The position numbers were made by a program, and so were the translations under genes. 64,000 nt of DNA. It comes from a virus. Below the pieces are notes generated by a model. The model had not been told where the DNA came from. It made no database searches and saw only the letters and a program-made list of their open reading frames with translations. Of the stretch, positions 1-64,000 are shown one piece after another. Position 1 is the first letter of the stretch. Each line of letters starts with the position of its first letter. The DNA lies in IMG/VR virus record IMGVR_UViG_3300037111_000040, positions 1 through 64,000 of that record; one strand, written 5' to 3'.

Positions 1-227
1 TCTACTTGACCCTTCAATATCTCCAAGAGCAGATCGAAGTTCTTCCTTACGCCGATCTTTCGGAATGCCCGCCTGACCCAGTGGACCTTGATGCTCCGGA
101 AAATTCCGACGCCGGTATCGACGAAGGGATAGCATACCCTTCCCCGGGCCGCGCCGTCGCGCTGGACGAACGAGATATTCGTGATCAGGGTGTACTTGGC
201 CTTCTCCGGGTCAAAATTCGGTGTCAT
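1..227 (-). CDS. Hypothetical protein, C-terminus beyond window edge
   Basis: This leftward frame opens at an ATG and stays open to the window edge (75 codons seen), so the gene is partial. It starts MTPNFDPEKAKYTL and contains a basic stretch (WVRRAFRKIGVRK). Its start overlaps the end of the preceding leftward gene by 17 bases, typical of translational coupling in this block. I do not recognise a family. The competing rightward frame here is low-complexity and I treat it as a shadow. Confidence 0.55.
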   Translation of the reverse strand, partial: MTPNFDPEKAKYTLITNISFVQRDGAARGRVCYPFVDTGVGIFRSIKVHWVRRAFRKIGVRKNFDLLLEILKGQV

Positions 228-441
228 CGTCGCGCCTCCTCTTCGGCGGTTTGGGAAGCTCAACCCTCGGCTTCCGGGCTGGCTTGCGTTTCTGTTTCTT
301 GCCGTCCCACTCCCGCGACCGGCAGGTAGGACACACGCTAGGGGGACGCTTGCCGAGAGATAGCCAAGGTTCGCCGTGGCGTTCACAATCTTGGCGCTCA
401 CACACACACCGCCACGCTGGTGCTTGCACCTTGCTCTTCAT
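211..441 (-). CDS. Small zinc-ribbon-like protein, basic C-terminus
   Basis: The product has 76 residues with paired cysteines (CVCERQDC, then CPTC), consistent with a metal-binding ribbon, followed by a Lys/Arg/Pro-rich tail (KKQKRKPARKPR) ending in an acidic DDDTEF. It overlaps the upstream gene stop by four bases and the downstream gene start by 17, so the three genes are probably translated together. A nucleic-acid-binding role is possible, but no specific function can be given. Confidence 0.6.
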   Translation of the reverse strand: MKSKVQAPAWRCVCERQDCERHGEPWLSLGKRPPSVCPTCRSREWDGKKQKRKPARKPRVELPKPPKRRRDDDTEF

Positions 442-629
442 GCTTGCTTGCTCGGCTTTGTGCTTGCGTGTTCTTGCTCATCCTTGCGCCTGCGATCTAC
501 ATTGTTCCACGTGAAACGTCCGCAGCTAGTGCAGCGCGGTGGGAGCCGAAACTCCTTCGTGTCCCACTCCGCCTTACAGAGTTCGCACACGCAGTGGTAA
601 AACTTCTTTGAAATGATCCTGAAACTCAT
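438..629 (-). CDS. Small zinc-ribbon protein
   Basis: The product has 63 residues with two CxxC pairs (CELC and CTSC) separated by 16-17 residues, the layout of a small zinc ribbon, and a basic tail (DRRRKDEQEH). It is coupled to the next leftward gene by an ATGA overlap. A parS-like palindrome lies inside its coding sequence. Function unknown. Confidence 0.6.
   Translation of the reverse strand: MSFRIISKKFYHCVCELCKAEWDTKEFRLPPRCTSCGRFTWNNVDRRRKDEQEHASTKPSKQA
503..518. promoter_or_regulatory. parS-like palindrome
   Basis: The 16 bases TGTTCCACGTGAAACG match 14 of 16 positions of the widely conserved chromosomal parS consensus (TGTTTCACGTGAAACA), including the CACGTG centre. It lies inside a small leftward gene. 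A related 14-base palindrome occurs at 14806-14819 and a ParB-like protein is encoded at 4904-5848. Binding by that protein or by host ParB is inference. Confidence 0.5.
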
Positions 630-641
630 CGGTGCCCCCTC

Positions 642-1250
642 TCAATACCTAAGACTCCTAATCATGCGCTCGCTCCAGCAACCCTGCCACGCGCAACGCC
701 GTACCCAGCGCTTGCGCAGGAGTTGTATCTGTGCGAGGTTGTCGCCACAAATGTCGTTCCAAATGTCGTGCCAGATCACGTCGTATTTTTCGCCACGCGC
801 TGGTTTGTAGGTGAGCGCGTCGCCCTCGATTATCTCAAGACGATGGTCAAGGCATTGACCCAAAAAAGATGGACCGACTAGCGCAATCACATCCTTGCTC
901 TTTTCGATCACGCGAACGTAGGTCACTTCCGGCTTCTTCAATATGGCAGTGAGCGCGATGCCAAGACCTAAACCGTTAACGAGTACGCGGCCCTCGGCCC
1001 ACTCAACAAACCGCCTTAGCTCGTGGCACTCCATTTGTGTGTTGGACATGACGATTGTTCCACCGCAACACAGACGTTTGTAGGTTCCGGCCTCCACTTC
1101 TTCCCATGACCGGCCCGGATTGAGGGCGGCGCGCATCCGAGAGAACGCCGCCTCTTTCTCGGTGACGACTGTCTCGTCAACCTTCCAATCGCCGCTCTTG
1201 CCGTTCGGCACGTTGCACTCGCCGATCTCAACTTGCTTTCGTATGCTCAT
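642..1250 (-). CDS. SAM-dependent methyltransferase-like protein
   Basis: The start is set by GGAGGTGAAACG directly before ATG at 1250, giving 202 residues. A Rossmann-type methyltransferase core is visible: a glycine motif I (VLVNGLGLGIAL), an acidic strand end (VRVIEKSKDV), an acidic loop (IIEGDALTY) and KYDVIWHDIW at the motif IV position. No DPPY-type motif is present, so DNA amino-methylation is not indicated. The fold resembles spermidine-synthase-like enzymes. The last 25 or so residues are basic and atypical. The substrate is unknown. Confidence 0.6.
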   Translation of the reverse strand: MSIRKQVEIGECNVPNGKSGDWKVDETVVTEKEAAFSRMRAALNPGRSWEEVEAGTYKRLCCGGTIVMSNTQMECHELRRFVEWAEGRVLVNGLGLGIALTAILKKPEVTYVRVIEKSKDVIALVGPSFLGQCLDHRLEIIEGDALTYKPARGEKYDVIWHDIWNDICGDNLAQIQLLRKRWVRRCAWQGCWSERMIRSLRY

Positions 1251-1468
1251 CGTTTCACCTCCGGCCATATGGCCAACAAACTTCGCCCAAGTACGCGGGC
1301 TTCGTCGACAGACATATCGACGACTAACCGTCTGCCCTCATCCTCGCGGCAAATAATCTGCACGCGCTCTGGTCCACTATTAGTCTGTGATCCAGTCACA
1401 AGCGGTTCACAGTAGATGAGCGTCGTGTGCTTCCGCAGTCGCTTTACGAATCGTGGCCACGCTATCAT
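1247..1468 (-). CDS. Hypothetical protein (73 aa)
   Basis: The ATG at 1468 is preceded by GGAGGCTT and shares one base with the stop of the upstream gene (TGATG). The stop overlaps the methyltransferase ATG. The C-terminal half reads VVDMSVDEARVLGRSLLAIW, an amphipathic helix. No family recognised. Tight coupling with both neighbours supports a real gene. Confidence 0.6.
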   Translation of the reverse strand: MIAWPRFVKRLRKHTTLIYCEPLVTGSQTNSGPERVQIICREDEGRRLVVDMSVDEARVLGRSLLAIWPEVKR

Positions 1469-1641
1469 CAAAGCCTCCGGATCGCATCTACCGGATGCAC
1501 GTTCGCGTTCGTGATGCGCCCTTGGCCGGAGGACACAACTTTGCCCTCAACGCTTTCAACTTCCACGTAGACGCGCTGGACACGCAGTGGCTTTGGGTTG
1601 GGCATCGGTTCAATGTTGAGATTCTTGAAGTCGTACTTCAT
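1468..1641 (-). CDS. Small hypothetical protein (57 aa)
   Basis: The product begins MKYDFKNLNIEPMPNPKPLR and ends in NVHPVDAIRRL. Its ATG overlaps the stop of the upstream gene (GTGAAATGA region) and its own stop overlaps the next ATG, leaving no free bases. Coding is supported by this gapless chain, not by homology. Function unknown. Confidence 0.55.
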   Translation of the reverse strand: MKYDFKNLNIEPMPNPKPLRVQRVYVEVESVEGKVVSSGQGRITNANVHPVDAIRRL

Positions 1642-1928
1642 TTCACTTCTCCTTTGTCTTGTGCTTCAGCTTCGTCGAGCGCCTTCTTCAGTTCCTTCTT
1701 CGAGACGCGGCCATCCCATGTCTTGATGTGTTTCCCGCGTATCCAAGACTCTCCTTGGCGCATGAGAGTGTGATCCGAACGACCGTACTCGCTCATCTGC
1801 CCGTTCATAAAGCGGTGACCGGGAATCCTGAAGATAGCGAAATGTTCGCTTCGCATCACGAGCTTTGTAATGCGGTGCTCGGAGAGCCCGCTCGCGTACA
1901 GGTCAATCAGTTCTTGGTCGGTCTTCAT
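1638..1928 (-). CDS. Hypothetical protein (96 aa)
   Basis: The ATG follows a strong GGAGGAG ribosome site. The middle carries several His/Arg residues (SEHFAIFRIPGHRFM) and the C-terminus is a charged helix (SKKELKKALDEAEAQ). It is coupled at both ends. No family recognised. Confidence 0.6.
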   Translation of the reverse strand: MKTDQELIDLYASGLSEHRITKLVMRSEHFAIFRIPGHRFMNGQMSEYGRSDHTLMRQGESWIRGKHIKTWDGRVSKKELKKALDEAEAQDKGEVK

Positions 1929-2178
1929 TGTGCTCCTCCGGTGAAAAAATCCCTGACTTCAAATGCTCCACGGTCACGTTGTATAGCCTTCCACAGTTGG
2001 GGCAATGGCAATTCATTCCCCAATACCACTGAAACCTAGTGCCGCATCCGTAAAAAATCTTCGTTCCGTCGACGAGCCGTTGGGATATCAGAGCCCGCCT
2101 CTCCTCTTCGCTCATCAGGCACCAGTCACCGTCACACTCACGTTCCATCAACTTAGGTAAAATGGCTGGCTTCGACAT
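1903..2178 (-). CDS. Zinc-knuckle-like small protein
   Basis: The 91-residue product has cysteines arranged CGTRF...CHCPNCG, suggesting a single metal site, after a helical, charged first half. A CGGGAG ribosome site precedes the ATG by nine bases. It overlaps the next gene start by 26 bases. Function unknown. Confidence 0.55.
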   Translation of the reverse strand: MSKPAILPKLMERECDGDWCLMSEEERRALISQRLVDGTKIFYGCGTRFQWYWGMNCHCPNCGRLYNVTVEHLKSGIFSPEEHNEDRPRTD

Positions 2179-2205
2179 TGTCCGTGTCTCCCGGTTGGTC
2201 TGGTA

Positions 2206-2793
2206 TCAATCTCTTTCGTCGCATTCCTCGCGATTCTTGCATTTGCACCGCTCGTCTGGCGTTGACCACGTCGCTGTCTTCGTACACCACCAACAATGGT
2301 CACAGAGAACGTCCTCGTTCTCCGGGAGCCAATCTCTGCACTCTGAACACCAACTTGCCCCGCTCTCGATTCCGTTTTGTTGGAGCCATTCAAGCAGATT
2401 CCCAAGGCCGTCCATGTCGAACGCCTTCGGCAGTCTACGGAGACGCCGTGTGCGATTCCGTTTCCTGATTGCCTTGGTGCGCTTACCACGCCACGGTGGT
2501 TTGTCGCGAGCGTCAACGAGAGTACATGGCTGTTCTTTCACCTTCATGTCGCCGGACAGGAAGTAGATTCCGCTTACTTTTGGCACGTGGAATCCGCTGC
2601 TTGAGTTGTGGAAGATGTAGCTCTGGTATGCCTTCGACCAATCCACGTCATAGCCGTCTGCGCCGAAGTAGGTTTTGCCATCGTGGCGAGAGACATCCTC
2701 GGTTCGGACCCAAAGAGAGAACAGTTCCAGCCGTCCCCCGGAGTCCTTATGAAACTCAGCCGCCAGTCCGATTACCTTTTCATCATTCGACAT
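2206..2793 (-). CDS. Hypothetical protein with C-terminal zinc ribbons
   Basis: The product has 195 residues with a GGGAGAAA ribosome site. The first 100 residues look like a beta-rich domain. A basic block follows (KRTKAIRKRNRTRRLRR), then two cysteine pairs around residue 145-165 (CSEC, CDHCWWC) and a last group (CKCKNREEC). The basic block plus ribbons suggests nucleic-acid or protein binding. Its TGA stop lies in one of six TGATACC repeat motifs of this block. Confidence 0.6.
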   Translation of the reverse strand: MSNDEKVIGLAAEFHKDSGGRLELFSLWVRTEDVSRHDGKTYFGADGYDVDWSKAYQSYIFHNSSSGFHVPKVSGIYFLSGDMKVKEQPCTLVDARDKPPWRGKRTKAIRKRNRTRRLRRLPKAFDMDGLGNLLEWLQQNGIESGASWCSECRDWLPENEDVLCDHCWWCTKTATWSTPDERCKCKNREECDERD

Positions 2794-2807
2794 TTGCTTT
2801 CTCCCGG

Positions 2808-3191
2808 CTACGCCAGTTCTTTCCGCTGCTTTGTTATTAGTGCGATGTGCGCGTCGAGAGCCTCGATGGCCGCTTTGATGATCGCGCGAGGATTCTTGCC
2901 GTGCTTTACGAAGCTAAATCCACGAGTGTTGAGGATGACCATGTAGCTCCCAGCACTGGACGGCCAGAGACTGAGACCGCCATTATCGACGCTCCAGTAC
3001 CAGTGAAGGTTTTCCGCTACGCGTGCGTGCCATCCTTTACCGAGATGCTTTGCCAGCGCCGCCGATTGTTTGCAGGCTAGGTCATAACCTGCCTTCGAGC
3101 ATCCTGCCCCGCACGCGGGTGAGCAGAAAATTGGTCCGCGCAAAACAGGTGTCCAACTCAACTCTTTTGTTGGTTCCGATCTGTGCTTCAT
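2808..3191 (-). CDS. Hypothetical protein (127 aa)
   Basis: The ATG follows GGGAGGGAAT. A cysteine group near residues 23-40 (CSPACGAGC, then C) may bind a metal. The centre is aromatic (NLHWYWSVDNGGLSLW), resembling short phage proteins with a beta-sheet core. It ends in a basic helix. No family can be named. Confidence 0.55.
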   Translation of the reverse strand: MKHRSEPTKELSWTPVLRGPIFCSPACGAGCSKAGYDLACKQSAALAKHLGKGWHARVAENLHWYWSVDNGGLSLWPSSAGSYMVILNTRGFSFVKHGKNPRAIIKAAIEALDAHIALITKQRKELA

Positions 3192-3216
3192 TTCTATTCC
3201 CTCCCAGTTACTTCTA

Positions 3217-3405
3217 TCAGTCTACGTCGCAGTATTTCATTGCCAGACGGAGCACCGCATCGTAGCTTTCTGACTCGAAGGCTTTCTTCTCGAATTCCTT
3301 AGCCTTTTCCTCTTCCCCGGCCCGTCTGAGTGCTTTGGTGCATCGTGCGATGACGCTAAAGACATTGCCGTCCTCGCCAGTTAGTTGCACAAATGGTTTA
3401 TTCAT
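3217..3405 (-). CDS. Small phage protein of MNKPFVQL type
   Basis: The start is at the ATG after GGGAGGAAACAAG, giving 62 residues. It opens MNKPFVQLTGEDGNVFSVI, an N-terminal pattern I associate with many short phage and plasmid proteins of unknown function. The rest is helical and charged. The longer upstream extension in this frame has no ribosome site and was left out. Confidence 0.65.
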   Translation of the reverse strand: MNKPFVQLTGEDGNVFSVIARCTKALRRAGEEEKAKEFEKKAFESESYDAVLRLAMKYCDVD

Positions 3406-3430
3406 CTTGTTTCCTCCCAGTCGTTCGCTA

Positions 3431-3859
3431 TCATTCTGCTCGTTTCCAGTTCGCCCCGATTTCGACAACTGTTTTGCCGATGCTCCCGTTCTTGCGCACA
3501 TGACAGCCGTGCAACCTGAGCGCGCTAGGACCAGACAGCGAGAATGACGTTACCTCGAACAAGTTCACATCCTGCCTCACGCGCATCCCGATACGGAGAT
3601 TCAGGGACTCAGCGAGCATGGCCACATACTTGACACGCTCCACCTCTTCCCTCTCCCTTGCGGCCACGACCGCAGCCTCAGCAACAGTGATCGCTCTCCC
3701 GGCGTCTTTGAGCTTCGCCCATTGCGTGAGGAGTTCGACCGGCGTCGCCCTTTGCGTCTCCGCTGGTTTCTCCACAGGCGGCTTGGGCGGGGGCACGACT
3801 TCGAACTTCTCGCCCTTCCACGGATTTGGGAATCTCACGCTCACAGGTTCACCTCTCAT
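3431..3859 (-). CDS. Hypothetical protein, proline-rich N-terminus
   Basis: Up to 142 residues: a Pro-rich lead (VVPPPKPPVEKP), a long alanine-rich helix in the middle and a small beta-rich C-terminal part. The ATG overlaps the upstream stop. An internal GTG five codons on has a better ribosome site (AGAGGTG), so the start is uncertain by 15 bases. Function unknown. Confidence 0.55.
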   Translation of the reverse strand: MRGEPVSVRFPNPWKGEKFEVVPPPKPPVEKPAETQRATPVELLTQWAKLKDAGRAITVAEAAVVAAREREEVERVKYVAMLAESLNLRIGMRVRQDVNLFEVTSFSLSGPSALRLHGCHVRKNGSIGKTVVEIGANWKRAE

Positions 3860-4893
3860 GCGGCGAGGTCCATTTGTTCGCCATCATCCTCATCGGTAGG
3901 CGGAGTCAAAGACCGGACGTTAGCGCGCGCTTCCTTGAGCCGCTCGGCAAGCCGCTTGATGCCGGTCAGATAGATTTCGCCGTCTTCGTCGCGTTGCTCC
4001 TCTATCGGCACACAGCCATCGTGCCAATTCCACGGCACTATGTACGCCTGCTCGTTTGGCCGCTTTTCTTGGAACGAGCCAATGAAGTAGCCGCGCCCAT
4101 CGTTGACATACTCAGACTCGACATGGCGGTCGGGATAGAGCGGCTTGAATTGCGCTTCTAATTGCCCGATCTGGTAGAGGAGCGCCATGTACTTAAGCTT
4201 GTCCTTTTGCGTGCGCAACTCGCGAGTCTTCTTGAAACGGCTGCGGCCCTTGAGTACGGTGATCTTGTCAACCTCACCTTGGAGTTGTTTCATACGCCAG
4301 CGAATCACAGAGCCCCGCTTGCGAACGTGACGGCAGGCCCGGAATTGAGCGTACTCCGCCATAACCTCAGCCCGATCCTCAGCCTCACGTGGAGTGATGA
4401 CCGGAGCGATGCTCCCCTTTGCCTGAGCGATGATTTCGGCCTCTTCCTCTTGGGCCTCTATCAGTTCGGCATTGCGCCGCTTCTCTTCTTTGGCAATCAC
4501 CTCTTTTAGTTTGAGCGCCTTGCGTTCGGCAGGATTGAGGATGCCTTGATTGATGACCTTGATACGCTTGTCACGTTCCCGGTTTGTCCACTTCCGCATC
4601 TCATCCCACACGGTAGAGCACTTGACGTTTATCACCGTCATCTTGCAAGAGGTTCGCACGTTCGAGGTCGCTCGCCCCTTTACCAGTTCCCCGGCGATGC
4701 CTTGGATATGCAGCCAGCGGTTTCCACTTCCGTCATCCGTGAGAATCTTGACAGAAGTGATGGACACGCCCCGGAGCGCGCCCTTCAGGAGCTTCGCCCG
4801 GACACAGGCCGGGGCGTGGCCCTCGACAGGAATAGCGACAAACGGGGCTGTAGCCCGGAGAGCCGCTTCTACAGCTTTGACGTATTGGTTCAT
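3856..4893 (-). CDS. Coiled-coil hypothetical protein (345 aa)
   Basis: The ATG follows AGGGAGAG. The N-terminal 100 residues look folded. Residues of about 110-240 are a long charged helical region (KEEKRRNAELIEAQEEEAE), and the C-terminal part returns to mixed structure with a YFIGSFQEKRPNEQAYIVPW stretch. It lies between the ParB-like gene, ten bases away, and a small gene it overlaps. Role unknown; co-expression with the ParB-like protein is likely. Confidence 0.6.
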   Translation of the reverse strand: MNQYVKAVEAALRATAPFVAIPVEGHAPACVRAKLLKGALRGVSITSVKILTDDGSGNRWLHIQGIAGELVKGRATSNVRTSCKMTVINVKCSTVWDEMRKWTNRERDKRIKVINQGILNPAERKALKLKEVIAKEEKRRNAELIEAQEEEAEIIAQAKGSIAPVITPREAEDRAEVMAEYAQFRACRHVRKRGSVIRWRMKQLQGEVDKITVLKGRSRFKKTRELRTQKDKLKYMALLYQIGQLEAQFKPLYPDRHVESEYVNDGRGYFIGSFQEKRPNEQAYIVPWNWHDGCVPIEEQRDEDGEIYLTGIKRLAERLKEARANVRSLTPPTDEDDGEQMDLAA

Positions 4894-4903
4894 GGCTCTC
4901 TCC

Positions 4904-5848
4904 CTATGCCGCCGATTGCGCGGGCGTAGTGTCTTCAGCTACAGCGAACGATGCGAGTTTCAAGAGCAAGAGCCGGTCGACATCGACACGTTTCTTGCTT
5001 GCATCATTCAGGTCCACAACGGCCACGTCATCGATCAATTCACGAAGCACGGCGATGAGAGCCGGTGACGGCGGGGCGGGCTCAGGCTTGGGAGCCCTCG
5101 CCTTATTGACCGGATGACTCGCAGGTCCACGCTTGCCGCTCGCCTTGTGCTCTTGGGCGATGGTCTGAAGCGTCTGGACGGCAGCCGCCCCGTTCGCCCG
5201 CAATTCGTCCAAGGCAAGTGACGGCGTGACGGCGCGGGATGAGAGGAGTTGCTTAACCTCTACCGGCGCATCTGCCAGTGCCATCGCATCGGTGATAAAC
5301 GCAGGCTTGTATCCGGTTTTCGATGCGATTTGCTCTTCGCTCCAGCCGAACTTGTAGAGCCGCTGAAAAGCCGATCCCAGTTCCCACTTGGAAAGTGGTT
5401 TGCCAGTGTTCGCGGTGATGGACGTGAGGAGCCGGTCAGCTTCGTTTCCGCCTGCCACTTGCACAGTAGGCACGGCAAGAATCTCGACGCCTTCCGTGAT
5501 CAATTCGAGGTTCGCTCTCAGGCGACATTCGCCATCGACGAGCACTGCCGCCTTGCGGCCCGCATCGAAGCGAACGAGCAAGGGAACGAGCGTACCGTTA
5601 ACGCGGATGGATTGTTTCAGTTCATCCAAGTGCGCGCGGTTTTCAGGCAGGTTGTAGTCGCGCGGATTGAACCCGTCATCCACTTGGATGATCCGGGGAT
5701 CAATCATGAGTTGGTCGCGGGCTGAGGTCTTGAGGTCGCGGAGCCGGTTGACTTCGACGGGAGCAGCGCTCTCCGGGGTTCCCGGTTGCGCGCTCGCGGC
5801 GGCTTTGTCGCGGAGTTTCTGTAGCAGTACAGCGCTTGATTCGATCAT
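4904..5848 (-). CDS. ParB-like DNA-binding protein
   Basis: The product has 314 residues. The N-terminal domain contains VDGECRLRA at residues 104-112, matching the GERRxRA-type CTP/DNA-binding box of the ParB/Spo0J superfamily. Residues 169-191 (WSEEQIASKTGY...) fit the ParB helix-turn-helix, followed by the usual 'not-yet-dropped' helix pattern. A Pro/Ala linker leads to a C-terminal helical domain that could dimerise. It is the first gene after the inverted-repeat promoter at about 5.93 kb. Two parS-like sites occur in the window, but no ParA partner is seen. A role in partition, replication control or transcription regulation is possible. Confidence 0.75.
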   Translation of the reverse strand: MIESSAVLLQKLRDKAAASAQPGTPESAAPVEVNRLRDLKTSARDQLMIDPRIIQVDDGFNPRDYNLPENRAHLDELKQSIRVNGTLVPLLVRFDAGRKAAVLVDGECRLRANLELITEGVEILAVPTVQVAGGNEADRLLTSITANTGKPLSKWELGSAFQRLYKFGWSEEQIASKTGYKPAFITDAMALADAPVEVKQLLSSRAVTPSLALDELRANGAAAVQTLQTIAQEHKASGKRGPASHPVNKARAPKPEPAPPSPALIAVLRELIDDVAVVDLNDASKKRVDVDRLLLLKLASFAVAEDTTPAQSAA

Positions 5849-5902
5849 TTGTTTTTCGCTCCATTCCGATGGATTCGGAATTCAGAAATGTTATTGCCTA
5901 TC

Positions 5903-5953
5903 ACTCTGCGCTTCTCACACTTCATTGTCAAGTGTAAAATACAATGGACTGTG
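5903..5953 (-). promoter_or_regulatory. Inverted-repeat promoter upstream of the ParB-like gene
   Basis: Read leftward, ATTTTACACTTGACA carries a perfect -35 (5926-5931), followed 17 bases later by CAGAGT (5903-5908). The same TTGACA-17-CAGAGT layout recurs at about 9.08 kb. Arms of 13 bases with two mismatches (5916-5928 and 5941-5953) form an inverted repeat around and upstream of the -35, as expected for a repressor operator. The -10 is poor by sigma-70 rules, so activator dependence is possible. Confidence 0.5.
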
Positions 5954-5955
5954 AA

Positions 5956-6111
5956 TTATTTTGTGCGAGCCCATCTTTGGTTACGGCTGCGATTCTTCAT
6001 CCGCCGCGCGGCCCAAAGGCACAGGGTCCGCTCTCTCGTGGTTCGTTGGCGCTTCGGGTCCGCACGTTCACTACGGAACCTCATCACCATCTTTTGACTC
6101 GTATCTCTCAC
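5956..6111 (-). CDS. Possible small arginine-rich protein (51 aa)
   Basis: A GTG start preceded by GAGAGGTGCTCT opens a 51-codon frame very rich in Arg and Lys (RQRTTRERT, RSRNQRWARTK). It fills an otherwise empty gap and its stop abuts the inverted-repeat promoter. Support is only the ribosome site and the composition, which matches other basic proteins of this phage. Confidence 0.35.
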   Translation of the reverse strand: MRDTSQKMVMRFRSERADPKRQRTTRERTLCLWAARRMKNRSRNQRWARTK

Positions 6112-6180
6112 AGAGCACCTCTCGTGTAAAGGATGAGGCAGGACCGGAGCCCTGCCCCGTGTTGCGTGTTGCGACTGTTG

Positions 6181-6432
6181 CTACTTCTTGGCCTTGGCCC
6201 TCTGAGCCAAGTGGAAAGCGGCCCAGCGCTTGCGCGCGGCCTTGCCGATGGCAGCGCGGCCCGCCTTGCTGATATGGCGCTTCTTGACTGGCATCGGTGC
6301 CACATGCTTGTGGTGCGTCTTCTTCTTCCGCTCGCCGAGAAGAACGTCGACGGCTGATATGGCCGCGTGGAGTTCTTTCAGCTTGACGATTTGCGCGTCG
6401 ATCTCTCTGAGAAGTCGTTGAGTGTTGTTCAT
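6181..6432 (-). CDS. Small basic protein with AGRAAIGKAARKRW motif
   Basis: The ATG follows GGGAGGGGG; 83 residues. The N-terminal 40 residues form a leucine-rich helix with heptad spacing. The C-terminal half is strongly basic (KKKTHHKHV, SKAGRAAIGKAARKRW, RAKAKK). The SxAGRxxIxxAxxxRW pattern is common in small bacterial and phage proteins thought to bind nucleic acid. It resembles the lysine-rich proteins in the virion module of this window in composition. Confidence 0.65.
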   Translation of the reverse strand: MNNTQRLLREIDAQIVKLKELHAAISAVDVLLGERKKKTHHKHVAPMPVKKRHISKAGRAAIGKAARKRWAAFHLAQRAKAKK

Positions 6433-6481
6433 GCATTGCCCCCTCCCGGTAGGCTTGGGTTAGTGGTTCGTTTGTCTGGTA

Positions 6482-8317
6482 TCAGTGGTCACTCAGGACC
6501 ATTGACGCTGTAGCGCCCGCTGAATCAGCGGCGAGCGCCGGGGCAAACTCTTCATGCATCGGGCAATGCTTGACGCCCGTGTGCTCAAATATCGCGCGGC
6601 ACAGTTCGCACTCTACCGCTTCCAGTTCGTCAACTTCTGGCTCCTCGCACTCCTCACACACGCCATTGACAAACTTATGCCCTGAATGGCGGCACTGGTA
6701 GGGAATATCCGCGCCTTCCTTATGCTTCGTTGGCCGGTATTGCTGGGTGTCTTCTCCCAGCCACTTCTTACCGGCAGCGGCTGTCAGGTTGAATTTCTCC
6801 CACAGGTCCTCGCGCTTCCACTTCAGATGCACAGTCCCTTTTTTGTAGAATCGGCCCTCAAAGTATTCGGATTCAAACACCCATCCGCCGCCGCCGTTGG
6901 TCCGCTGGCCAACCAATCGGCAGGCGTTCTCAAGAGCACGGCCAACCGTATAGCACTCGTCGAATGGTTGACCATCCAGCACGCAGAGGATGCGGTCAAG
7001 GTCTGTGTAGATGGTGCGGGCATCACCCGTCCACGGCATATCAAAGCCGGTGTATGCGCGCCACTGTACGCCATGCGGAAAGATGAGTTTCTTATTCACC
7101 TTGTAGTTATCGTTAGTCTTCCATCCTTCAGACGCCCTCCAGTGATTCTTGACGGAATTAGGCATGACCGGCCCGCATCCGTTCTCGACTGCATGGCCGC
7201 AAAGGTCATCGAAAACGTTTGCGACGCTCTCATCGAATAGCTTCTTTCGAGACATAAAGACGTTTTCAAGCGTGTTCCGGATGTTCGCAGCGGTGAACGG
7301 AATGGTGCTGTCACGCTCCACGTCGCGCATAAATCGATCCTGTTGTTTGCTATCAAGCCAGCGACTAAACTCCATCTGCTCGAATACGCTTGTCCATGCC
7401 AGCTTGCGGTGGCGGCGCATGTACTCAGCACGTGACGTGTGTACATTATCAAGAGCCATGGCGACAATCGCCCCGAAGTCTGCCTCGCGCGATGAGCTTG
7501 TACCCCTGATCTTGTTTTGATCCATGTACAGCTTCGCCTTGCGGATGTGCTCGATTCCCCTGCACCAATGCTCATTCGCCATGTTAAACCAGTGCTCCAT
7601 GTTCCCCAGATTGTCGCGGATAGCAAGCATGGTAGGGTCACCGTCGAAGTTGACGGTATAGTTCTTTTCTCGCGTTGTTTCCTTTGCCCACAGGTCCGGG
7701 GCGTCATCCGGGGCAACTTTCTTGAGGTAGACCATGGCCACGTTGACCGATGTCTTGCGCTGTGCTGTCGAGAAACAATCGCCCAAGTATTCGACACTTC
7801 CGAATTGAGCAATGATTTGCTCAAGGCGTAACCTGTCAGTCGTATGCGGGTTTTTTATGGTCTCCTCATTGAGCAGGCAGACAATCTCGCCGTCATGCAT
7901 GAAGTCCCATGCTTTGAGTAGATGCTTCGCGCCCTCGCTGAAAGGCGGATTCATGACAATGGCATCGTAGTAACTCGCGCCATCATAGGTAAGCCAGTCA
8001 AAGCCTACAACGTCGTATTGCTTTCCGCGCAGGACGCTGATAAGGTCTGGGTAGTTTTCTATCACGTCAATGTCAACGTTGTTGCGGTAGTAGCCGGAGT
8101 TCCATTCGTGCCGCCGTACCCGCCTGTCCTCATTCTCGCGCTGGTTCTCCGCTTCGTACTCATCGAATGTGCAAGGGTTCTTTATCGCGTCCGCGATGTC
8201 GCCCTTGCCAGCGCTAGGCTCAAGGAAATACTTAGCCTCTTTGTTCGTGATCTTGGCCAGCATCTTGCGGGCTATCGCTCGCGGTGTCGGGTAGAAGTCT
8301 GGATTATCGGCAAACAC
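6482..8317 (-). CDS. DNA adenine methyltransferase, DUF4942-type
   Basis: GTG start after AGAGAGGTG; 611 residues. Residues 31-40 (FLEPSAGKGD) are methyltransferase motif I and residues 123-126 (NPPF) are the catalytic motif IV of N6-adenine enzymes. The long C-terminal part (KTNDNYKVNKKLI, then DLDRILCVLDG) resembles the DUF4942 region found behind such domains in phage and plasmid proteins. The last 80 residues add cysteine pairs (CEEC, CELC, CPMH). The likely role is modification of phage DNA, perhaps against restriction. No cognate endonuclease is adjacent. The stop lies in a TGATACC repeat. Confidence 0.75.
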   Translation of the reverse strand: MFADNPDFYPTPRAIARKMLAKITNKEAKYFLEPSAGKGDIADAIKNPCTFDEYEAENQRENEDRRVRRHEWNSGYYRNNVDIDVIENYPDLISVLRGKQYDVVGFDWLTYDGASYYDAIVMNPPFSEGAKHLLKAWDFMHDGEIVCLLNEETIKNPHTTDRLRLEQIIAQFGSVEYLGDCFSTAQRKTSVNVAMVYLKKVAPDDAPDLWAKETTREKNYTVNFDGDPTMLAIRDNLGNMEHWFNMANEHWCRGIEHIRKAKLYMDQNKIRGTSSSREADFGAIVAMALDNVHTSRAEYMRRHRKLAWTSVFEQMEFSRWLDSKQQDRFMRDVERDSTIPFTAANIRNTLENVFMSRKKLFDESVANVFDDLCGHAVENGCGPVMPNSVKNHWRASEGWKTNDNYKVNKKLIFPHGVQWRAYTGFDMPWTGDARTIYTDLDRILCVLDGQPFDECYTVGRALENACRLVGQRTNGGGGWVFESEYFEGRFYKKGTVHLKWKREDLWEKFNLTAAAGKKWLGEDTQQYRPTKHKEGADIPYQCRHSGHKFVNGVCEECEEPEVDELEAVECELCRAIFEHTGVKHCPMHEEFAPALAADSAGATASMVLSDH

Positions 8318-8503
8318 TGTACACCTCTCTCTGAGTCGTTTCCTCAGCTACGCTCTGGAGTAATGGGAGTGGGAACCCTGAGCGTCGGGAGAAAGCCTCA
8401 AGGCCCGCGTAATGGCCGCTAATCTCACTTGGAGGATTCGCGCCGTGCTTTGGTTGATGAGTCTCAATGTAGCCCCGGTGCGATTTGGTTGATTGCTTGG
8501 GCC

Positions 8504-9022
8504 TCAGTAGCCGCTGTACTTCTCGTACTTCGCAACGTCCGCCGCCGTGAGCGGCTTGACCGCAAGGATGCGCCGCTGTAAATGATCCCAGTCTGGATTG
8601 TCTTCGGCGTGAATGTCGGGCCGGGGTTTACAGCGAAGGGTAGGAGACTTGGCAGCGCAATCGTTGTACAGCACCTTGCCGCCAAAGAACTTGACCAGTC
8701 CCACGCATAGCGCAATCTTGGCCGCTGTGCAAGCAGGAATTAACAGGGTCTCTCCTAGCGGGCCTGCTTCGTAGTGATAGGAGAGGTGGTAGGGGTTGCC
8801 GTCTGACTTGATGATCGCCGCTGCCGCTGGATTGTTCTTATCCAACTTCAGGACCATAGATGTGCGCTCGAATGGAAGGACTCCATCCACGCGCGCAAAT
8901 ATGCTGTCACTCCCGGAGATAGGTGAATGTGCGGCTTTGTTTCCCAAGAGAGCCGCCGCAACCATAGCAACGTCCCGGAGCCGCGTTCCAGCAGCCAGAT
9001 AACACTTGACATTGACTCCCAT
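8504..9022 (-). CDS. Hypothetical protein (172 aa)
   Basis: First gene after the inverted-repeat promoter at about 9.08 kb, with an AAAAGGAGA ribosome site and a TGATACC motif in its leader. An alanine-rich N-terminal half is followed by HLSYHYEAGPLGETLLIP and a basic C-terminus. No family recognised. The 186 bases between it and the methyltransferase show no gene. Confidence 0.55.
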   Translation of the reverse strand: MGVNVKCYLAAGTRLRDVAMVAAALLGNKAAHSPISGSDSIFARVDGVLPFERTSMVLKLDKNNPAAAAIIKSDGNPYHLSYHYEAGPLGETLLIPACTAAKIALCVGLVKFFGGKVLYNDCAAKSPTLRCKPRPDIHAEDNPDWDHLQRRILAVKPLTAADVAKYEKYSGY

Positions 9023-9055
9023 AGCTCAATCTCCTTTTAGTTCGGTATCAGGATT

Positions 9056-9105
9056 ACTCTGCGCTTTCCACACCCTACTGTCAAGTAGAAAATGACAGTA
9101 GGGTG
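9056..9105 (-). promoter_or_regulatory. Perfect inverted-repeat promoter
   Basis: Read leftward, ATTTTCTACTTGACA (-35 at 9079-9084) is followed 17 bases on by CAGAGT. Two perfect 13-base arms (9071-9083 and 9093-9105) with a nine-base loop overlap the -35, so a dimeric repressor bound here would block polymerase; alternatively the transcript or single strand forms a hairpin. The element is a sibling of that at 5903-5953. Confidence 0.55.
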
Positions 9106-9126
9106 CAAAATAGTTTTCGTTCGGTA

Positions 9127-9507
9127 TCAGGGCAGCGAAGTATGGCCCGCCTTCCATGCGGCCTCTAACGCGGCCTTGACGCTCCACACGGACACTTCGC
9201 GGAAGTCGAGTGAGTCTCGCCCGCGCGTGTCGAGCGTTTCGAATCCCAAGTGTTCGCGGGCAAGGCTTTGTATTAGTGACTCTGGGGGTGTTGCCCGCGT
9301 CGTTCCGTCGCAGCCAAACTCCGCCGCGAAGCGTTCGATGTCGAGCATAATCTGCTCTTTCGTGGGATAGTCGCGGCCTATCTCATGCATCTTGTCTTTG
9401 TCGAAGTCCGGCGCGTCTGTGATGTCGACAAAGCGCCAGCGTCCGGGCTCACTCATCGTAAACCCGAGTTCCTTAAATCGCGTCCTGTGCAATGTTCCGT
9501 GAATCAT
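9127..9507 (-). CDS. Hypothetical protein (126 aa)
   Basis: The ATG at 9507 is chosen over an upstream GTG because GAGAGGTG sits at the right spacing before it. The sequence is mixed alpha/beta with an acidic middle (DAPDFDKDKMHEIGRDY) and a C-terminal helix. No family recognised. The stop is in a TGATACC repeat just before the inverted-repeat promoter. Confidence 0.55.
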   Translation of the reverse strand: MIHGTLHRTRFKELGFTMSEPGRWRFVDITDAPDFDKDKMHEIGRDYPTKEQIMLDIERFAAEFGCDGTTRATPPESLIQSLAREHLGFETLDTRGRDSLDFREVSVWSVKAALEAAWKAGHTSLP

Positions 9508-9697
9508 TTTCGTCACCTCTCCTCTGGTCTGGTATCAGGTACGGCGCACCGTGCCTGTGTTTGGTTAGCTCACCATCTGGAAACAGATTCGGGCGAGCGT
9601 CGTAATGGGAAAGCTGGTAGCCGGTCAGCCCTGAAAGCTGTTCGCCGGTCAGCTTTAACATTTCCTGCAATTTTGCGATTAACTCATTCTTGGTCAT
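9473..9697 (-). CDS. Small hypothetical protein (74 aa)
   Basis: The ATG follows AAAGGAAACGAG. It opens MTKNELIAKLQEMLKLTGEQ, an amphipathic helix, and overlaps the next gene start by 35 bases. A TGATACC motif is read through here as codons (LIPD). No function can be assigned. Confidence 0.5.
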   Translation of the reverse strand: MTKNELIAKLQEMLKLTGEQLSGLTGYQLSHYDARPNLFPDGELTKHRHGAPYLIPDQRRGDENDSRNIAQDAI

Positions 9698-9708
9698 CTC
9701 GTTTCCTT

Positions 9709-9837
9709 TCATTTGCAATCGCTCGCTCCCTCCTCCGCCTTCATACCGTCCCACGCAAGCGTCGCAATCGCCCAGCACACCGTCAGCACCAACCCGATAG
9801 CGCTCATACCGGGGAACCTTGTCAAGAATCGCATCAT
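9709..9837 (-). CDS. Small single-helix membrane protein (42 aa)
   Basis: A GGAGGC ribosome site precedes two ATG codons. Residues of about 10-29 (MSAIGLVLTVCWAIATLAW) form a hydrophobic helix behind a short basic start (MMRFLTRFPG), so an inner-membrane location with the N-terminus inside is likely. The tail is acidic. It is the first gene of the leftward block counted from this side. Confidence 0.5.
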   Translation of the reverse strand: MMRFLTRFPGMSAIGLVLTVCWAIATLAWDGMKAEEGASDCK

Positions 9838-9943
9838 GTTGCCTCCATTGCTACGTCACGGTTACGTTCCGGGAACGGTTAGGTGTTTTCGTTCCGTATC
9901 ATTTCGGCGCGTATCATCGCGCAATGATGGATAGAAAATACGC

Positions 9944-9949
9944 TACAAT
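9944..9949 (+). promoter_or_regulatory. Possible -10 element of a leaderless HNH gene
   Basis: TACAAT ends seven bases before the ATG at 9957, so a transcript from it would begin at or next to the start codon. No Shine-Dalgarno sequence and no good -35 are present. The same spacing is found before two other nuclease genes (13769 and 15226). Confidence 0.3.
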
Positions 9950-9956
9950 CTATCCC

Positions 9957-10346
9957 ATGAGTTCTAAAACAGCGGCAAAGGCAAGGCGTGACAAGTTCAA
10001 AGTAGACGGTCTCTGCCATCGTTGCGGAAAGCCTAGAGACACAACGGGCTCCTACTGCGCTAAGTGCAAGGCGCGGGATAAGAGACCACACGGCAAGCGT
10101 AAAAGACACACGGTCCAATACGCTCCCTGCGTCATTTGCGGGTTCGCGTATTGCGACGCACACCACATAGACGGAAACAAGAAAAACAATTCCCCAGAAA
10201 ACCTTACGAACATTTGCCCGAATCACCATCGTATGCTCCACTTGGGGTTACTGTCCCTTTTGATAAAGCACTTGCCGCCCGTCGAAAAACTATCGACGCG
10301 CGCGCATAAGAAAATGGTTAGAGCAGGGCGAATCTCTGGGGGATGA
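9957..10346 (+). CDS. HNH endonuclease with N-terminal zinc ribbon
   Basis: The product has 129 residues from the ATG chosen here. The N-terminus has two cysteine pairs (CHRCG, CAKC) in a basic context. The HNH core follows: CVICGFAYCDAHHIDG, then NLTNICPNHHRMLH, with the His-His, Asn and His residues in place. It is a lone rightward gene between leftward blocks and faces the VWA gene tail to tail, as expected for an inserted homing-type nuclease. No intron or intein is seen next to it. Confidence 0.75.
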   Translation: MSSKTAAKARRDKFKVDGLCHRCGKPRDTTGSYCAKCKARDKRPHGKRKRHTVQYAPCVICGFAYCDAHHIDGNKKNNSPENLTNICPNHHRMLHLGLLSLLIKHLPPVEKLSTRAHKKMVRAGRISGG

Positions 10347-10379
10347 CGCGCGCCGCACATCCCCCGGACGCCCGCGCGG

Positions 10380-11540
10380 TTAACGGTCAATGTATACGGT
10401 CTCCCCAAACGGGGCCTGCATACCCTCAGTGGTAGACAACCATAGAACCGGGAGAGCGGGCGCGATACTGGGGAATGTGCCGTATAGGTCCGTAATGCAA
10501 AGTGCGCACACGGCGGAGCCCTCGCGCTCTATTGCTTCCAGTGCCGGTCTGAAGTCCGTACCACCGCCGCCCGCAGGTTGCCATGTGAGAGGTTCGCCCT
10601 GCTCAAAGCGGTCAACCTTACAGACTTTCGCGTCCGCATAATAGACGGTAACGGCAAGGGGCGCGCACTCGTCAATCACAGATTCGACTATCGCCCGCGC
10701 GTATGAAAGAGAGGTCTCGTCAACGCTCCCGGACGTGTCAACCATAACCGATATTTCTCCCAGTGACTTTGACTCAAGCGCTGGGAGATACAGACCTTGA
10801 CACAGATACCGGGGGTTTGGGCGAGTCCAAGAATAATCGCCGGTCGACCGCTCAGAGAAAAACCGGAGCAATAGGGACCGAACGTCGACGCGCGGTCTGA
10901 GCGCCTGCTGTACTAGCCGCTCCATGCCGCCCGGTAACATGCCTTGCAACTTTGCCTGCTGCGCCGCGCCCGCCGCGCGTTGCTTCCATTCTTGCTCAGT
11001 GGGCTCAGGGGTGCCGTCTGCGTCCGCGCCCGTGGGAGCATCCCTTACTTCGCCTAACGGGTCCGGGGTACCTTGCCCGTTGCCCTTGCCACTATCGCCC
11101 GCGCCGTCGCCCTGTCCCTTGCCTTGCCCGTCGCCGTCGCCCTCATCCGGGAGTCGCGCCGCAATCCATTCTGCAGACTTTCCAACCTCATCGCCTTGCG
11201 AATAATGCGCGTCCGGGGGAAGAGTGAACCCCGCCGCGCGGAGTTCCGTGTTAATCGCCTTATCGCAGGCGATATTCCAGCGCTTTGGGCTCCGCCCCTC
11301 GCGCCGCCATGGGTGACCTAGCGCGCAGTGCATAACTTCATGACCGATTAACGCGGTCCGTTGTTCGTGTGTGAGTGATTCAATCCAAGCTGGCTCATAT
11401 CCCAGCGTCCGCCCGTCGACCCAAGCTGTGCCGCAGCCGGGGTCCGGGCTCATTTTCAGGGAGAGCGCTAGAGCACCGAAAAACGGCTGCTCTAGCACTA
11501 AGGCGGTCCGCGCCGCCGTCATTTTCGTTTGAGCGCTCAT
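10380..11540 (-). CDS. Metallopeptidase/VWA-like protein (DUF2201-type)
   Basis: The product has 386 residues. An N-terminal metallopeptidase-like domain carries HEVMH at residues 67-71 with a further His at 76. A Gly/Asp-rich linker spans about 132-158 (GDGQGKGQGDG). The C-terminal VWA-like domain starts at about 260 and has DTSGS at 268-272 (MIDAS first motif), then a Gly-Gly-Gly-Thr-Asp group and a LCITD strand. This matches the DUF2201 metallopeptidase plus VWA arrangement known to pair with MoxR-type ATPases. It is the last gene of a three-gene leftward unit, overlapping the stop of its neighbour. Confidence 0.75.
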   Translation of the reverse strand: MSAQTKMTAARTALVLEQPFFGALALSLKMSPDPGCGTAWVDGRTLGYEPAWIESLTHEQRTALIGHEVMHCALGHPWRREGRSPKRWNIACDKAINTELRAAGFTLPPDAHYSQGDEVGKSAEWIAARLPDEGDGDGQGKGQGDGAGDSGKGNGQGTPDPLGEVRDAPTGADADGTPEPTEQEWKQRAAGAAQQAKLQGMLPGGMERLVQQALRPRVDVRSLLLRFFSERSTGDYSWTRPNPRYLCQGLYLPALESKSLGEISVMVDTSGSVDETSLSYARAIVESVIDECAPLAVTVYYADAKVCKVDRFEQGEPLTWQPAGGGGTDFRPALEAIEREGSAVCALCITDLYGTFPSIAPALPVLWLSTTEGMQAPFGETVYIDR

Positions 11541-12406
11541 CCTACTAGTACCCCCTTCCCATAAGTGGCGGTCATTGCGTCAAGGATGCCCTGCGCGCGG
11601 TCCGCCGTATCTTGCCGGACGTGGGGCAAGTCGCGCAAGGTCTGAGGCGCGGTAACGGCGAGCAATTCAGTTTGGCGGCGGAGTTCCTCAAGTTTGGGAT
11701 CATCCGCGAGGTTCAAATTGGAAAGTACGCCGCATAACTCGCGGGCATTTTCGATAAGTGAATCTCTGAAAATCGCATCCGGAACCCGCAGCCGTTCCTG
11801 TATCTTGGCGACGGCATCATACAAGCGCCGTACCGCATCCGCCTGCGCGCTCTCAAAGGCGGCTTTGACTCTCTCTTCAGTGCGCGCCGCGATAACGTTT
11901 ATCTCTTCCTGTGAGAGCGTTACGCGAAAATCGGAGCCCGCAGGGACCGGGGCATATTCCACGGTTATGGAATACTTCCCCGCAAGGTCTGAGGGATAGT
12001 CATCCTCCGAGTACATGCCATTCAAGCGCCGCGCCGCCTCAGCGCGAAGCGCTGGATAATCGGCAATGAATTCAGAGAGCAGGCGATTAAACGTGTGCTG
12101 CCCCGCGCGTATCGCATCGGTGTACGCTTGATAATTCTTGACCGGGAGCAAGCGCCAACCCTCATCGGACCATGGGAGAGTCTGAGCGTAATTCGTGAGC
12201 CGCAGCGCGCCGATGTGCTGTGTTAGCGCCTTATATGTTGCCGCGTCCGCAGGCATGAGGTGCTTGTTATAGCGCCCCGCGTCCGCCGTCGCGCCGTGGG
12301 CGTCGTTTGTTTCCTTTGTGATTTTCTTATCGTACTTGCGCGCGCTCCATGCTTCCAATTTAAGGTGTACTAGCATGGCCCGTGTGTGTAATTCTTGAGA
12401 GTTCAT
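11537..12406 (-). CDS. DUF3150-like protein of the MoxR/VWA unit
   Basis: The product has 289 residues, is mostly helical and lacks catalytic motifs I can identify. A charged N-terminus (ARKYDKKITKETNDAHGATAD) is followed by long helices with a short beta segment near residue 155 (KYSITVEYAPVPAG). It lies between a MoxR-like ATPase and a VWA protein, where phages and bacteria often carry a DUF3150 protein. I base the name mainly on that position and on length, so it is tentative. Confidence 0.55.
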   Translation of the reverse strand: MNSQELHTRAMLVHLKLEAWSARKYDKKITKETNDAHGATADAGRYNKHLMPADAATYKALTQHIGALRLTNYAQTLPWSDEGWRLLPVKNYQAYTDAIRAGQHTFNRLLSEFIADYPALRAEAARRLNGMYSEDDYPSDLAGKYSITVEYAPVPAGSDFRVTLSQEEINVIAARTEERVKAAFESAQADAVRRLYDAVAKIQERLRVPDAIFRDSLIENARELCGVLSNLNLADDPKLEELRRQTELLAVTAPQTLRDLPHVRQDTADRAQGILDAMTATYGKGVLVG

Positions 12407-12467
12407 TTTATCGATTCCCCCTTCAGAGAATTCCGGTATACGGTCCGGGAACGGTGCGAGGTCTGTG

Positions 12468-13514
12468 TTATTCCTTGCCGCTCAGAAGTTGCCCCAGCGG
12501 TCCGCAGGTTAGGCGGACAAAGGCGTCCGTGTGCTGGATGCGCCCGTCGCCCGCGTTATCGCGCCTGCATACGTCTTTGATCATGAGCGCGGCGAATTCG
12601 CCTTTGTCTGCCTCAGAGTAAAGGCGGTTTGCATACGTCGCGATGCGCGCGAAGTTCTGATCATTGGCCCGCGCCGCGAGTCCCACGGCGGTTGCGTATA
12701 GCTGGGAAGGGTCCGCAGGGATTTTCGCCGTGTCCGGACTCTGGAGTATGCCGTCAAGGTTGATAAGCGAATTTGCCATGGTACGAAATGAGAGGTATTC
12801 CGTCGCGCCGCCCGCGCCCACTGCGCCGGTAAAAGCCTCAGATTCTATCGCCGGGGGAAGGGTCAACGATTCAAGCTTTGCAAGGTTCGCCCACGTCCGG
12901 GGGACCGGGGAGTTACTGAGGTCCGCCGTCGCCTGAAAGTTGCAAAGCATATCCGGTTTGAACCTCAGATATGCAATCAAGGTCGACGATATGCCGTGAG
13001 CGTATGCCCATGAGCACCAGTCATCGATAGTGGGCTCCAGTTCCACGATTGAAGTGAACCGCGATTTTACGGGTTCCAATATGCCGGATACGCCCGCGCG
13101 GTCGACGCGCCGGTTTGTGGCTGCGACAAAGGTCACACAGTCCGGGAGGATGTGACCGTTGACGCGGCGCGCAAGAATCAACTGCATAAAGGATGCTTGC
13201 ACGGCGGGGGTTGCTTGCCCTAAGTCGTCAAGGAACCAAACCGTTGGACGCGTAGCCTTGACCGCCGCCGCGAGTTCCCCGAACGGCAGGAATGTGGCCT
13301 CAGTTGCGCCCTGTGACGGCCATGGGAGCCCCTTTGCGTCCGTGGGGTCCGCCGTGACCGGATGAGAGATAATGAGGTCCGCGCCCGCCGCCGCCGCCGC
13401 CGCTGTGAGGATATCCGTCTTCCCGATACCGGGCGCGCCGGTCACTAACAATGGTTGCCGCTTCGCGATCATGGCCGCGAGTAAGGTTAGAAGTTGTTTC
13501 GGTGTAACGCTCAT
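12468..13514 (-). CDS. MoxR-like AAA+ ATPase
   Basis: The ATG at 13514 follows AAAGGGGAAC and gives 348 residues. Walker A is GAPGIGKT at 26-33, Walker B VWFLDD at 92-97, sensor 1 VTFVAATNR near 127-135, with an arginine-finger-like segment KSRFTSIVEL later. The order and the early Walker A fit MoxR/RavA-type chaperone ATPases. With the VWA partner it probably remodels or activates a target complex using ATP. First gene of the unit, behind the promoter at 13562-13590. Confidence 0.8.
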   Translation of the reverse strand: MSVTPKQLLTLLAAMIAKRQPLLVTGAPGIGKTDILTAAAAAAGADLIISHPVTADPTDAKGLPWPSQGATEATFLPFGELAAAVKATRPTVWFLDDLGQATPAVQASFMQLILARRVNGHILPDCVTFVAATNRRVDRAGVSGILEPVKSRFTSIVELEPTIDDWCSWAYAHGISSTLIAYLRFKPDMLCNFQATADLSNSPVPRTWANLAKLESLTLPPAIESEAFTGAVGAGGATEYLSFRTMANSLINLDGILQSPDTAKIPADPSQLYATAVGLAARANDQNFARIATYANRLYSEADKGEFAALMIKDVCRRDNAGDGRIQHTDAFVRLTCGPLGQLLSGKE

Positions 13515-13561
13515 TCGAATAGTTCCCCTTTGTTTAGATTGAACACACATACAACCCTCTC

Positions 13562-13590
13562 ACTGTAATCTAATTAACAGTCAATTGCAA
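13562..13590 (-). promoter_or_regulatory. Promoter of the MoxR/VWA unit
   Basis: Read leftward, TTGCAA (13585-13590), a 17-base spacer and TACAGT (13562-13567) form a reasonable sigma-70-type promoter about 48 bases before the ATPase start. The surrounding stretch is AT-rich, unlike the GC-rich genes it would serve. Confidence 0.5.
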
Positions 13591-13638
13591 GATATACGTG
13601 GAACTATTTTAGACGTTAGTATCGTAATGGGAACGGAT

Positions 13639-13665
13639 TGCGCGCATCTATACATATAGCGCGCA
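13639..13665. repeat. Hairpin in the divergent intergenic region
   Basis: TGCGCGC (13639-13645) and GCGCGCA (13659-13665) are complementary, with an inner TATA/TATA pairing. ACGTGGAAC, half of the palindrome at 14806, follows at 13667-13675 and also occurs at 13596-13604. An operator or replication-related role is possible. Confidence 0.35.
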
Positions 13666-13768
13666 CACGTGGAACGGCGCAAAGTATGGCGGAGAGGTGG
13701 AAGAATACCCCCATACCAGACCGTGCCGGGGGTTCCCCCGGACGCCGGGGAAGCTGTATCGTGGACTC

Positions 13769-14188
13769 ATGGGGACTCTACTTTGTGAATACTGCGGGAC
13801 CGGATTCGAACCTTGGAACGAATGGGAGCCCGCGCCATATTGCCCGCCGTGTGACGCAAGGGACAGACGGCTGCAAAGGTCGTATGGTCTGAGCATCGGT
13901 CAATATGAGGACATGAGCGAGCGTCAAGAGCATAAGTGCGCCGTGTGCGGGTTTGCTCGCGCCGCCTGTCCTAACGGGTTGCTATTCGTCGACCATGACC
14001 ATGAGACCGGCATGGTTCGCGGGTTGCTCTGTCCGCCGTGCAATACCGCCCTTGGACTAATCAGGGATGACACGCGCACCTTGCAGCGGCTAATTGACTA
14101 CCTTGAGAGGTCACAGGATGAGGTGCGCGCTATCCTTCAGGCTTCGCCGGTCATTCGCCAAAAGTCAAAAGGTCAATTTTGCGTATAA
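13769..14188 (+). CDS. Recombination endonuclease VII-like nuclease
   Basis: The product has 139 residues from the ATG at 13769. An N-terminal zinc site (CEYCG, CPPCD) is followed by YGLSIGQYEDM, the usual lead-in of endonuclease VII-like proteins, then CAVCG, FVDHDHETGMVRGLLC and PPCNTALG with the conserved DHDH and Asn. Such beta-beta-alpha-metal nucleases often act as homing enzymes in phages. No Shine-Dalgarno is seen; a TATCGT element ends six bases before the ATG. A longer frame upstream lacks support. Confidence 0.75.
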   Translation: MGTLLCEYCGTGFEPWNEWEPAPYCPPCDARDRRLQRSYGLSIGQYEDMSERQEHKCAVCGFARAACPNGLLFVDHDHETGMVRGLLCPPCNTALGLIRDDTRTLQRLIDYLERSQDEVRAILQASPVIRQKSKGQFCV

Positions 14189-14661
14189 CTCACAGTTAGG
14201 TGCTAGGTGATACTCTCCCCCCATATTCCGATATCGATGCCTCTAAGGTGCCTTAGAATCGCAGCAATGGCCTGTGGAAAACTCTGTTAAAAACGGCCAA
14301 ATTTGCCACTTAAAGCCTTTAGAATCTATGAGTCAACACATTCTTCAATAGGCATAGGGGTTTGCGATAATCGCCTTTATTCATGCGGGTTTGCGGGTGT
14401 TAACGCATTAGTCAATAGGTTTTGAGGTTCCCGCCGCGCGCCGCTCTCGCCCTTAGTGCCGGACCCATGGGGGAGAGGATTAGACACCCTCTCACAGATA
14501 CAGGCACGGACGCGGGGGGGGTCCCCCGCGCGGGCTCCGCCCTCTCCACCTTGCCACCGCTCGCCGGTCACCCGCTCCCCATCCCCCGTCATCCCGCCCG
14601 CCTTGCCCCCTTGCGCCGCGCCCCGTTAGCCCGCCGTCGACCGCCGCCCCTTGCCTTGCTT

Positions 14662-14683
14662 CCCCTTCCCCACCCCCCGCCCC
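14662..14683 (-). other. G-quadruplex motif
   Basis: On the bottom strand four runs of at least four G are separated by loops of 1, 1 and 2 bases, a textbook quadruplex pattern. It lies in the C-rich arm of the candidate origin. Confidence 0.55.
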
Positions 14684-14805
14684 TGTCATTCCGTCGCACT
14701 TCCCCAACCCCCACCACCCGCACCCTTCGACGGCTCCGCGCGCCCCGTTCGCACTTCGCTAGCGCTATCAGAGAAAACGGGCGCAGGATGCGCGCCGCGC
14801 TGGGG

Positions 14806-14819
14806 GTTCCACGTGGAAC
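14806..14819. promoter_or_regulatory. Perfect 14-base palindrome, parS-like
   Basis: GTTCCACGTGGAAC is a perfect palindrome sharing the CACGTG centre and GTT/AAC ends with parS. Half-sites ACGTGGAAC occur at 13596 and 13667 in the same orientation. It sits at the skew flip. Confidence 0.45.
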
Positions 14820-15189
14820 GTGTGACGGGAATGAGAGAGCGCCGCCGCCCGGAATAGTCCGGTTTACAGCGGTTTGGGGCCATTTGACGCCGTTCCTACA
14901 GGATGGGAGCGCCCCCAGCGCGTTGCCCCAGTCTATTGTCCCATCCGCTTTGTTAGGCCACTGGTAGAGGGTGCGGCAGTTGTCCGGGGTGGGGGGTCTC
15001 GGCGGAGTCAGCGACGGCTTTTGGCCGTGTTTCTTGAAAATGGGGGGAGGGGAAGGCGCAGAATAAAGGATGCGGGAATGCGGGAGAAAGCGGGAAGCGG
15101 TAGGTCGCCAAAAAAAAATTACGGAGCGCGGGGCTGAGAAAAAAAATAAGGGCGCAGGATTATGCACAGGGGAGAAGCGCAGAATTATG

Positions 15190-15218
15190 TTGACAAACAT
15201 CTGTACGCATTGTACGTT
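15190..15218 (+). promoter_or_regulatory. Promoter before the HNH gene
   Basis: TTGACA (15190-15195), a 17-base spacer and TACGTT (15213-15218) give a good sigma-70-type promoter. Its -10 ends seven bases before the ATG at 15226, so the message would be nearly leaderless. Confidence 0.5.
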
Positions 15219-15225
15219 GCTTTTT

Positions 15226-16743
15226 ATGCAGGCGACTTGGGTTGAGATGTTGCGGGCACAACACGCAGTCAAACGGGCTTTGCGGTTCGGAAAACTGACA
15301 AAGAAGCCTTGTGGGATTTGCGGGAGCAAAGAGTCAGAGGCTCACCATCCAGATTACAGCAAGGCGCTAGAAGTGGAGTGGTTGTGCAGAAAACACCATA
15401 GGCTCGAACATTTACGTCTCGGAGAGCCGCTTGTGGAGTCATGGACCGTTCTGAACATTAGACAGGTTCCGGTTGAAGTGGTTAAAGAGTCAAAGATGGT
15501 GGCGGTATCGCTTGGTATAACATTGAGGGATTTAGTCATAATGGCGGTACAAGAATTTTGCAAAATCCACGCTTCTCCAGAAGATAGGGCGCAGTTCAGA
15601 AAGATACCGGTGACGCGGTATAACCGAGTTCGCGCGCCGGGGGAAGTGGAGAGTGGTGGAAAGGTCGAAAATGGCGGAAATACAGGGGTTGGAGCGGGAG
15701 TTGGCGGCGGCGCAGGCCGAGATTCAGCGCGTCGAGTGGAATCGGGCGATCCGGGCGGCGGCAAAAGTGGCTCAGGAGTCATGGACGAGGGCCGACCTGT
15801 CCCCAAGCCAAACTGCGCGCATAGCGGGGAAGATTCTCAAGCTGGTGCGGTGAGCGCCGCCGAGTATAACGACGCAATAGGACAAATGGCCGCGACTGTA
15901 GACAGCGCGTTGCAGAAGAATCCCGATCTGCTGGAACCGATCAACTTGACCGCCGTATGCATCCACTCCAAGCCGATCACCGAAGAGTGCCCCGAGTGTA
16001 TCGAGCGGTGGGGAAACAAGGCGGCGTTCCTTGGCCAGTTATGCGCCGAGTGCGGCAGGAAACGGGCCTACCACCTATTCTTCGACGATTGCTGGTGGTG
16101 CAACGCGGAGAAAACCCAGAAGTTCGACGTTGATGTTATGGCAACTTTGAAAGCAGGTGGAGAGAAGGCTTTTCAGGACACTCTTGCCGACATCAAGAAG
16201 GCCCAAACTTCCGGCCTCTCCGGCACACCGGTCAACATGGAGCCGTTTCGGCCTAGCCCACAGGTTCACAACTGCGGCGACGAGCTTGCCAAAAACTGGA
16301 TCGGCGGGAACCGGGACATTGATCCGAATAATCCAGAAGACGTGAAAGCGTGGCAGGAGCGCGACCGGCAGGCGGCGGAGATGCTGGAGCCTGCGCCACA
16401 GATAGAAGTCGACCCGGCTGTGTTTGAGTTCCTTGATCTCGTAAAAAAGAACGAAGAGCGCGTCATGGGCATTGACCCTGCCGTTTTCGCGGAAAAGATC
16501 GACCCGCACGGCAAGTCGGTAGCTGCCCATTCCCACGTGCTCTCCTCGACCAATCCGAGCCCGCGCGTCGTCGACACGGCCACGGAAGCGGCGGAGGCCG
16601 CGCTCAGGATGAAGAAGCTACCCCCGACCGCGAAGATCGCCAAGGCCAAGAAGCGCGTGTGCAAGTTCTGCGAGGGGAAGCTGGAGCGCTGGAGCGCGAC
16701 GACTCTCCGATGCAGCGCGTGCGGGAGGAATGAGGCCCTATGA
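15226..16743 (+). CDS. HNH endonuclease frame fused in-frame to a zinc-ribbon protein
   Basis: One open frame joins two unlike parts. Residues 1 to about 140 hold an HNH core (CGICG, then EAHHPDYSKALEV and WLCRKHHRLEH). A Gly/Arg/Ser-rich stretch over about 15650-15850 looks like the wrong frame of a nested gene (15671-15853). From a GTG at 15850 on, the product looks like an independent protein of about 297 residues with cysteine pairs at both ends (CPEC, CAECG, CWWC; CKFC, CSACG). I suspect the nuclease inserted upstream and lost its own stop, while the second part is normally translated from 15850. An ATG at 15187 is an alternative start. The stop overlaps the next ATG. Confidence 0.6.
   Translation: MQATWVEMLRAQHAVKRALRFGKLTKKPCGICGSKESEAHHPDYSKALEVEWLCRKHHRLEHLRLGEPLVESWTVLNIRQVPVEVVKESKMVAVSLGITLRDLVIMAVQEFCKIHASPEDRAQFRKIPVTRYNRVRAPGEVESGGKVENGGNTGVGAGVGGGAGRDSARRVESGDPGGGKSGSGVMDEGRPVPKPNCAHSGEDSQAGAVSAAEYNDAIGQMAATVDSALQKNPDLLEPINLTAVCIHSKPITEECPECIERWGNKAAFLGQLCAECGRKRAYHLFFDDCWWCNAEKTQKFDVDVMATLKAGGEKAFQDTLADIKKAQTSGLSGTPVNMEPFRPSPQVHNCGDELAKNWIGGNRDIDPNNPEDVKAWQERDRQAAEMLEPAPQIEVDPAVFEFLDLVKKNEERVMGIDPAVFAEKIDPHGKSVAAHSHVLSSTNPSPRVVDTATEAAEAALRMKKLPPTAKIAKAKKRVCKFCEGKLERWSATTLRCSACGRNEAL
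15671..15853 (+). CDS. Small helical protein nested in another frame
   Basis: ATG after GGAAAGGTCG; 60 residues (MAEIQGLERELAAAQAEIQ...), a clear coiled-coil-like helix ending in ARIAGKILKLVR. Its TGA overlaps the GTG at 15850. This frame looks more protein-like than the overlapping Gly-rich frame, so it is probably the true coding frame here. Confidence 0.5.
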   Translation: MAEIQGLERELAAAQAEIQRVEWNRAIRAAAKVAQESWTRADLSPSQTARIAGKILKLVR

Positions 16744-17471
16744 ACGAAAAGACCTTAATGACCTACTGGTTCCCACTGCTCGAAGCCGCTGGCATCCCTG
16801 TGCCCCAAACCATGAGCGTAGTCATGCCGCCCGAGTTGTGCAAGAACGTTCGCATGGTGCTCTATGGCGAGGAACCGGAACGCGACCCACGAGAGTTCAG
16901 CTTCTTCACTGAACTTCGGTTGGCAGTCGAGAAGATCGGGACGCCCTGCTTCCTGCGCACGGCAATGACTTCGGCGAAACACTCATGGGACGACACCTGC
17001 TTCCTGTCTGACGTTGGCGATCTGGTTAAGCATGTTTACGCGATTGCCGAGTTCTCTGAGATAGCCGACTTTTGCGGCTTGCCAATCGACACTTGGTTCG
17101 TGAGAGAACTCCTGCCGTCAATCAAGTTTGGGTTTTGTCCTCACTATGACAATATGCCGGTCGCCCGCGAGTTTCGTTTCTTCGTCGACGATGGCAAAGT
17201 TCGGTGCTTCCACCCTTACTGGCCTCTGGAACCGCTCAGAGACGGCAAATGGCAGGTCGACGCACCAGAAGATGTGGCGTATTCGGAACTTTGCACCATC
17301 GGTGACTACGGAGCCGTGTGCGCGTTAGCAGAGAAGGCCGGTGCGGCGGTCGGCGGCTCATGGTCCGTCGATCTTCTCGAAACTGAGAATGGCTGGTACG
17401 TCACCGATATGGCCGAGGCCCACAAAAGCTTTCACTGGGAAGGCTGCAAGTTTGAAAAGGAGTCCGCATGA
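16740..17471 (+). CDS. ATP-grasp-like protein
   Basis: The product has 243 residues; its ATG overlaps the upstream stop. The C-terminal half shows an ATP-grasp-like arrangement: WFVRELLP, then VAREFRFFVDDGKV (a basic strand pair), then SWSVDLLETENGWYVTDM with acidic metal ligands and MAEAHKSFHW at the end. Similar proteins in phages are described as ATP-grasp enzymes of unknown substrate, possibly peptide or RNA ligases. The N-terminal part carries YWFPLLEAAGIPVPQT, also seen in such proteins. Confidence 0.55.
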   Translation: MNEKTLMTYWFPLLEAAGIPVPQTMSVVMPPELCKNVRMVLYGEEPERDPREFSFFTELRLAVEKIGTPCFLRTAMTSAKHSWDDTCFLSDVGDLVKHVYAIAEFSEIADFCGLPIDTWFVRELLPSIKFGFCPHYDNMPVAREFRFFVDDGKVRCFHPYWPLEPLRDGKWQVDAPEDVAYSELCTIGDYGAVCALAEKAGAAVGGSWSVDLLETENGWYVTDMAEAHKSFHWEGCKFEKESA

Positions 17472-17863
17472 GCGAAGAATCCAAGAGCCGCATTAGGACA
17501 TTGATTCTTCCATGTCTTGTCCTCCTCACGTTTTGTCTGATAGGACTTTCGACTTGGATGCTCGTGATGGAGTGGGAGCGGTGTGTCCGCGTGCAATACA
17601 ATTCACCGCGCGATGAAAAGTTCTACTACTGGCGCTGGGCGCACCGCTCGGTCGATCACGGGATATGCGCGGCAATGTACACGAGCGCCGGTTCTGGCGA
17701 CCAGCCAGCCGATCAGGAAGGCAGCGTGTGGGAAGTGGATAAGCCCGATCCTTCCGGTAAACCGACCGCGATCTATTTGTTCAACACGCGGAAAGATGCT
17801 GAGAACTACGCTGAGTCCCTGTGCTGGTCGCGGGATAAGAATTGGACGGTGGTGACGCAATGA
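17468..17863 (+). CDS. Membrane-anchored hypothetical protein
   Basis: The product has 131 residues. A basic start (SKSRIR) leads to one transmembrane helix at about 12-34 (LILPCLVLLTFCLIGLSTWM). The remaining 95 residues contain several Trp and Tyr residues and no known motif, and are probably outside the inner membrane. It overlaps the ATP-grasp gene by four bases and the Fic gene by four bases. Confidence 0.6.
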   Translation: MSEESKSRIRTLILPCLVLLTFCLIGLSTWMLVMEWERCVRVQYNSPRDEKFYYWRWAHRSVDHGICAAMYTSAGSGDQPADQEGSVWEVDKPDPSGKPTAIYLFNTRKDAENYAESLCWSRDKNWTVVTQ

Positions 17864-18315
17864 ACGTGATTGACTACATCAGTGAAGAAGTGACGCGCCA
17901 AGGCCACAATGTGACTGTTAAGGATGGACTGGAGCGTGTTGGATGGATGCTGGATGCATGGTGTTCCGTCCTACCCCGCGCAGACGTTGTCTTCATTGAC
18001 TTGACAACCATCGAGGAGCTTGGCAAGCGTGTTGAGCGAGTGAAGAATCGCGAGGGATGGCGTCGATGTGGAGTGCGCGTTGGTTCCAGAATATGCCCGC
18101 CATTTTACGAGGTTCCCGTGTTGCTGGAGAGGCTGCTGTCGGTGCGGGACGGAATGACTCCTATCGAGTTTTATAAAGAGTTCGAGATGATTCATCCGTT
18201 TGTCGACGGCAACGGCAGGACCGGAAAGATTCTTCTCAACTGGATGAACGGAACACTGCTCGATCCGATCTTTCCACCAGCCGATATTTTTGGTACGCCG
18301 ATAATGAATCCGTAA
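17860..18315 (+). CDS. Fic domain protein
   Basis: The product has 151 residues; the ATG overlaps the previous stop. HPFVDGNGRTGK at 112-123 is the Fic catalytic loop, with the active-site His112 and the GNGR phosphate-binding turn; the last position is Lys where Arg is usual. Fic enzymes transfer AMP or other phosphate-containing groups to target proteins. No inhibitory helix motif (S/TxxxE/DGN) is obvious and no antitoxin-like gene is adjacent. It may modify a host protein during infection. Confidence 0.75.
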   Translation: MNVIDYISEEVTRQGHNVTVKDGLERVGWMLDAWCSVLPRADVVFIDLTTIEELGKRVERVKNREGWRRCGVRVGSRICPPFYEVPVLLERLLSVRDGMTPIEFYKEFEMIHPFVDGNGRTGKILLNWMNGTLLDPIFPPADIFGTPIMNP

Positions 18316-18328
18316 GAGGAGGCCCGAA

Positions 18329-18443
18329 GTGAGAATCGTTTTCGACATTTCCGACATGCAAGAGGCATAAGTTTGCGGCGGTGGTCGCGCGTACCGCAAC
18401 GCACGCGGGTTTCAAGGCATGGACGATATGCAGGTTTCCCTGA
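18329..18443 (+). pseudogene. Possible small frameshifted gene
   Basis: AGAGGAGG precedes a GTG that opens only 13 codons (MRIVFDISDMQEA). If one base is skipped near 18366, the frame continues HKFAAVVARTATHAGFKAW to a stop at 18443, which looks protein-like. A frameshift, a sequencing error or a short leader peptide are all possible. Confidence 0.25.
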
Positions 18444-18685
18444 CAATCATCATCCCCGAGATCAACGCCAAAGAAGGCGAACCTGCGGACGTGGTCGAGT
18501 TCGAAGGCAGCGCAATGAAGATCATTCGGATGTTGAAGGACGCGCTCAGCGCCATCGAGGGATCGTTTGAAGTGTGCCAAAAACAATCAGGACCGAAGCG
18601 ACCCACTCCATGCCCCAATTGCGATCCGCTGACAGACTATCCGAATGCCACGCACACGGAAGAGTGTGCGTTCAGCAAGTTCTAG
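18419..18685 (+). CDS. Hypothetical protein (88 aa) with C-terminal CxxC
   Basis: ATG at 18419, or three codons later; a weak ribosome site. An N-terminal beta strand (VSLTIIIPEINA) and helix are followed by CPNCD and a second Cys near the end. No family recognised. Confidence 0.5.
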   Translation: MDDMQVSLTIIIPEINAKEGEPADVVEFEGSAMKIIRMLKDALSAIEGSFEVCQKQSGPKRPTPCPNCDPLTDYPNATHTEECAFSKF

Positions 18686-18707
18686 GAGAGAAGAGGAAAA
18701 AGGAACA

Positions 18708-18986
18708 ATGAGCGAGTGCAAACACCAGAACGTTACGAGCCACGACAGCCACGGCCTGCTCTGGTCATGCGACGTGTGTGGAACTGAGTTCATCCATTCC
18801 GGTCTTTTACCGGGAAAGGTCACGATGCGCCCGATGCCCGAGACGCCGACCCTTCGCGATCAGTTTGCGCTCACTGCTCTGCGTGGAATCCTATCCTCCC
18901 CGGAGAAAGCATTCAGCAATATCGAGGAAGTGGCGACTGGGGTTTATCTATTGGCCGACCAAATGATGAAAACGAGGAAGGCATGA
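18708..18986 (+). CDS. Hypothetical zinc-binding protein (92 aa)
   Basis: ATG after AAAAAGGAACA. The N-terminus has C-H and CDVCG residues (CKHQNVTSHDSHGLLWSCDV), giving a plausible zinc site seen in other short phage proteins. The second half is a helical segment. Its stop overlaps the next ATG by four bases. Confidence 0.55.
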   Translation: MSECKHQNVTSHDSHGLLWSCDVCGTEFIHSGLLPGKVTMRPMPETPTLRDQFALTALRGILSSPEKAFSNIEEVATGVYLLADQMMKTRKA

Positions 18987-19342
18987 GCGAAATCAGAGAA
19001 GATGAATACCTCGAAAGTGACCTGCGGTTAGAGGACAGAATTCTCACCAAGAAACTGTCCGAAGATGCCGAGCAACACGCCCGCACGCCGCTTAGGTTGT
19101 GCGAGGCGCTAGACGCAATCACAACCGAACTCGACCGCTCGATGATCCACCAAGAGGGCTTCTCGTCGCTTCACGAAGCCTACGCGGTGATCGCCGAAGA
19201 GGTCGATGAAGTTTGGGACATCTGCAAAATGAAGCGCAAGAATCGCAGTGCGCTGGCTCTCCGCAAGGAACTGATTCAAGTGGCGACGATGGCCGTCAAG
19301 GGACTTCTGAATATCGACAAGTTTGTGGGAGGTGATGTGTGA
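18983..19342 (+). CDS. MazG-like nucleotide pyrophosphohydrolase-type protein
   Basis: The product has 119 residues, all helical. HEAYAVIAEEVDEVW with its EExxE metal motif, then LRKELIQVATMAVKGLL, matches the all-alpha NTP pyrophosphohydrolase (MazG-like) pattern of phage proteins. Such enzymes hydrolyse nucleoside triphosphates to monophosphates and may alter alarmone or dNTP pools. Motifs are partial, so activity is uncertain. Confidence 0.6.
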   Translation: MSEIREDEYLESDLRLEDRILTKKLSEDAEQHARTPLRLCEALDAITTELDRSMIHQEGFSSLHEAYAVIAEEVDEVWDICKMKRKNRSALALRKELIQVATMAVKGLLNIDKFVGGDV

Positions 19343-19536
19343 GCGACACCCGCATGAAGATTCACACCGGGGAGCAGCGTGACGGAGAAGCGAGCGTTCC
19401 CATCACAATTACGGCCACTTCCGGCATGAGGCGGAGGATTTCTTCCTTGTGCGAGACCGGGATTTACGGAACCACGGTCGAAGAAGTAGCCGAGCGATTG
19501 ATATGCCGCCAATTGCAAGAGATGGAGGCGAGATGA
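19339..19536 (+). CDS. Ribbon-helix-helix-like small protein
   Basis: GTG start overlapping the previous stop; 65 residues. VPITITATSGMRRRISSLC is a possible strand and helix, and GIYGTTVEEVAERLICRQL matches the second helix of small phage ribbon-helix-helix proteins. DNA binding is plausible. Confidence 0.5.
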   Translation: MSDTRMKIHTGEQRDGEASVPITITATSGMRRRISSLCETGIYGTTVEEVAERLICRQLQEMEAR

Positions 19537-19721
19537 TTACTTGGTTTCATGAGCATCAGTACGATCCAGAGAAGTGGACGCTCGTCGATTGGCGTCCTCA
19601 GCGTTCATACTCCATCGCCAACGACGAAAAAGAGGGCAAGGAGCATGTCTGGAGGAATACTTGCATCCGCTGCGGGGATTTGGTTTTTAGCCACGTCATT
19701 CCACCGGAGAAGAAGAGATGA
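19533..19721 (+). CDS. Small protein with one CxxC (62 aa)
   Basis: ATG after GGAGGCGAG. The product is rich in Trp and His (MITWFHEHQYDPEKWTLVDW) and has CIRCG near the C-terminus. Coupled to both neighbours. No function can be given. Confidence 0.5.
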   Translation: MITWFHEHQYDPEKWTLVDWRPQRSYSIANDEKEGKEHVWRNTCIRCGDLVFSHVIPPEKKR

Positions 19722-19867
19722 ATTGGACAGACAAAACAGTGATTCGCATTCTGCTCATCGTGGCAAAATTCATGGCTCAGGAGCCGTGGAAGAAAGACAT
19801 TGAACAGCTAGCGGCGCATATCAGCGTGGGCAAGTGGCAGCGTGAGGATGAGGAGAAGGTGAAGTGA
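19718..19867 (+). CDS. Small helical protein (49 aa)
   Basis: An ATG overlaps the previous stop and a GTGA overlap follows. MNWTDKTVIRILLIVAKFMA begins with a hydrophobic helix, then a charged helix. Too short to recognise. Confidence 0.45.
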   Translation: MNWTDKTVIRILLIVAKFMAQEPWKKDIEQLAAHISVGKWQREDEEKVK

Positions 19868-20166
19868 GCGAACCATTTCTCGATAGAGAGTTCACCGAGT
19901 ACACCGAAGAGCGGATCGCTAAACTCAAGGAACAACTGGACTCAAAATGGACCAGCATCAAGGATGGACTTCCAGATCATTTCCTGATCGTCGCTGTGAC
20001 GCTTGCGAGAGGCACGGTGACGGCTGGGTATCGGGACAAGAACGTTACGCCGGAATGGCTGGTATTTGCTCGTGGTGGCGTGTACTACACGCATGAGGTA
20101 ATCAAGTGGATGCCGATGCCGGAGATTGAACAGAAAGCAACTGACGAAGAGGGAGATGCTAAATGA
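19864..20166 (+). CDS. DUF551-like phage protein
   Basis: GTG start; 100 residues. KWTSIKDGLPDHFLIVAV and the ending VIKWMPMPE match the DUF551 family of short phage proteins (WisvkDxLP ... thWmPlP). The family has no established function. Coupled at both ends. Confidence 0.65.
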   Translation: MSEPFLDREFTEYTEERIAKLKEQLDSKWTSIKDGLPDHFLIVAVTLARGTVTAGYRDKNVTPEWLVFARGGVYYTHEVIKWMPMPEIEQKATDEEGDAK

Positions 20167-20342
20167 AAATCTACGAAGTGAAAGTGAGTTGGAGTTCGTT
20201 CGGCAGCGACTGCTGGCTGATCCAAGCGGAGTCTCTTTTGAAAGCAGTCGAAAAGGCGACAAAGAAGATCAAACGTGCGCCGAGGCGTTACGAGAACTAC
20301 GAAGTCGTTCGGGCTTCTCTCGTTGGGGAGTTGGTCAGATAG
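20163..20342 (+). CDS. Small hypothetical protein (59 aa)
   Basis: ATG overlaps the DUF551 stop. MKIYEVKVSWSSFGSDCWLI reads as a beta strand pair, followed by a basic helix (KAVEKATKKIKRAPRR). The frame fits gaplessly between neighbours, and its beta-alpha layout resembles other short phage proteins. Confidence 0.5.
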   Translation: MKIYEVKVSWSSFGSDCWLIQAESLLKAVEKATKKIKRAPRRYENYEVVRASLVGELVR

Positions 20343-20344
20343 CG

Positions 20345-20995
20345 GTGATTCCCTACTACAAGAGCAAAGGAATCGTGCTTTTCAACTGCGACTGGCATGA
20401 GATTGATTGGAGTGAACACGAAAAGTTCGACCTTTTGCTCTGCGATCCTCCTTATGGACTGAGTGAGGCGAAAGGAAAAAACAAATCGAGAACAAAGCTT
20501 GCGCTGGCCAAGGATTACGGAGTATCCGATTGGGACGACAAGCCACCATCGGATTTTGATCTGATCTGGCTTCGGGAGTTGGCGAAGTGGCAGATCATGT
20601 GGGGCGGAAACTACTTTGTCCTGCCGCCTTCGAAGTGCTGGCTGGTGTGGGACAAAGTGAACTCGGGTGACTTTGCGGATTGCGAGTTGGCGTGGACGAA
20701 CTTGGACAAGGCGGTGAGGATTTTTCACTACATGTGGAACGGGATGCTCAAGGAACAGCCGGAGTATAGGATGCACCCATGCCAAAAGCCAACTGCTCTT
20801 TTTTCTTGGTGCATAAGTCAGGCTCCGAAGGAGATAAAAACTGTGGTAGACCCTTTCGCTGGTTCATGCACTACCGCTGTAGTTTGCAAGAGATTGGGTC
20901 TCAGTTGCGTATGCGTGGAACGTGAAGAAAAATATCTGGAAGACGGCGCGAAGAGACTTGAGCAGGAAGTATTTCAATGGGAAGGTAGCGAGTGA
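20345..20995 (+). CDS. DNA methylase (N4/N6 amino-methyltransferase)
   Basis: GTG start; 216 residues. DPPY at 34-37 is the catalytic motif IV, and VDPFAGSCTTAVVCKRLG near residue 170 is the FxGxG SAM-binding motif I placed after it, so motif order is that of beta-class enzymes. HPCQKPTALFSWCI precedes motif I as usual. It probably methylates phage DNA at a short target. A longer upstream reading in this frame would overlap two genes and was rejected. Confidence 0.8.
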   Translation: MIPYYKSKGIVLFNCDWHEIDWSEHEKFDLLLCDPPYGLSEAKGKNKSRTKLALAKDYGVSDWDDKPPSDFDLIWLRELAKWQIMWGGNYFVLPPSKCWLVWDKVNSGDFADCELAWTNLDKAVRIFHYMWNGMLKEQPEYRMHPCQKPTALFSWCISQAPKEIKTVVDPFAGSCTTAVVCKRLGLSCVCVEREEKYLEDGAKRLEQEVFQWEGSE

Positions 20996-21777
20996 AGAAC
21001 GTCAATTTAAATGCCGCTCGGCTAGATAACGGAACCTACGCTTTGAGGGAGAGACGCGTGTCCCTCGTATGCGTTACATGCGGCGCATCATTTCTCCGAT
21101 TTATATCTCAAATGAACGGTCGATTGAGCTATTGTTCACACGCATGTCGTTGCCTGAAAAAACTCATAAAATGCACGATTTGTGGTAACGAGTTTTTTGT
21201 AAAGTCGTATCGCATCGGTGAGGCCAAGTTTTGTTCCAAGCAATGTCACGATGTATACCAGAGCCGTAACAAGGTCGAACGCATCTGCGTTGAATGTAGA
21301 GGATATTTTTCGGTGAGCCCCAGCAGAGTAGTTCACGATCCGGCGCTGTATTGTTCAGAAAAATGCTACCGTCAATCTCCAGCATTTAAGGAAGCCTTGA
21401 TAAAAGGAAACTTGAAACAGCAGAATTCAAAAACGCCTACGCGCCTAGAGGTTGCCGGGGAGCGGATATTAGGAGAACTCGGAATCCTGTTCATCCAACA
21501 AGTTCTAGTCGCCAAAAAATTTGTCGTGGACGCCATTATTCCTTCACATTCTCTGATAATTCAATGGGACGGGGACTACTGGCATGGATACGGAATTGAA
21601 AGCTGGAAGGATCATCCTGAAAAAAGAGTACAAAAAAGGATGTATAACGACATATCGCAGGATGCGTACTTCAGGAGCTGCGGCTTCACTGTGCTGAGGT
21701 TTTGGGAGCACGATGTTTTTAACGATTCACTACAAGTGAGGCAAAAGATCGAGTTGGCATTGAACGCAAGACCGTAG
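20992..21777 (+). CDS. Vsr/DUF559-like endonuclease with zinc ribbons
   Basis: GTG start overlapping the methylase stop; 261 residues. The first 130 residues carry repeated cysteine pairs (CVTCG, CTICG, CVECR with CSHAC, CSKQC, CSEKC). The C-terminal domain has VVDAIIPSHSLIIQWDGDYWH and a final GFTVLRFWEHDV, the pattern of Vsr-like PD-(D/E)XK nucleases used by phage homing enzymes. The gene is visibly AT-richer than the methylase before it, suggesting separate acquisition. Confidence 0.7.
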   Translation: MKNVNLNAARLDNGTYALRERRVSLVCVTCGASFLRFISQMNGRLSYCSHACRCLKKLIKCTICGNEFFVKSYRIGEAKFCSKQCHDVYQSRNKVERICVECRGYFSVSPSRVVHDPALYCSEKCYRQSPAFKEALIKGNLKQQNSKTPTRLEVAGERILGELGILFIQQVLVAKKFVVDAIIPSHSLIIQWDGDYWHGYGIESWKDHPEKRVQKRMYNDISQDAYFRSCGFTVLRFWEHDVFNDSLQVRQKIELALNARP

Positions 21778-21812
21778 GCTACAGCAGCAGAATTTTGACT
21801 GGGATGGGATAT

Positions 21813-22100
21813 ATGATGGCGCACATTGAAGTAGTAACGCATGACGGCGATGTGATCAAAGTCAAGGGAGTGAATCGCGCGTATGTTAACAAAGGAGCGC
21901 TGTATCTCACTTTCTACACGGAAAAGAAACGCGAGGTGCCTGAATCGGCTCTGTGGGGATTTTTTAAGTCGGTCAATGTGATCGACGAGTCGACGACCAC
22001 AACAACGGCCATCTTCGCGAGGGACAAGTGGAAATACTTCCGCCTTGTCGCCGCCGAAAAAGAGCCAGCCGTCGAGGCCGCGCCCGTGGAGGACCAATGA
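21813..22100 (+). CDS. Hypothetical beta-rich protein (95 aa)
   Basis: Start at the ATG after GGGATGGGATAT, or the next one; weak ribosome site. HIEVVTHDGDVIKVKGVNRA and YLTFYTEKKREVPES suggest a small beta-barrel. The C-terminus is low-complexity and acidic. The stop overlaps the next ATG. Confidence 0.5.
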   Translation: MMAHIEVVTHDGDVIKVKGVNRAYVNKGALYLTFYTEKKREVPESALWGFFKSVNVIDESTTTTTAIFARDKWKYFRLVAAEKEPAVEAAPVEDQ

Positions 22101-22441
22101 GTTTCTCGCGCAACTGGCTTGAGCAATCCGAGGCCGCTGAAGATGCCGGAGTCTGCCATACGACAGAAGAGTGTGCTTTAATGTACTCCGAGATTCCGCA
22201 AGAGCAGAAGGACGCGGCGATCAAAGCGTTTCGCGAGAGTCAATATGCCAAGTCCTTTCCCGAGATCAGGGAGGCGATTGCAAAGGAACCCGGCGAGTGG
22301 AACGTTCCCTACCACTTGGGCTGGGGAATGGGCGTGAGGAATTTCTTTCGGAGACAGGGATTCGGCGAGGAGTATTTTGGCGTGTGCAACCTCGATTGCA
22401 TTTACGTGTTCTTGATTGAGGACGCAGTTCGAGAGAGATAA
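22097..22441 (+). CDS. Hypothetical protein (114 aa)
   Basis: Good ribosome site (GGAGGACCA). A helical charged first half is followed by WNVPYHLGWGMGVRNFFR and CNLDCIYVFLIED, a pattern seen in short phage proteins of unknown function. Confidence 0.55.
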   Translation: MSFSRNWLEQSEAAEDAGVCHTTEECALMYSEIPQEQKDAAIKAFRESQYAKSFPEIREAIAKEPGEWNVPYHLGWGMGVRNFFRRQGFGEEYFGVCNLDCIYVFLIEDAVRER

Positions 22442-22447
22442 TTTTCA

Positions 22448-23053
22448 ATGGCCAAGCCGAGAGTATACACCGCAGACGAAAGAGAGTACAGACGGCAACA
22501 AGCCAAAAAGTATTATTGGGAACACGTGGAGGAGAAACGTAAATACAACGCAGAATACAACGCGAATAACACAGAATCTCTACGCGCTCACAAGTCGGAG
22601 TATTACCTCAAGAACAAGGGAAAATGGACAATGACACGCGAGAAAAAGGATCGAGCCAATGAGCTAGAGCGTAAACGCCGCGTCATGTCAGAAGAGGCAC
22701 GAATTAAGCATAGGAAGGAAGCGACTCGGTGGAGACTTGATAATCCATTGAAGTCAAAGGCAATAAAAATTAGGAGGTATGGAATAACGCTTGAAGAATT
22801 CAATGACCTTCTAAAGGCACAAGATGGGAAATGTGCGATTTGCGGATTTTCAGATATGAGCAAACCAACTTTTTTCCCGGTTGTGGATCACTGTCATGCT
22901 CTGAATCATGTACGTGGTTTGATCTGTTCTAGTTGCAATCGTGGTCTGGGATTTTTCAAGGATAGCCCTGCACTCTTAAAAAAGGCAGCAAAGTACGTTG
23001 AGCGAAATGGTTTATTTGGGCCGCTCTCAATGAAACAACCGGGAGGAAAGTAA
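22448..23053 (+). CDS. Recombination endonuclease VII-like nuclease
   Basis: The product has 201 residues. A very basic, Tyr-rich first half (KKYYWEHVEEKRKYNAEYN) repeats a Y/N-K pattern. The nuclease core begins at RRYGITLEEFNDLLKAQDG, then CAICG, VVDHCHALNHVRGLIC and SSCNRGLGFFKDSP. The gene is AT-richer than its neighbours, as for a mobile homing nuclease. Related to, but distinct from, the gene at 13769. Confidence 0.75.
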   Translation: MAKPRVYTADEREYRRQQAKKYYWEHVEEKRKYNAEYNANNTESLRAHKSEYYLKNKGKWTMTREKKDRANELERKRRVMSEEARIKHRKEATRWRLDNPLKSKAIKIRRYGITLEEFNDLLKAQDGKCAICGFSDMSKPTFFPVVDHCHALNHVRGLICSSCNRGLGFFKDSPALLKKAAKYVERNGLFGPLSMKQPGGK

Positions 23054-23896
23054 ATGTACACCAAAAACATGACCATCACGCCCGCTGATGCGAGACTGTG
23101 GTTGGACACCAAAAACAGCCGGAACCGGCCTGTCTCTGAAAATGCGGTGGCGAAATACGCTCAGGAACTCAAGGCTGGCAGGTGGAAAAATAACGGGCAA
23201 CCAGTGATCTTTGGTAAAAGCGGAAATCTGCTAAATGGGCAACATAGGCTTCTCGCTTGCGTCCGTTCCAACACGCCCTTTGAGTCGCTCGTCACATGGG
23301 GTGTAGAAGACGATGCCTTCGATACCATCGACGACTGCAACACGCGGTCGCTCGCTGATGTTCTGCACATCAAGGGCGAAGCCTCTGCTGGGCTCCTGTC
23401 AGCCGGATTGCGCTTCTTGTGGATTTACGCGGCTGGGGAAATCGAGCGGCGCGATCTGAGGCGCGGGCGCATCGCCACAAAGTCTTTGCTTGAGCAGACA
23501 CTCGACAAGCACAGGAAGATCACAAACTCCGTCAAGTTCTATGGGATGCTCAAGGCCCGTCCGGGCGGCATGTTGATCCCAGCGGGCATGGCGATTGGTC
23601 TTCACTACCTGTGCTCACTCGTCGACGAGAAGAAGGCGGACGAGTTCTTCACGCGCTTCCAGTCTGGGTTCGATCTCAGCGAGGGCGATCCGATTGCTCT
23701 TCTCCGCGCTCGGTTGATCGCGGGGCAAAAGGAAGCGTCGGTCAGGTTGACGCCCGCCGCCATGTACTTCTACATGGTGACTACGTGGAACGCCTTCGCG
23801 TCAGACACGTATCTGAAGCGTCTCATGTACAACTCCGATGCGGTGCCGCCAGAGATCGACAATCTGCCGAAGAAGTTGCTGAAGGATTTGCTGTGA
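23054..23896 (+). CDS. ParB/sulfiredoxin-fold phage protein
   Basis: ATG after GGAGGAAAG; 280 residues. ITPADARLWLDTKNSRNRPV and NLLNGQHRLLACVRSNTPF are typical of the phage ParB-superfamily group with an NGQHRL box; WGVEDDAFDTIDDCNTRS follows. Such proteins are widespread in phages, but their activity is not established; nuclease or nucleotide-binding roles have been suggested for the fold. Confidence 0.65.
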   Translation: MYTKNMTITPADARLWLDTKNSRNRPVSENAVAKYAQELKAGRWKNNGQPVIFGKSGNLLNGQHRLLACVRSNTPFESLVTWGVEDDAFDTIDDCNTRSLADVLHIKGEASAGLLSAGLRFLWIYAAGEIERRDLRRGRIATKSLLEQTLDKHRKITNSVKFYGMLKARPGGMLIPAGMAIGLHYLCSLVDEKKADEFFTRFQSGFDLSEGDPIALLRARLIAGQKEASVRLTPAAMYFYMVTTWNAFASDTYLKRLMYNSDAVPPEIDNLPKKLLKDLL

Positions 23897-24069
23897 GCCA
23901 ATGGGCCAAAGACGACGCGCTCTTCGCCCGCGAACAGATCGAGAAGATGATCGCGAAGGGAGAAATCTCGCGGGGTCAGGGCGAATGGTTGATGCGGTTG
24001 AGGTATCCGAAGGAAAAAGAGGACCCCGATGTACAGCGAAATCCAATCGCACGGTGTGACGACGATTGA
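23893..24069 (+). CDS. Small helical protein (58 aa)
   Basis: GTG overlaps the previous stop. MSQWAKDDALFAREQIEKMI and a helical hairpin with basic patches. It overlaps the next gene start by 41 bases. Unknown. Confidence 0.45.
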   Translation: MSQWAKDDALFAREQIEKMIAKGEISRGQGEWLMRLRYPKEKEDPDVQRNPIARCDDD

Positions 24070-24256
24070 TATTGGGTGCGACGCGCGCAAGGGCCAGAGC
24101 ACTTGCAGGAACCACGCCTCCGTTACGATGCGGAGCCGGGATGCGGCGAAGCACTTGCTCTTCGTACTTGGATGGCGCTTATCTCGTGGCCACCAGATTT
24201 GCAGTCAGTGCTTGAGGAATAAACGGTATTCGTTTCCGAAGGAGAAGCCAGAATGA
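24029..24256 (+). CDS. Small Cys/His-containing protein (75 aa)
   Basis: ATG preceded by AGAGGACC. Cysteines and histidines (CDARKGQSTCRNH, then CSQC) could bind zinc. It overlaps its upstream neighbour, and the next gene ATG overlaps its stop. Unknown. Confidence 0.45.
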   Translation: MYSEIQSHGVTTIDIGCDARKGQSTCRNHASVTMRSRDAAKHLLFVLGWRLSRGHQICSQCLRNKRYSFPKEKPE

Positions 24257-24459
24257 TACAGAAGATTCTCAGCCAGTTATTTCTCGTTTGCATCGCCGTC
24301 GCTCTCCAGATATGCATCATGATCTTCGGATGGGGACTTCACCCACAATCGTGGTGGTGGATCGTGGGCGGCGGCGTCTTCGGAGTCACGGCGGTGAGAG
24401 CCTTGTCTAACAAGTTGGACAAAGAACCGGTCGTCGAACCAAAGGAAGATAAGAAATGA
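24253..24459 (+). CDS. Small membrane protein with two helices
   Basis: The product has 68 residues. Two hydrophobic segments at about 5-27 and 33-50 are joined by a short loop (HPQSWWW), then a charged tail (KEPVVEPKEDKK). Likely an inner-membrane hairpin. Coupled by overlaps at both ends. Confidence 0.55.
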   Translation: MIQKILSQLFLVCIAVALQICIMIFGWGLHPQSWWWIVGGGVFGVTAVRALSNKLDKEPVVEPKEDKK

Positions 24460-24557
24460 GCGCTGGAACCCTTTACGGCGGTGGCTACGACTGGGACGAG
24501 GTCGACACTCTTCTCTTTATTGTTCTGTTGCTGTTGTTCAGATTGATGATTGGGTGA
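24456..24557 (+). CDS. Tiny membrane protein (33 aa)
   Basis: ATG overlaps the preceding stop. MSAGTLYGGGYDWDEVDTLL is followed by a leucine-rich membrane segment (FIVLLLLFRLMIG). Too short for family assignment, but the hydrophobic end and coupling support it. Confidence 0.45.
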   Translation: MSAGTLYGGGYDWDEVDTLLFIVLLLLFRLMIG

Positions 24558-24561
24558 TGTA

Positions 24562-24966
24562 ATGAGCGCAAAGATGAAAGTGCCACAAGGGATGCTTAGG
24601 GCTGTTGAGATTGCATCTCACGCCGACAAAACATTCTTCGATGCTGGCGACGCGGAACCTATCCTCGAAGCCGCCCTTTTGTACCAGCGTCAGCACCCGC
24701 CGGTGCCGACCCTAGAGCAAGCCGAGTGTGCCTACAACGGATTCAATGGACCACACACCACAACTATTCAGCATTGTATGACCGAGTGGGTCCGCCGCAT
24801 GTACGACGCACCGGAGCCGGAAGTACCGGAGGCGGTGAAGGACTTGCTGCCGTTTCCAAAGGATGTCGTGATCCTAGATCAAGGTCTATATCGTCGCATC
24901 AAGGCCCATCTGGATGACGTTGCAACTGAAGCCTACCGCCGTGGCCGGGAGTCGAAATGTCACTGA
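24562..24966 (+). CDS. Hypothetical protein (134 aa)
   Basis: ATG at 24562, weak ribosome site. An acidic, Pro-containing helical protein with WVRRMYDAPEPEVPEAVKDL in the middle and a C-terminal helix ending YRRGRESKCH. Overlaps the next gene by ten bases. Unknown. Confidence 0.5.
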   Translation: MSAKMKVPQGMLRAVEIASHADKTFFDAGDAEPILEAALLYQRQHPPVPTLEQAECAYNGFNGPHTTTIQHCMTEWVRRMYDAPEPEVPEAVKDLLPFPKDVVILDQGLYRRIKAHLDDVATEAYRRGRESKCH

Positions 24967-25175
24967 AAGCTTTCCGCCGCAATAACGAGAGCACGCCGCT
25001 CCCAACCATCGTTCTCAGGGAGCCGCCGAAACCCGATCTCAACAAGTGCTGCTGCACGAATCGCCATGAACCGTGGCTCTTGAATGGACAGTGGGTGGTG
25101 AGCACATCACTTAGCTGCGTCGTGCATTCATTCTGTGAGGAAAAATACTTCGCGAAGACGATGATGGAGACATAG
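24957..25175 (+). CDS. Small cysteine-rich protein (72 aa)
   Basis: ATG after GGGAGTCG. KCCCTNRHEPW and later C and H residues could bind metal. Unknown function. Confidence 0.45.
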   Translation: MSLKAFRRNNESTPLPTIVLREPPKPDLNKCCCTNRHEPWLLNGQWVVSTSLSCVVHSFCEEKYFAKTMMET

Positions 25176-25243
25176 TGGAACTCGGAAAACAAGTGAGCCG
25201 CGATGAAATGAGGAAAGAGCATGACAGGGAACGAGACTATTGA
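25175..25243 (+). CDS. Possible 22-residue peptide
   Basis: A GTG overlapping the previous stop opens a 22-codon charged frame (MELGKQVSRDEMRKEHDRER) that ends inside the next gene. Only its position supports it. Confidence 0.25.
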   Translation: MELGKQVSRDEMRKEHDRERDY

Positions 25244-25523
25244 GAGCCAAGACGCCAAAAAAAGAGCGATCAGCGTCGCGAAAGCCGCGCGATACCCGCT
25301 GCTCGTCGCTGCAAGAGATATAGCATTCGCCATCGCAAAAGAGAGGGGAACAGTCGCGGTCGACGACGTGCGCAAGGAAATGGAAAAACAAGGTCTCGCG
25401 TCTCTCGGCCCAGCCACAAGCTCTATATTTATCGATGACCGGTTCGAATTCACAGGCACCTTCAAGAATTCCACTAGGAAACAGGATCGTTCGCGTCGCA
25501 TGAAGGTGTGGAGGATCAAATGA
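25221..25523 (+). CDS. Hypothetical protein, winged-helix-like (100 aa)
   Basis: ATG after AGGAAAGAGC. Helices with DDVRKEMEKQGLASLGPATS and a final basic strand pair (FKNSTRKQDRSRRMKVWRI) suggest a small winged-helix DNA-binding fold. Overlaps the Fis-like gene start by four bases. Confidence 0.5.
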   Translation: MTGNETIESQDAKKRAISVAKAARYPLLVAARDIAFAIAKERGTVAVDDVRKEMEKQGLASLGPATSSIFIDDRFEFTGTFKNSTRKQDRSRRMKVWRIK

Positions 25524-25783
25524 GCTTCGATGTTCGGCTCTTAACGTCCGTAATCGTGCCACTGCGAACGGTCGTTAGAGAATTTCAGGATCAAGACATC
25601 ACGCTCTCAGAGGCGATGGATGCTTTCTCACGAGAGTGGATCGAGGAAGGGCTATTGAGGACTGGTAACAACCAGAGTGCGCTCGCGGCAAAGGAAGGAA
25701 TGCACCGCAACACGCTGAGCCGAACGATGGACCGGTTGGGAATGAGTGTGGACAAGAGTTGGAAGAAAAAAGTCAGAAAATGA
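25520..25783 (+). CDS. Fis-like helix-turn-helix protein
   Basis: The product has 87 residues. The C-terminal segment LLRTGNNQSALAAKEGMHRN followed by TLSRTMDRLGM fits the Fis-family (HTH_8) helix-turn-helix closely. It probably binds phage or host DNA as a regulator or architectural protein. Good ribosome site (TGGAGGATCAA). Confidence 0.65.
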   Translation: MSFDVRLLTSVIVPLRTVVREFQDQDITLSEAMDAFSREWIEEGLLRTGNNQSALAAKEGMHRNTLSRTMDRLGMSVDKSWKKKVRK

Positions 25784-25795
25784 GGTGGAGTAGAA

Positions 25796-26200
25796 GTGAC
25801 AGAAGAAGAGCAAAAAGAAATCGACGAAGCCTACGGATATCTTCGCTACTGGAGCCCTCAACTGCGTCTCGACCACATTGATTTCGAGATCGTTTTTGCA
25901 AATCCAGAAGAGTCCAGAGGCTATCTGGCGGTCTGTAAAGTCGCGTGCGGGCGGCATCGGCAAAAAATAGAACTGAGGCATCCAAGCGAAAGAACTGAGC
26001 GCGATAAGGGGGTTTTCAGGCGCGATCTTGAGGTTGTGATCGTCCACGAATTGCTTCACACCAAAGAAACTCCATGGCGCGATCATCCATCCGTGGACAA
26101 AACCTTCACCGATGACAAGTGGCTTGCAGGGCTCCACGAGGATTCTCTTGACGCCGTGGCCGAGGCTCTCGTCCGGACGCGAAGGGGGACGAAGCGATGA
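25796..26200 (+). CDS. Small zinc metallopeptidase-like protein
   Basis: GTG start after GGTGGAG; 134 residues. VVIVHELLHTKETPW carries the HExxH zinc motif near residue 83, and HEDSLDAVAEALVR offers a downstream acidic ligand. The layout resembles short SprT-like/DUF45-like metallopeptidases of phages. The target is unknown. Confidence 0.6.
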   Translation: MTEEEQKEIDEAYGYLRYWSPQLRLDHIDFEIVFANPEESRGYLAVCKVACGRHRQKIELRHPSERTERDKGVFRRDLEVVIVHELLHTKETPWRDHPSVDKTFTDDKWLAGLHEDSLDAVAEALVRTRRGTKR

Positions 26201-26481
26201 CCAAGCGCGGAACTTTGACCAGAAAGCCGTTCCCAAAGGTCGGCTATGATCTTGTTTACGTCGAGTGGGTGGACTCTCGCCAAGCGCACGGCTGGCATGG
26301 AGTAGACGAGATCGTCAAGGGAACGATGGACGTTAAAAGTGTGGGCTGGAAGATTTTCGAGAGTGAAGATTCGATCAACATCTCCGCGCATTATGGACCC
26401 CCTCCGCAAGAACAATTCTGCGGCGACATGATGATCCCCAAGTGCTCAATAAAGAGAATTCTCGTCCTTCTCGCGGAATAG
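26197..26481 (+). CDS. Hypothetical protein (94 aa)
   Basis: ATG overlaps the preceding stop. YDLVYVEWVDSRQAHGWHG begins a beta-rich fold, followed by SVGWKIFESEDSINISAHYG, a pattern I associate with short phage proteins of unknown role. Last gene before the inverted-repeat promoter. Confidence 0.55.
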   Translation: MTKRGTLTRKPFPKVGYDLVYVEWVDSRQAHGWHGVDEIVKGTMDVKSVGWKIFESEDSINISAHYGPPPQEQFCGDMMIPKCSIKRILVLLAE

Positions 26482-26525
26482 GGCGCAGTTTTCCTACTTG
26501 ACAAAGCTGAAACTGCGCCTATCTT
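26482..26525 (+). promoter_or_regulatory. Promoter with -35 inside an inverted repeat
   Basis: TTTTCCTACTTGACA (-35 at 26498-26503) and TATCTT (26520-26525) with a 16-base spacer. Perfect ten-base arms GGCGCAGTTT (26482-26491) and AAACTGCGCC (26510-26519) flank the -35. The element could be a repressor site, or a hairpin ending the upstream message. Shares the ACTTGACA context with the leftward promoters at 5.93 and 9.08 kb. Confidence 0.55.
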
Positions 26526-26552
26526 TGAGAAGAAAGCGAAAGGCGAGCATCT

Positions 26553-26711
26553 GTGGCCGAAGACCGCGAACTCACGCCAGAAGAAAAGCAAGCCGCTTGT
26601 GAGCGCATCTGCGGCGAAAGCGGCAAGCGCGGGATGCACCGGATCGCGCCAGAAATGTGTCCGCTGCAGCTCGATACGTGGAAGAATCCTCCGAGGAAAC
26701 CCCAGAACTGA
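26553..26711 (+). CDS. Small cysteine-containing protein (52 aa)
   Basis: GTG after AAAGGCGAG; first gene after the promoter at 26.5 kb. MAEDRELTPEEKQAACERIC and PEMCPLQLDTWKNPP. The stop shares one base with the next ATG. Unknown. Confidence 0.45.
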   Translation: MAEDRELTPEEKQAACERICGESGKRGMHRIAPEMCPLQLDTWKNPPRKPQN

Positions 26712-26935
26712 TGACCGCTCCTCTCGATAAGCGCCTCCAATTCGTGGAAAATCTCCACAACGAGATCAAGCGCCGGTATCCGGGAATGGACCCAGAGTGG
26801 GGCGTCAACCGATTCCTCCAAAAATATGAGACGAACGTTCGCGATACAGCGAACATCATTGCCTTGTGGATGCCAGAGATCATTCTGTCGCATGAGGCGA
26901 TGGAGAAGGAACATGCGAAAACCAAAGCCCATTGA
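26711..26935 (+). CDS. Small hypothetical protein (74 aa)
   Basis: The ATG at 26711 (TGATG overlap) is preferred to an upstream GTG. The protein is helical and charged (DKRLQFVENLHNEIKRRYPG). Overlaps the HTH gene start. Confidence 0.5.
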   Translation: MTAPLDKRLQFVENLHNEIKRRYPGMDPEWGVNRFLQKYETNVRDTANIIALWMPEIILSHEAMEKEHAKTKAH

Positions 26936-27143
26936 GGAAAAAGAGCAAGCAAGACAGGAGAGAGCCACAGAATGGCGCGATTTCATGAAGAACCATCTCT
27001 TCACGGAGAAACGGCTGGCTGAGACGATTGGAATCAGCCGGAGGACGGTTCAGATGGTGCGCGCAGGGAAAGTGACGCCGCATGACAACACCTTGCGGCT
27101 ATTCGTGGCTCTCAAAGCCAAGTACGATAGGGAAGGCAAGTAA
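26913..27143 (+). CDS. Cro/CI-type helix-turn-helix protein
   Basis: ATG after GGAGAAGGAAC; 76 residues. TEKRLAETIGISRRTVQMVR is a clear helix-turn-helix, followed by GKVTPHDNTLRLFVALKAKY. The size fits a Cro-like repressor. It lies just downstream of the inverted-repeat promoter, so that operator is a natural candidate target, which is inference. Confidence 0.7.
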   Translation: MRKPKPIEEKEQARQERATEWRDFMKNHLFTEKRLAETIGISRRTVQMVRAGKVTPHDNTLRLFVALKAKYDREGK

Positions 27144-27165
27144 ACTTTTGAGAAACGACAGGTGA

Positions 27166-27618
27166 ATGAAAATGGCAGATCGGGAATTTGTTGAAGCCCT
27201 GAGTGGCACGGAGATCATCAACGACGTTCTTACTCAGGTTCGCAAAGCGATGGAGCGCGATTGCAACCTCCGTTCAAGCGATGCATACGGTCGCGGCTAC
27301 TCCGGCAAGATCACGTTGCACCTTGAGTGCTTCGCGCTCGATGCCGCGAATGTGGAAATGGCCATCGACCTCCGTCCGACCAAGGAACTCTTGGATTCCA
27401 CCCCGGAGACACCTCTCGATGCAGACGGGAAGGACACGGTGGTTGATCTGGAGCTTGAAATTCCGCTGGTTTCTGATCTGAACGCTGTGCGGGACCGGAG
27501 TACGGAGTCGAAGCCTGCAGTTGCAACCGAGATCGAACAGGCGCAGGGGCCTCGGAGGCGGAGCTACGGCAAGCCGCCAACTGTCGGCGGCGCGGTTGAC
27601 ATCACCGACGAGCCTTAA
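27166..27618 (+). CDS. Hypothetical protein (150 aa)
   Basis: ATG at 27166 or two codons later. A helical N-terminus and a beta strand (GKITLHLECFALDAANVEMA) are followed by an acidic, then Arg-rich tail (QGPRRRSYGKPPTVGG). Unknown. Confidence 0.5.
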   Translation: MKMADREFVEALSGTEIINDVLTQVRKAMERDCNLRSSDAYGRGYSGKITLHLECFALDAANVEMAIDLRPTKELLDSTPETPLDADGKDTVVDLELEIPLVSDLNAVRDRSTESKPAVATEIEQAQGPRRRSYGKPPTVGGAVDITDEP

Positions 27619-27638
27619 CAACCGGTCCACCATTTTTG

Positions 27639-27647
27639 TGCTACAAT
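27639..27647 (+). promoter_or_regulatory. Extended -10 promoter
   Basis: TGCTACAAT is an extended -10 element; no -35 is evident. It lies 21 bases before the ATG at 27668 in a gap after the previous gene. Confidence 0.35.
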
Positions 27648-27667
27648 GAAGCAACCGGGAGGCGAAA

Positions 27668-28222
27668 ATGGACCGGAAGTTTTACGAGAATCCGCAAGAG
27701 GCGATCTACGAAGAGCTTGTCGAGTCGAATCGCCTCCACCGCGAGGTCCTGCACGAAGTTCGCGAAATTAAGCACGAAGTTCGCGAAATCAGGCGCGAGC
27801 TTCGCCCGAAGAAAGCGCTCACACACAGCATCGCAATTCGTTTCACAGGAGATTCTGTCATGCCGAACAACACATTGGTCTTCAACGTAGGCCAAACCTC
27901 GCAAGCATCCATCGTTCCTCTTCTGGCCGATGGCGTGACCCCCTCGGGCGGCACGCTGTCAAATGTCGTGTACTCTTTCTCGGACCCCTCGGCCACCGTG
28001 GTCCTTAACACCGATGGCGTTACCGCTACCTGCTCGGGCGTAGCGGCCTCGACCGGCCCTGTCGCGGGCTCGGCGTCCTGCACTGTCACCGACACCGATG
28101 GTGCCGTTTCGACGTGGACCCAGCCGTTCACGATCACGACCAATGCAGTCACGCCACCGCCGCCGCCGCCAAGCCAGCTTACCCAATCGGTCGTTGTTGC
28201 GTTCTCGACGCCGACCCCCTAA
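27668..28222 (+). CDS. Coiled-coil plus Ig-like protein with internal start
   Basis: ATG after GGGAGGCG; 184 residues. Residues of about 20-50 form a heptad coiled coil (HEVREIK, HEVREIR). From residue 65 a beta-rich Ig-like domain begins (MPNNTLVFNVGQTSQ...) and ends in a Pro run. An ATG at 27860 has its own ribosome site (AGGAG), so a second, shorter in-frame product of 120 residues is likely. Possibly a virion-associated or surface protein. Confidence 0.6.
   Translation: MDRKFYENPQEAIYEELVESNRLHREVLHEVREIKHEVREIRRELRPKKALTHSIAIRFTGDSVMPNNTLVFNVGQTSQASIVPLLADGVTPSGGTLSNVVYSFSDPSATVVLNTDGVTATCSGVAASTGPVAGSASCTVTDTDGAVSTWTQPFTITTNAVTPPPPPPSQLTQSVVVAFSTPTP
27752..27793 (+). repeat. 21-base tandem repeat encoding heptads
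   Basis: Two near-identical 21-base units (CACGAAGTTCGCGAAAT plus four bases) and a diverged third encode consecutive coiled-coil heptads, so unit length equals one heptad. Confidence 0.6.
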
Positions 28223-28242
28223 GCTTCCTCCAAGCAAGAACA

Positions 28243-28283
28243 GCGTGGACCGTTTGCTCTAGGGGAGAGCAGGCGGTCCGCGC
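28243..28283 (+). other. Stem-loop between genes
   Basis: GCGTGGACCG (28243-28252) pairs with CGGTCCGCGC (28274-28283) with one mismatch, and inside them GCTCT pairs with AGAGC around an AGGGG loop. No T-run follows, so it is not a standard terminator. It could shape the leader of the next gene. Confidence 0.4.
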
Positions 28284-28308
28284 CTTAAATTTGGACGAAG
28301 GAAAAATC

Positions 28309-28680
28309 ATGAAACATCCAGTTCGCCTCATTGCACTCTGTGTATTGCTCATCTGTGGACGCCTCGCTTTCTCACAGCAGGCCCAATCCCAGACAGCGGC
28401 ACCGGCACCGCCCGCCGCCGCTCCCACCGCCGATCAAGATGCGCCTGTACTCACTTTGGAAGAGAAGATCACCCTCGTCACCGACGATGTGAAGCGCGCT
28501 GATGCGTTCGAGAAAGCGCAGAATTACTTCAAGACGGCGGTGAAGCCAATCGATGAGCACCAGACGGCGACAAAGAAGGTGATCGAGGACGAACATCCGG
28601 GCTGGACTCTCGAAAATGGCGCGGAAGGGTGGCATTTCGTTAAGAAAGTCGAACCGGCGAAGCCGCCAGAGAAAAAGTAG
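28309..28680 (+). CDS. Exported hypothetical protein (123 aa)
   Basis: ATG after GAAGGAAAA. A Sec signal peptide is clear: MKHPVR, hydrophobic core LIALCVLLICG, then FSQQ cleavage region. An Ala/Pro stretch is followed by a charged helical domain ending WTLENGAEGWHFVKKVEP. An exported protein just before the packaging genes is unusual. Function unknown. Confidence 0.6.
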   Translation: MKHPVRLIALCVLLICGRLAFSQQAQSQTAAPAPPAAAPTADQDAPVLTLEEKITLVTDDVKRADAFEKAQNYFKTAVKPIDEHQTATKKVIEDEHPGWTLENGAEGWHFVKKVEPAKPPEKK

Positions 28681-28688
28681 GAACGACC

Positions 28689-29105
28689 GTGACCGAAGAT
28701 CGAGAAGAGCGCATGTTGTTTGCCCTAGAGCAGATTGGGGTATCATTCGGTAGGATCGCGGACGCTCTGGAAGGTCTACATGGAGCAGCAAAAAGTGCAG
28801 GATATCGATTCTGGCCGGACCCCAGACAGCCAAAAGAAGCTGTCGTCTCCCGCGTCAAATCGGAAGAAGACATCGCCAAGGAAGAGCAAGGAAGACTCGA
28901 CCCTTCCCTCTCAATCGAAGACTGGCTCGCCCTCGGAGACCCAAGCGAATGGATGGGAGAACGGGAGCGCGCCTTCCGCGAAGCCGAGCGCCAGCGAAAT
29001 GCCGGTGCCAAGCCCAATAGTGGACCGGAAGGTGGAAGCGTTGAGGCGGCTGAAGGTGAAGCCGGAGCAACTGGAGAAAGCGCCGCCGATCACTCCGCTT
29101 CTTAA
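28689..29105 (+). CDS. Hypothetical protein (138 aa)
   Basis: GTG start. An amphipathic helix (MLFALEQIGVSFGRIADALE) is followed by charged segments and a Gly/Ala/Glu-rich tail. This frame overlaps the next gene frame by over 100 bases. Its first 100 residues look like a real protein. Position before the terminase suggests a DNA-packaging accessory, unproved. Confidence 0.5.
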   Translation: MTEDREERMLFALEQIGVSFGRIADALEGLHGAAKSAGYRFWPDPRQPKEAVVSRVKSEEDIAKEEQGRLDPSLSIEDWLALGDPSEWMGERERAFREAERQRNAGAKPNSGPEGGSVEAAEGEAGATGESAADHSAS

Positions 29106-29643
29106 AGACGCCTTCGGAGGCTTGCCAACAGTCATGGAGGCCATGCGGTTCTCTGGTGACGAAGTTGTAACTGCCTTCCTCAAGAAATACGATTCAATTC
29201 CATCGGGCGACCGAGACAATCTTCCTTGGGAAGCCATCGCCATTTCTGCCGGGATAAATCTGAATCATTTTGCTGGATCGGCAATGCTTGCTACGGCGAA
29301 TTACTGCGGCAACAAGAGCAAACTCATCATCGTCACAAACCATCCAGAAATCACAAAAAAGAGAGTGGAGTATGCGCTACTCGCAGGCGGAGAAAAGGAT
29401 CGCTACGCTCTCGATGTGATGGCGGGTGCCATGCCTTCCGCCAAGGGACCGGTCTTCATCGGAAAGGCCAGTTTCGGAGCTTCTGACAGCGGGATCACGA
29501 GAAAGGGAGAAGTGGTTGACGAAGAGGCCACGACCGCAACGGCGGTGTTTGGCGTCGACGACGATCTGGACGAACTTTTCCCCCCGGCGAGCGCGATGCA
29601 AGACAAATTGGTTCCGATCAGGCAACGATTGCTGGACAAATGA
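28999..29643 (+). CDS. Putative terminase small subunit or packaging accessory
   Basis: The frame is open from 28735; starts at 28780 and 28999 are both possible and I chose the later to limit overlap. From 28999 it has 214 residues: LRRLKVKPEQLEKAPPITPL, then a conserved-looking helical domain (MEAMRFSGDEVVTAFLKKYD, AIAISAGINLNHFAGSAMLA) and an acidic C-terminus. It lies four bases before the large terminase, where a small subunit is expected. No direct motif proves this. Confidence 0.5.
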   Translation: MPVPSPIVDRKVEALRRLKVKPEQLEKAPPITPLLKDAFGGLPTVMEAMRFSGDEVVTAFLKKYDSIPSGDRDNLPWEAIAISAGINLNHFAGSAMLATANYCGNKSKLIIVTNHPEITKKRVEYALLAGGEKDRYALDVMAGAMPSAKGPVFIGKASFGASDSGITRKGEVVDEEATTATAVFGVDDDLDELFPPASAMQDKLVPIRQRLLDK

Positions 29644-29646
29644 GAA

Positions 29647-32586
29647 TTGTATAGCCAGAGAATAATCCTCGAAAACGTCGATCAGTTTGAAGCTCAGGAG
29701 GGATGGCGTCCCGTCTACCACACACTTGATGAGGTGAGGGGATTCACCGCGTACATCGAGTCGCTGACCAAGATGGAGAGCAACAGCCGGTCCTCTTACA
29801 TCAGCCTGCTCAGGCCGATCACCGAAAAGAGAAAACAGGAAATCAAGCGTTGGATTCAGAACGAGCAAGTTCTGTGCTCGCTCGATTGCAACTACTGGGA
29901 AACGCGCTACGCTTGGGTGTGCTGCCCAGCCGAGGCTCCGATATGGATGGCCGATTACACGTTCAAACCGATAGGAGAAATCAGAATCGGGGACGAGATT
30001 ATCGGCTTCGAAAAGCGCCCGATCAAGAACAAGCCGAAGGCCACACTAACGTCGCGGGGCAGGAGATGGACGACCGAACTGGATAATCTAACCAAGACAA
30101 AGGTCACGGCCATCCATCGCAAAATCAGCCCGGTAATCAAAGTAACCATGGAATCCGGCAAGATCATCAGATGCACCCCGGATCATCTGTGGTCGAGTGG
30201 GGAAAACGACCGATCCCTTTACCCTTGGATAGCAGCGAGAGTTGGAAAAAGGCTCAGAAGAGTTGTGGATGTTTATCCCAACGATCCTCCCGACGTGCGA
30301 CTGGCGGCTTGGCTTGGAGGAATGTACGACGGAGAGGGAAGCGGAGCAGAAATCGCCCAGTATCGCGGGCATAATCCAGAGGTACATCAAAAGCTCGTCG
30401 ATGCCATGAAGATGTTTGGATTCGAACAGAAATTTCGCAGCGGAAAATGTGAGAAAGGTTCCGAATATAAAGGCTTCAGCGACACATGTGTCAGGATCAA
30501 CGGAGAGATCACCGGGAAGGCAAAATTTGCCGCGTGGTGCAAGCCAGTCAGGATGGGAAGCCTTGAGAAGCACATCCTTCAAACGCTCCGAGCGTATCGC
30601 GACAGGATCGTCGACATCCAACCTGACGGCGAAGAAGAAGTGTTTGCGCTCACGACCGGAACTGGGAACTACGTCGCGTGGGGATACGCCAGCAAAAATT
30701 GCGACGAAAAGGGAAACATCTACAAGTTCCAGCCACGGCTCTCACAGAAACTCCTTGACGCTGTGATCGCCGAATTCGACGAGAAACAGGTCTCGATTGA
30801 GCTTCTCGTCCTCAAAGGTAGACAGCTTGGCGTCACCACATGGGCGGCGCTGAAGTTCCTTCGCCGGATGCTGTTCGTGCCGCACACGCAGGCCATCATG
30901 GCGTCGGTGCAGGCCGACAAATCGGAACTGATTGGAAGAATCCTCGACACAGCCTATAACCGGTGTCCATGGTGGCTCGTTCCGCGCAGGCTCCCGAAGA
31001 GGGCTTTCGAGAACGGATCGGTCCTCTCGATCCAGTCTGGTATGCAGGCTACGGGCTTAGCTCAGGGCTGGACGCCGTCGTGCGTACATGTCTCGGAACT
31101 CGCCGACATTCCGAATCCGCAGAAGACGATTGAGGAAGGCTTGCTCCGCGCGACGCACTCTTCGCGCAACCTCTTCATGGTCCTTGAGGGAACTGGCGGC
31201 GGAAACATCGGCTGGCTCGCAGATAGCTGGAAGAGCGCGAAGGAAGATTGGCCAAAAGGTCAGTCTCGTCTCTGTCCGATCTTCGTTCCATGGCCGATGG
31301 CTCCCGACATTTATCCGGAGCCCGACTGGATCAGGAAATTCCCACCCGATGGGGCATTTGACCCCCGCGATGAGGCGACGCGCAAGCACGTTGCGAGATG
31401 CGAATCGTACATCCGCAACACTCCATACTTGGCCAAGGTCGCCGGTAGGAACTGGAAGATGCCTATCGAGCAGCAGTGGTTCTGGCAGTTCAATTACAAG
31501 CAAGCTTGCAAGAATCACACACAAAAAATCTGGCTCGCGCAGATGCCCGCCGACGACTACGAAGCTCTCACTGGCGTCCATGACACGGTGTTCGAGCCCG
31601 AGGTCATTGATGAGGTCGAGAACCGTGTTTATGAAATCATGACCAAGAGCAGCGGAGACGCGAAAGTTCGGAGAGTTCCACTCGAAGCCTACGCGATCAC
31701 TGGCCACTCGATAGACGCGACGTTTGAGCCCGATGACGCGATAATCGATGGGGATAAGGAAATCATCCCCATCACATGGAAATCGTATCGCGGGGACCGG
31801 TATGAGTGGGAGTTGGTTCCCCTTCTCCCACTGAACGAAGCCACAGAAAGAGACACGTTTGACAAACTTCTGGTCTATGAGCCGCCGCGTTCTGGATTCG
31901 ATTACGCATGTGGAGTGGACACGGCTGACGGCCTTGACAAGGAAGACGAAGAACGGGCGTGCGCGTCGATCAGCAAAGTGGGGACCGGGATCGACTACGA
32001 CGAGCAAGCTTGCGAGATCACGAGCCGCAGGATGAACCCCGCCCAAATGGTCCCGTTCGTAGCGTGCATGGCCGCTTGGTATGGACAGAAGGCGAAGGAC
32101 TGGAGAGGCGTTAAGTTCGCCATCGAGCAGATCAGGGGACCGGGAGATACCTGCCAGAACCAGCTAAAAATCATGGGCTTCAACTACCACCACGTCCCGC
32201 GCCGGTACGACTCGAAGAAAGTGAAGGACGACTCGAAGCACAAACAGGGATGGTACTCGACGACATGGAGTGTTCCGATCCTGATGACGCGCTTCGTCGA
32301 GGCCGTGAACGGAGGGTGGTATATTCCAAAGTCTAGGTGGTTGATCGAAGAACTGAAAACGCTTGAGCGCCACATCACCGGAAGCAAATCGAAGATGGAG
32401 CACAGGAGCGGGCAATTCGACGACCGCGTGAGAGCAGCGGCACAGAGCTACTTCACGACACACGATCTTGACGATCTTGCCGAGAGAGCGCAGAAGCGCT
32501 ACGCTATCCCACAAAGGAAAAAGCGCGATCAGGAACCGGCAATGTGCGCGTCAAATGTTTTTTCAGTTGGAGACTGGAACGATTAA
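29647..32586 (+). CDS. terL: Terminase large subunit containing an intein
   Basis: TTG start; 979 residues including a 260-residue intein. After splicing the protein would have 719 residues. The ATPase shows Walker A KGRQLGVTT at 390-398 and a Walker B-like CVHVSE. The RNase H-like nuclease shows GVDTADG with Asp near 758, FAIEQI and GQFDDRVRAA near the end. It cuts and packages phage DNA into the prohead. The intein interrupts between RYAWV and CDEKGN, upstream of Walker A. An ATG at 29773 is an alternative start, but the upstream coding looks real. Confidence 0.9.
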   Translation: MYSQRIILENVDQFEAQEGWRPVYHTLDEVRGFTAYIESLTKMESNSRSSYISLLRPITEKRKQEIKRWIQNEQVLCSLDCNYWETRYAWVCCPAEAPIWMADYTFKPIGEIRIGDEIIGFEKRPIKNKPKATLTSRGRRWTTELDNLTKTKVTAIHRKISPVIKVTMESGKIIRCTPDHLWSSGENDRSLYPWIAARVGKRLRRVVDVYPNDPPDVRLAAWLGGMYDGEGSGAEIAQYRGHNPEVHQKLVDAMKMFGFEQKFRSGKCEKGSEYKGFSDTCVRINGEITGKAKFAAWCKPVRMGSLEKHILQTLRAYRDRIVDIQPDGEEEVFALTTGTGNYVAWGYASKNCDEKGNIYKFQPRLSQKLLDAVIAEFDEKQVSIELLVLKGRQLGVTTWAALKFLRRMLFVPHTQAIMASVQADKSELIGRILDTAYNRCPWWLVPRRLPKRAFENGSVLSIQSGMQATGLAQGWTPSCVHVSELADIPNPQKTIEEGLLRATHSSRNLFMVLEGTGGGNIGWLADSWKSAKEDWPKGQSRLCPIFVPWPMAPDIYPEPDWIRKFPPDGAFDPRDEATRKHVARCESYIRNTPYLAKVAGRNWKMPIEQQWFWQFNYKQACKNHTQKIWLAQMPADDYEALTGVHDTVFEPEVIDEVENRVYEIMTKSSGDAKVRRVPLEAYAITGHSIDATFEPDDAIIDGDKEIIPITWKSYRGDRYEWELVPLLPLNEATERDTFDKLLVYEPPRSGFDYACGVDTADGLDKEDEERACASISKVGTGIDYDEQACEITSRRMNPAQMVPFVACMAAWYGQKAKDWRGVKFAIEQIRGPGDTCQNQLKIMGFNYHHVPRRYDSKKVKDDSKHKQGWYSTTWSVPILMTRFVEAVNGGWYIPKSRWLIEELKTLERHITGSKSKMEHRSGQFDDRVRAAAQSYFTTHDLDDLAERAQKRYAIPQRKKRDQEPAMCASNVFSVGDWND
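29920..30699 (+). mobile_element. Intein with LAGLIDADG-type endonuclease motif
   Basis: Residues 92-351 of the terminase frame. Block A starts at Cys92 (CPAEAPIWMADYTFKPIGE, after a double Cys), block B has TPDHLWSS, one dodecapeptide motif LAAWLGGMYDGEGSG lies at 219-233, and block G ends AWGYASKN before Cys352. All splice residues (first Cys, block B His, final Asn, +1 Cys) are present; the usual penultimate His is Lys. Only one LAGLIDADG motif is clear, so the homing enzyme may work as a dimer or be reduced. Confidence 0.85.
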
Positions 32587-32597
32587 GGGAGAATATC

Positions 32598-32987
32598 ATG
32601 AACGCACAATTAGGCAAGAAGCCAGTTTTCTACTATGACAGCACGCGGGGAGAAATACGTTCAGGTCTTCCAGAGCAGTTTCCGGCCCCGTATGGGTTCC
32701 AGAAAATCGTTTGCAATACGGCTCATGAGGCTGAGATGTGGTCTGCTCGGCAGCGGAAATGGGAAGATTTCATCAACGGATTGACGGATCACGAGCGTGA
32801 AATGGCTGAAGGACCAATACGCGACCAGATTCGCTCCGAGCGACGGCACTTGATGGCAAATGCCCGCAACAACTTCAACAGAGACTTCCTGCGTCGGGCT
32901 CAAGAAGAGAGCGAAAAGAGGGAATATCCGTGGAAGTCCAAGCGCGAGAGTTACCTGCATTCGGAAGGCTTCGAGAGCGGACATTGA
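32598..32987 (+). CDS. Hypothetical protein between terminase and portal
   Basis: ATG after AAGGGAGAATATC; 129 residues. KPVFYYDSTRGEIRSGLPEQ and a helical, charged rest. Its place suggests a packaging or head-assembly role. Not recognised. Confidence 0.55.
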   Translation: MNAQLGKKPVFYYDSTRGEIRSGLPEQFPAPYGFQKIVCNTAHEAEMWSARQRKWEDFINGLTDHEREMAEGPIRDQIRSERRHLMANARNNFNRDFLRRAQEESEKREYPWKSKRESYLHSEGFESGH

Positions 32988-33033
32988 CAATTTTGTAGAC
33001 GCAAGAACGGCTTTGCCGTAAACTTCACACTGA

Positions 33034-35202
33034 TTGGGATTTGCAGCAGCAGTCGCTTGGGAGGCGACTGAACCGGGAGAGAACGAAGGCCGCGTGCCGC
33101 CAGAACTCGAAACAATCAGATGGCAAGTTCCCGGCTGGGAAGCCAGAGCGAGCGACAAGATCGCATGGATCGAAGAGCAAATAAAAGAGGGTGAGGGATA
33201 TCTTAGCAATCAGCCCTCGTACACGAACCTCACGCGCAATCTTCGCATTTTTGACGGCATATTCAAGGACAAAACAAAGTCTTCTCTCGTCACGAACCAA
33301 CTGAAATACAACATCAGAAAATTCTGTGAGACACTCGCTGAGGTCCGTGAAATCGCCGGATTTTCGAGCGATGTTCCGGCCTACAAACCGATGGCTGAGA
33401 TGCTCACGAAGGTCTCGAAGTGCGTCTACATCGAGTCCGACTTCCCGTACCAAATCCTCAGAGTCCTGCAATACGCGACCGTGATGGGTATCGGATATTT
33501 GTGGCCGAAAGTCGTCCCCACTGAGTACGGGTTCGGCCCGCGCGAGATGCGCTTCGATGCGCTCGGATTGCTGGACGTTGTCCCTGTCCAGATTCCTTCG
33601 CGAAGCAACGACGTGCAGGACGCCTATGCGGTCACAATCTACGACTACATGCCGATTGCTGAGGCGTATGCAAAGTTCCCGTTGTTCCAAGGCCAATTGC
33701 AGACAGTCGGGAGGAACAACTACAAGACGCTGATGCAAGCCCAGCGGCAGGATTTTGCGGCGACGTGGCGCTACGGAAGCATTGCAGAGACGCAAAGCCG
33801 CAGCTTCGGAAACCTCTACACCGAGATCAGGTACACGTTCATCCGCGACATACGGATCAACACGACAGACAAAGAAATGTTGATGGGCGATCCCGGAACG
33901 ACGTGGTTTTACAAGGTCCCTTACCTTGGTCAAGAAATTTTTGGAGGGATGAGAAATGGGCAACCTTACTATCGCCCTGCAATGGTGGAGGATTGCCGGA
34001 TTTACCCCAATCTCCGGCTCATTATATCTTCCGGTGGACTCGACAGGCCGATGTACGACGGCACTTCATTCGATTGGGATTCCAAGATTCCGATCATCCA
34101 GTACACGGTAGACGACTGGGCGTGGGAAGCGCTTGGACGCTCGCTTGTTGGGAACGTGGCGTCGATTGAGTCGACGATCCGCAAGCACGAGCGCCTCTTC
34201 GATCAGGTTCTCTCGGCTAGGCTCAATCCGCCGATGGGCTACGACTTGGACAGCACTGGTGGACCGAAGGTCGAACACTTCGACATCTTCGAGCCCGACG
34301 TGCGCCTCGGATTGGCGGGCGGCGAGCCGAGTAAAACATTCCAGTCGATCCTTCCAAAAGAGGTTGATGTAGGCGCAGAGAATCGCGAATTTTTGAAGTA
34401 CCTCGGCGATAAGGAACTCGCGCAACTTGGCCTCAATGACGTTGGAAACTTGGCCAACATCAAGCTGAACATCGCCAACGAAACAGCCGACAAGATGCTG
34501 GAGTCGATTGGTCCCATCGCGAAGGGAATCGCGATGAGAATCGAGAAGGCCAACAAGCGCGTTGGCGAAAGACTCAAGTTCCTTATCCCGCAGTGGTTCG
34601 ATGCGGCGAGGCTCATCGATTACGTCGGACAAGACAATATCGCCAAGGAAATGTTTGACTACGATCCGAGCCAGATGGTTCCAAGCCACTTACCGGATGA
34701 ATTCATCAGCGGTCTCTATCCGGAGACAAAGTCTCGCTATGACTTGACAACCAGAGCAAAGTTCTTCGTCAAGAAGCTGAGGCTCATATCTGTACCGAGC
34801 ATGTTGCTGAAGATCACGGCCATGCAGGAGCAACTGAAGTTCCTGCAATTAAAGCGGTCTCCAGATTGCCCGATCAGTTGGGACACGGTATTCAAGAAGC
34901 TCGACATTGCCAATCCAAAAGAAGAGATGCAAAAGTATTTCAAGGAGCAGTTAGAGCTTACGAAGATGAAGCTTCTAGCGGCGGCTCTCGCTCAGCAAGA
35001 AATGAAGAAGCTTGGTCTGCAACCTCCAGAAGAAGGCGGAGGCGCTGGCGGAGGCAAGGGTGGTGGCGGCAAGGGAGGAGGCGGTGGAGGTGGAGCACCA
35101 CACGCCGGAGGCCGTCCACCTTCAGGTCAGCGTGGGCCGAGGCTCGCGCAAAAAGGCGGAGCAGGCGGTGAGGCGAGAACGGTTGTGAAGGAATCGAGTT
35201 AG
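33034..35202 (+). CDS. Portal protein
   Basis: TTG start (a GTG at 33094 is an alternative); 722 residues. It follows the terminase and precedes the scaffold and capsid genes, and has the mixed alpha/beta body with a long helical C-terminal part expected of a portal (LFDQVLSARLNPPMGYDLDS, LGLNDVGNLANIKLNIANET, long helix about 560-660). Such proteins form the twelve-part channel through which DNA enters. The last 60 residues are a Gly/Lys-rich flexible tail. Assignment rests on size, position and style. Confidence 0.75.
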   Translation: MGFAAAVAWEATEPGENEGRVPPELETIRWQVPGWEARASDKIAWIEEQIKEGEGYLSNQPSYTNLTRNLRIFDGIFKDKTKSSLVTNQLKYNIRKFCETLAEVREIAGFSSDVPAYKPMAEMLTKVSKCVYIESDFPYQILRVLQYATVMGIGYLWPKVVPTEYGFGPREMRFDALGLLDVVPVQIPSRSNDVQDAYAVTIYDYMPIAEAYAKFPLFQGQLQTVGRNNYKTLMQAQRQDFAATWRYGSIAETQSRSFGNLYTEIRYTFIRDIRINTTDKEMLMGDPGTTWFYKVPYLGQEIFGGMRNGQPYYRPAMVEDCRIYPNLRLIISSGGLDRPMYDGTSFDWDSKIPIIQYTVDDWAWEALGRSLVGNVASIESTIRKHERLFDQVLSARLNPPMGYDLDSTGGPKVEHFDIFEPDVRLGLAGGEPSKTFQSILPKEVDVGAENREFLKYLGDKELAQLGLNDVGNLANIKLNIANETADKMLESIGPIAKGIAMRIEKANKRVGERLKFLIPQWFDAARLIDYVGQDNIAKEMFDYDPSQMVPSHLPDEFISGLYPETKSRYDLTTRAKFFVKKLRLISVPSMLLKITAMQEQLKFLQLKRSPDCPISWDTVFKKLDIANPKEEMQKYFKEQLELTKMKLLAAALAQQEMKKLGLQPPEEGGGAGGGKGGGGKGGGGGGGAPHAGGRPPSGQRGPRLAQKGGAGGEARTVVKESS

Positions 35203-35219
35203 GGATACAAGGAGATTGG

Positions 35220-35459
35220 ATGACGATCAAGGTCAAAGTTCAAAGGGATTACTTGAAAACTGAGGTTTCGTTGGACCTTCCGGCAAGTGTGTCGGAAGCA
35301 GACGAAATCATGCGGACGATGGAGAGCAACGGCAAGATGGTTGTTCTCTACAATGGCGGTCACGTTGCTGGAATAAACTTGGAGCAGAATACGAAGCTGA
35401 ACGAGACGCAGTCCGAAAAAGTTCGCCATTTAATTGCGATCAAGGATGAGATTCTGTAG
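35220..35459 (+). CDS. Small hypothetical protein (79 aa)
   Basis: ATG after AAGGAGATTGG. A beta-alpha-beta small fold (MTIKVKVQRDYLKTEVSLDL, MVVLYNGGHVAGINLE). Unknown; possibly a head accessory. Followed by a 208-base gap holding a promoter and a terminator. Confidence 0.55.
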   Translation: MTIKVKVQRDYLKTEVSLDLPASVSEADEIMRTMESNGKMVVLYNGGHVAGINLEQNTKLNETQSEKVRHLIAIKDEIL

Positions 35460-35521
35460 CGCATGGACGCGCTCGGAAAGCGCAGTTACAAGAAACTCTT
35501 AGACTTATCTAAAAATTTTGC

Positions 35522-35550
35522 TTGACAAGAATTTGGATAGGGTCTAAGTT
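35522..35550 (+). promoter_or_regulatory. Strong sigma-70-type promoter
   Basis: ATTTTGCTTGACA with the -35 at 35522-35527, a 17-base spacer and TAAGTT (35545-35550). A terminator follows about 80 bases on, so either a short RNA or an attenuated message for the head genes results. Confidence 0.6.
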
Positions 35551-35592
35551 ACGGAATTGAATCATAGCGCGTGCCCCCCTCCTTTGGGAACA

Positions 35593-35634
35593 AGCGGCGG
35601 CTAGAGCGAAACGGCTCAGCCGCCGCTTTCGTTT
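35593..35634 (+). terminator. Intrinsic terminator or attenuator
   Basis: AGCGGCGGCT (35593-35602) pairs perfectly with AGCCGCCGCT (35618-35627); GAGC/GCTC add an inner stem; TTCGTTT follows. It is preceded by GGGAACAAGCGGCGG, nearly repeated before the terminator at 52.8 kb. Confidence 0.7.
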
Positions 35635-35667
35635 GCAACCAACTTCAAACCACAAAGGAGAATCACC

Positions 35668-35769
35668 ATGAAGCATCGCGTATCGCTCAAGGGAGCACAC
35701 GTCAAGAAGGCCAAGGGCGGCAAGCGTCGCAGCAAGCGCCACAGCAAGAAGTCAGCCCTCAAGGCTTAA
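35668..35769 (+). CDS. Protamine-like basic protein (33 aa)
   Basis: ATG after AAAGGAGAATCACC. Of 33 residues, about half are Lys, Arg or His (KKAKGGKRRSKRHSKKS). The KAKGGK block recurs in the 54-residue protein at 40363. It lies between portal and scaffold genes, right after a promoter-terminator leader. Likely to bind DNA or another polyanion; virion packaging is a guess. Confidence 0.6.
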   Translation: MKHRVSLKGAHVKKAKGGKRRSKRHSKKSALKA

Positions 35770-35805
35770 TCCGGTAGCCAACCTCTGAACGGGAGTTAGA
35801 AGCAC

Positions 35806-36117
35806 ATGGCTACGACAGGAATGCCTTCGCCAGATCAGCAGAGTCCGAGCGCCGCTCCACCCTCACCGGGTGGCGGCGCTTCGGCTCAGGTGCCATCGTC
35901 AGGCGGCTCCCAGTCAGGAGCACCGTCCCAAAATCCTGCCAATCAAATCCAACAACTGCTAGGCAACTGGAGTAACGTCGCGCAGCAAGTCGCGCAAGCG
36001 TACCCGCAAATCGCTTCGCAGATGAACAAGATCGTTCAGGCGATAGGCGAAGCACAGACTGCGATGGTCACGCCTTCACAGCCGACGCCTAGCGCACAGC
36101 AACCAATGATGGGCTAA
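35806..36117 (+). CDS. Ser/Pro/Gln-rich hypothetical protein (103 aa)
   Basis: ATG at 35806. A disordered N-terminal half (Ser, Pro, Gly) and a helical second half (NQIQQLLGNWSNVAQQVAQA). Sits in the head module before a homing endonuclease. Unknown. Confidence 0.55.
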   Translation: MATTGMPSPDQQSPSAAPPSPGGGASAQVPSSGGSQSGAPSQNPANQIQQLLGNWSNVAQQVAQAYPQIASQMNKIVQAIGEAQTAMVTPSQPTPSAQQPMMG

Positions 36118-36134
36118 CAAAATCCGGGAAAACG

Positions 36135-36632
36135 GTGAATCTGAAAGTGAAATTTCCAAAGCCAACACGGGAGCCGAGCGAGATCGATTGGGCGAGACTA
36201 TCCGCCTTCATCGACGGAGAAGGTTCGATAACGATCGACAACAAGATGCACCCAAGCGGGAAAAGACTAACGTACCTGAAATTGGCCGTCTACAATTCCG
36301 ATCCCCGTCTCCCGGAGTGGCTCCGCGAGAGATTTGGAGGAGCGATTTATTTAGTAGATCGCGGCGGACAAAACTGGGCGAAATCTTATGCATGGCAGGT
36401 CTCAGCCGCACTCGCAGCTTCGATATTGACAAATTGCCTTAATTTTTTTGTTATCAAGCGCGAGCAGGCAGAGATTGGGTTGGCTCACCAAAGATTGGTT
36501 TTTAGGCCGGGAATCAAGGGCCACGATCCAAAGAATTACGAGCATCGGTTGGAACTGAGAGATCAACTCTCAATGCTCAAAACACCCACTTCTCGTCGGA
36601 AGGACCTGCGGGAACAGCCAACAATTCAATAA
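36135..36632 (+). CDS. LAGLIDADG homing endonuclease
   Basis: GTG start; 165 residues. WARLSAFIDGEGSITID holds the LAGLIDADG helix and catalytic acid; LPEWLRERFGGAIYLVDRGG and SYAWQVSAALAASILTNC follow the single-motif homing enzyme pattern. It is freestanding between a head gene and the scaffold gene. It is AT-richer than neighbours, consistent with recent arrival. Confidence 0.75.
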   Translation: MNLKVKFPKPTREPSEIDWARLSAFIDGEGSITIDNKMHPSGKRLTYLKLAVYNSDPRLPEWLRERFGGAIYLVDRGGQNWAKSYAWQVSAALAASILTNCLNFFVIKREQAEIGLAHQRLVFRPGIKGHDPKNYEHRLELRDQLSMLKTPTSRRKDLREQPTIQ

Positions 36633-36649
36633 ACCGGGAGATATTGACT

Positions 36650-37657
36650 ATGAAGACTTTAGGACAAGTTCTTTTACAAAGTGGCTGGACGCAGGAGCAG
36701 ATAGACGCTCTTGATTCGAAAGCTGTCAACGGACTCAATACCGTTCTGACCACGGCATCTCAAGCAGAGGCGACCGCGATTCAGAAAGAGCAAGAAGCGA
36801 CGGCGGCGGCGGCAAAGGCCGAAGCTGATCGCAAAGCCGCTGAAGATTCGGCGGCGGCGGCAAAGGCCGCACAGGACGCGGCAGAACTTTCCAAGCGCAG
36901 CGTCGACGAATTTTGGCACAACACCTACAATCCCGGCATCGCGCAGTGGGAGAAGGAACGCAACGAGTTGACGAAGAAGGCCACGGACGCAGCAGCCGAA
37001 GCGGCGTTCTATAAGACACAGAGAGAAGGCTACCTGAAGGAGTTCAAGATCGATCCGTCAAGCGCGCCGACCTTCGTTGCCCCGACCCCGGACCCAAAGA
37101 ACCCTGCCAGTCCGCCGACACCCGGCACTCCTCAGTTTGTCGACCCGAACGTGGTAGTCAGCCGCGTCGGTGACGGCATGAACGAACTTCTGAACATCCA
37201 GTGGAAGTACCAGTCGCTCTACGGCGGCGCACCGCTTCCAATGGCCCCGAGCGAACTCATCACGCAGGCGACGGCTTTAAAACTGAGCCCGATGGAGTAC
37301 GCGTCGAGGACGTTCAAGTTCGCCGAGAAGGAAGAGGCGGCACGCCAAGCAGCGGCCAAGGCCCACGACGATCAGGTCGCGGCGACGGCGACAGCGGCCA
37401 AGGACGAAGCGCACAAGCTGGAGCTTCAGAAACTTCAGGACGAGTTCAACGCGAAGGAACGGCTCCGCGCCGAACAAGCTGGAAGCAATGGCGATGTGAA
37501 GTTGCCTCCGGGATCATCGAAGTTCGCCGATTTACGGCGTGCGACGAGTGCTGGCGAGCGGCCCGATCCGACGAAGTTGACCCAACAACAGCGCAGAGAG
37601 TTGACGCTCAACAACATCCACAAGGCTGTCGAAGAGCGCGAGCAAGCAGTAGCGTAA
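36650..37657 (+). CDS. Putative scaffolding protein
   Basis: ATG at 36650 after GGGAGAT; 335 residues. A long Ala/Lys/Glu coiled coil (about 35-85, AAKAEADRKAAEDSAAAAK) and a second charged helical region near 225-275, a Pro-rich linker and a helical end. Composition and place directly before the capsid gene fit a scaffold, which shapes the prohead and then leaves. Confidence 0.7.
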   Translation: MKTLGQVLLQSGWTQEQIDALDSKAVNGLNTVLTTASQAEATAIQKEQEATAAAAKAEADRKAAEDSAAAAKAAQDAAELSKRSVDEFWHNTYNPGIAQWEKERNELTKKATDAAAEAAFYKTQREGYLKEFKIDPSSAPTFVAPTPDPKNPASPPTPGTPQFVDPNVVVSRVGDGMNELLNIQWKYQSLYGGAPLPMAPSELITQATALKLSPMEYASRTFKFAEKEEAARQAAAKAHDDQVAATATAAKDEAHKLELQKLQDEFNAKERLRAEQAGSNGDVKLPPGSSKFADLRRATSAGERPDPTKLTQQQRRELTLNNIHKAVEEREQAVA

Positions 37658-37703
37658 GAAGTTCGATTGAAATAACGGCCTAACAAGCCAAAAGGAAACC
37701 AAA

Positions 37704-38984
37704 ATGCCAACGACACCGACCGATCCTCTCTTCAACGAAATTGATTCTTCGAACTTGGAGAGCGTCCGCAAGGAAGTAGTCTGGAATAACTTCTTCGTCG
37801 GAACTCCGTTCCTCGAAGAGCTACGCCGTGCGGGAGTAGCCGATCCGTACCTTGGCGGCGCTGGCATGACCGAGCCCTTCCTCTACGGTCGTCCGCAGGG
37901 AGCAGGCGTCAATCCGGGTCAGACGATCACGGTAACGCGCCAGCAGATCACCGACAAGCTGAAGTTCTACGAGAAGGGGTACGCGTCTTGGTTCCCGATG
38001 GACGACTGGGAAATGGACGACGGCTCCGGCACGGGCGGCGTCATCAACTCCGGTCCCTCGCGCATTTTCGATCTGTATGCGATCTTCATGGAAGCTCTCG
38101 TGATGCAGATCAACACCATGCTCGAAATGGACTCGTTCCGCCACGGGCAGCAATCTTCATCGACCGTTCAGGACAACCGCTACAAGGTGTCGAACGGCTT
38201 GGACGAGGCCCTCAACAACGGCATCGACACGTCGCTGTACGGCAACCGCTACACCTCTTACGGCCAGCAGGCTCGTAACGGCGCGGTTGGCGTTGCGATC
38301 AACACGACGCCGCTCTACCTCGGCCAGCAGGTTACGACCGGAACGGCGGCAGCGCCGTCAACGAGCAACCCCGGCCAGATCAACTTCGGTTCGTTGATCC
38401 AGCTTTGGTCGCAGTGCAAGGTCACGGGCGGACAGCCGAAGTTGGGCATCACGAACGTCTTCGGCTTCAAGGCCATCGCGATTGCGCTCGATGCATACCG
38501 GCGCGATATTTCGAACACGAAGCACGACATCACGTGGGACGCGCTCGAATTCAACGGGACGCAGATTTACTCCGATCCCCTCGCACCATCCGCTACAGCG
38601 CAGTACTACATCCCGCTCAGCGGCAACGCAGGGGCTTCCGGCAACACGTCCTTGGTCGACGGCGTGGGATCAAACACCACGACGATTGCTTACACGACTC
38701 CGCAGTTCTTCAGCACCACAGGCGCACCTTCGCTTCTGTCGCCGACGAACTCTGGTTTGCCATCGAACTCGATCATCCAGCCGTCCGAGGCCGTCTACTT
38801 CCTGACGCCGAGCACGTTCAAGCTCAGGACCACGGACAAGCCGGGATGGAACTTCGGCGTGCGCAGGACGAGCCAGTGGAACAACGTGAGCGTCGACACG
38901 ATCTTCATGCGGTTGGCAACGAACCTGTACTGTAACCAACCACGTCAGAACGCATATGCCTTCGGCTTCACCGCCATCGGCTAA
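37704..38984 (+). CDS. Major capsid protein
   Basis: ATG after AAAAGGAAACC; 426 residues. It follows the scaffold gene and has the composition of a HK97-fold shell protein: helix-rich N-terminus (VRKEVVWNNFFVGTPFLEEL), long spine-like helix (IFDLYAIFMEALVMQINTML), and a beta-rich C-terminal end (FLTPSTFKLRTTDKPGWNFG). Codon use is strongly biased to C-ending codons, as for a highly expressed gene. Identity is by context. Confidence 0.75.
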   Translation: MPTTPTDPLFNEIDSSNLESVRKEVVWNNFFVGTPFLEELRRAGVADPYLGGAGMTEPFLYGRPQGAGVNPGQTITVTRQQITDKLKFYEKGYASWFPMDDWEMDDGSGTGGVINSGPSRIFDLYAIFMEALVMQINTMLEMDSFRHGQQSSSTVQDNRYKVSNGLDEALNNGIDTSLYGNRYTSYGQQARNGAVGVAINTTPLYLGQQVTTGTAAAPSTSNPGQINFGSLIQLWSQCKVTGGQPKLGITNVFGFKAIAIALDAYRRDISNTKHDITWDALEFNGTQIYSDPLAPSATAQYYIPLSGNAGASGNTSLVDGVGSNTTTIAYTTPQFFSTTGAPSLLSPTNSGLPSNSIIQPSEAVYFLTPSTFKLRTTDKPGWNFGVRRTSQWNNVSVDTIFMRLATNLYCNQPRQNAYAFGFTAIG

Positions 38985-39038
38985 GACTGAGCGAAGCAGT
39001 TTTTGATTGACGGAACGAAGTAGTCAAGGAGAAACAAA

Positions 39039-39890
39039 ATGCCATTTCAGCCAGCACTTCCTACATGGCTTGCTCTGAACAACGTGAACAACTCGTCGCC
39101 CTCCGGCATGACCGATCCCATGACGGGATTCCCATACGAAGGCGGCGGGCTGAATCTCGGCGATTACTTCGACCTGACCAACGAGGAAGCTGCAACCGCC
39201 TACACGACGAACGGCATTCTCTACAATGGGCGCTACCGTTTCGTGCAAGTTGACTCGGGCGCGACCGCCGCAAACGTGAAGACGGGAACAGTCGGCTATG
39301 TGCGCTCTGGATCGACGGTCAAGTCGGTCATCGTCCTGACCCAAGGAACCGGCCAGACGGTCGGCACCTACCAAGTAGCGGCGACCGTTGGAAGCGGCGG
39401 TGGACAGGGAGCAATCATCCAAGTCATCGTCACTTCTCCCACAGCGATTTCTGTCTCTGTGCTCAACGCAGGATTCGGATACGTCTCCCCGCCGACTTTC
39501 ACCTTGGCGACGGGCGGAACTCCGGGTACCGTGGTCGCACAGTTGGGTCTCGGCCAGAACGTGGTCACGAGCGCGGACATCGCGTTGACCCCTTCAGGGA
39601 CAAACGCTGGCATCGGTCCGGTTCATCCTGTGATCTTCCTGAACTCCATCACTCCGGGCAATTACGGCTTCGTTCAGGAGAGCGGTGTGGCGACGGTTCT
39701 CGCAGCCTCTGGAGACACGCAGGCGCAAAGCCAGAACGCTCTTCCGTCCACGAGTTCGGCAGGCGAGATGGTCGCGTCATCGGCGAGCTACAGCATTCTC
39801 AATCTCGGTATCGTCATCGATCCGGTGACTGCACCGCTGGCTCACACTCCGTTCAAGATTCAGATGACAACGCCAATCTTCCAAGACTAA
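39039..39890 (+). CDS. Structural protein with inserted beta module
   Basis: ATG after CAAGGAGAAAC; 283 residues. Residues of about 95-170 form a Gly-rich beta module (GTGQTVGTYQVAATVGSGGG, NAGFGYVSPPTFTLATGG) that recurs in the protein at 41572. The rest is beta-rich. Probably a head decoration or minor shell protein. Confidence 0.6.
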   Translation: MPFQPALPTWLALNNVNNSSPSGMTDPMTGFPYEGGGLNLGDYFDLTNEEAATAYTTNGILYNGRYRFVQVDSGATAANVKTGTVGYVRSGSTVKSVIVLTQGTGQTVGTYQVAATVGSGGGQGAIIQVIVTSPTAISVSVLNAGFGYVSPPTFTLATGGTPGTVVAQLGLGQNVVTSADIALTPSGTNAGIGPVHPVIFLNSITPGNYGFVQESGVATVLAASGDTQAQSQNALPSTSSAGEMVASSASYSILNLGIVIDPVTAPLAHTPFKIQMTTPIFQD

Positions 39891-39915
39891 ATGCAGGGGA
39901 GAAGAGGAAGAAACG

Positions 39916-40254
39916 ATGATTCTCAATACGCTTACTCCAGTCTATTACCCGAACTGGATCGGGAACCGGCAGGTTTATGTGGGAACGGGGACCGGACCGG
40001 CGTCCTACAACGCCACGAATGGTGATCCATTGTCGGTTAACTTCACGCCGTTCTTCGTCGATTCTGTCCTCGGCCCCTGCATTTCCGTGAGCGGGAACTA
40101 CATTGTGTTCCCTCAGATTTCGGTATCCGGCAAAGGTGGAAGCTGGATTCTCTACTGGTACGCTTTCAACAAAGCCACTGGAGCGTTGACCACCGCATCA
40201 GCAGCCAATCTTGCGGCGGAAGTCGTTCAGTTGGGTGTTGTCGGCGGTCCGTAA
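39916..40254 (+). CDS. Small structural protein (112 aa)
   Basis: ATG after AGAGGAAGAAACG. All-beta composition with many Tyr, Trp and Val residues (GNYIVFPQISVSGKGGSWIL). Next to the capsid gene, so a decoration protein is plausible. Confidence 0.6.
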   Translation: MILNTLTPVYYPNWIGNRQVYVGTGTGPASYNATNGDPLSVNFTPFFVDSVLGPCISVSGNYIVFPQISVSGKGGSWILYWYAFNKATGALTTASAANLAAEVVQLGVVGGP

Positions 40255-40304
40255 ACGACTTTTCACAAGGTCTGCTAGACCCCTCCCGGTTGCAGACTAT
40301 CAAG

Positions 40305-40345
40305 CGCCTCCCTGCGGAACCCAATCGCCGTTGGGAGGCGTTTTT
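40305..40345 (+). terminator. Intrinsic terminator
   Basis: CGCCTCCC (40305-40312) and GGGAGGCG (40333-40340) form a stem directly followed by TTTTT. It ends the capsid-decoration message and precedes three basic-protein genes. Confidence 0.75.
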
Positions 40346-40362
40346 ACTAAGGAGAAGAGGAC

Positions 40363-40527
40363 ATGAAGAAGATCAAGATTCGCAATCGCAAGGGCGTCGA
40401 GCATCGTTACGCGAAGCACGCGGTTTCCACGAACGCGCACAAGAAGGGGAACCTGAAGCTGACGGTCGCGAAGGCTAAGGGCGGCAAGAAGCACAGGAAG
40501 GGTTCGCACAAGACCCTGCTGACGTAA
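40363..40527 (+). CDS. Lysine-rich basic protein (54 aa)
   Basis: ATG after AAGGAGAAGAGGAC. KKIKIRNRKG at the start and VAKAKGGKKHRKGSHK near the end. The KAKGGK block is shared with the 35668 product. First of three basic genes in a row after a terminator. Confidence 0.6.
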   Translation: MKKIKIRNRKGVEHRYAKHAVSTNAHKKGNLKLTVAKAKGGKKHRKGSHKTLLT

Positions 40528-40540
40528 GCCGGAGCCGAAA

Positions 40541-40696
40541 ATGGCGAAGCCCAAGGCAAGTTCGAAGCACCTGCTTATCGGCGCGGGCACCAAGTCGCTT
40601 GGCAGACCAGATGTCGTGTTCCCGAAAGGCCGCATGAGCCGGAAAAGCGGGAACGGCAAGACAACTTCGCGCAAGAAGCGTGTTTCGGGGAAATAG
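40541..40696 (+). CDS. Basic protein (51 aa)
   Basis: ATG preceded by GGAGCCGAAA. MAKPKASSKHLLIGAGTKSL, then RMSRKSGNGKTTSRKKR; strongly basic. Part of the basic cluster. Confidence 0.55.
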   Translation: MAKPKASSKHLLIGAGTKSLGRPDVVFPKGRMSRKSGNGKTTSRKKRVSGK

Positions 40697-40700
40697 GCAC

Positions 40701-40937
40701 ATGGCGACCACTGGACGCATTCTTCCGAAGGCTCCAAAGGACAGAATCCCGCCTCCAGCAGGCAAGGATGATCGCTTCTTGGAGAAGATCGGGCCGCGAA
40801 ATACTCGCTACAACGAGACGGTACGAGCGAACAACAAACGCGTCAAGCGTGGGCAACTCAAATCTATCAAGAAATTCCCGCGCGGCAAGGCGGGCGACAA
40901 GATTTGGAAAGCCAAAAAGCGTGTGGCGGGGAAGTAG
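40701..40937 (+). CDS. Basic protein (78 aa)
   Basis: ATG at 40701. MATTGRILPKAPKDRIPPPA, then NNKRVKRGQLKSIKKFPRGK and a final AKKRVAGK. The ending KKRV-GK resembles the 51-residue neighbour (KKRVSGK), suggesting common descent. Confidence 0.6.
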   Translation: MATTGRILPKAPKDRIPPPAGKDDRFLEKIGPRNTRYNETVRANNKRVKRGQLKSIKKFPRGKAGDKIWKAKKRVAGK

Positions 40938-40956
40938 GAGTGGAGTGTGGGGAGTG

Positions 40957-41496
40957 TCAGTCGTAATCGGAGCGCGGAAAATTGGTGCAAGCAAAGTCGC
41001 CGAACAATTCGATGGCCTTGCGGTCGTAGGCTCGCGCTGCGTCAATCGGATCATCAAAATACCCAGCATGGTATTTCTTCCCATTAACGAGAAGCTGAGC
41101 CCTCCATCGATTGTTCCAAACCACACCTTTATATCCAGACGTATTGTGTTTTCTCTTCTCACAGTTCCCGCCATTTTGGGAAACTGTGGATGGACGCAAA
41201 TTGCTCTTCACGTTATTCAGAGTATTGCGGTCTGCATGGTCATTTATCTTTCCATTGCTCATGACTTCGTTCTGCATGGCGATCATACGTCTTGGCGGTC
41301 CATCCTTGACTTTGCTGTAGCGGCGGGCATAGTAGGAACGTGTGTACTTATTCCAAGTCGCCATCCAATTATTAGCGCTAATTCTCTCGTACTCAGAGGC
41401 ATCAACTCTGGCCGTTTTACCTTTTGTGAGGGGAATGAGTTTGATAGACTGATCGAGCGGCTGCTCAACAGGGTGACGTTTCACTCTGGGCTCCAT
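40957..41496 (-). CDS. HNH endonuclease with AP2 DNA-binding domain
   Basis: ATG after GGAGAGACT; 179 residues, opposite to all structural genes. The N-terminal QSIKLIPLTKGKTARVDASE is typical of HNH-AP2 proteins. The HNH core reads INDHADRNTLNNVKSNLR; the usual early MHR is replaced by MIA, so catalysis may be weakened. The AP2 part is SGYKGVVWNNRWRAQLLVNG with HAGYFDDPIDAARAYD. A paralogue lies at 42797. Confidence 0.75.
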   Translation of the reverse strand: MEPRVKRHPVEQPLDQSIKLIPLTKGKTARVDASEYERISANNWMATWNKYTRSYYARRYSKVKDGPPRRMIAMQNEVMSNGKINDHADRNTLNNVKSNLRPSTVSQNGGNCEKRKHNTSGYKGVVWNNRWRAQLLVNGKKYHAGYFDDPIDAARAYDRKAIELFGDFACTNFPRSDYD

Positions 41497-41571
41497 AGTC
41501 TCTCCGTGAAAGAGATTGTGCAGCAGAGAGCCGCACTGATTTCTGATTTTACCATGATCGGAGGCAGTTAA

Positions 41572-42816
41572 ATGGCCTTCGTGAACATGGTGCAAGAGAT
41601 GCTTGGAGTGCCGGGAATGAATCGCGGGCTTGCCGCGACAAGGATTAACGAGGCATTTCAGAAAATACAAAATGAGAACGTTTTTTCCTTCCAGTGCATC
41701 ACCGGAGGATGGTTAACCGCTAATCTTCTCGGGGGACCAACCTCCCAAAACTCGTTCCTGAGCCCCGGCACGATCACGGTCAATCCATTCAGCACAACCA
41801 TCACCGCCGACGTGGCCGCGACGATGGCGTGGGTCGCGCCAATCCCCTATCCTCCGTTCCTCACCCAGCAGCAGATCAGGTGCCCAAACTACTCGCTCTA
41901 CAACATCATCGCTTTGGGGAACAACGGGACGGTCGCATACGTCACGACGCTCACTCCGGGCTCGGGACAGACGCCGGGAACCTACACCGTGCCGATCACA
42001 GACCTTAGCGGCGGCGGCGCGGCAGCGACCGTCATCATCACCGTCGACGCGAGCGGGGCGGTTACGCTTCCGACGATTGTCAATGCTGTGGGAAGCAACT
42101 ACCAGACCCCATCGATCACGTTCGCCGAGGGAGGAACTCCGGCCACGTTCTCGGTCACGCTGATCGCGACGATCACGATTGACCGGCCTTGGATGGAGCC
42201 TCCGCAATTCAACGGCCCGTATGCGATCTACCAAGCCTACTATCCAGCGCCGCCGAACTTTAAGCGCTGGTTCAACATTAGGGACACAACCAACGACGAG
42301 GCGATGAACTGGTGGGATTACACGCAGATTGATCTTTCGGAAGAGGACCCACAGCGCGAGATATTCGACCAGCCTGAGTACGTTGTTCCGTTTCAGATCG
42401 ACAACAGGCCGGGGAGCCCGACGCTCGGCCAGATGCTTTTCGAGTTGTGGCCGCATCCGATTACCCAGTTGCCTTACACGTTCGCGTGCCAAGCCAATTG
42501 GCCTGCGCTAACGGCTCCTACCGATACTCTTCCGTACCCTCTCACCGAAGAGCTTGTGAAGGAGAGAGCTTACGAGATGGTGTCGCTGTGGAAGGAATCT
42601 CAGAAGGGCGACGACATGGAGCGCGGCTCCGGAGCAAACTGGCAATTCCTTGTTCAGGCTCATCACGAGGAGTACAAGGACTTGCTGAGACAGATCAGGA
42701 TTATGGACCGGCACTTGATGGAGTTGTACTTCACAAAGGCCGGAATGAGCGTACCGTTCAACGCAGGCGAGCCGTTCACGAACACAAACGGCAGCGCTAA
42801 CGTGGGCATGTGGTAA
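41572..42816 (+). CDS. Head-tail connector-like structural protein with beta insert
   Basis: ATG after GGAGGCAGTTAA; 414 residues. Helical ends (NRGLAATRINEAFQKIQNEN and LTEELVKERAYEMVSLWKES) enclose a beta module at about 125-200 (PGSGQTPGTYTVPITDLSGG) like that of the 39039 product. The overall pattern resembles gene 54225. A connector/adaptor role is inferred from layout. It sits between two antisense HNH-AP2 genes. Confidence 0.6.
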   Translation: MAFVNMVQEMLGVPGMNRGLAATRINEAFQKIQNENVFSFQCITGGWLTANLLGGPTSQNSFLSPGTITVNPFSTTITADVAATMAWVAPIPYPPFLTQQQIRCPNYSLYNIIALGNNGTVAYVTTLTPGSGQTPGTYTVPITDLSGGGAAATVIITVDASGAVTLPTIVNAVGSNYQTPSITFAEGGTPATFSVTLIATITIDRPWMEPPQFNGPYAIYQAYYPAPPNFKRWFNIRDTTNDEAMNWWDYTQIDLSEEDPQREIFDQPEYVVPFQIDNRPGSPTLGQMLFELWPHPITQLPYTFACQANWPALTAPTDTLPYPLTEELVKERAYEMVSLWKESQKGDDMERGSGANWQFLVQAHHEEYKDLLRQIRIMDRHLMELYFTKAGMSVPFNAGEPFTNTNGSANVGMW

Positions 42817-43357
42817 TTTTATGACGATTCGCAAAAGCAAATTCGCCATGCTGTTCGCGTTCGGCCTCGACGCGCCGATCTATGGCTTTTTGTTTGTCAT
42901 CTTCTTTATACTGTCCAAGATAAGTGCGTTTACCATTAGTGTTTATGTACACAATCCAGACCTGATCTCGTTCGCGCCAAGAAACTCCAGCGTGGCCGCT
43001 GTTTGTGTTCTTGTAGACGCCGCGATTTTGGCGGTTGCCGTTTTGATTGGTCACACGAAGATTGATTCTGCGGTTGTTAAGAGTATCGCCATCCCAGTGG
43101 TCTACCTGCACATTTGGATCGGTTATGCCAAGAATGTATCGGTGCATTCCCGTTCCACCATGCGTGCCTCTGGCATAAAAGCATTTCGTGTGATCGTCCC
43201 AGAGAGCAACCCAGTTTTTTATCATCAACCTTTCGTAGTCGGTTGCATCGACAACGGTTGTCTTGCCTCTAGTCAGCGCGATTATTTTGATAGACTGATC
43301 GTGCGGTTGGACAACAGGCTCTCGCTGGACGCAGTATTTGGCGGGACGCTTGGCCAT
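42797..43357 (-). CDS. HNH endonuclease with AP2-like domain
   Basis: ATG after GAGGTGGAATC; 186 residues, antisense. QSIKIIALTRGKTTVVDATD and MHRYILGITDPNVQVDHWDG with DTLNNRRINLR make a complete HNH core, followed by an AP2-like SGHAGVSWRERDQVWIVYIN. Paralogous to the gene at 40957. It overlaps the end of the connector gene by 20 bases. Confidence 0.8.
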   Translation of the reverse strand: MAKRPAKYCVQREPVVQPHDQSIKIIALTRGKTTVVDATDYERLMIKNWVALWDDHTKCFYARGTHGGTGMHRYILGITDPNVQVDHWDGDTLNNRRINLRVTNQNGNRQNRGVYKNTNSGHAGVSWRERDQVWIVYINTNGKRTYLGQYKEDDKQKAIDRRVEAEREQHGEFAFANRHKITTCPR

Positions 43358-43428
43358 GATTCCACCTCGAATGGAATTGCGGTGTTCGACCGCTTTTCCA
43401 TTCTACCGCAGCTTGAAGGAGGTTTTTA

Positions 43429-43839
43429 GTGCCCACATATCCCGGACCCGGTTTAGCAACGCTTCTTCGTGTCAACCGCCAAGGATTCTTGTGGAACGTG
43501 GAAACGGTTCCTGCGGGGACCTTTCCGGGTTCGCTGAGTCAGGGGTTTTTGCTGGAACGTCTCGACAATGCTTTCTACCCGTGGGGAGCTTCGTTTGAAG
43601 TGATCTTCTCAGCAAATCCCGGAACCTTCGAAGTAGATATTTTAGGTGCCAACATTGACGCGGCACCGAACTACATCCAACTGGCAAGCATCAAGAGCAC
43701 GGGGTCTACTGGCCAAACCGGAACAAATGGATTTGTCTGGCGCTACGACATGGCGAGCAATCTATGGCCAAAGTATGTCGCGGGGTGGATGGCCAGCTTA
43801 ACCAATGCAGTTAACGTAACACTGATGGTAACTAGGTAA
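43429..43839 (+). CDS. Structural protein (136 aa)
   Basis: GTG after AAGGAGGTTTTTA. Beta-rich (GFLWNVETVPAGTFPGSLSQ, FEVIFSANPGTFEVDILG). Its last 20 residues are echoed by a remnant at 44138-44197. Probably a tail or connector component. Confidence 0.55.
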   Translation: MPTYPGPGLATLLRVNRQGFLWNVETVPAGTFPGSLSQGFLLERLDNAFYPWGASFEVIFSANPGTFEVDILGANIDAAPNYIQLASIKSTGSTGQTGTNGFVWRYDMASNLWPKYVAGWMASLTNAVNVTLMVTR

Positions 43840-43854
43840 CACAGGAGGAATCAA

Positions 43855-44130
43855 ATGGCTATTGGCATTAACAATGTGACATCAACGGTTAACTCGATAA
43901 CCATGAACATAGCTGGAGATGGCACAAGCACATCGATGTCGTTCGATCTCAAGAAGGCTCCATTCAATCTTGTATTCAATGACAACCCTCCAGTAGCGGT
44001 GGTAAACGATCTCGGTATTGGCGGCAGTTCCGTCAGCATTTCCGGAACAATTGTCGTTGTGACGTTCTCTTCTGCTCCGGGTAATGTCAACAATTGCACC
44101 ATCTTCTTGACCTACATCGGCCTGAGTTAG
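43855..44130 (+). CDS. Small beta-rich structural protein (91 aa)
   Basis: ATG after ACAGGAGGAATCAA. MAIGINNVTSTVNSITMNIA, Ig-like composition. Likely a decoration or tail accessory. Confidence 0.55.
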   Translation: MAIGINNVTSTVNSITMNIAGDGTSTSMSFDLKKAPFNLVFNDNPPVAVVNDLGIGGSSVSISGTIVVVTFSSAPGNVNNCTIFLTYIGLS

Positions 44131-44137
44131 AACATTG

Positions 44138-44197
44138 GCCGCGTGGATGAAGTCTATCGGGAACGCTGTTTTGGTAACACTCACCGTAAGGAGGTAA
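44138..44197 (+). pseudogene. Remnant of a duplicated gene end
   Basis: Read in frame, these bases give AAWMKSIGNAVLVTLTVRR and a stop, matching the end of the 43429 product (AGWMASLTNAVNVTLMVTR) at most positions. No start belongs to it. It supplies the ribosome site of the next gene. Confidence 0.55.
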
Positions 44198-44198
44198 C

Positions 44199-47100
44199 AT
44201 GAAGCGCCTGATTTTCCTACTGACGTTGCTCGCTCCAGTCTCGGTGCTCGCTCAGGCCACGGGATCGATTCAGGGATACTGCGACCTTGGTGGAAGGCAA
44301 GCCACAATCGCCGGACTCAACTCATCCAATTATCTTCAAGGGGTGATTCCACACTGTCTGGTCAGCGTTTACCTCACGGACTCCCAGACTCTCGCGACGA
44401 TCTACAAGGACGGAAGCAACACACCGCTTACGAACCCGTTCAAAGCAACGACCATCTCTTCGACACAGACCGGGCACTGGCTCTTCTATGCGGCGCAGGG
44501 ACAAGGGTACGACGTTCAATTGAGCGGCGGTGATCCACCTCTCGTATTCCCATCCCCGGTTGTGGCGGCTGTTGATGTATTTGCGAGTGGCGGTACCGGA
44601 AGCGGAGGCTCATGCTCACCGAACATCATCTCCGCTGGATGCACAGGTGGAACCTCAGCGCCAGCCGCACAAGCCAACATTCTCGGAAATCCAGCGGCGG
44701 GTCTCTACGCCATCAATTGCACCAGCAGTTCTGACTGTCAGCCGTCTATTCTCTCCTCCGCTTTCTTCTACCAGACCGTCCAAGCGAACACCGTTTCCCT
44801 CACGCAAGAGGCTAGGCTGAATCTCAAGTCCGGTTCCAACTCCACGGTAAGCTGCGTGGATAATCCCGGAAATAATTCGACTGACTGCACGATTAGCTCA
44901 ACTGGTGGAAGCAGCGTCACTTGGCCTACATCGGGAGACTTAGTGATTTCTAACGGAACGAATACACCTACTGGCCTTCCCCCTCAACTGAACCTTTGTC
45001 TCGGCGGCGTCGCGGGGCCGGTATTCGGGGATATGCCGTGCGTGTCATCGCTGACGACTACGGGGTCGAGTGGCGCGGCTGCCTTTAACACGGTGACCGG
45101 CGCGCTCAACATCCCGGTCTATTCGAGTGGCGGTGGCGGAGGATTTACACCGGCTAATGGAATCTTTGCCGGAGACAGCGTCAACGATGACGACGGCAAC
45201 GTGATCGAGCCGACGTTCGCCTTGACGGGATTCACCTGCACGGGCGTCACATGCACGGTGACAAACAGCGGGACGAACAACCTGGCCGCTGGCGATTGGG
45301 TCAACATGCGTTTCTCGAGCGCGTGGACTTCGACCTTCTCAGCACCGACCGACATCAGCTATTCGACCGGATACACGCTTTTCAAGGTACTCTCATCCGG
45401 CTTAAGTTCTACGCAGTTTGAGTTTAGTTTTGCCAGCAGCGGCACCTGCGCCTCAACCTGCGGCGTCGCAGCCAAGGCCACATATAACCTGCCTTTCAAC
45501 ACGGCGAATCTGGCCGGGCTCAGTGGCAAACTGACGCCCTATGTGGTGATCCCGAATCCTGTCACCGAGCAGGCGCTCAACACCTATTACTCGACAATCC
45601 TGCACCCACTGAGCGAGGCAGTGACCGGCCAGCCGACCTACTTCATCTTCGGGCAGTTAGAAAACGATGCCTTTGCGAACGGTTGCACTTCGGCTGCAAC
45701 GATCGAGGCGGCGCTTAACTCCCTATGGGCGCAGGTACATGCCGACAGCAGCTCTGTGGTGGTCTGGAGCACGAACGCCGTCAACCTCGGGCAGACCGGC
45801 CTCGGAATCTGCTCCTCCGGCTACCAGACCCTGATCGCGCTGGAACAATGGCTGCCTCTTCAAGGGAAGAGCGCGGCGAATCAGGCCAGCGGCCAGTATT
45901 GGGATGGTTTCGTTGATGTGGCTCGTGTGGTCAACGATCCGGGAAACTCATCGCTCGTTGCCGGGAACGGCGGATTCGGCCCAGGCGGCGTGAACCTGGC
46001 AGCGGCAAAGATTGCGAATGTGCTGCTCTCCGGCGTGAGTGACCCACTGGACAAGCGGAGCGACTATTTTGGTTCGGCACCCGGAGTCGCGGGGGTAGGT
46101 AACGGCTTCATGCAGATTCCCACTTACGATTCTGTTTACACCTATCAGTGGTTTTCCGCTTCATCGGGAAGCACTCTCGGCTCGCAGATCATGTCTTTGG
46201 GAACGCTATTCGGTTACCAACACCTGACTGTCAATTCAGATTCTCCAAGTACCTTCAACAGCACTAGTCAAAACAGCGGAAATCATTATCCTTCTACGGC
46301 GGCGGTGCAGGAGCCTAGCAGTTCGAGCACGGCTTTTAACTACCCCATTTTTGGCGTGTTAGGCCCGAATATGCCAACGGGCTATTCGATAAAGGAAGAC
46401 CTCGGAAGAGATAATGCAACGAACGATGTGTTGAGAATGCAATTTTATTATGCCGGTGCGGGCTCAGCTTCTAACTATGCGATTTTCGGATTGTATGGGG
46501 CAAACGGTTTATCGATTGATGGCAACGGAAATGTTGTCATTCAAGGGCTTTCTCCTTCGACAAGCCCCATATGCCCACACGGAACGGGCGGCGCGTTGAC
46601 AACCAGCGGCTGTGCTAGCGGTAGCTCGGGCCTCTCGGGCATGACAGCGACTCAGGTTGGTGTCGCTGGGTCATCCAGCACGATCACCAGCAGCAAGGCT
46701 ATTGCGGGTACTGGAGCGGGGCTGGCATCGGGACCAACTTCTGCAACTGTGGCAGGAGATGTAGTGACCTACGTGGACACGGCTGGCACACAGCAGGATA
46801 GCAGCACGCTCCTCTCATCGCTGGCTCCGAAGGCCAGTCCGACCTTCACAGGAACGCCAGCGGCCCCTACTGCGACGGGGGGCACGAACACGACGCAGCT
46901 TGCTACCACGGCTTTCGTGCAGGCGGCTATTGCGGCGGCTGGGACGGGCGCAGGCATCGTCACCTATTCGGGACCGGCGCTGACTTTTACCGGGACGTTG
47001 TACTTCCCTATCGGCGGCGGCGGCTTGTCGAGTGCGACCGAGACGAATGTGGATATCGATTCACCGGCAGCGGTCACCATTCAGAACATGACGGTGCAAT

Positions 47101-48197
47101 TGAGCACCGCCCCGGGCGTTGGAAATTCGATTGCTTTCACTTGGCGCAAGAATGCTTCGAGCCAAACGCTCACCTGTACGATCAGCGGAGCATCGGCTAC
47201 TTCATGCTCAGACACGACGCACAGCTTTACGACGGCATCGCTCGATTTGCTGGATATTCAAGTTGTCACGACCGGGACCGTCGTTGGCACGCCAACTGTG
47301 GTTATGGCTGCGCAGGTTGGCGTTGCGGCCACCACGACGACTGCTTTTTCTGCCATCTCCAGCGGGACCAATACGAGTGCTGCGATGGCCGTTGGTTCGG
47401 GAGCCAGCTTAGCTCCGAGCGGCACGGGGACAGTCAGCGCAAACCAACTGAATGGCGTCCCTTTCTGCACCGGCTTTACACCGACGACGGGGCAGAATTT
47501 GCAGTACACGACCGCAAGCACCCCGAATCCTTGCTATACGGCGGCTGCTGGAGGAGGATCAACTGTAGTAGCCGCGCCGCCATACATCGAAATTGGCTCG
47601 ACATTCTACGACCCCGATATGTTTGCTGTGACAAAACCAGTGATATGCGCTTCTCAGGTTTTCATTGGCACAGGGCCGACTTGCACAAACGGAACGAACG
47701 GGAATGTCGTTCTTAGCTCTACTGCGGCGACTACAAATTATTGGTCGAAAATTTCATTGAGCAGTTCTATCGATATTGATTTCAGGCAACTGTGCGCCGC
47801 TGTTGGCACGAATAATTGCAATGGAGGAATCTGGATTCACGACAACACAAATGGGTTAGTGTGGTCACTGAGTTGGCAGCAGGGAAATGCCTCTCTCTCT
47901 ACAGCAACGCTCCAAATCGGAGAATATAACTGTACAAGCACTTGCCCCGGATCGGTTGCCCCATCTTTTGTGAGTAGTGTTGTTTATCAGGGCGCGGAGT
48001 GGTTTGGATCAAGTATTCATTTGAAGCTGTCTGTTTCAGGGACGATTCTCTCATATCTGGTTTCGACTGACGGAGGCGCTACCTATCAGACGATAGGAAC
48101 TCAGACAGTCGGCACAATTGATTTTGGGGGGATTGCTTTCTATAGCGGATTAGGGACCATTGCAGAGATAAATCTGCTTAGCACGAGCGTCATCTGA
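44199..48197 (+). CDS. Large secreted-type tail fibre with SGNH-like domain
   Basis: ATG after AAGGAGGTAAC; 1332 residues. A Sec-type signal peptide opens it (MKRLIFLLTLLAPVSVLAQA). Near 321-333 FAGDSVNDDDG, near 485 FGQLEND and near 596 GPGGVNLAAAK match blocks I, III and V of SGNH hydrolases, although the block V Asp/His are not clear. Near 880-910 the fibre-type repeat SPTFTGTPAAPTATGGTN with ATTAFVQAA occurs. The last 170 residues look like a lectin-type jelly roll. Probably binds and trims surface glycans. A signal peptide on a fibre is unusual. Confidence 0.65.
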   Translation: MKRLIFLLTLLAPVSVLAQATGSIQGYCDLGGRQATIAGLNSSNYLQGVIPHCLVSVYLTDSQTLATIYKDGSNTPLTNPFKATTISSTQTGHWLFYAAQGQGYDVQLSGGDPPLVFPSPVVAAVDVFASGGTGSGGSCSPNIISAGCTGGTSAPAAQANILGNPAAGLYAINCTSSSDCQPSILSSAFFYQTVQANTVSLTQEARLNLKSGSNSTVSCVDNPGNNSTDCTISSTGGSSVTWPTSGDLVISNGTNTPTGLPPQLNLCLGGVAGPVFGDMPCVSSLTTTGSSGAAAFNTVTGALNIPVYSSGGGGGFTPANGIFAGDSVNDDDGNVIEPTFALTGFTCTGVTCTVTNSGTNNLAAGDWVNMRFSSAWTSTFSAPTDISYSTGYTLFKVLSSGLSSTQFEFSFASSGTCASTCGVAAKATYNLPFNTANLAGLSGKLTPYVVIPNPVTEQALNTYYSTILHPLSEAVTGQPTYFIFGQLENDAFANGCTSAATIEAALNSLWAQVHADSSSVVVWSTNAVNLGQTGLGICSSGYQTLIALEQWLPLQGKSAANQASGQYWDGFVDVARVVNDPGNSSLVAGNGGFGPGGVNLAAAKIANVLLSGVSDPLDKRSDYFGSAPGVAGVGNGFMQIPTYDSVYTYQWFSASSGSTLGSQIMSLGTLFGYQHLTVNSDSPSTFNSTSQNSGNHYPSTAAVQEPSSSSTAFNYPIFGVLGPNMPTGYSIKEDLGRDNATNDVLRMQFYYAGAGSASNYAIFGLYGANGLSIDGNGNVVIQGLSPSTSPICPHGTGGALTTSGCASGSSGLSGMTATQVGVAGSSSTITSSKAIAGTGAGLASGPTSATVAGDVVTYVDTAGTQQDSSTLLSSLAPKASPTFTGTPAAPTATGGTNTTQLATTAFVQAAIAAAGTGAGIVTYSGPALTFTGTLYFPIGGGGLSSATETNVDIDSPAAVTIQNMTVQLSTAPGVGNSIAFTWRKNASSQTLTCTISGASATSCSDTTHSFTTASLDLLDIQVVTTGTVVGTPTVVMAAQVGVAATTTTAFSAISSGTNTSAAMAVGSGASLAPSGTGTVSANQLNGVPFCTGFTPTTGQNLQYTTASTPNPCYTAAAGGGSTVVAAPPYIEIGSTFYDPDMFAVTKPVICASQVFIGTGPTCTNGTNGNVVLSSTAATTNYWSKISLSSSIDIDFRQLCAAVGTNNCNGGIWIHDNTNGLVWSLSWQQGNASLSTATLQIGEYNCTSTCPGSVAPSFVSSVVYQGAEWFGSSIHLKLSVSGTILSYLVSTDGGATYQTIGTQTVGTIDFGGIAFYSGLGTIAEINLLSTSVI

Positions 48198-48212
48198 CAA
48201 ATAAGGAGACAC

Positions 48213-48578
48213 ATGAAACGCATTTTCGCGGCACTCTCGGTTCTGGCTCTTGCGGCCCCGCTTGCCGTGTGCCAGGCGAAGGTGACGACGTGCGAAGTGA
48301 ATCTGACGTGGGATGCGCCGCTAAGTTCTCCTGATCCCGTTTCCAGTTATGACGCCTTCCGCGCTCCAAGCGGAGGAACTTCATATCAGCAACTCAATAC
48401 AACAGCGATCACGTCAACTACCTATAGCGATCTGACAGTTCAAGCATCTACCTACGACTACATTGTCGAGAGTGTCGATGCGAGTGGAGTGACAAGCGCG
48501 CCTTCGAACGTGGCTAGTGTCGTAGTTCCAGCCTTACCGCCATCACCGTCTAAACCAACCGTAAAGTTCAACCCGTAG
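48213..48578 (+). CDS. Exported fibronectin type III-like protein
   Basis: ATG after AAGGAGACAC; 121 residues. Signal peptide MKRIFAALSVLALAAPLAVC, then one FN3-like domain (VNLTWDAP, SYDAFRAPSGG, YDYIVESVDASGVTSAPSN). Export and an adhesion module suggest a surface role during infection or lysogeny. Confidence 0.65.
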   Translation: MKRIFAALSVLALAAPLAVCQAKVTTCEVNLTWDAPLSSPDPVSSYDAFRAPSGGTSYQQLNTTAITSTTYSDLTVQASTYDYIVESVDASGVTSAPSNVASVVVPALPPSPSKPTVKFNP

Positions 48579-48589
48579 GGAGGAGTTCT

Positions 48590-49126
48590 ATGAAGTCGAT
48601 AAATCTGAAGTTCGCATCATTGCTGATTTTGCTTTTCGCAGCCGCTGGCTGTAAGCCACAGGCCCCGGTCTCGCCACCGCCATCGGCAACTGTAAATTGG
48701 ACTGCTCTCCCATGCCCGACTGGATATAGCTGCGGCTACATCGTCAGTTCGGCCACATGCACGAGCGCCACAGTATGCCCAACACCATCCAGCAGTGGAC
48801 CGTACACGCCAAAACAGACGGCGAGTTCCCCGCTCACCACAAACACGTACACCGACACAGCGCCACCGACCGGAGTATACGAAGCCTACACGGTACAGTT
48901 TGTGGAGACGCCAACTGGAGGACAACCAGCAACCGGAGCACCTTCTCCTGCGTCAGCACCCGTGTTGATTGCGCTCTATCCGGGCACGCCGGGACAGCCT
49001 TCGGTAACATCTGTGGCCGAGCTTGCACCTCCGCTTTTTCCAGACGCTTCGGAACAGCAAGTCGCAAGCAACTCGATTCCTGTTGCGGTACGTCCAACAG
49101 TTAAGATTTCATACCCACGTCTGTAA
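48590..49126 (+). CDS. Lipoprotein with FN3-like region
   Basis: ATG after GGGAGGAGTTCT; 178 residues. A lipoprotein signal ends FAAAGC, with the Cys as lipid anchor. The body has FN3-like strands (ATVNWTALPCPTGYSCGYIV, YEAYTVQFVETPTG). Possibly anchored to the outer membrane of the host. Confidence 0.65.
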   Translation: MKSINLKFASLLILLFAAAGCKPQAPVSPPPSATVNWTALPCPTGYSCGYIVSSATCTSATVCPTPSSSGPYTPKQTASSPLTTNTYTDTAPPTGVYEAYTVQFVETPTGGQPATGAPSPASAPVLIALYPGTPGQPSVTSVAELAPPLFPDASEQQVASNSIPVAVRPTVKISYPRL

Positions 49127-49167
49127 GTTGAACGCGATCTATAATTACGTTCGAGAAAGGTAAGAAA

Positions 49168-49506
49168 GTGGGCACGACAAGCGAGGCAATCGTGGCAGAA
49201 CCTAAAACAAATAGCGAAGGAATGGCTGAGTGGATGAAGTGGGGCATATCCGCGCTCGTTTCAGCCCTCACCACGACTGCTCTGGGAGCGTGGTATATGT
49301 CAGCCACGCTCACCACTATAAACGACCATCTGGATCGCCTCGACAGCGGAGAGAAGGCAATCATGGAGCAACATGCGGCGCTCTCGGACCAGATTTATAC
49401 GATCAACGAGGAGCAGAATATCGTGATCACACTGCTGCATGATGAGCATACAAGCAGGATTCCGCTTCCGAGTCCTTCGAAGCACGATGGGTTTTCCGAC
49501 CGTTAG
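49168..49506 (+). CDS. Single-helix membrane protein, possible lysis accessory
   Basis: GTG after AAAGGTAAGAAA; 112 residues. One membrane helix at about 26-48 (ISALVSALTTTALGAWYMSA), then a heptad-rich helix (INDHLDRLDSGEKAIMEQHA). The layout resembles small holin- or spanin-like proteins next to lysins. Function inferred from place. Confidence 0.5.
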   Translation: MGTTSEAIVAEPKTNSEGMAEWMKWGISALVSALTTTALGAWYMSATLTTINDHLDRLDSGEKAIMEQHAALSDQIYTINEEQNIVITLLHDEHTSRIPLPSPSKHDGFSDR

Positions 49507-49520
49507 GAAAGGTGAAAGAG

Positions 49521-50849
49521 ATGGGAAACTGGATTCAGCTACTTGCTCAATTGGTCGCCAGCATCCTTGAACGCGCATTTGGAACCAAACCAAATACCTT
49601 GCTGACAATCACAGGGATCATAGGTGGCGTCGCTGCCATTTTAGCGGCGCTTCCAAGTTCGGTGATTCCGGCCAAGTACCAACCATACCTCATAAGCGCC
49701 GCTGGGTTTTTCTCCGTCTTGGCTGGCGTGCTCGGCTACGGGAAGGGCACCACGCCGCCTCCACTCGCGCCGCCGTTGAACCAGACGAACGTGAAGCCGC
49801 TGTCGCCGCGATTCAACTGTCATCCATACGTGAAGCGCCTTGCCGCTGGAGTCCCGACCGCGTCTGGTGCGTGGGAAGTTGATGACCTTTGCGCTGCCTA
49901 CGAGTGGCCGACCGGTCTGAAAGGGGGAGGAACCATCGGGATCGTGGAGCTTGGCGGCGGGTGGGTGCAATCGGACATTGACGCCTACTTCCAGTCCATC
50001 GACCAGCCATCGCCATCTCTGACAGATGTGTCGGTCGATGGAACGAAGAATTCTCCGGGTAACGACAATGATATGGAGGTTGCTCTCGATATTGAGGTCG
50101 CGGGTGCCGCCTACTTCGTGGCCACCGGCAAGCCAGCCACCATTCGCGTGTACTGGTCACAGGACATTGCTTCGGCGGTCGCCAAGGCTTCCAAGGATGG
50201 CTGCGCCGTTTGCTCTATCTCGTGGGGCGCTGACGAAGCCGCATGGGGATCGGAAGCTTGCAAGCAAATGGATGCTGCAGCAAAGGCCGCGACCGATGCC
50301 GGGATGGTAGTGTTTGCCGCTTCCGGAGACAATGATTCAAGCGACGGCGGTCGCAATGCCGCCAACGTGGATTGCCCAGCGTCATGCCCGCACGTGGTGG
50401 GATGCGGCGGCACGTCGAAGACAGCAAGCAGCGAGACGGTTTGGAATAACAACCCCGGCAAAACGGACGGCTCTGGAACTGGCGGCGGATATTCCACCAT
50501 TTTCCCGGCTCAGGCTTGGCAAGTAGACATCCCTCCAGCGCCCAAAGGTCTGGGCCGCATGGTCCCCGATCTTGCCGCCAACGCCGATCCCGATACTGGG
50601 TACCTAATTTTTCAAGGGGGGCAGCAACAGATTGTTGGAGGAACGAGCGCCGTGGCACCGTTGTACGCTGGCCTGTTCGCGGCGTGGGGTAGGAAGGTTG
50701 GATTCATCTCGACAAGGCTTTGGGATCATCCACCCTCTTTCACGCTCATTACCACGGGCGGTAACGGCCAGTACGAAGCTGGGCCGAAGCCGAGCCCATG
50801 CACTGGTCTGGGTGTGCCAATCGGGAAGAAACTTTCACAGATTTTTTGA
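49521..50849 (+). CDS. Sedolisin-like (S53) protease with N-terminal membrane helices
   Basis: ATG after AAAGGTGAAAGAG; 442 residues. Two hydrophobic helices at about 28-46 and 57-74 resemble a holin hairpin and are followed by a Pro-rich linker. The C-terminal 340 residues are a sedolisin catalytic domain: Glu186 and Asp190 (DMEVALD), the oxyanion Asp270 (ASGD) and Ser376 (GGTSAVAP), with PDLAANADPDTGY of the family. The usual long pro-domain is absent. A membrane-tethered acid protease beside a lysin suggests a role in lysis or envelope entry. Confidence 0.75.
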   Translation: MGNWIQLLAQLVASILERAFGTKPNTLLTITGIIGGVAAILAALPSSVIPAKYQPYLISAAGFFSVLAGVLGYGKGTTPPPLAPPLNQTNVKPLSPRFNCHPYVKRLAAGVPTASGAWEVDDLCAAYEWPTGLKGGGTIGIVELGGGWVQSDIDAYFQSIDQPSPSLTDVSVDGTKNSPGNDNDMEVALDIEVAGAAYFVATGKPATIRVYWSQDIASAVAKASKDGCAVCSISWGADEAAWGSEACKQMDAAAKAATDAGMVVFAASGDNDSSDGGRNAANVDCPASCPHVVGCGGTSKTASSETVWNNNPGKTDGSGTGGGYSTIFPAQAWQVDIPPAPKGLGRMVPDLAANADPDTGYLIFQGGQQQIVGGTSAVAPLYAGLFAAWGRKVGFISTRLWDHPPSFTLITTGGNGQYEAGPKPSPCTGLGVPIGKKLSQIF

Positions 50850-50857
50850 GGAGCATT

Positions 50858-51466
50858 ATGAATCGTAGAATGTTTTTGCAACTCTCAGGAACCGGTGCAG
50901 CGGTCGCGGTGGCGGCACCGACCGTATTGCTGACGACTGGATGCTCGACAGCGTGGATCACGACGGTCATCGACGATATACCGGTCGTAATCAACATCGT
51001 GAACAGCGTGGTGTCGGTGATCGCTGAGGCAACCAGCAATGGGGGCCTGCCTGCAAGCGTCGCAGCGGCTCTCACGACGGCCATGAACGTTGCGATTGCC
51101 TCGCTCAACGCGTTCCAAGACGCGGCCAACGCCTACAACGCGAACAAGTCGCAGGGCAACCTAAACGCGCTGATTGCGGCACTGACGAAGGTACAGAGCG
51201 ACGTACAGGGCGTCATCGCAACTCTCCCGGCTGGATCAGTATCGCCATCCATCGTCGCCGTGATCGTAGCGGCTTTGGGAACGGCCATCTTGACTCTGTC
51301 CAGCATTCAGGCGCTCATTCCCGGCGCAGCGCCAGCAGTGGTGACGGCGAGGGCTGTGGCAGCGGTCGCGACAGGCAAGGTCGAACCGCCTAATGCGGCC
51401 ACTTTGAAGTCCAGCTTCAACGCGGTTCTCGGGCTTCACGGATACCAGAAATTCCAATTGCAATAA
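50858..51466 (+). CDS. Tat-type lipoprotein-like helical protein
   Basis: ATG after GAGGAGCATT; 202 residues. The N-terminus NRRMFLQLSG is a twin-arginine signal, and LTTGCS is a lipobox. The body is Ala/Val-rich and helical, with hydrophobic stretches. A Tat-exported lipoprotein in a phage lysis region is very unusual. Function unknown. Confidence 0.65.
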   Translation: MNRRMFLQLSGTGAAVAVAAPTVLLTTGCSTAWITTVIDDIPVVINIVNSVVSVIAEATSNGGLPASVAAALTTAMNVAIASLNAFQDAANAYNANKSQGNLNALIAALTKVQSDVQGVIATLPAGSVSPSIVAVIVAALGTAILTLSSIQALIPGAAPAVVTARAVAAVATGKVEPPNAATLKSSFNAVLGLHGYQKFQLQ

Positions 51467-51480
51467 GATCGAGGCGAACG

Positions 51481-52080
51481 ATGAAACAAGGATTGATGAC
51501 CAAGATGCTTTGGGCCGGGATCGCGTTGCTGGCAATTTCGACAGTCGCCAGCGCGCAATCCGGCCTCGTTTTTTCGAGTGCCGCCGAGGCTACGGCTCTC
51601 GACTACCAGAAGTCATGGACAGCCGCCACGCATACAACAGAATCACTTGACCTGATCGATTGGGGAGTACAGAAAGGGAACAGCCTTTCAGTAGAAGGCC
51701 ACGAAATTACGGCGTCGCCATTCAACGCATACTTCGGAGGTGTTCGGTACTCGCCCGATCTCTCGGCGTTATTCGCGAAGACAAACCTGCCCGCAGATTC
51801 GTTCCAAATCTTCATCCAAGGAGCGGGCGGACTGGCGACATTCACAGCGAATAACCAAATCGCTTTACTCTTCGGCGGTGGAGCGTCCTATCGGATCACT
51901 CCGAATCTTCAGTGGTCCACGCTCGACATACACTTCATGCGTGTCGGATCGAATAACGCAATCGAGATGACGAGCGGGCTCGCGTACTATTTCAACCCGC
52001 AGGCAACGAAGAGCATGGCGCTTCGAAGGATGATTTTGCACAGGGCGATGATCAAGGCCGCGACAGCAGGGATAAAGTAG
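51481..52080 (+). CDS. Exported, outer-membrane-like protein
   Basis: ATG preceded by GAGGCGAACG; 199 residues. Signal peptide ending STVASAQS. Alternating hydrophobic/polar strands with aromatic ends (FNAYFGGVRYSPDLSALF, SYRITPNLQWSTLDIHFMRV, SGLAYYF) suggest a small beta-barrel, although the basic tail after the last strand argues against a normal outer-membrane C-terminus. Role unknown. Confidence 0.55.
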   Translation: MKQGLMTKMLWAGIALLAISTVASAQSGLVFSSAAEATALDYQKSWTAATHTTESLDLIDWGVQKGNSLSVEGHEITASPFNAYFGGVRYSPDLSALFAKTNLPADSFQIFIQGAGGLATFTANNQIALLFGGGASYRITPNLQWSTLDIHFMRVGSNNAIEMTSGLAYYFNPQATKSMALRRMILHRAMIKAATAGIK

Positions 52081-52087
52081 GTGTCGG

Positions 52088-52540
52088 ATGACTCTTCAGG
52101 ATCAGGTCGTAGGTGCTATCTGTGCATGGAAGGAAGCGCGCGGCGGTGGCGCGCAAGGGATGCATTCGATCCTGAACGTGCTCGTGAACCGCGCGGCCAA
52201 AGCGAAGAGCAGCGTCTACGAGGAGGCGTTGCGGCCTGAGCAGTTTTCGAGCATGACCACACCCGGCGATAAGGAACTTGGAATCGGCCCAAACGCGCTC
52301 AACGCTCCAGACTGGAGTGCCTTCATCACCTCCCTGTCGCTGGCCGCTGACATCTCCGCAGGGGTGCTTCCAGATATCACAGGTGGCAGCACCCTCTACT
52401 ACAACCCAAAAGGCATCCGGACGACGGCAACCTTCACACTTCCAAGTGGCACCGTGGTGCCGTTCCCGGAGGGCTGGAATCCTGCGGTCGTGACTTACCG
52501 GTGCGAGATCGCTGGGCAGTTATTTTTCACGGAGAAGTAG
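52088..52540 (+). CDS. SleB/hydrolase_2-type cell wall hydrolase (endolysin)
   Basis: ATG at 52088; 150 residues without signal peptide. The opening QVVGAICAWKEARGGGAQGM and HSILNVLVNRA match the cell-wall hydrolase SleB/CwlJ family, with the catalytic Glu in KEARG. It likely cleaves peptidoglycan and needs a partner to reach it, fitting the membrane proteins upstream. Confidence 0.75.
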   Translation: MTLQDQVVGAICAWKEARGGGAQGMHSILNVLVNRAAKAKSSVYEEALRPEQFSSMTTPGDKELGIGPNALNAPDWSAFITSLSLAADISAGVLPDITGGSTLYYNPKGIRTTATFTLPSGTVVPFPEGWNPAVVTYRCEIAGQLFFTEK

Positions 52541-52541
52541 G

Positions 52542-52721
52542 ATGCCAACCGAGACGTTCAAGAGCGAGGAAGCCTACCGCGAGAGCCGCGCGTACACGCA
52601 CATCCACGGCATTCCCACGCACGCCGAAAAGGTTTGCATCAAAGGCAAAGGATGCCACAAGGTTCAGCACGGCAAGAAGCGCAAGAAAGCGCAGAAGAAG
52701 AGAGTATCGCGAAAGCGCTGA
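52542..52721 (+). CDS. Basic protein (59 aa)
   Basis: ATG one base after the lysin stop. A mixed first half and a strongly basic end (CHKVQHGKKRKKAQKKRVSR). Part of the basic-protein set. Confidence 0.55.
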   Translation: MPTETFKSEEAYRESRAYTHIHGIPTHAEKVCIKGKGCHKVQHGKKRKKAQKKRVSRKR

Positions 52722-52727
52722 TTTTCA

Positions 52728-52756
52728 GTGACAGCGGCTCTCGATTGCGGTATAAA
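52728..52756 (+). promoter_or_regulatory. Sigma-70-type promoter
   Basis: GTGACA (52728-52733), a 17-base spacer and TATAAA (52751-52756). A terminator follows about 60 bases on, the same layout as at 35.5 kb. Confidence 0.6.
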
Positions 52757-52813
52757 CAGCAGTGAGCAACGTGCCTTCCCGATCCCATCCTGACCGGCTC
52801 GGGAAACAAGCGG

Positions 52814-52844
52814 CGGCTCCGACGTAAAAGTCGGGGCCGTTTTT
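52814..52844 (+). terminator. Intrinsic terminator or attenuator
   Basis: CGGCTCCGAC pairs with GTCGGGGCCG (one G-T pair) around a six-base loop and is followed by TTTTTGTTT. GGGAAACAAGCGGCGGCT before it nearly repeats the sequence at 35.59 kb. Confidence 0.75.
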
Positions 52845-52857
52845 GTTTGGAGGAACA

Positions 52858-53511
52858 TTGGCGTTTCCGTATTCAAAGCGTCGCTTCAAGGGAACCTGCC
52901 TCGCCTGTGGGAAGCCGCGCCGTGGCGAAAAATACTGCTCCAGGAGTTGCGCTGCACCCTTTAAGACTCACCATCCGAGGCCGAAGGTTTGGCTTGTGTG
53001 CTACGTGTGCGGGGTCGATTTTGAATGCTACAAATCAGTATCGAAAGATCGTCGCTACTGCACGAGAAAGTGTTCACGGGTCGCGGTCGGAATGATGCTA
53101 TCGAAAGATAACAATCCGAACTGGAAGGGCGGAATTTCTGATCGCGAGTGGAAGAGCAGGACCGCAATCGCTCGCGTGAAGCGCAAGAGAAAAGCCTGCG
53201 AAAGATGTGGATCGACCGCGAATCTTCAGGGACATCATAGGCTTCCATACGCCGATTTCCCAGAAAAGCGAGACGCTGAGGAAAACATAGAAATCATCTG
53301 CGCCGATTGCCACGCGAAAGAGCACCCACATCTTGCAGGAATGATCATGATTCCTCGCCAGAGATCGGGAGTTTACCTCGAATGCAGATTTTGTAAAGCT
53401 AAGTTTTATCGTCCAAAATGTCACGCTTCAGGATCGAAATTCTGTTCCAGAAAATGCCAGTACGATTCATGGCGCGGAAAGAAGTGGGAGGAGATTCGAT
53501 ATGCCGCATAA
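52858..53511 (+). CDS. HNH endonuclease with multiple zinc ribbons
   Basis: TTG start directly after GGAGGAACA; 217 residues. Zinc pairs (CLACG, CSRSC; CYVCG, CTRKC) lead to a NUMOD-like NPNWKGGIS, then CERCGSTANLQGHHRLPYAD and ENIEIICADCHAKEH as the HNH core, and a last ribbon (CRFC, CSRKC). A homing-type nuclease placed among basic-protein genes. Confidence 0.75.
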   Translation: MAFPYSKRRFKGTCLACGKPRRGEKYCSRSCAAPFKTHHPRPKVWLVCYVCGVDFECYKSVSKDRRYCTRKCSRVAVGMMLSKDNNPNWKGGISDREWKSRTAIARVKRKRKACERCGSTANLQGHHRLPYADFPEKRDAEENIEIICADCHAKEHPHLAGMIMIPRQRSGVYLECRFCKAKFYRPKCHASGSKFCSRKCQYDSWRGKKWEEIRYAA

Positions 53512-53767
53512 GAAGAAGCACGCGAAGAAGTCAAAGAAGTGGATTCAGGGCGCGGTTAAGCACAAAGGGAGCTTGACCAAAGCCGCAGAGGCTCACGGAA
53601 AATCTACCACTGCGGAAGCTGAATCCGAAGCATCCTCGCCCGACAAGAGCAAGTCCGCGCGTGGTCGTCTGGCGCTGCGGTTCATGGGGAAGGCGAAGCA
53701 CGGCAACATCAAGAAGGCCAAGGGCCGCAAAAAGCACCACGGCAAGCGCATCGCTTCGAAGGCGTAA
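53501..53767 (+). CDS. Histone H1-like basic protein (88 aa)
   Basis: ATG overlaps the end of the HNH gene. HKKKHAKKSKKW at the start and KHGNIKKAKGRKKHHGKR at the end flank a Ser/Glu-rich middle. It shares the KAKGxK block with other basic proteins here and resembles H1-tail sequences in composition. Confidence 0.65.
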   Translation: MPHKKKHAKKSKKWIQGAVKHKGSLTKAAEAHGKSTTAEAESEASSPDKSKSARGRLALRFMGKAKHGNIKKAKGRKKHHGKRIASKA

Positions 53768-53770
53768 ACG

Positions 53771-53896
53771 ATGGGGAGCGAAGTCGGGGCGACAAACTTG
53801 GAATCGGTGAAAAAAGCGTCGGCCTGCTGCGCTCCGAAGCTCTCAGGCAAAAAGAAAGGCAAGGGGACACGCAGGAAAATCGTGACGAAGAGGTGA
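53771..53896 (+). CDS. Basic protein (41 aa)
   Basis: ATG three bases after the previous stop. KLSGKKKGKGTRRKIVTKR forms the second half; CC pair at 19-20. Part of the same run. Confidence 0.5.
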   Translation: MGSEVGATNLESVKKASACCAPKLSGKKKGKGTRRKIVTKR

Positions 53897-53900
53897 TGTG

Positions 53901-54206
53901 ATGGCGAAGAAGCGGAAGAAGAGCAAAAAGTCAGCAGAGAACACGGCGTGTGCAGCGCCCATGTCGTCTCCGGACCGGAGCGCCAATGCTGGGATCGAAG
54001 AGGCCGAGAATGGCTTCATCGTCCGCGTGAGCAGCGAGGGCCTTGGAAAGGGCAAGAAGCACCAATACACGAGCAAGAAATTTGTCGCCACAGATCACCC
54101 GACTGCGCTGCGAATCGCCTCTCAGGGCTTCGCTGGCCTCGCGAAAAAAGTCAGCGGAAAGGGCAAGAAGGGCGGCAAGAAAAAAGTCTCAGTGAAGAAA
54201 ATGTAA
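53901..54206 (+). CDS. Lysine-rich basic protein (101 aa)
   Basis: ATG preceded by AGAGGTGATGTG. MAKKRKKSKKSAEN, a folded-looking middle (NGFIVRVSSEG, DHPTALRIASQGFAGLAKKV) and a GKGKKGGKKKVSVKKM end. The largest of the set. Confidence 0.65.
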   Translation: MAKKRKKSKKSAENTACAAPMSSPDRSANAGIEEAENGFIVRVSSEGLGKGKKHQYTSKKFVATDHPTALRIASQGFAGLAKKVSGKGKKGGKKKVSVKKM

Positions 54207-54224
54207 TGAAGCCCGCGAGGGGAA

Positions 54225-55553
54225 ATGGCAGGAACGTACCAATGGCTGAGCCTAACGACCGCTATCTCACAACTGGGGCAGAGGCTGAATATCTCTCCGT
54301 CTTCAACGTCGACGTGGACAACTGCCGAGTTGATCGTTTACCTCCAGCAAAGCCTTCGGCAGTTCAATGTGTTGAGCTACATGTGGAGACAGGATTTCAC
54401 CTACAGCGACCCGACCAATGTCTGGAACTCGTTGGGGCAACTGGCAAACTCTCCTCGCCTCCGCACGATCACCGATGTCTACTGCTACACCGAGCTTGAG
54501 TACATGCTATTCGAGCCGCCAACGGGTGGGACGTGGACGGGCACAAATCAGTTCTCAATCGCGACAGTATCGCAAGCTCTTCAGACTCGCCGGGACGAGA
54601 TGCTTCAGGTCAGCAATGCTAACCAGTCGCTGCTCTCTGGCATTGCGCTGACGCCGGGTACGACCAGAACACAACTTCCGGATACCGTCATCGACGTGGA
54701 GAGGGTGCGCTACCTTCCAACTGGAGGCACGCCCAACACACTGTACCGTGACGACACGGTAGCGCAGGAATTCTACGAGGCTCCTCTTTACCAACTGGCA
54801 CCGGGAACGCCACAGACGTTCAGTCTGTCCTCCGAACCGCCGCTCACTTGGGATGTGGATGTAGCTCCGGATAATGCCGGAACCTACGAAGCCGTGGTCC
54901 TGCAATCTGGAGCAGCGTTCAATCCGCCCGCAGCGACCCCCATTGGCATCCCCAACGACTTCGCGTGGGTATTGGAGTGGGGAGCCCTAGCGGACCTTTT
55001 GGGGCACGAATCTGAGGCCACAGACAGGGAACGAGCCGACTATGCCTTGAAGCGCTACCAAGACGGGCTCCAATTGCTTTTGAAGACGCCATGGATCGAA
55101 CTCGGAAAGGTGAACGGAGAAGCGGTGACAATCGACTCAATCGTATCGATGGACCGTTATTCTGCGGAGTGGGATTCGAATCCGACTGGATTCGGACCCG
55201 TGATCGTCTCGGGTGGCGTGGATTTCATCGCCGCTCCGCAGGGATCGGGAATCGGCGTCACCGTCCTCGCAAACGCGCCGTACCTCGACTCGACAAATAC
55301 CTACGTGCAGGTATCGAGGTCGGACTGGGATACGGTGCTCGATCTTGCTCAGAGCCGGTGCCTATTTAAGCTCGGGGGCGGCGAGTGGAAGGCGGGTCTG
55401 GAGCTTGAACTGAGGGCGATTCAGGCGTGCGCCGCCGAGAACTCAAGGCTCCAGAGTATGGGAGCCTTCAGCGACATTCTCGTGGAGCGCGCTCAGACAC
55501 AGGAACGTGACATGAACAGATACAACTCCGCTAACAAGAAGAATACCCGGTAA
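54225..55553 (+). CDS. Connector-like structural protein (442 aa)
   Basis: ATG preceded by GAGGGGA. QLGQRLNISPSSTSTWTTAE and VYLQQSLRQFNVLSYMWRQD open a helical N-terminus, then a beta middle and long helices (ADLLGHESEATDRERADYAL). The pattern resembles the 41572 product. A head-tail adaptor role is plausible. Confidence 0.6.
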   Translation: MAGTYQWLSLTTAISQLGQRLNISPSSTSTWTTAELIVYLQQSLRQFNVLSYMWRQDFTYSDPTNVWNSLGQLANSPRLRTITDVYCYTELEYMLFEPPTGGTWTGTNQFSIATVSQALQTRRDEMLQVSNANQSLLSGIALTPGTTRTQLPDTVIDVERVRYLPTGGTPNTLYRDDTVAQEFYEAPLYQLAPGTPQTFSLSSEPPLTWDVDVAPDNAGTYEAVVLQSGAAFNPPAATPIGIPNDFAWVLEWGALADLLGHESEATDRERADYALKRYQDGLQLLLKTPWIELGKVNGEAVTIDSIVSMDRYSAEWDSNPTGFGPVIVSGGVDFIAAPQGSGIGVTVLANAPYLDSTNTYVQVSRSDWDTVLDLAQSRCLFKLGGGEWKAGLELELRAIQACAAENSRLQSMGAFSDILVERAQTQERDMNRYNSANKKNTR

Positions 55554-55555
55554 CT

Positions 55556-58500
55556 ATGGCGATCCGCTTCAGAGGTTTCGATCTCGTTCACCCCATCAAC
55601 CGCCTCGCGGCTGGCTTCGCGACGCTGGCTACGAACGTTCGTGCCTACATCAACGGCGGATTCACGTTGCGCAATCCGCTCACGACTCCAATTGGTCCAG
55701 CGAGCCTTGGTTCGGAATCGGTGAGCACCGGAACGGTGTCGCAAACTGGCGGTGGAACGGCATGGACGAATCCATCTGACATCTTCTCGACGAGCGCCAC
55801 ATCCGCGCAGGTAAGCATCGCTCCGGGCGCAAGTTCGCAGACCTTAAACATTTCGGCGTTGGGGTTTGCGATACCGGCTACTGCGACGGTTACCGGCGTT
55901 GAGTTCTTGTTCTACAGCGGCTCCGGTTCTCTCCAGACAGCAAATGCAACGCTTCAGCCGACAGCAAATGGCATCGCCGCTGGACCTTCGGTCCCGACTA
56001 CTCTTGGTGGAACGATAGGCTACCCGGTTCTATGTGGAGGGATGGGTAACCTTCTCGGCTTCGCGTGGACACCTACGAACGTCAATGGAGCAACTGGAAT
56101 TGGTTTTCAAATCACTTGCGCCGTGGCTGGAGGCGGTCACTTTTTCGCTAACATAAGTCTTAATGCACTCGTCGTCACGGTCTACTACACGACCCAGATT
56201 CCCATCGCCCTTCCAGATGCTCCCTATACCATTCGTCGTCTGAACGACTCAACGCCTAATGGACCGTCTTCCGGTTATGCTCTGGTGATCGGCGCGGGTG
56301 GGAAGATGTACGTCAACAACACAGAGGTCGCCTCCGGACTCTCCGGAAACCCTGTGTCGCTGGTCCCGTTCCGCCCGAACGCTTCCGTTCAGCCGTGGAT
56401 GTACGTTGGAGATTCGGCACCGCAGGGAGACGTAACGATCACGGCATCCGGGTTCGTCTGCTCGGGGATGTTGAAGATTCGATCTGACGGTCTGACTTAC
56501 AAGATGGGCATCAAGGAGCCACAACTTGCGCCCGTAGTCTCGACTTCTTCGGGGACAGTGACCACGACAGGTACTCTGCTCGCCACGGATATCCCGTGGA
56601 CAAACTACCTCGGCCAAAATCCATCCTTCAACTACGGCGAATCGCACGGTCCGCCCGACCCGACGCCAGACGGGACGCCACCGTTCATCATCGAAGTTCT
56701 AAACGCATCGACGGTCACGGTCACATCGTTGACCGGCACAGCAACAATCAATGGCGGTTTGAAGGTCCCTACTGATGCTGGTCCGGCTCCGGGACCAACA
56801 AACCCCGGTGGCTACGTGCAGGTTGGCGGAGTCGTTCCGGGCTCAGTGTCGGTGGTCGTCGGCGCGTTCACGGACGGCGCTGGCAACGTTCTTCCACTTG
56901 GCCTCGCTCCGCTCTACATCACTTCGGTGGTCGACGTGGGCGGCAACATCGGCGTTGCGATCCCAGTTCCCTTCGGGGCGGAGCAGTTTCAAATCGGCAT
57001 CAACTCGACAGGCAACACGTTCTCCTCTAACTCTGGATCATTCGCACTCGTGGCTACAGTCACAACGAATGCACTGCCCACGACCACGGCTCTTCTTGGG
57101 AACCTGTCGCTCAGTTATTTTGACGACTCCCCGACGAGCGGAGGCGTCGCGGTGTATCTCTGGAGGAATCCGGATGATCCTTCGGGCTCCGGCCCATCGC
57201 ACTCGATCAGCAATGCTGTCGGAACCACGACAGGCAATTCGCTCATCTTCGACGCCAACTTCGGTTCGCAGGCGGTCCCCGCTCAACCGACAGGCATTCC
57301 CGGACCTCCAAGCCTCGATGAATACTCGACCGCTCCATCTGTCATTACCGTGCCGATGCAGTGGTTCGATATTTCTCCGGAAAGTGTTGTACTCGGAAGC
57401 GCTCCTGTATTCCCGGCACCGCTGACAAAGACTTATCCAACCAACACGAGCTTCGACAACTTCAATTTCTGTCTGACAGGAAATATCTACTTTCCATCGG
57501 CAGGAAACTACACCTTTGTCCTCACGTACAAAGACGACATCATCTGGGGAATCGGAGGGGGCGTAACTTTGTTCTCTGCGTCTGGAGAAAGCTTTCAGTA
57601 CGCATCCGGGAACCCGCCGACACTCTCATCGACCACCTCTCGGTCCACTACGCTATCTGAAGCCGGACAGTCGATCACAGTGGTGAGCGGTTTGCCGCTT
57701 CTTCCGCGCGTCACAGCGCTGTTCTCGGGCCATGGGCTTGGAGGAGTGGAGTCGCAGGCTACGGTCGTAGTAAGCGTCCCAAATGCTGGCGTATATCCAA
57801 TCGAGGTCGATTACGACTTCTGGTACCACTCAGGACGCATTCTTCTCATCAATGTCTCAGCTACCGCTGGTGGAGCGCCGACACTTGTTCCGCCGCTCCC
57901 AGCCAGTGTTCGTCAGGAAACACAGTACCGCTATGTCTATCGCTCCTCGACGACTGGGGCATTGTCTAATCCCTCTCCAGAATCCGCGCCAGAGACGGTA
58001 CCGGTCACGGCGAACACTGTCACTTCGTACTGGTCCAACGATCCGCAAGTCGATGTGGTGGATTACTATCGCGTCGACTCTACTACGGCAAATTTTACCT
58101 ATGTGGCGACCGGGCCAAACGACGACTTAGGTGGTGGTGGAACGAACACCCCGATCACCGACTCGCTTACCGATACAGAATTGGGCACCCAGCTTTTGGA
58201 GTACGACAACTTTGAACCATTCCCATCGATTGATCTTCCGCAGAAGGGAACTTGCAGCGTCTCAGGTGGAGTGATCACTTGGGTTTCAGGTGGCGCGATA
58301 GGAGGTTCGGCAACTGGATTCAACATCCGTTGGCTCGGAGGAACGGTGATCCTGATTGGTTCACCGACATCTCTCCCGTACATCTTCATCGCGCGTCCAA
58401 CGTCCACGACGACGATAGAAATACCCAATGTCCCGGATGGAACGAATCTCGTGTATGAGATTCCGGAACCTATTCTGGCAGCGCAGCCGATGCCTTACAT

Positions 58501-60871
58501 TGCCGGTCCTACCGACAACATTCCGTTCGCTTGCGGGGTTGGTGATCCGTTACGCCCAGCAACCTACTACTGGTCGAAAGGCAACAATCTTGATTCGGCT
58601 CCTGACACTAACCAGCAGGACATCACCGATCCATCGGAGACTCTCATCAACCTCGTGATGACGACTGGAAAAGTGCTCTTGGGTTCGATCAAGAGGTTCT
58701 GGAACATCGTTCCCAACTTCTTCAATGCACTCGCCACGGCCACTGGCACTTCAGGATCGACTTGGAGCACACGCCTCACGCCGATTGATCGTGGTCTGTT
58801 CATGCCGCGTTGTGTGGCCGTTTCAGGTGGAGGAAACGTGTTCTTCCGCGTCGATGACGGAGTCCACGTGTCGGTTGCTGGCTTGTCATCGAAGTCGATC
58901 ACAGATGAGACTCTCTATCCTCTCTTCTCGCATGAAGGTTCTATCCCAACTCCAGTCACAAGAAATGGCGTGATCATCTATCCTCCGGACGACACCCATC
59001 CACAATTCCAGCAATTCACCTACCAGAATGGGTATCTCTACTACGACTACGGCTACAACTTCAGCGGAACGATAGTTACGAATGTCAGCTTTGTTCCAGA
59101 GAATGCCGCGAGCGCTGGGAGCGGCATAGCGTGGTTGAACCCACCGGGCGCTCTGCTGTCTGGAACGCCAGTATCCGCTACGATCACGAGTTGGTCGGTA
59201 AGCGGCGGCGTAATGACATTCATATCCGATAACGATTTTGTGGCTGGAGAAGCGGTTAATTTTGCGGACATGGTGGCTGGTTCATTTCTTAACGGAATTC
59301 CGCTGGTTGTAATATCTTCTGGTTTGAGTTCAACGCAGTTTTCGGCGGTCTTCCCCTATCCAGACACGGGAGCGACGGCTGATTCCGGAAACGCCACTCC
59401 AGCCATCCCTAACTATGCGTCTCTTTCGATTCCGAATCCTCCGTTTACTCCTGACGCTGGAGAATATGTAGCTTATTCTCTTCCAACCGCTGCACTACCT
59501 CCAAACAGCGGATTCACTACGTTCGCCGGAGCAAAGGCTGGAATCGCGTCGGCAAGCTGGATTGCAGGCGGAGCCTGTGGCACGGCTAATACCGGAACTC
59601 CAGACACTCCATTCCTCACCGACGTGGACTGTGGATGGAGCGGTTTCACGGTTCCCACTCTCCCCGTGGGTGCTGTCATCACCAGAATCTATCCTGTGGC
59701 AGTCATGGCGAATTTTGAAACAGCCAGCGGTTTTTATTTTGTTCTATCGGGTGGTGTTGGTGTCACAGAGGTGTGGAGCGAGTATGTTACAGCGGACGGC
59801 CAATATAGTGCTCCCTCACCAGCAGATTCATTGGGAAGTTTGGCTGCCGATATCACTGGAGCTTACCTCAATCTAAACCTCACGGCTCGAACTGGACCAT
59901 GGCCGGGTCGAGTTGATGTCTCTTCCGTCGCACTTGCCGTCTACTACACGGTTTCAAGCGGTGCTCTGCCATCGAATCAATCACAGACCTTAGAACTCAC
60001 AGGAACCGGGTTGTCGATTCCTCCGGGGGCTGTGGTAACTGGTATCGAGATCGATTTCGAAAGCGGATTGGTTTTCGGTGGCGCAAGCGACGAGACCATT
60101 CAACTGACAGTAAGTGGAACTCCAGTCGGAAATGTTAAGGCAATCAATCCGGGATCGTGGCCTTTGCCGTACACCCTCGGCGGAAACGGCGATCTATGGG
60201 GACAGGGAGGAATGTCGGGCACACAGGCCAACAACTTGGGAGCGAACTTCGCTTCAGGTCTGAATCTAGGATCACAGTTGAATCTTAATGAAGTGTCTCT
60301 GACTGTTTTCTACGAGGCTTCCGTTGAGGAAACAGGGAACGCTACCTTGGTATTTGACACCGCCGCTGAGGGATGGATTCTGGATAAATACATCGGCCCA
60401 ATTCCAACTATACACGCGGCAGACGAAGGTGAAAGCCAGCAGGGAATCCTTGTCGGTTGCTCGGACGGCACAGTACGCCTCATGTCTTCCTCCGGAACCG
60501 AAACCGTAACTGGAACGGTTCTCACCCCCGCTTTCGGCGGCGTCGGATGGCAGAATATGTACGAAGCGACGGTCGAGTACACTTCAAATCAGGCGGTGAC
60601 ACTGACGTTCATCGTTGCCGATGAAGGCAACGGAAGTTATGGACCTCCGCCAATCACACTCCCGGCGACGACGGAGGAACCTACGAAGTACACCTTCAAG
60701 GTTGGTGCGAACAAGTACAAGCTCCTGCAGATGCAGTTCCAGTCCACGGACCCCGCTTTGGCGGTGTACCTTGACGGCTGTATCTTGAACGTCCATGACT
60801 GGGGCTCCTCGGCACCATACCGCCCGGTTAATCCGTTCACACCTTCCGGAGGCACAGGGGGTCAAGCATGA
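55556..60871 (+). CDS. Giant beta-rich tail protein with PA14-like domain
   Basis: ATG two bases after the previous stop; 1771 residues, nearly all beta. Two copies of one domain occur, near 85-210 (VTGVEFLFYSGSGSLQ) and near 1480-1590 (VTGIEIDFESGLVFGG). Near 640-780 GNYTFVLTYKDDIIWGIGGG and PIEVDYDFWYHSGRILLI fit a PA14-like sugar-binding domain. A module with ISSGLSSTQF is shared with the 44199 fibre. Likely a tail or baseplate hub carrying receptor-binding parts. Confidence 0.65.
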   Translation: MAIRFRGFDLVHPINRLAAGFATLATNVRAYINGGFTLRNPLTTPIGPASLGSESVSTGTVSQTGGGTAWTNPSDIFSTSATSAQVSIAPGASSQTLNISALGFAIPATATVTGVEFLFYSGSGSLQTANATLQPTANGIAAGPSVPTTLGGTIGYPVLCGGMGNLLGFAWTPTNVNGATGIGFQITCAVAGGGHFFANISLNALVVTVYYTTQIPIALPDAPYTIRRLNDSTPNGPSSGYALVIGAGGKMYVNNTEVASGLSGNPVSLVPFRPNASVQPWMYVGDSAPQGDVTITASGFVCSGMLKIRSDGLTYKMGIKEPQLAPVVSTSSGTVTTTGTLLATDIPWTNYLGQNPSFNYGESHGPPDPTPDGTPPFIIEVLNASTVTVTSLTGTATINGGLKVPTDAGPAPGPTNPGGYVQVGGVVPGSVSVVVGAFTDGAGNVLPLGLAPLYITSVVDVGGNIGVAIPVPFGAEQFQIGINSTGNTFSSNSGSFALVATVTTNALPTTTALLGNLSLSYFDDSPTSGGVAVYLWRNPDDPSGSGPSHSISNAVGTTTGNSLIFDANFGSQAVPAQPTGIPGPPSLDEYSTAPSVITVPMQWFDISPESVVLGSAPVFPAPLTKTYPTNTSFDNFNFCLTGNIYFPSAGNYTFVLTYKDDIIWGIGGGVTLFSASGESFQYASGNPPTLSSTTSRSTTLSEAGQSITVVSGLPLLPRVTALFSGHGLGGVESQATVVVSVPNAGVYPIEVDYDFWYHSGRILLINVSATAGGAPTLVPPLPASVRQETQYRYVYRSSTTGALSNPSPESAPETVPVTANTVTSYWSNDPQVDVVDYYRVDSTTANFTYVATGPNDDLGGGGTNTPITDSLTDTELGTQLLEYDNFEPFPSIDLPQKGTCSVSGGVITWVSGGAIGGSATGFNIRWLGGTVILIGSPTSLPYIFIARPTSTTTIEIPNVPDGTNLVYEIPEPILAAQPMPYIAGPTDNIPFACGVGDPLRPATYYWSKGNNLDSAPDTNQQDITDPSETLINLVMTTGKVLLGSIKRFWNIVPNFFNALATATGTSGSTWSTRLTPIDRGLFMPRCVAVSGGGNVFFRVDDGVHVSVAGLSSKSITDETLYPLFSHEGSIPTPVTRNGVIIYPPDDTHPQFQQFTYQNGYLYYDYGYNFSGTIVTNVSFVPENAASAGSGIAWLNPPGALLSGTPVSATITSWSVSGGVMTFISDNDFVAGEAVNFADMVAGSFLNGIPLVVISSGLSSTQFSAVFPYPDTGATADSGNATPAIPNYASLSIPNPPFTPDAGEYVAYSLPTAALPPNSGFTTFAGAKAGIASASWIAGGACGTANTGTPDTPFLTDVDCGWSGFTVPTLPVGAVITRIYPVAVMANFETASGFYFVLSGGVGVTEVWSEYVTADGQYSAPSPADSLGSLAADITGAYLNLNLTARTGPWPGRVDVSSVALAVYYTVSSGALPSNQSQTLELTGTGLSIPPGAVVTGIEIDFESGLVFGGASDETIQLTVSGTPVGNVKAINPGSWPLPYTLGGNGDLWGQGGMSGTQANNLGANFASGLNLGSQLNLNEVSLTVFYEASVEETGNATLVFDTAAEGWILDKYIGPIPTIHAADEGESQQGILVGCSDGTVRLMSSSGTETVTGTVLTPAFGGVGWQNMYEATVEYTSNQAVTLTFIVADEGNGSYGPPPITLPATTEEPTKYTFKVGANKYKLLQMQFQSTDPALAVYLDGCILNVHDWGSSAPYRPVNPFTPSGGTGGQA

Positions 60872-61029
60872 AATTCGGAAGCATAACATCTCGACGCTGT
60901 CGTAGGTGCGGAGCCGTTAGCAATGCACAGTTGCCTGATACTGATACCCATCGCAACCTAAACACGCATCGGCTGTGTGACAAATGCACGAAGTGGCAAA
61001 AAGTAAATCAGAAGAGGGCTGTTAAATGA
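60868..61029 (+). CDS. Small zinc-ribbon protein (53 aa)
   Basis: ATG overlaps the giant gene stop, and its stop overlaps the next ATG. CRRCG and CDKC form a zinc ribbon in a basic context (NQKRAVK). Unknown. Confidence 0.55.
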   Translation: MKFGSITSRRCRRCGAVSNAQLPDTDTHRNLNTHRLCDKCTKWQKVNQKRAVK

Positions 61030-62342
61030 GCACAAACCCAGTCTCAATGCGATTGCCAATCGGAATCGAGGGAAAAGCCGAGCCCGAAGTTGTGGAGACT
61101 ATTCAATACCACGACGACGCGATTACCGACCTGCAACAGGCGATTCCGAAACTAAAATCTCAGATCGATTCTTTGGTGACTACTGTCGGGGCGGTGACTG
61201 CGTCATCTTCTTCGTCGAGTGGCTCCTCACAGAGCATCACGAACATCATAAACAACATTGGGTTCGTCAACCCGCAACAGGGAGTGACCATCTATGCGAC
61301 GCAGCCTAGCGATGAGGGTGCGCTGATCATTCTGAGTGACGCATCGCCTATCGCGGTGACCCTCACATCTGCCGGATCGATTCCCGGAATCACTCTTCCG
61401 TGGTACACATTCTTCCTCAATTTAGGATCGGGAACCGCCACTTTGACTCCAGCTACAGGGACGATCAGCTATCCCGGAAACCTTGGCGCGGCCTCCATGC
61501 CGGTGATCGCCGAAGCTATGGCGCTGGTCTACTTCGACGGGACAAATTTCTGGGCAGCTACCGTAATCGCAGGTGTGAGCGGATCAGGAACGACCGGCTA
61601 CATCCCTGTCTTTACAGGACCGACTGCCTTAGGAGACAGTCATCTTGACGATGGCGTAACGACTACTGGCATCATAACATCAAGTGAACCTTTAACTTGT
61701 AGCGATACTTCAACTACACCATCTTACTTTGCCGGTGTCTTATCTGGTGGTAGTGGTGCTGTCTTCGGCGCGACAGGTCAATCAGCTACTGACTTGTATA
61801 ACGACCTTGTTGGTAACTTTGGCAACATTGTGCCGATTCTTGCTGTTGCGGAAGGTACCTCGTACTTCGGGTCGTTGTCAACAGCACCTGGTGTTTCACC
61901 TACTATACTTTGGTCAGGAGCTTTCCTCGGTGTCAGTTGTGATGGCACTACTGCTGGTTCTAATGGATTCCTTTCATTCTTTGATAACAACTTCGCTGAG
62001 ACGCCCTTTTACATTGGCGGCACGAATCAGATCTACGTTCAACCGGCTAATAATACTGACTACCCATCTGCTCATGGCTATGTTGGTATTAACAACCCCT
62101 CTCCGGCTGTCCAGTTAGATGTAATTGGAGACATAGGCATAAGTGGTAACATAGCTATTCCTGCTAAGGTCACAGGTTATCACGGAACGGGTGCCGGTGA
62201 TGTTGATGTGCAGATGAGCGATGGGACAGGTTCTGCCGGAAACATGGCTATTTTTGACGCAGGCGGTGGTCTCACAGATGGCGGACCACCGGCAGGCGGC
62301 GGTGTTGGTTTCGCTCAGATATTTTTGTTGATGGGTGCATAA
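61026..62342 (+). CDS. Tail fibre protein, mosaic
   Basis: The product has 438 residues. N-terminal attachment-like part with a helix and Ser-rich linker (ASSSSSSGSSQSI), then beta-rich repeats. From about 61660 to 62200 codon use turns AT-richer, pointing to a swapped distal domain. GYVGINNPSPAVQLDVIGDI is typical of phage fibre tips. Confidence 0.65.
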   Translation: MSTNPVSMRLPIGIEGKAEPEVVETIQYHDDAITDLQQAIPKLKSQIDSLVTTVGAVTASSSSSSGSSQSITNIINNIGFVNPQQGVTIYATQPSDEGALIILSDASPIAVTLTSAGSIPGITLPWYTFFLNLGSGTATLTPATGTISYPGNLGAASMPVIAEAMALVYFDGTNFWAATVIAGVSGSGTTGYIPVFTGPTALGDSHLDDGVTTTGIITSSEPLTCSDTSTTPSYFAGVLSGGSGAVFGATGQSATDLYNDLVGNFGNIVPILAVAEGTSYFGSLSTAPGVSPTILWSGAFLGVSCDGTTAGSNGFLSFFDNNFAETPFYIGGTNQIYVQPANNTDYPSAHGYVGINNPSPAVQLDVIGDIGISGNIAIPAKVTGYHGTGAGDVDVQMSDGTGSAGNMAIFDAGGGLTDGGPPAGGGVGFAQIFLLMGA

Positions 62343-62669
62343 ATGCCGACTACGATCAGAGTTCTCGCACAAGCATATCCCACGGCCACGGTCGAGACGA
62401 CTCTCTATACCTGTGCGACGACATCAGCGGTCATCTCCACGCTTACCATCTGCAACAACAGTGCCACCGCAGACGCGATCACTATGAGAATATGCGTCGG
62501 GGGGGCTGGCGATTCGAACGAGCAATTGATTCTTAGTGGAACGACTGTTGGAGGAAATGGAGTGCTTGCTCTGACAGTCGGCATCACCATGGAGAACACG
62601 GACGTAATAAAAGTCACTTCCGCAAATGGAACAAGTGCATTCAATTTGTTCGGTCAGGAAAACTCATGA
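62343..62669 (+). CDS. Small fibre-associated protein (108 aa)
   Basis: ATG immediately after the fibre stop. Beta-rich ([40 protein letters not shown]), resembling small phage tail accessory proteins. The stop overlaps the next ATG. Confidence 0.55.
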
Positions 62670-63445
62670 GCATCGAATCTTATCCTCCCGGATTTCAGGG
62701 TCCCCAAGGCGCAACCGGCAGTCAGGGAAATGCTGGCGTACAGGGAAACACAGGCACTCAAGGTGCTACGGGAACACAGGGTCCGACAGGTTCGCAAGGC
62801 ACCACCGGCACTACTGGTACTCAAGGAACTCAGGGAGTACAGGGAACCCAAGGTGTTCAAGGAACGGTTGGAACTGGCACTCAAGGCACGACTGGCACGC
62901 AAGGAGATACTGGAGGAACTGGTTTACAAGGCACACAAGGAGCACAGGGGAGACAGGGAGCACAAGTACAGGGTGCAACCGGAGGGACTGGGCCTCAAGG
63001 AACTCAAGGACTTCAGGGGCCAGCACAAGGGTTGCAAGGTGCAACTGGTGGTACTGGACCTCAAGGAGCCACTGGTGCTCAGGGAGCACAAGGCAGACAG
63101 GGTGCCACTTCGGATATACGGTTGAAAAAAGATATTCGACCCTATCCCGGTGGCGTGCAGACAGTATTAGGAATTAAGCCTTGTATCTTCAAATACAATG
63201 GCCTGTACGATACCGCAGACGATGGCATTGACAAGGTTGGTATCATTGCTAACGAGTTGCAGGGCGTCATACCACAAGCAGTCTATGGGGTCAAGGGTAA
63301 GCTTCACCCTGAAGATGAGGAAACTTCCGACATTCTGCATTACGATTTGACGCCTTTAGTGATGGCAAACACGAACGCCATAAAAGAAGTCGTTGCGACA
63401 GTGGATGATCTGCTTCTCAGAGTCAAAAAGTTAGAAGGCGAATGA
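62666..63445 (+). CDS. Collagen-like tail fibre with S74-type chaperone
   Basis: The product has 259 residues. Residues of about 8-148 are Gly-X-Y repeats ([13 protein letters not shown]...) rich in Gln and Thr. The C-terminus [24 protein letters not shown] and [17 protein letters not shown] is the Peptidase S74/intramolecular chaperone pattern, in which a Ser-Asp cut releases the chaperone after trimerisation. A receptor-binding fibre is likely. Confidence 0.8.
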
Positions 63446-63485
63446 CCATGCTGTGCTGCTCAGCGGTCAGAAAGTTAGAAGGCGA
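63427..63485 (+). repeat. Direct repeat at the chaperone end
   Basis: AAAGTTAGAAGGCGA occurs at 63427-63441 and 63471-63485. The first encodes the end of the S74 protein; the second would encode a variant ending (VRKLEGDV, stop), a likely relic of fibre exchange. Confidence 0.5.
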
Positions 63486-64000
63486 TGTCTAATAGGAACT
63501 TCGTCCGCTCGGTGTTGGCAGAGGGCGGCGAAATCAAGCAACTAATGATTGCTTCCACAGACTCCGGTGGTCTCGGACTGTGTAATCCATCTGTGTTTGT
63601 TGACCGCGACGAACTCTGGATGATTCTGCGAAACGTCAACTATACACTCTACCATGCGGAGAACGGGCAAACGTTCAACAATCGCTTCGGTCCTCTCGCC
63701 TATCTCAATCCCGAAAACGACCTGCATTTACGGACAACGAATTTCCTTTGCAAACTCGCTCCAAGCCTCGAAATCGAACGCTATTGGAAGATTGACACAA
63801 GCATGCTCGATAAAGAGCCGCTATGGGAGTTTGTCGGGCTTGAGGACGCACGCCTCGTTCGGTGGGATGGACATCTCTATGCCATTGGGTGTCGGCGAGA
63901 CACCACAACCAACGGGCAAAGCAGAATGGAATTTTCAGAACTGGAAGTGACAGATAAATCTGTAAAAGAAATTGGTCGCTACCGCATTGAGCACCCCACA
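63485..64000 (+). CDS. Beta-propeller glycosidase/phosphorylase-like protein, partial
   Basis: ATG after AGAAGGCG; 172 codons seen, running off the window. NPSVFVDRDELWMILRNVNY, ENDLHLRTTNFLC and GLEDARLVRWDGHLYAIGCR resemble five-bladed propeller enzymes of the GH130/GH43 type, with the EDxR element. It may process surface glycans near the fibres. Confidence 0.55.
   Translation, partial: MSNRNFVRSVLAEGGEIKQLMIASTDSGGLGLCNPSVFVDRDELWMILRNVNYTLYHAENGQTFNNRFGPLAYLNPENDLHLRTTNFLCKLAPSLEIERYWKIDTSMLDKEPLWEFVGLEDARLVRWDGHLYAIGCRRDTTTNGQSRMEFSELEVTDKSVKEIGRYRIEHPT

What the first reader, a model, noticed from the sequence alone, without database searches (positions are those of the whole stretch)
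49521..50849. Phage-encoded sedolisin protease joined to a holin-like membrane hairpin
The frame joins two N-terminal membrane helices to a sedolisin domain with a complete Glu-Asp-Asp-Ser set and no pro-domain. Sedolisins are known as secreted acid proteases of bacteria and fungi. In a lysis cluster, tethered to membrane, one would be a new kind of lysis or entry factor.
Basis: partly seen in the sequence, partly recalled or inferred. Interest (0 to 1): 0.8.

Follow-up and report, generated by a model that had tools for sequence, protein, structure and literature searches.

The report
Holin-like hairpin fused to phage protease
A soil phage carries, among its cell-bursting genes, a protein that joins a pore-protein-like membrane hairpin to an acid-type protease with no inhibitory pro-domain; relatives have the same hairpin as a separate gene and an unrelated papain-type protease in the same cluster, which suggests that protein-cutting enzymes are an overlooked part of how some phages break open their hosts.

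Summary
ORF 49521-50849 encodes an N-terminal membrane hairpin plus a full kumamolisin-type S53 domain: sequence match E=6e-61, Foldseek TM 0.85, Glu186/Asp190/Asp270/Ser376 invariant in 22 of 22 relatives, no pro-domain. Relatives change the interpretation in three ways. (1) The sedolisin belongs to a well-supported pro-domain-less clade (SH-aLRT 99) found in about 17 distinct phage contigs and a few bacterial genomes. Elsewhere in the clade it has neither hairpin nor signal peptide, so the hairpin fusion is private to this phage population. (2) The hairpin is a real separate gene in a related 134-kb phage, directly after the endolysin. That phage has no sedolisin but has a papain-family protease two genes on. 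Four more phages carry that papain beside small membrane proteins, homologous lipoproteins and/or peptidoglycan hydrolases. A cultured Alicyclobacillus phage has a papain domain fused to its endolysin. (3) The ancestral sedolisin start (ATG in a 73% relative) reads ACG here, which marks the fusion point. Best reading: a lysis-stage protease made on the cytoplasmic side and released or switched on when the holin triggers; unrelated proteases fill the same role in sister phages. Activity, topology, host and timing are unproven. The entry role is not supported.

The parts
49521..50849 (+). hairpin-sedolisin fusion gene (442 aa; open frame from GTG 49512)
49521..49739 (+). holin-like part: amphipathic helix 4-20 and two-helix hairpin 26-43 / 51-71; stand-alone 93-aa homologue in L127:5001-5282 (62-64% identity)
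49740..49784 (+). Pro-rich linker (GKGTTPPPLAPPLNQ), like the Pro-rich tail of the stand-alone hairpin
49785..49787 (+). fusion point: ACG where the 73% relative L014 has the ATG start of its unfused sedolisin (ATG AAC CTG AAA CCG)
49821..50846 (+). pro-domain-less S53 sedolisin catalytic domain
50076..50078 (+). catalytic Glu186 codon
   Evidence: motif NDMEVALDI aligned to kumamolisin
50088..50090 (+). catalytic Asp190 codon
50328..50330 (+). oxyanion Asp270 codon
50646..50648 (+). nucleophile Ser376 codon (GGTSAVAP)
49168..49506 (+). one N-terminal TM helix plus coiled coil, i-spanin-like (PHROG 214 Rz-like spanin, weak E=0.012)
50858..51466 (+). Tat-like lipoprotein, 9 nt after the fusion gene; homologous to lipoproteins in the papain phages
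51481..52080 (+). protein with Sec signal peptide; outer-membrane-barrel-like by eye (not tested)
52088..52540 (+). endolysin (PHROG endolysin E=4e-6; Pfam Hydrolase_2 E=0.002, below cut-off)
48590..49126 (+). lipoprotein with FnIII-like repeats by eye
48213..48578 (+). exported FnIII-like protein (signal peptide)
44199..48197 (+). tail-fibre-like protein that begins with a Sec signal peptide

Best explanation
The gene is a lysis-stage protease of a tailed phage. A sedolisin-type endopeptidase without pro-domain is made without a signal peptide and, in this phage, is fused behind a holin-like hairpin that puts it on the inner membrane, most likely on the cytoplasmic face. At near-neutral cytoplasmic pH an S53 enzyme would be nearly idle, so no inhibitory pro-domain is needed. 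When the holin triggers and the proton gradient collapses, the protease meets the acidic periplasm or medium and cuts envelope proteins (candidates: proteins tethering outer membrane to peptidoglycan), finishing the work of endolysin and spanin-like proteins. Related phages use a papain-type protease in the equivalent position. Shown: fold, catalytic set, clade, fusion, hairpin as separate gene in a relative, genomic setting, protease exchange between related phages. Inferred: topology, pH gating, timing, substrate.
For: Window order: spanin-like protein 49168, hairpin-sedolisin, lipoprotein 50858, exported protein, endolysin 52088. L127 has the matching set: fibre with SGNH by eye, FnIII protein, lipoprotein, coiled-coil/TM protein, endolysin, stand-alone hairpin, homologous lipoprotein, then Peptidase_C1. 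The 134-kb record of L127 has no sedolisin. The papain recurs in L137-L140 next to small TM proteins, lipoproteins and/or Hydrolase_2 or GH108-type hydrolases. No one record carries both proteases: papain in 0 of 19 sedolisin records, sedolisin in 0 of 6 papain-position records. Alicyclobacillus phage MMB025 carries a papain domain on its endolysin (Rv2525c glycoside hydrolase plus PG_binding_1). Other sedolisin phages with lysis neighbours: L015 (spanin-like coiled coil, 4-nt overlap with a lipoprotein, Lipase_3, then sedolisin) and L028 (lipoprotein, TM protein, SLT, then sedolisin). A second fusion: the L046 sedolisin carries an N-terminal domain that is a separate gene in L138 between lipoprotein and endolysin (36% over 69 aa). 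Sedolisins are acid proteases (PMC6278154).
Against: In several phages (L018/L033, L019, L022, L024, L027, L029, L031) the sedolisin sits by glycosyltransferase or tail genes and not in a recognisable lysis cassette. Small-TM genes are not enriched near sedolisins (14/134 vs 26/233); lipoproteins only weakly (7/134 vs 3/233, p=0.03, exploratory). The hairpin matches no curated holin family. The window subclade lost both Asp residues that bind calcium in kumamolisin, so activity cannot be assumed. The papain phages show that acid activity is not a general need. Host and environmental pH are unknown.
Confidence: 0.5

Rival explanations
1. Cytoplasmic host-takeover or counter-defence protease: it cleaves host proteins during infection, and the hairpin only anchors it near its target at the inner membrane.
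For: No signal peptide in unfused members; hairpin charge pattern suggests the catalytic domain faces the cytoplasm; variable neighbours, as for accessory genes.
Against: S53 enzymes are acid proteases (PMC6278154); position between spanin-like gene and endolysin; exchange with papain in lysis modules; papain on an endolysin.
Confidence: 0.17
2. Virion or tail-associated protease that helps the phage through the envelope at entry, or processes tail proteins.
For: Fibre-like genes lie close by in the window (44199) and in L016, L020 and L029; in L008/L033 the gene lies between the terminase and head-tail connector genes.
Against: A membrane hairpin is unusual for a virion protein; unfused copies lack any virion-attachment domain seen here; no direct evidence of virion location.
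Confidence: 0.15
3. Holin regulator: the sedolisin domain is a cytoplasmic brake on the hairpin and cuts itself off through the Pro-rich linker, so proteolysis times the holin.
For: Flexible Pro-rich linker at the junction; fusion found in this phage only; hairpin free in L127.
Against: Unfused sedolisins dominate the clade, so this can at most be a secondary role; no cleavage site is shown.
Confidence: 0.1
4. Accessory (moron) gene from acidophilic soil bacteria used for protein turnover or nutrient gain, without a lysis role.
For: Pro-domain-bearing sedolisins are common in Acidobacteriota and other soil bacteria; viral sedolisins with pro-domain-sized extensions also exist (L036-L044).
Against: The pro-domain-less clade is rare in cells (1 of 297 Acidobacteriota genomes at E<=1e-100) but recurrent in phages; lysis-module linkage.
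Confidence: 0.08

Closest known systems
Kumamolisin / kumamolisin-As (MEROPS S53, sedolisin family)
   Same: Fold (TM 0.85 on target, rmsd 2.3), 40-42% identity in the structural alignment, Glu-Asp-Asp-Ser set
   Different: No pro-domain, no secretion signal, N-terminal membrane hairpin; both Asp calcium ligands lost in the window, L014 and L046 (ligand identity from general knowledge of kumamolisin)
Two-TM (class II type) phage holins
   Same: Small hairpin beside lysis genes; stand-alone copy directly after the endolysin in L127
   Different: No match to curated holin families; carries a 340-aa enzyme here; pore formation untested
Phage papain-family (C1) proteases related to xylellain 3ois
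   Same: Protease in the related phage's lysis module; in a cultured Alicyclobacillus phage fused to an endolysin
   Different: Unrelated fold and mechanism (Cys-His versus Glu-Asp-Ser)
Sedolisin-fold proteins of soil giant viruses (Barrevirus, Homavirus, Terrestrivirus, Sylvanvirus; BFVD)
   Same: Virus-encoded sedolisin fold; best BFVD hits
   Different: Viruses of eukaryotes, longer proteins (521-972 aa); no tailed-phage sedolisin among the BFVD hits, where the phage hits are subtilisin-type or weak
Phage spanins (Rz/Rz1) and LysB esterases
   Same: Same general job: dealing with the outer layers after peptidoglycan is cut (established knowledge)
   Different: Spanins fuse membranes and LysB is an esterase; neither is a protease

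Membership tests
S53 sedolisin (kumamolisin type) | Homologous catalytic domain / fold | tested here: met
   phmmer E=5.6e-61; Foldseek E=2.8e-31, TM 0.85
S53 sedolisin (kumamolisin type) | Glu-Asp-Ser triad and oxyanion Asp | tested here: met
   E186, D190, D270, S376 invariant in 22 of 22
S53 sedolisin (kumamolisin type) | Large N-terminal prosegment (typical of described members; not part of the catalytic-domain definition) | tested here: not met
   Absent in the whole 26-row clade; pro-domain-bearing relatives have about 140-280 residues ahead of the match
S53 sedolisin (kumamolisin type) | Calcium site near the C-terminus (two Asp ligands; characteristic, not part of the homology definition) | tested here: not met
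   L409 and S425 in the window; Asp at both places in 18 of 22 relatives
S53 sedolisin (kumamolisin type) | Proteolytic activity at acid pH | not testable with these tools
   Needs biochemistry
Two-TM phage holin | Short hairpin of two TM helices | tested here: met
   Hydropathy peaks at 25-49 and 55-73 in window and L127; helices in the model, pLDDT about 60
Two-TM phage holin | Encoded with the endolysin | tested here: met
   L127: hairpin start overlaps the end of the endolysin gene (5001 vs 5004); window: about 1.2 kb upstream of the endolysin
Two-TM phage holin | Match to a curated holin family | tested here: not met
   No significant Pfam or PHROGs match
Two-TM phage holin | Timed membrane permeabilisation | not testable with these tools
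   Needs expression assay

The most novel reading that the evidence does not exclude
Some phages of soil and acidophilic bacteria carry a dedicated protease as a regular lysis component. The position is filled interchangeably by pro-domain-less sedolisins, papain-type proteases and an intein-split papain-like protein, sometimes fused to the holin-like protein or the endolysin. In this phage the protease is held on the membrane by the holin-like hairpin and switched on by the pH drop when the membrane is breached: a class of lysis effector beside endolysins, spanins and LysB.
Probability: 0.35. Interest if true: 0.87.

Novelty: new variant of a known kind. Interest (0 to 1): 0.72.

Why it matters
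Described phage lysis relies on pore proteins, peptidoglycan hydrolases, membrane-fusing spanins and lipid esterases. A protease as a regular, exchangeable lysis part would add a step to that picture, would suggest what outer-layer proteins hold such cells together, and would explain how an acid protease can do without the inhibitory pro-domain its relatives need. The gene set is small and the activity simple to assay, so the idea can be tested directly.

Tried and rejected
Frameshift or chimera artefact: rejected (identical in three assemblies over 21 kb; hairpin and sedolisin each have homologues). Chance resemblance to sedolisin: rejected. Free sedolisin from an internal start: the ancestral ATG is ACG and internal GTG 49791 has no ribosome-binding site; unlikely, not excluded. 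Host assignment: the window's terminase is matched in only 1 of 396 Acidobacteriota genomes (E=2e-14), so host is left open although the nearest cellular sedolisins are acidobacterial. Cultured-phage relatives of sedolisin or hairpin: none in 50,697 records. Terminase profile PF03237 as phage check: uninformative, 2 of 23; phage identity rests on PHROGs hits. Neighbour enrichment: weak for lipoproteins, none for small TM genes. Lipoprotein structure: low confidence (pLDDT 58), mainly helices, not used. Literature: no paper on phage sedolisins or papain-type lysis proteases found.

Full report
WHAT IS THERE. The window is the first 64 kb of a 121.7-kb virus record with divergent terminase, portal and major head genes. 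The open frame 49512/49521-50849 is real. Its C-terminal ~325 residues match kumamolisin over the whole mature domain (phmmer E=5.6e-61). The AlphaFold2 model has most of that domain above pLDDT 90 and aligns to kumamolisin structures with TM 0.85 (on the target) and rmsd 2.3. The sedolisin residues Glu186, Asp190, Asp270 and Ser376 (numbered from ATG 49521) are invariant in 22 aligned relatives. The N-terminus holds an amphipathic helix, a two-helix hairpin and a Pro-rich linker; the hairpin is modelled at about pLDDT 60.

A PRO-DOMAIN-LESS CLADE. An alignment search of IMG/VR found 33 loci. Of these, 24 loci, about 17 distinct phages, belong with the window; the rest carry a 160-185-residue extension, the size and place of a pro-domain. 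GTDB genomes gave nine contigs at 55-70% identity, then a drop to 46% or less; those lower hits that were examined have 140-280 residues ahead of the match unless cut by a contig end. On an 81-row tree all sequences without pro-domain form one side of a branch with SH-aLRT 99. The clade includes four alphaproteobacterial proteins in which a serine carboxypeptidase (S10) domain precedes the sedolisin (Pfam run on one of them) and two acidobacterial chromosomal loci with shared neighbours (FtsZ and UbiD by eye). It is rare in cells: 1 of 297 Acidobacteriota genomes at E<=1e-100. Loss of the pro-domain is thus a clade trait, older than the fusion. Outside the window population members have at most short N-terminal tails (1-63 residues) except L046, the S10 fusions and the L024 group, whose start is uncertain; no signal peptide was seen by eye. 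The phages are of different kinds: head-tail connector and terminase in L008, tail sheath in L028, major head protein in L031.

THE FUSION. The nearest phage relative, L014 (73%), has an unfused sedolisin beginning ATG AAC CTG AAA CCG. The window reads ACG AAC GTG AAG CCG at 49785, directly after the Pro-rich linker, and no ribosome-binding site precedes the internal GTG. The hairpin alone (62-64% identity) is a 93-aa gene in L127, a 134-kb relative, where its start overlaps the end of the endolysin gene and it ends in a similar Pro-rich tail. So the window gene joins a lysis-module membrane protein to a phage sedolisin. Two searches found the hairpin in no other viral contig than these two populations.

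THE PROTEASE POSITION. L127 resembles the window gene by gene: fibre, FnIII protein, lipoprotein, small coiled-coil/TM protein, endolysin, hairpin, lipoprotein. It has no sedolisin anywhere in the record. Downstream of the lipoprotein it has a papain-family protease (Pfam C1 E=2e-7; xylellain-like 3ois E=3e-25). Four more phages carry this papain (60-71%) beside a small TM protein and, in most, a lipoprotein and a Hydrolase_2 or GH108-type hydrolase. A sixth relative, L133, has in the corresponding place a papain-like protein by motif, interrupted by an intein-like insert at the GGH|C motif. The lipoproteins of L127, L133, L137, L139 and the window are homologous, the window one weakly (26-27 bits). 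Papain was found in 0 of 19 sedolisin records and sedolisin in 0 of 6 papain-position records; many records are fragments, so this is suggestive only. A second independent fusion exists: L046's sedolisin carries an N-terminal domain that is a separate gene between lipoprotein and endolysin in L138. In Alicyclobacillus phage MMB025, a cultured phage of an acidophile, a papain domain is the N-terminal part of the endolysin. In L015 the sedolisin follows a spanin-like pair and a Lipase_3 enzyme, and in L028 a lipoprotein, a TM protein and a transglycosylase.

MECHANISM. Arg18 and Lys23 precede the hairpin, one Lys lies in the loop and Lys75 plus a basic stretch follow, favouring both ends inside; unfused relatives have no export signal. 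I infer that the protease waits on the cytoplasmic side. Sedolisins are acid proteases and their prosegments serve folding and are removed at low pH (PMC6278154). At cytoplasmic pH a bare sedolisin should be nearly idle; holin triggering would expose it to acid and to envelope substrates. Timing, pH gating and substrate are inference. A caution: the window, L014 and L046 all lost both Asp residues equivalent to the calcium ligands of kumamolisin, so stability and activity need testing.

LIMITS. In about seven of the phages the sedolisin lies by glycosyltransferase or tail genes without an obvious lysis cassette, and a crude neighbour count gives only weak support. Host, expression time and activity are unknown. 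The genome search kept the best 80 of 162 relatives and used two short motifs, so it undercounts. The identical assemblies may come from one project.

NOVELTY. No paper on phage sedolisins was found, none of 50,697 phage records matched, and in BFVD sedolisin folds appear in soil giant viruses while phage hits are subtilisin-type or weak. The protease is a divergent S53 member; the lysis arrangement is a new variant of a known kind, and would become a new class of lysis effector if function is shown.

Noticed in passing
window 44199-48197; L138:4033-6078; L139:3691-5574; L137:1672-6234; L016:9785-11854: Tail-fibre-like or SGNH-hydrolase phage proteins that begin with a Sec signal peptide, next to exported FnIII proteins and lipoproteins. 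Virion fibres are not expected to be exported; these phages may display or secrete them.
   Followed up: partly
L133:4610-6133: Papain-like protein in the protease position with an intein-like insert (LAGLIDADG_3) at the conserved GGH|C motif, which could delay activation until splicing.
   Followed up: partly
L050-L053 (e.g. L052:3920-6841, Roseiarcus fermentans; L051 Lichenibacterium minor): About 950-aa bacterial proteins joining a serine carboxypeptidase (S10) domain to a pro-domain-less sedolisin, with no evident signal peptide.
   Followed up: partly
L036-L044: A second viral sedolisin group with an N-terminal extension of pro-domain size, 30-37% identical to the window domain; a member (L039) has no match in cultured phage records.
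   Followed up: partly
L015:9321-9998: Lipase_3 gene directly upstream of the sedolisin, after a spanin-like pair with 4-nt overlap: lipase plus protease in one lysis cassette.
   Followed up: partly
L016, L022, L024, L027, L031 (family 3); L018/L033, L019 (family 8): Glycosyltransferase-like genes recur within about 3 kb upstream of phage sedolisins; possible functional link unexplained.
   Followed up: no
window 50076-50849; L014; L046: Joint loss of both Asp residues equivalent to kumamolisin calcium ligands in one subclade; two of its three members are N-terminal fusions.
   Followed up: partly
L045 and L048: Acidobacterial chromosomal copies of the pro-domain-less sedolisin with shared neighbours (UbiD- and FtsZ-like by eye), a possible source of the phage gene.
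   Followed up: no
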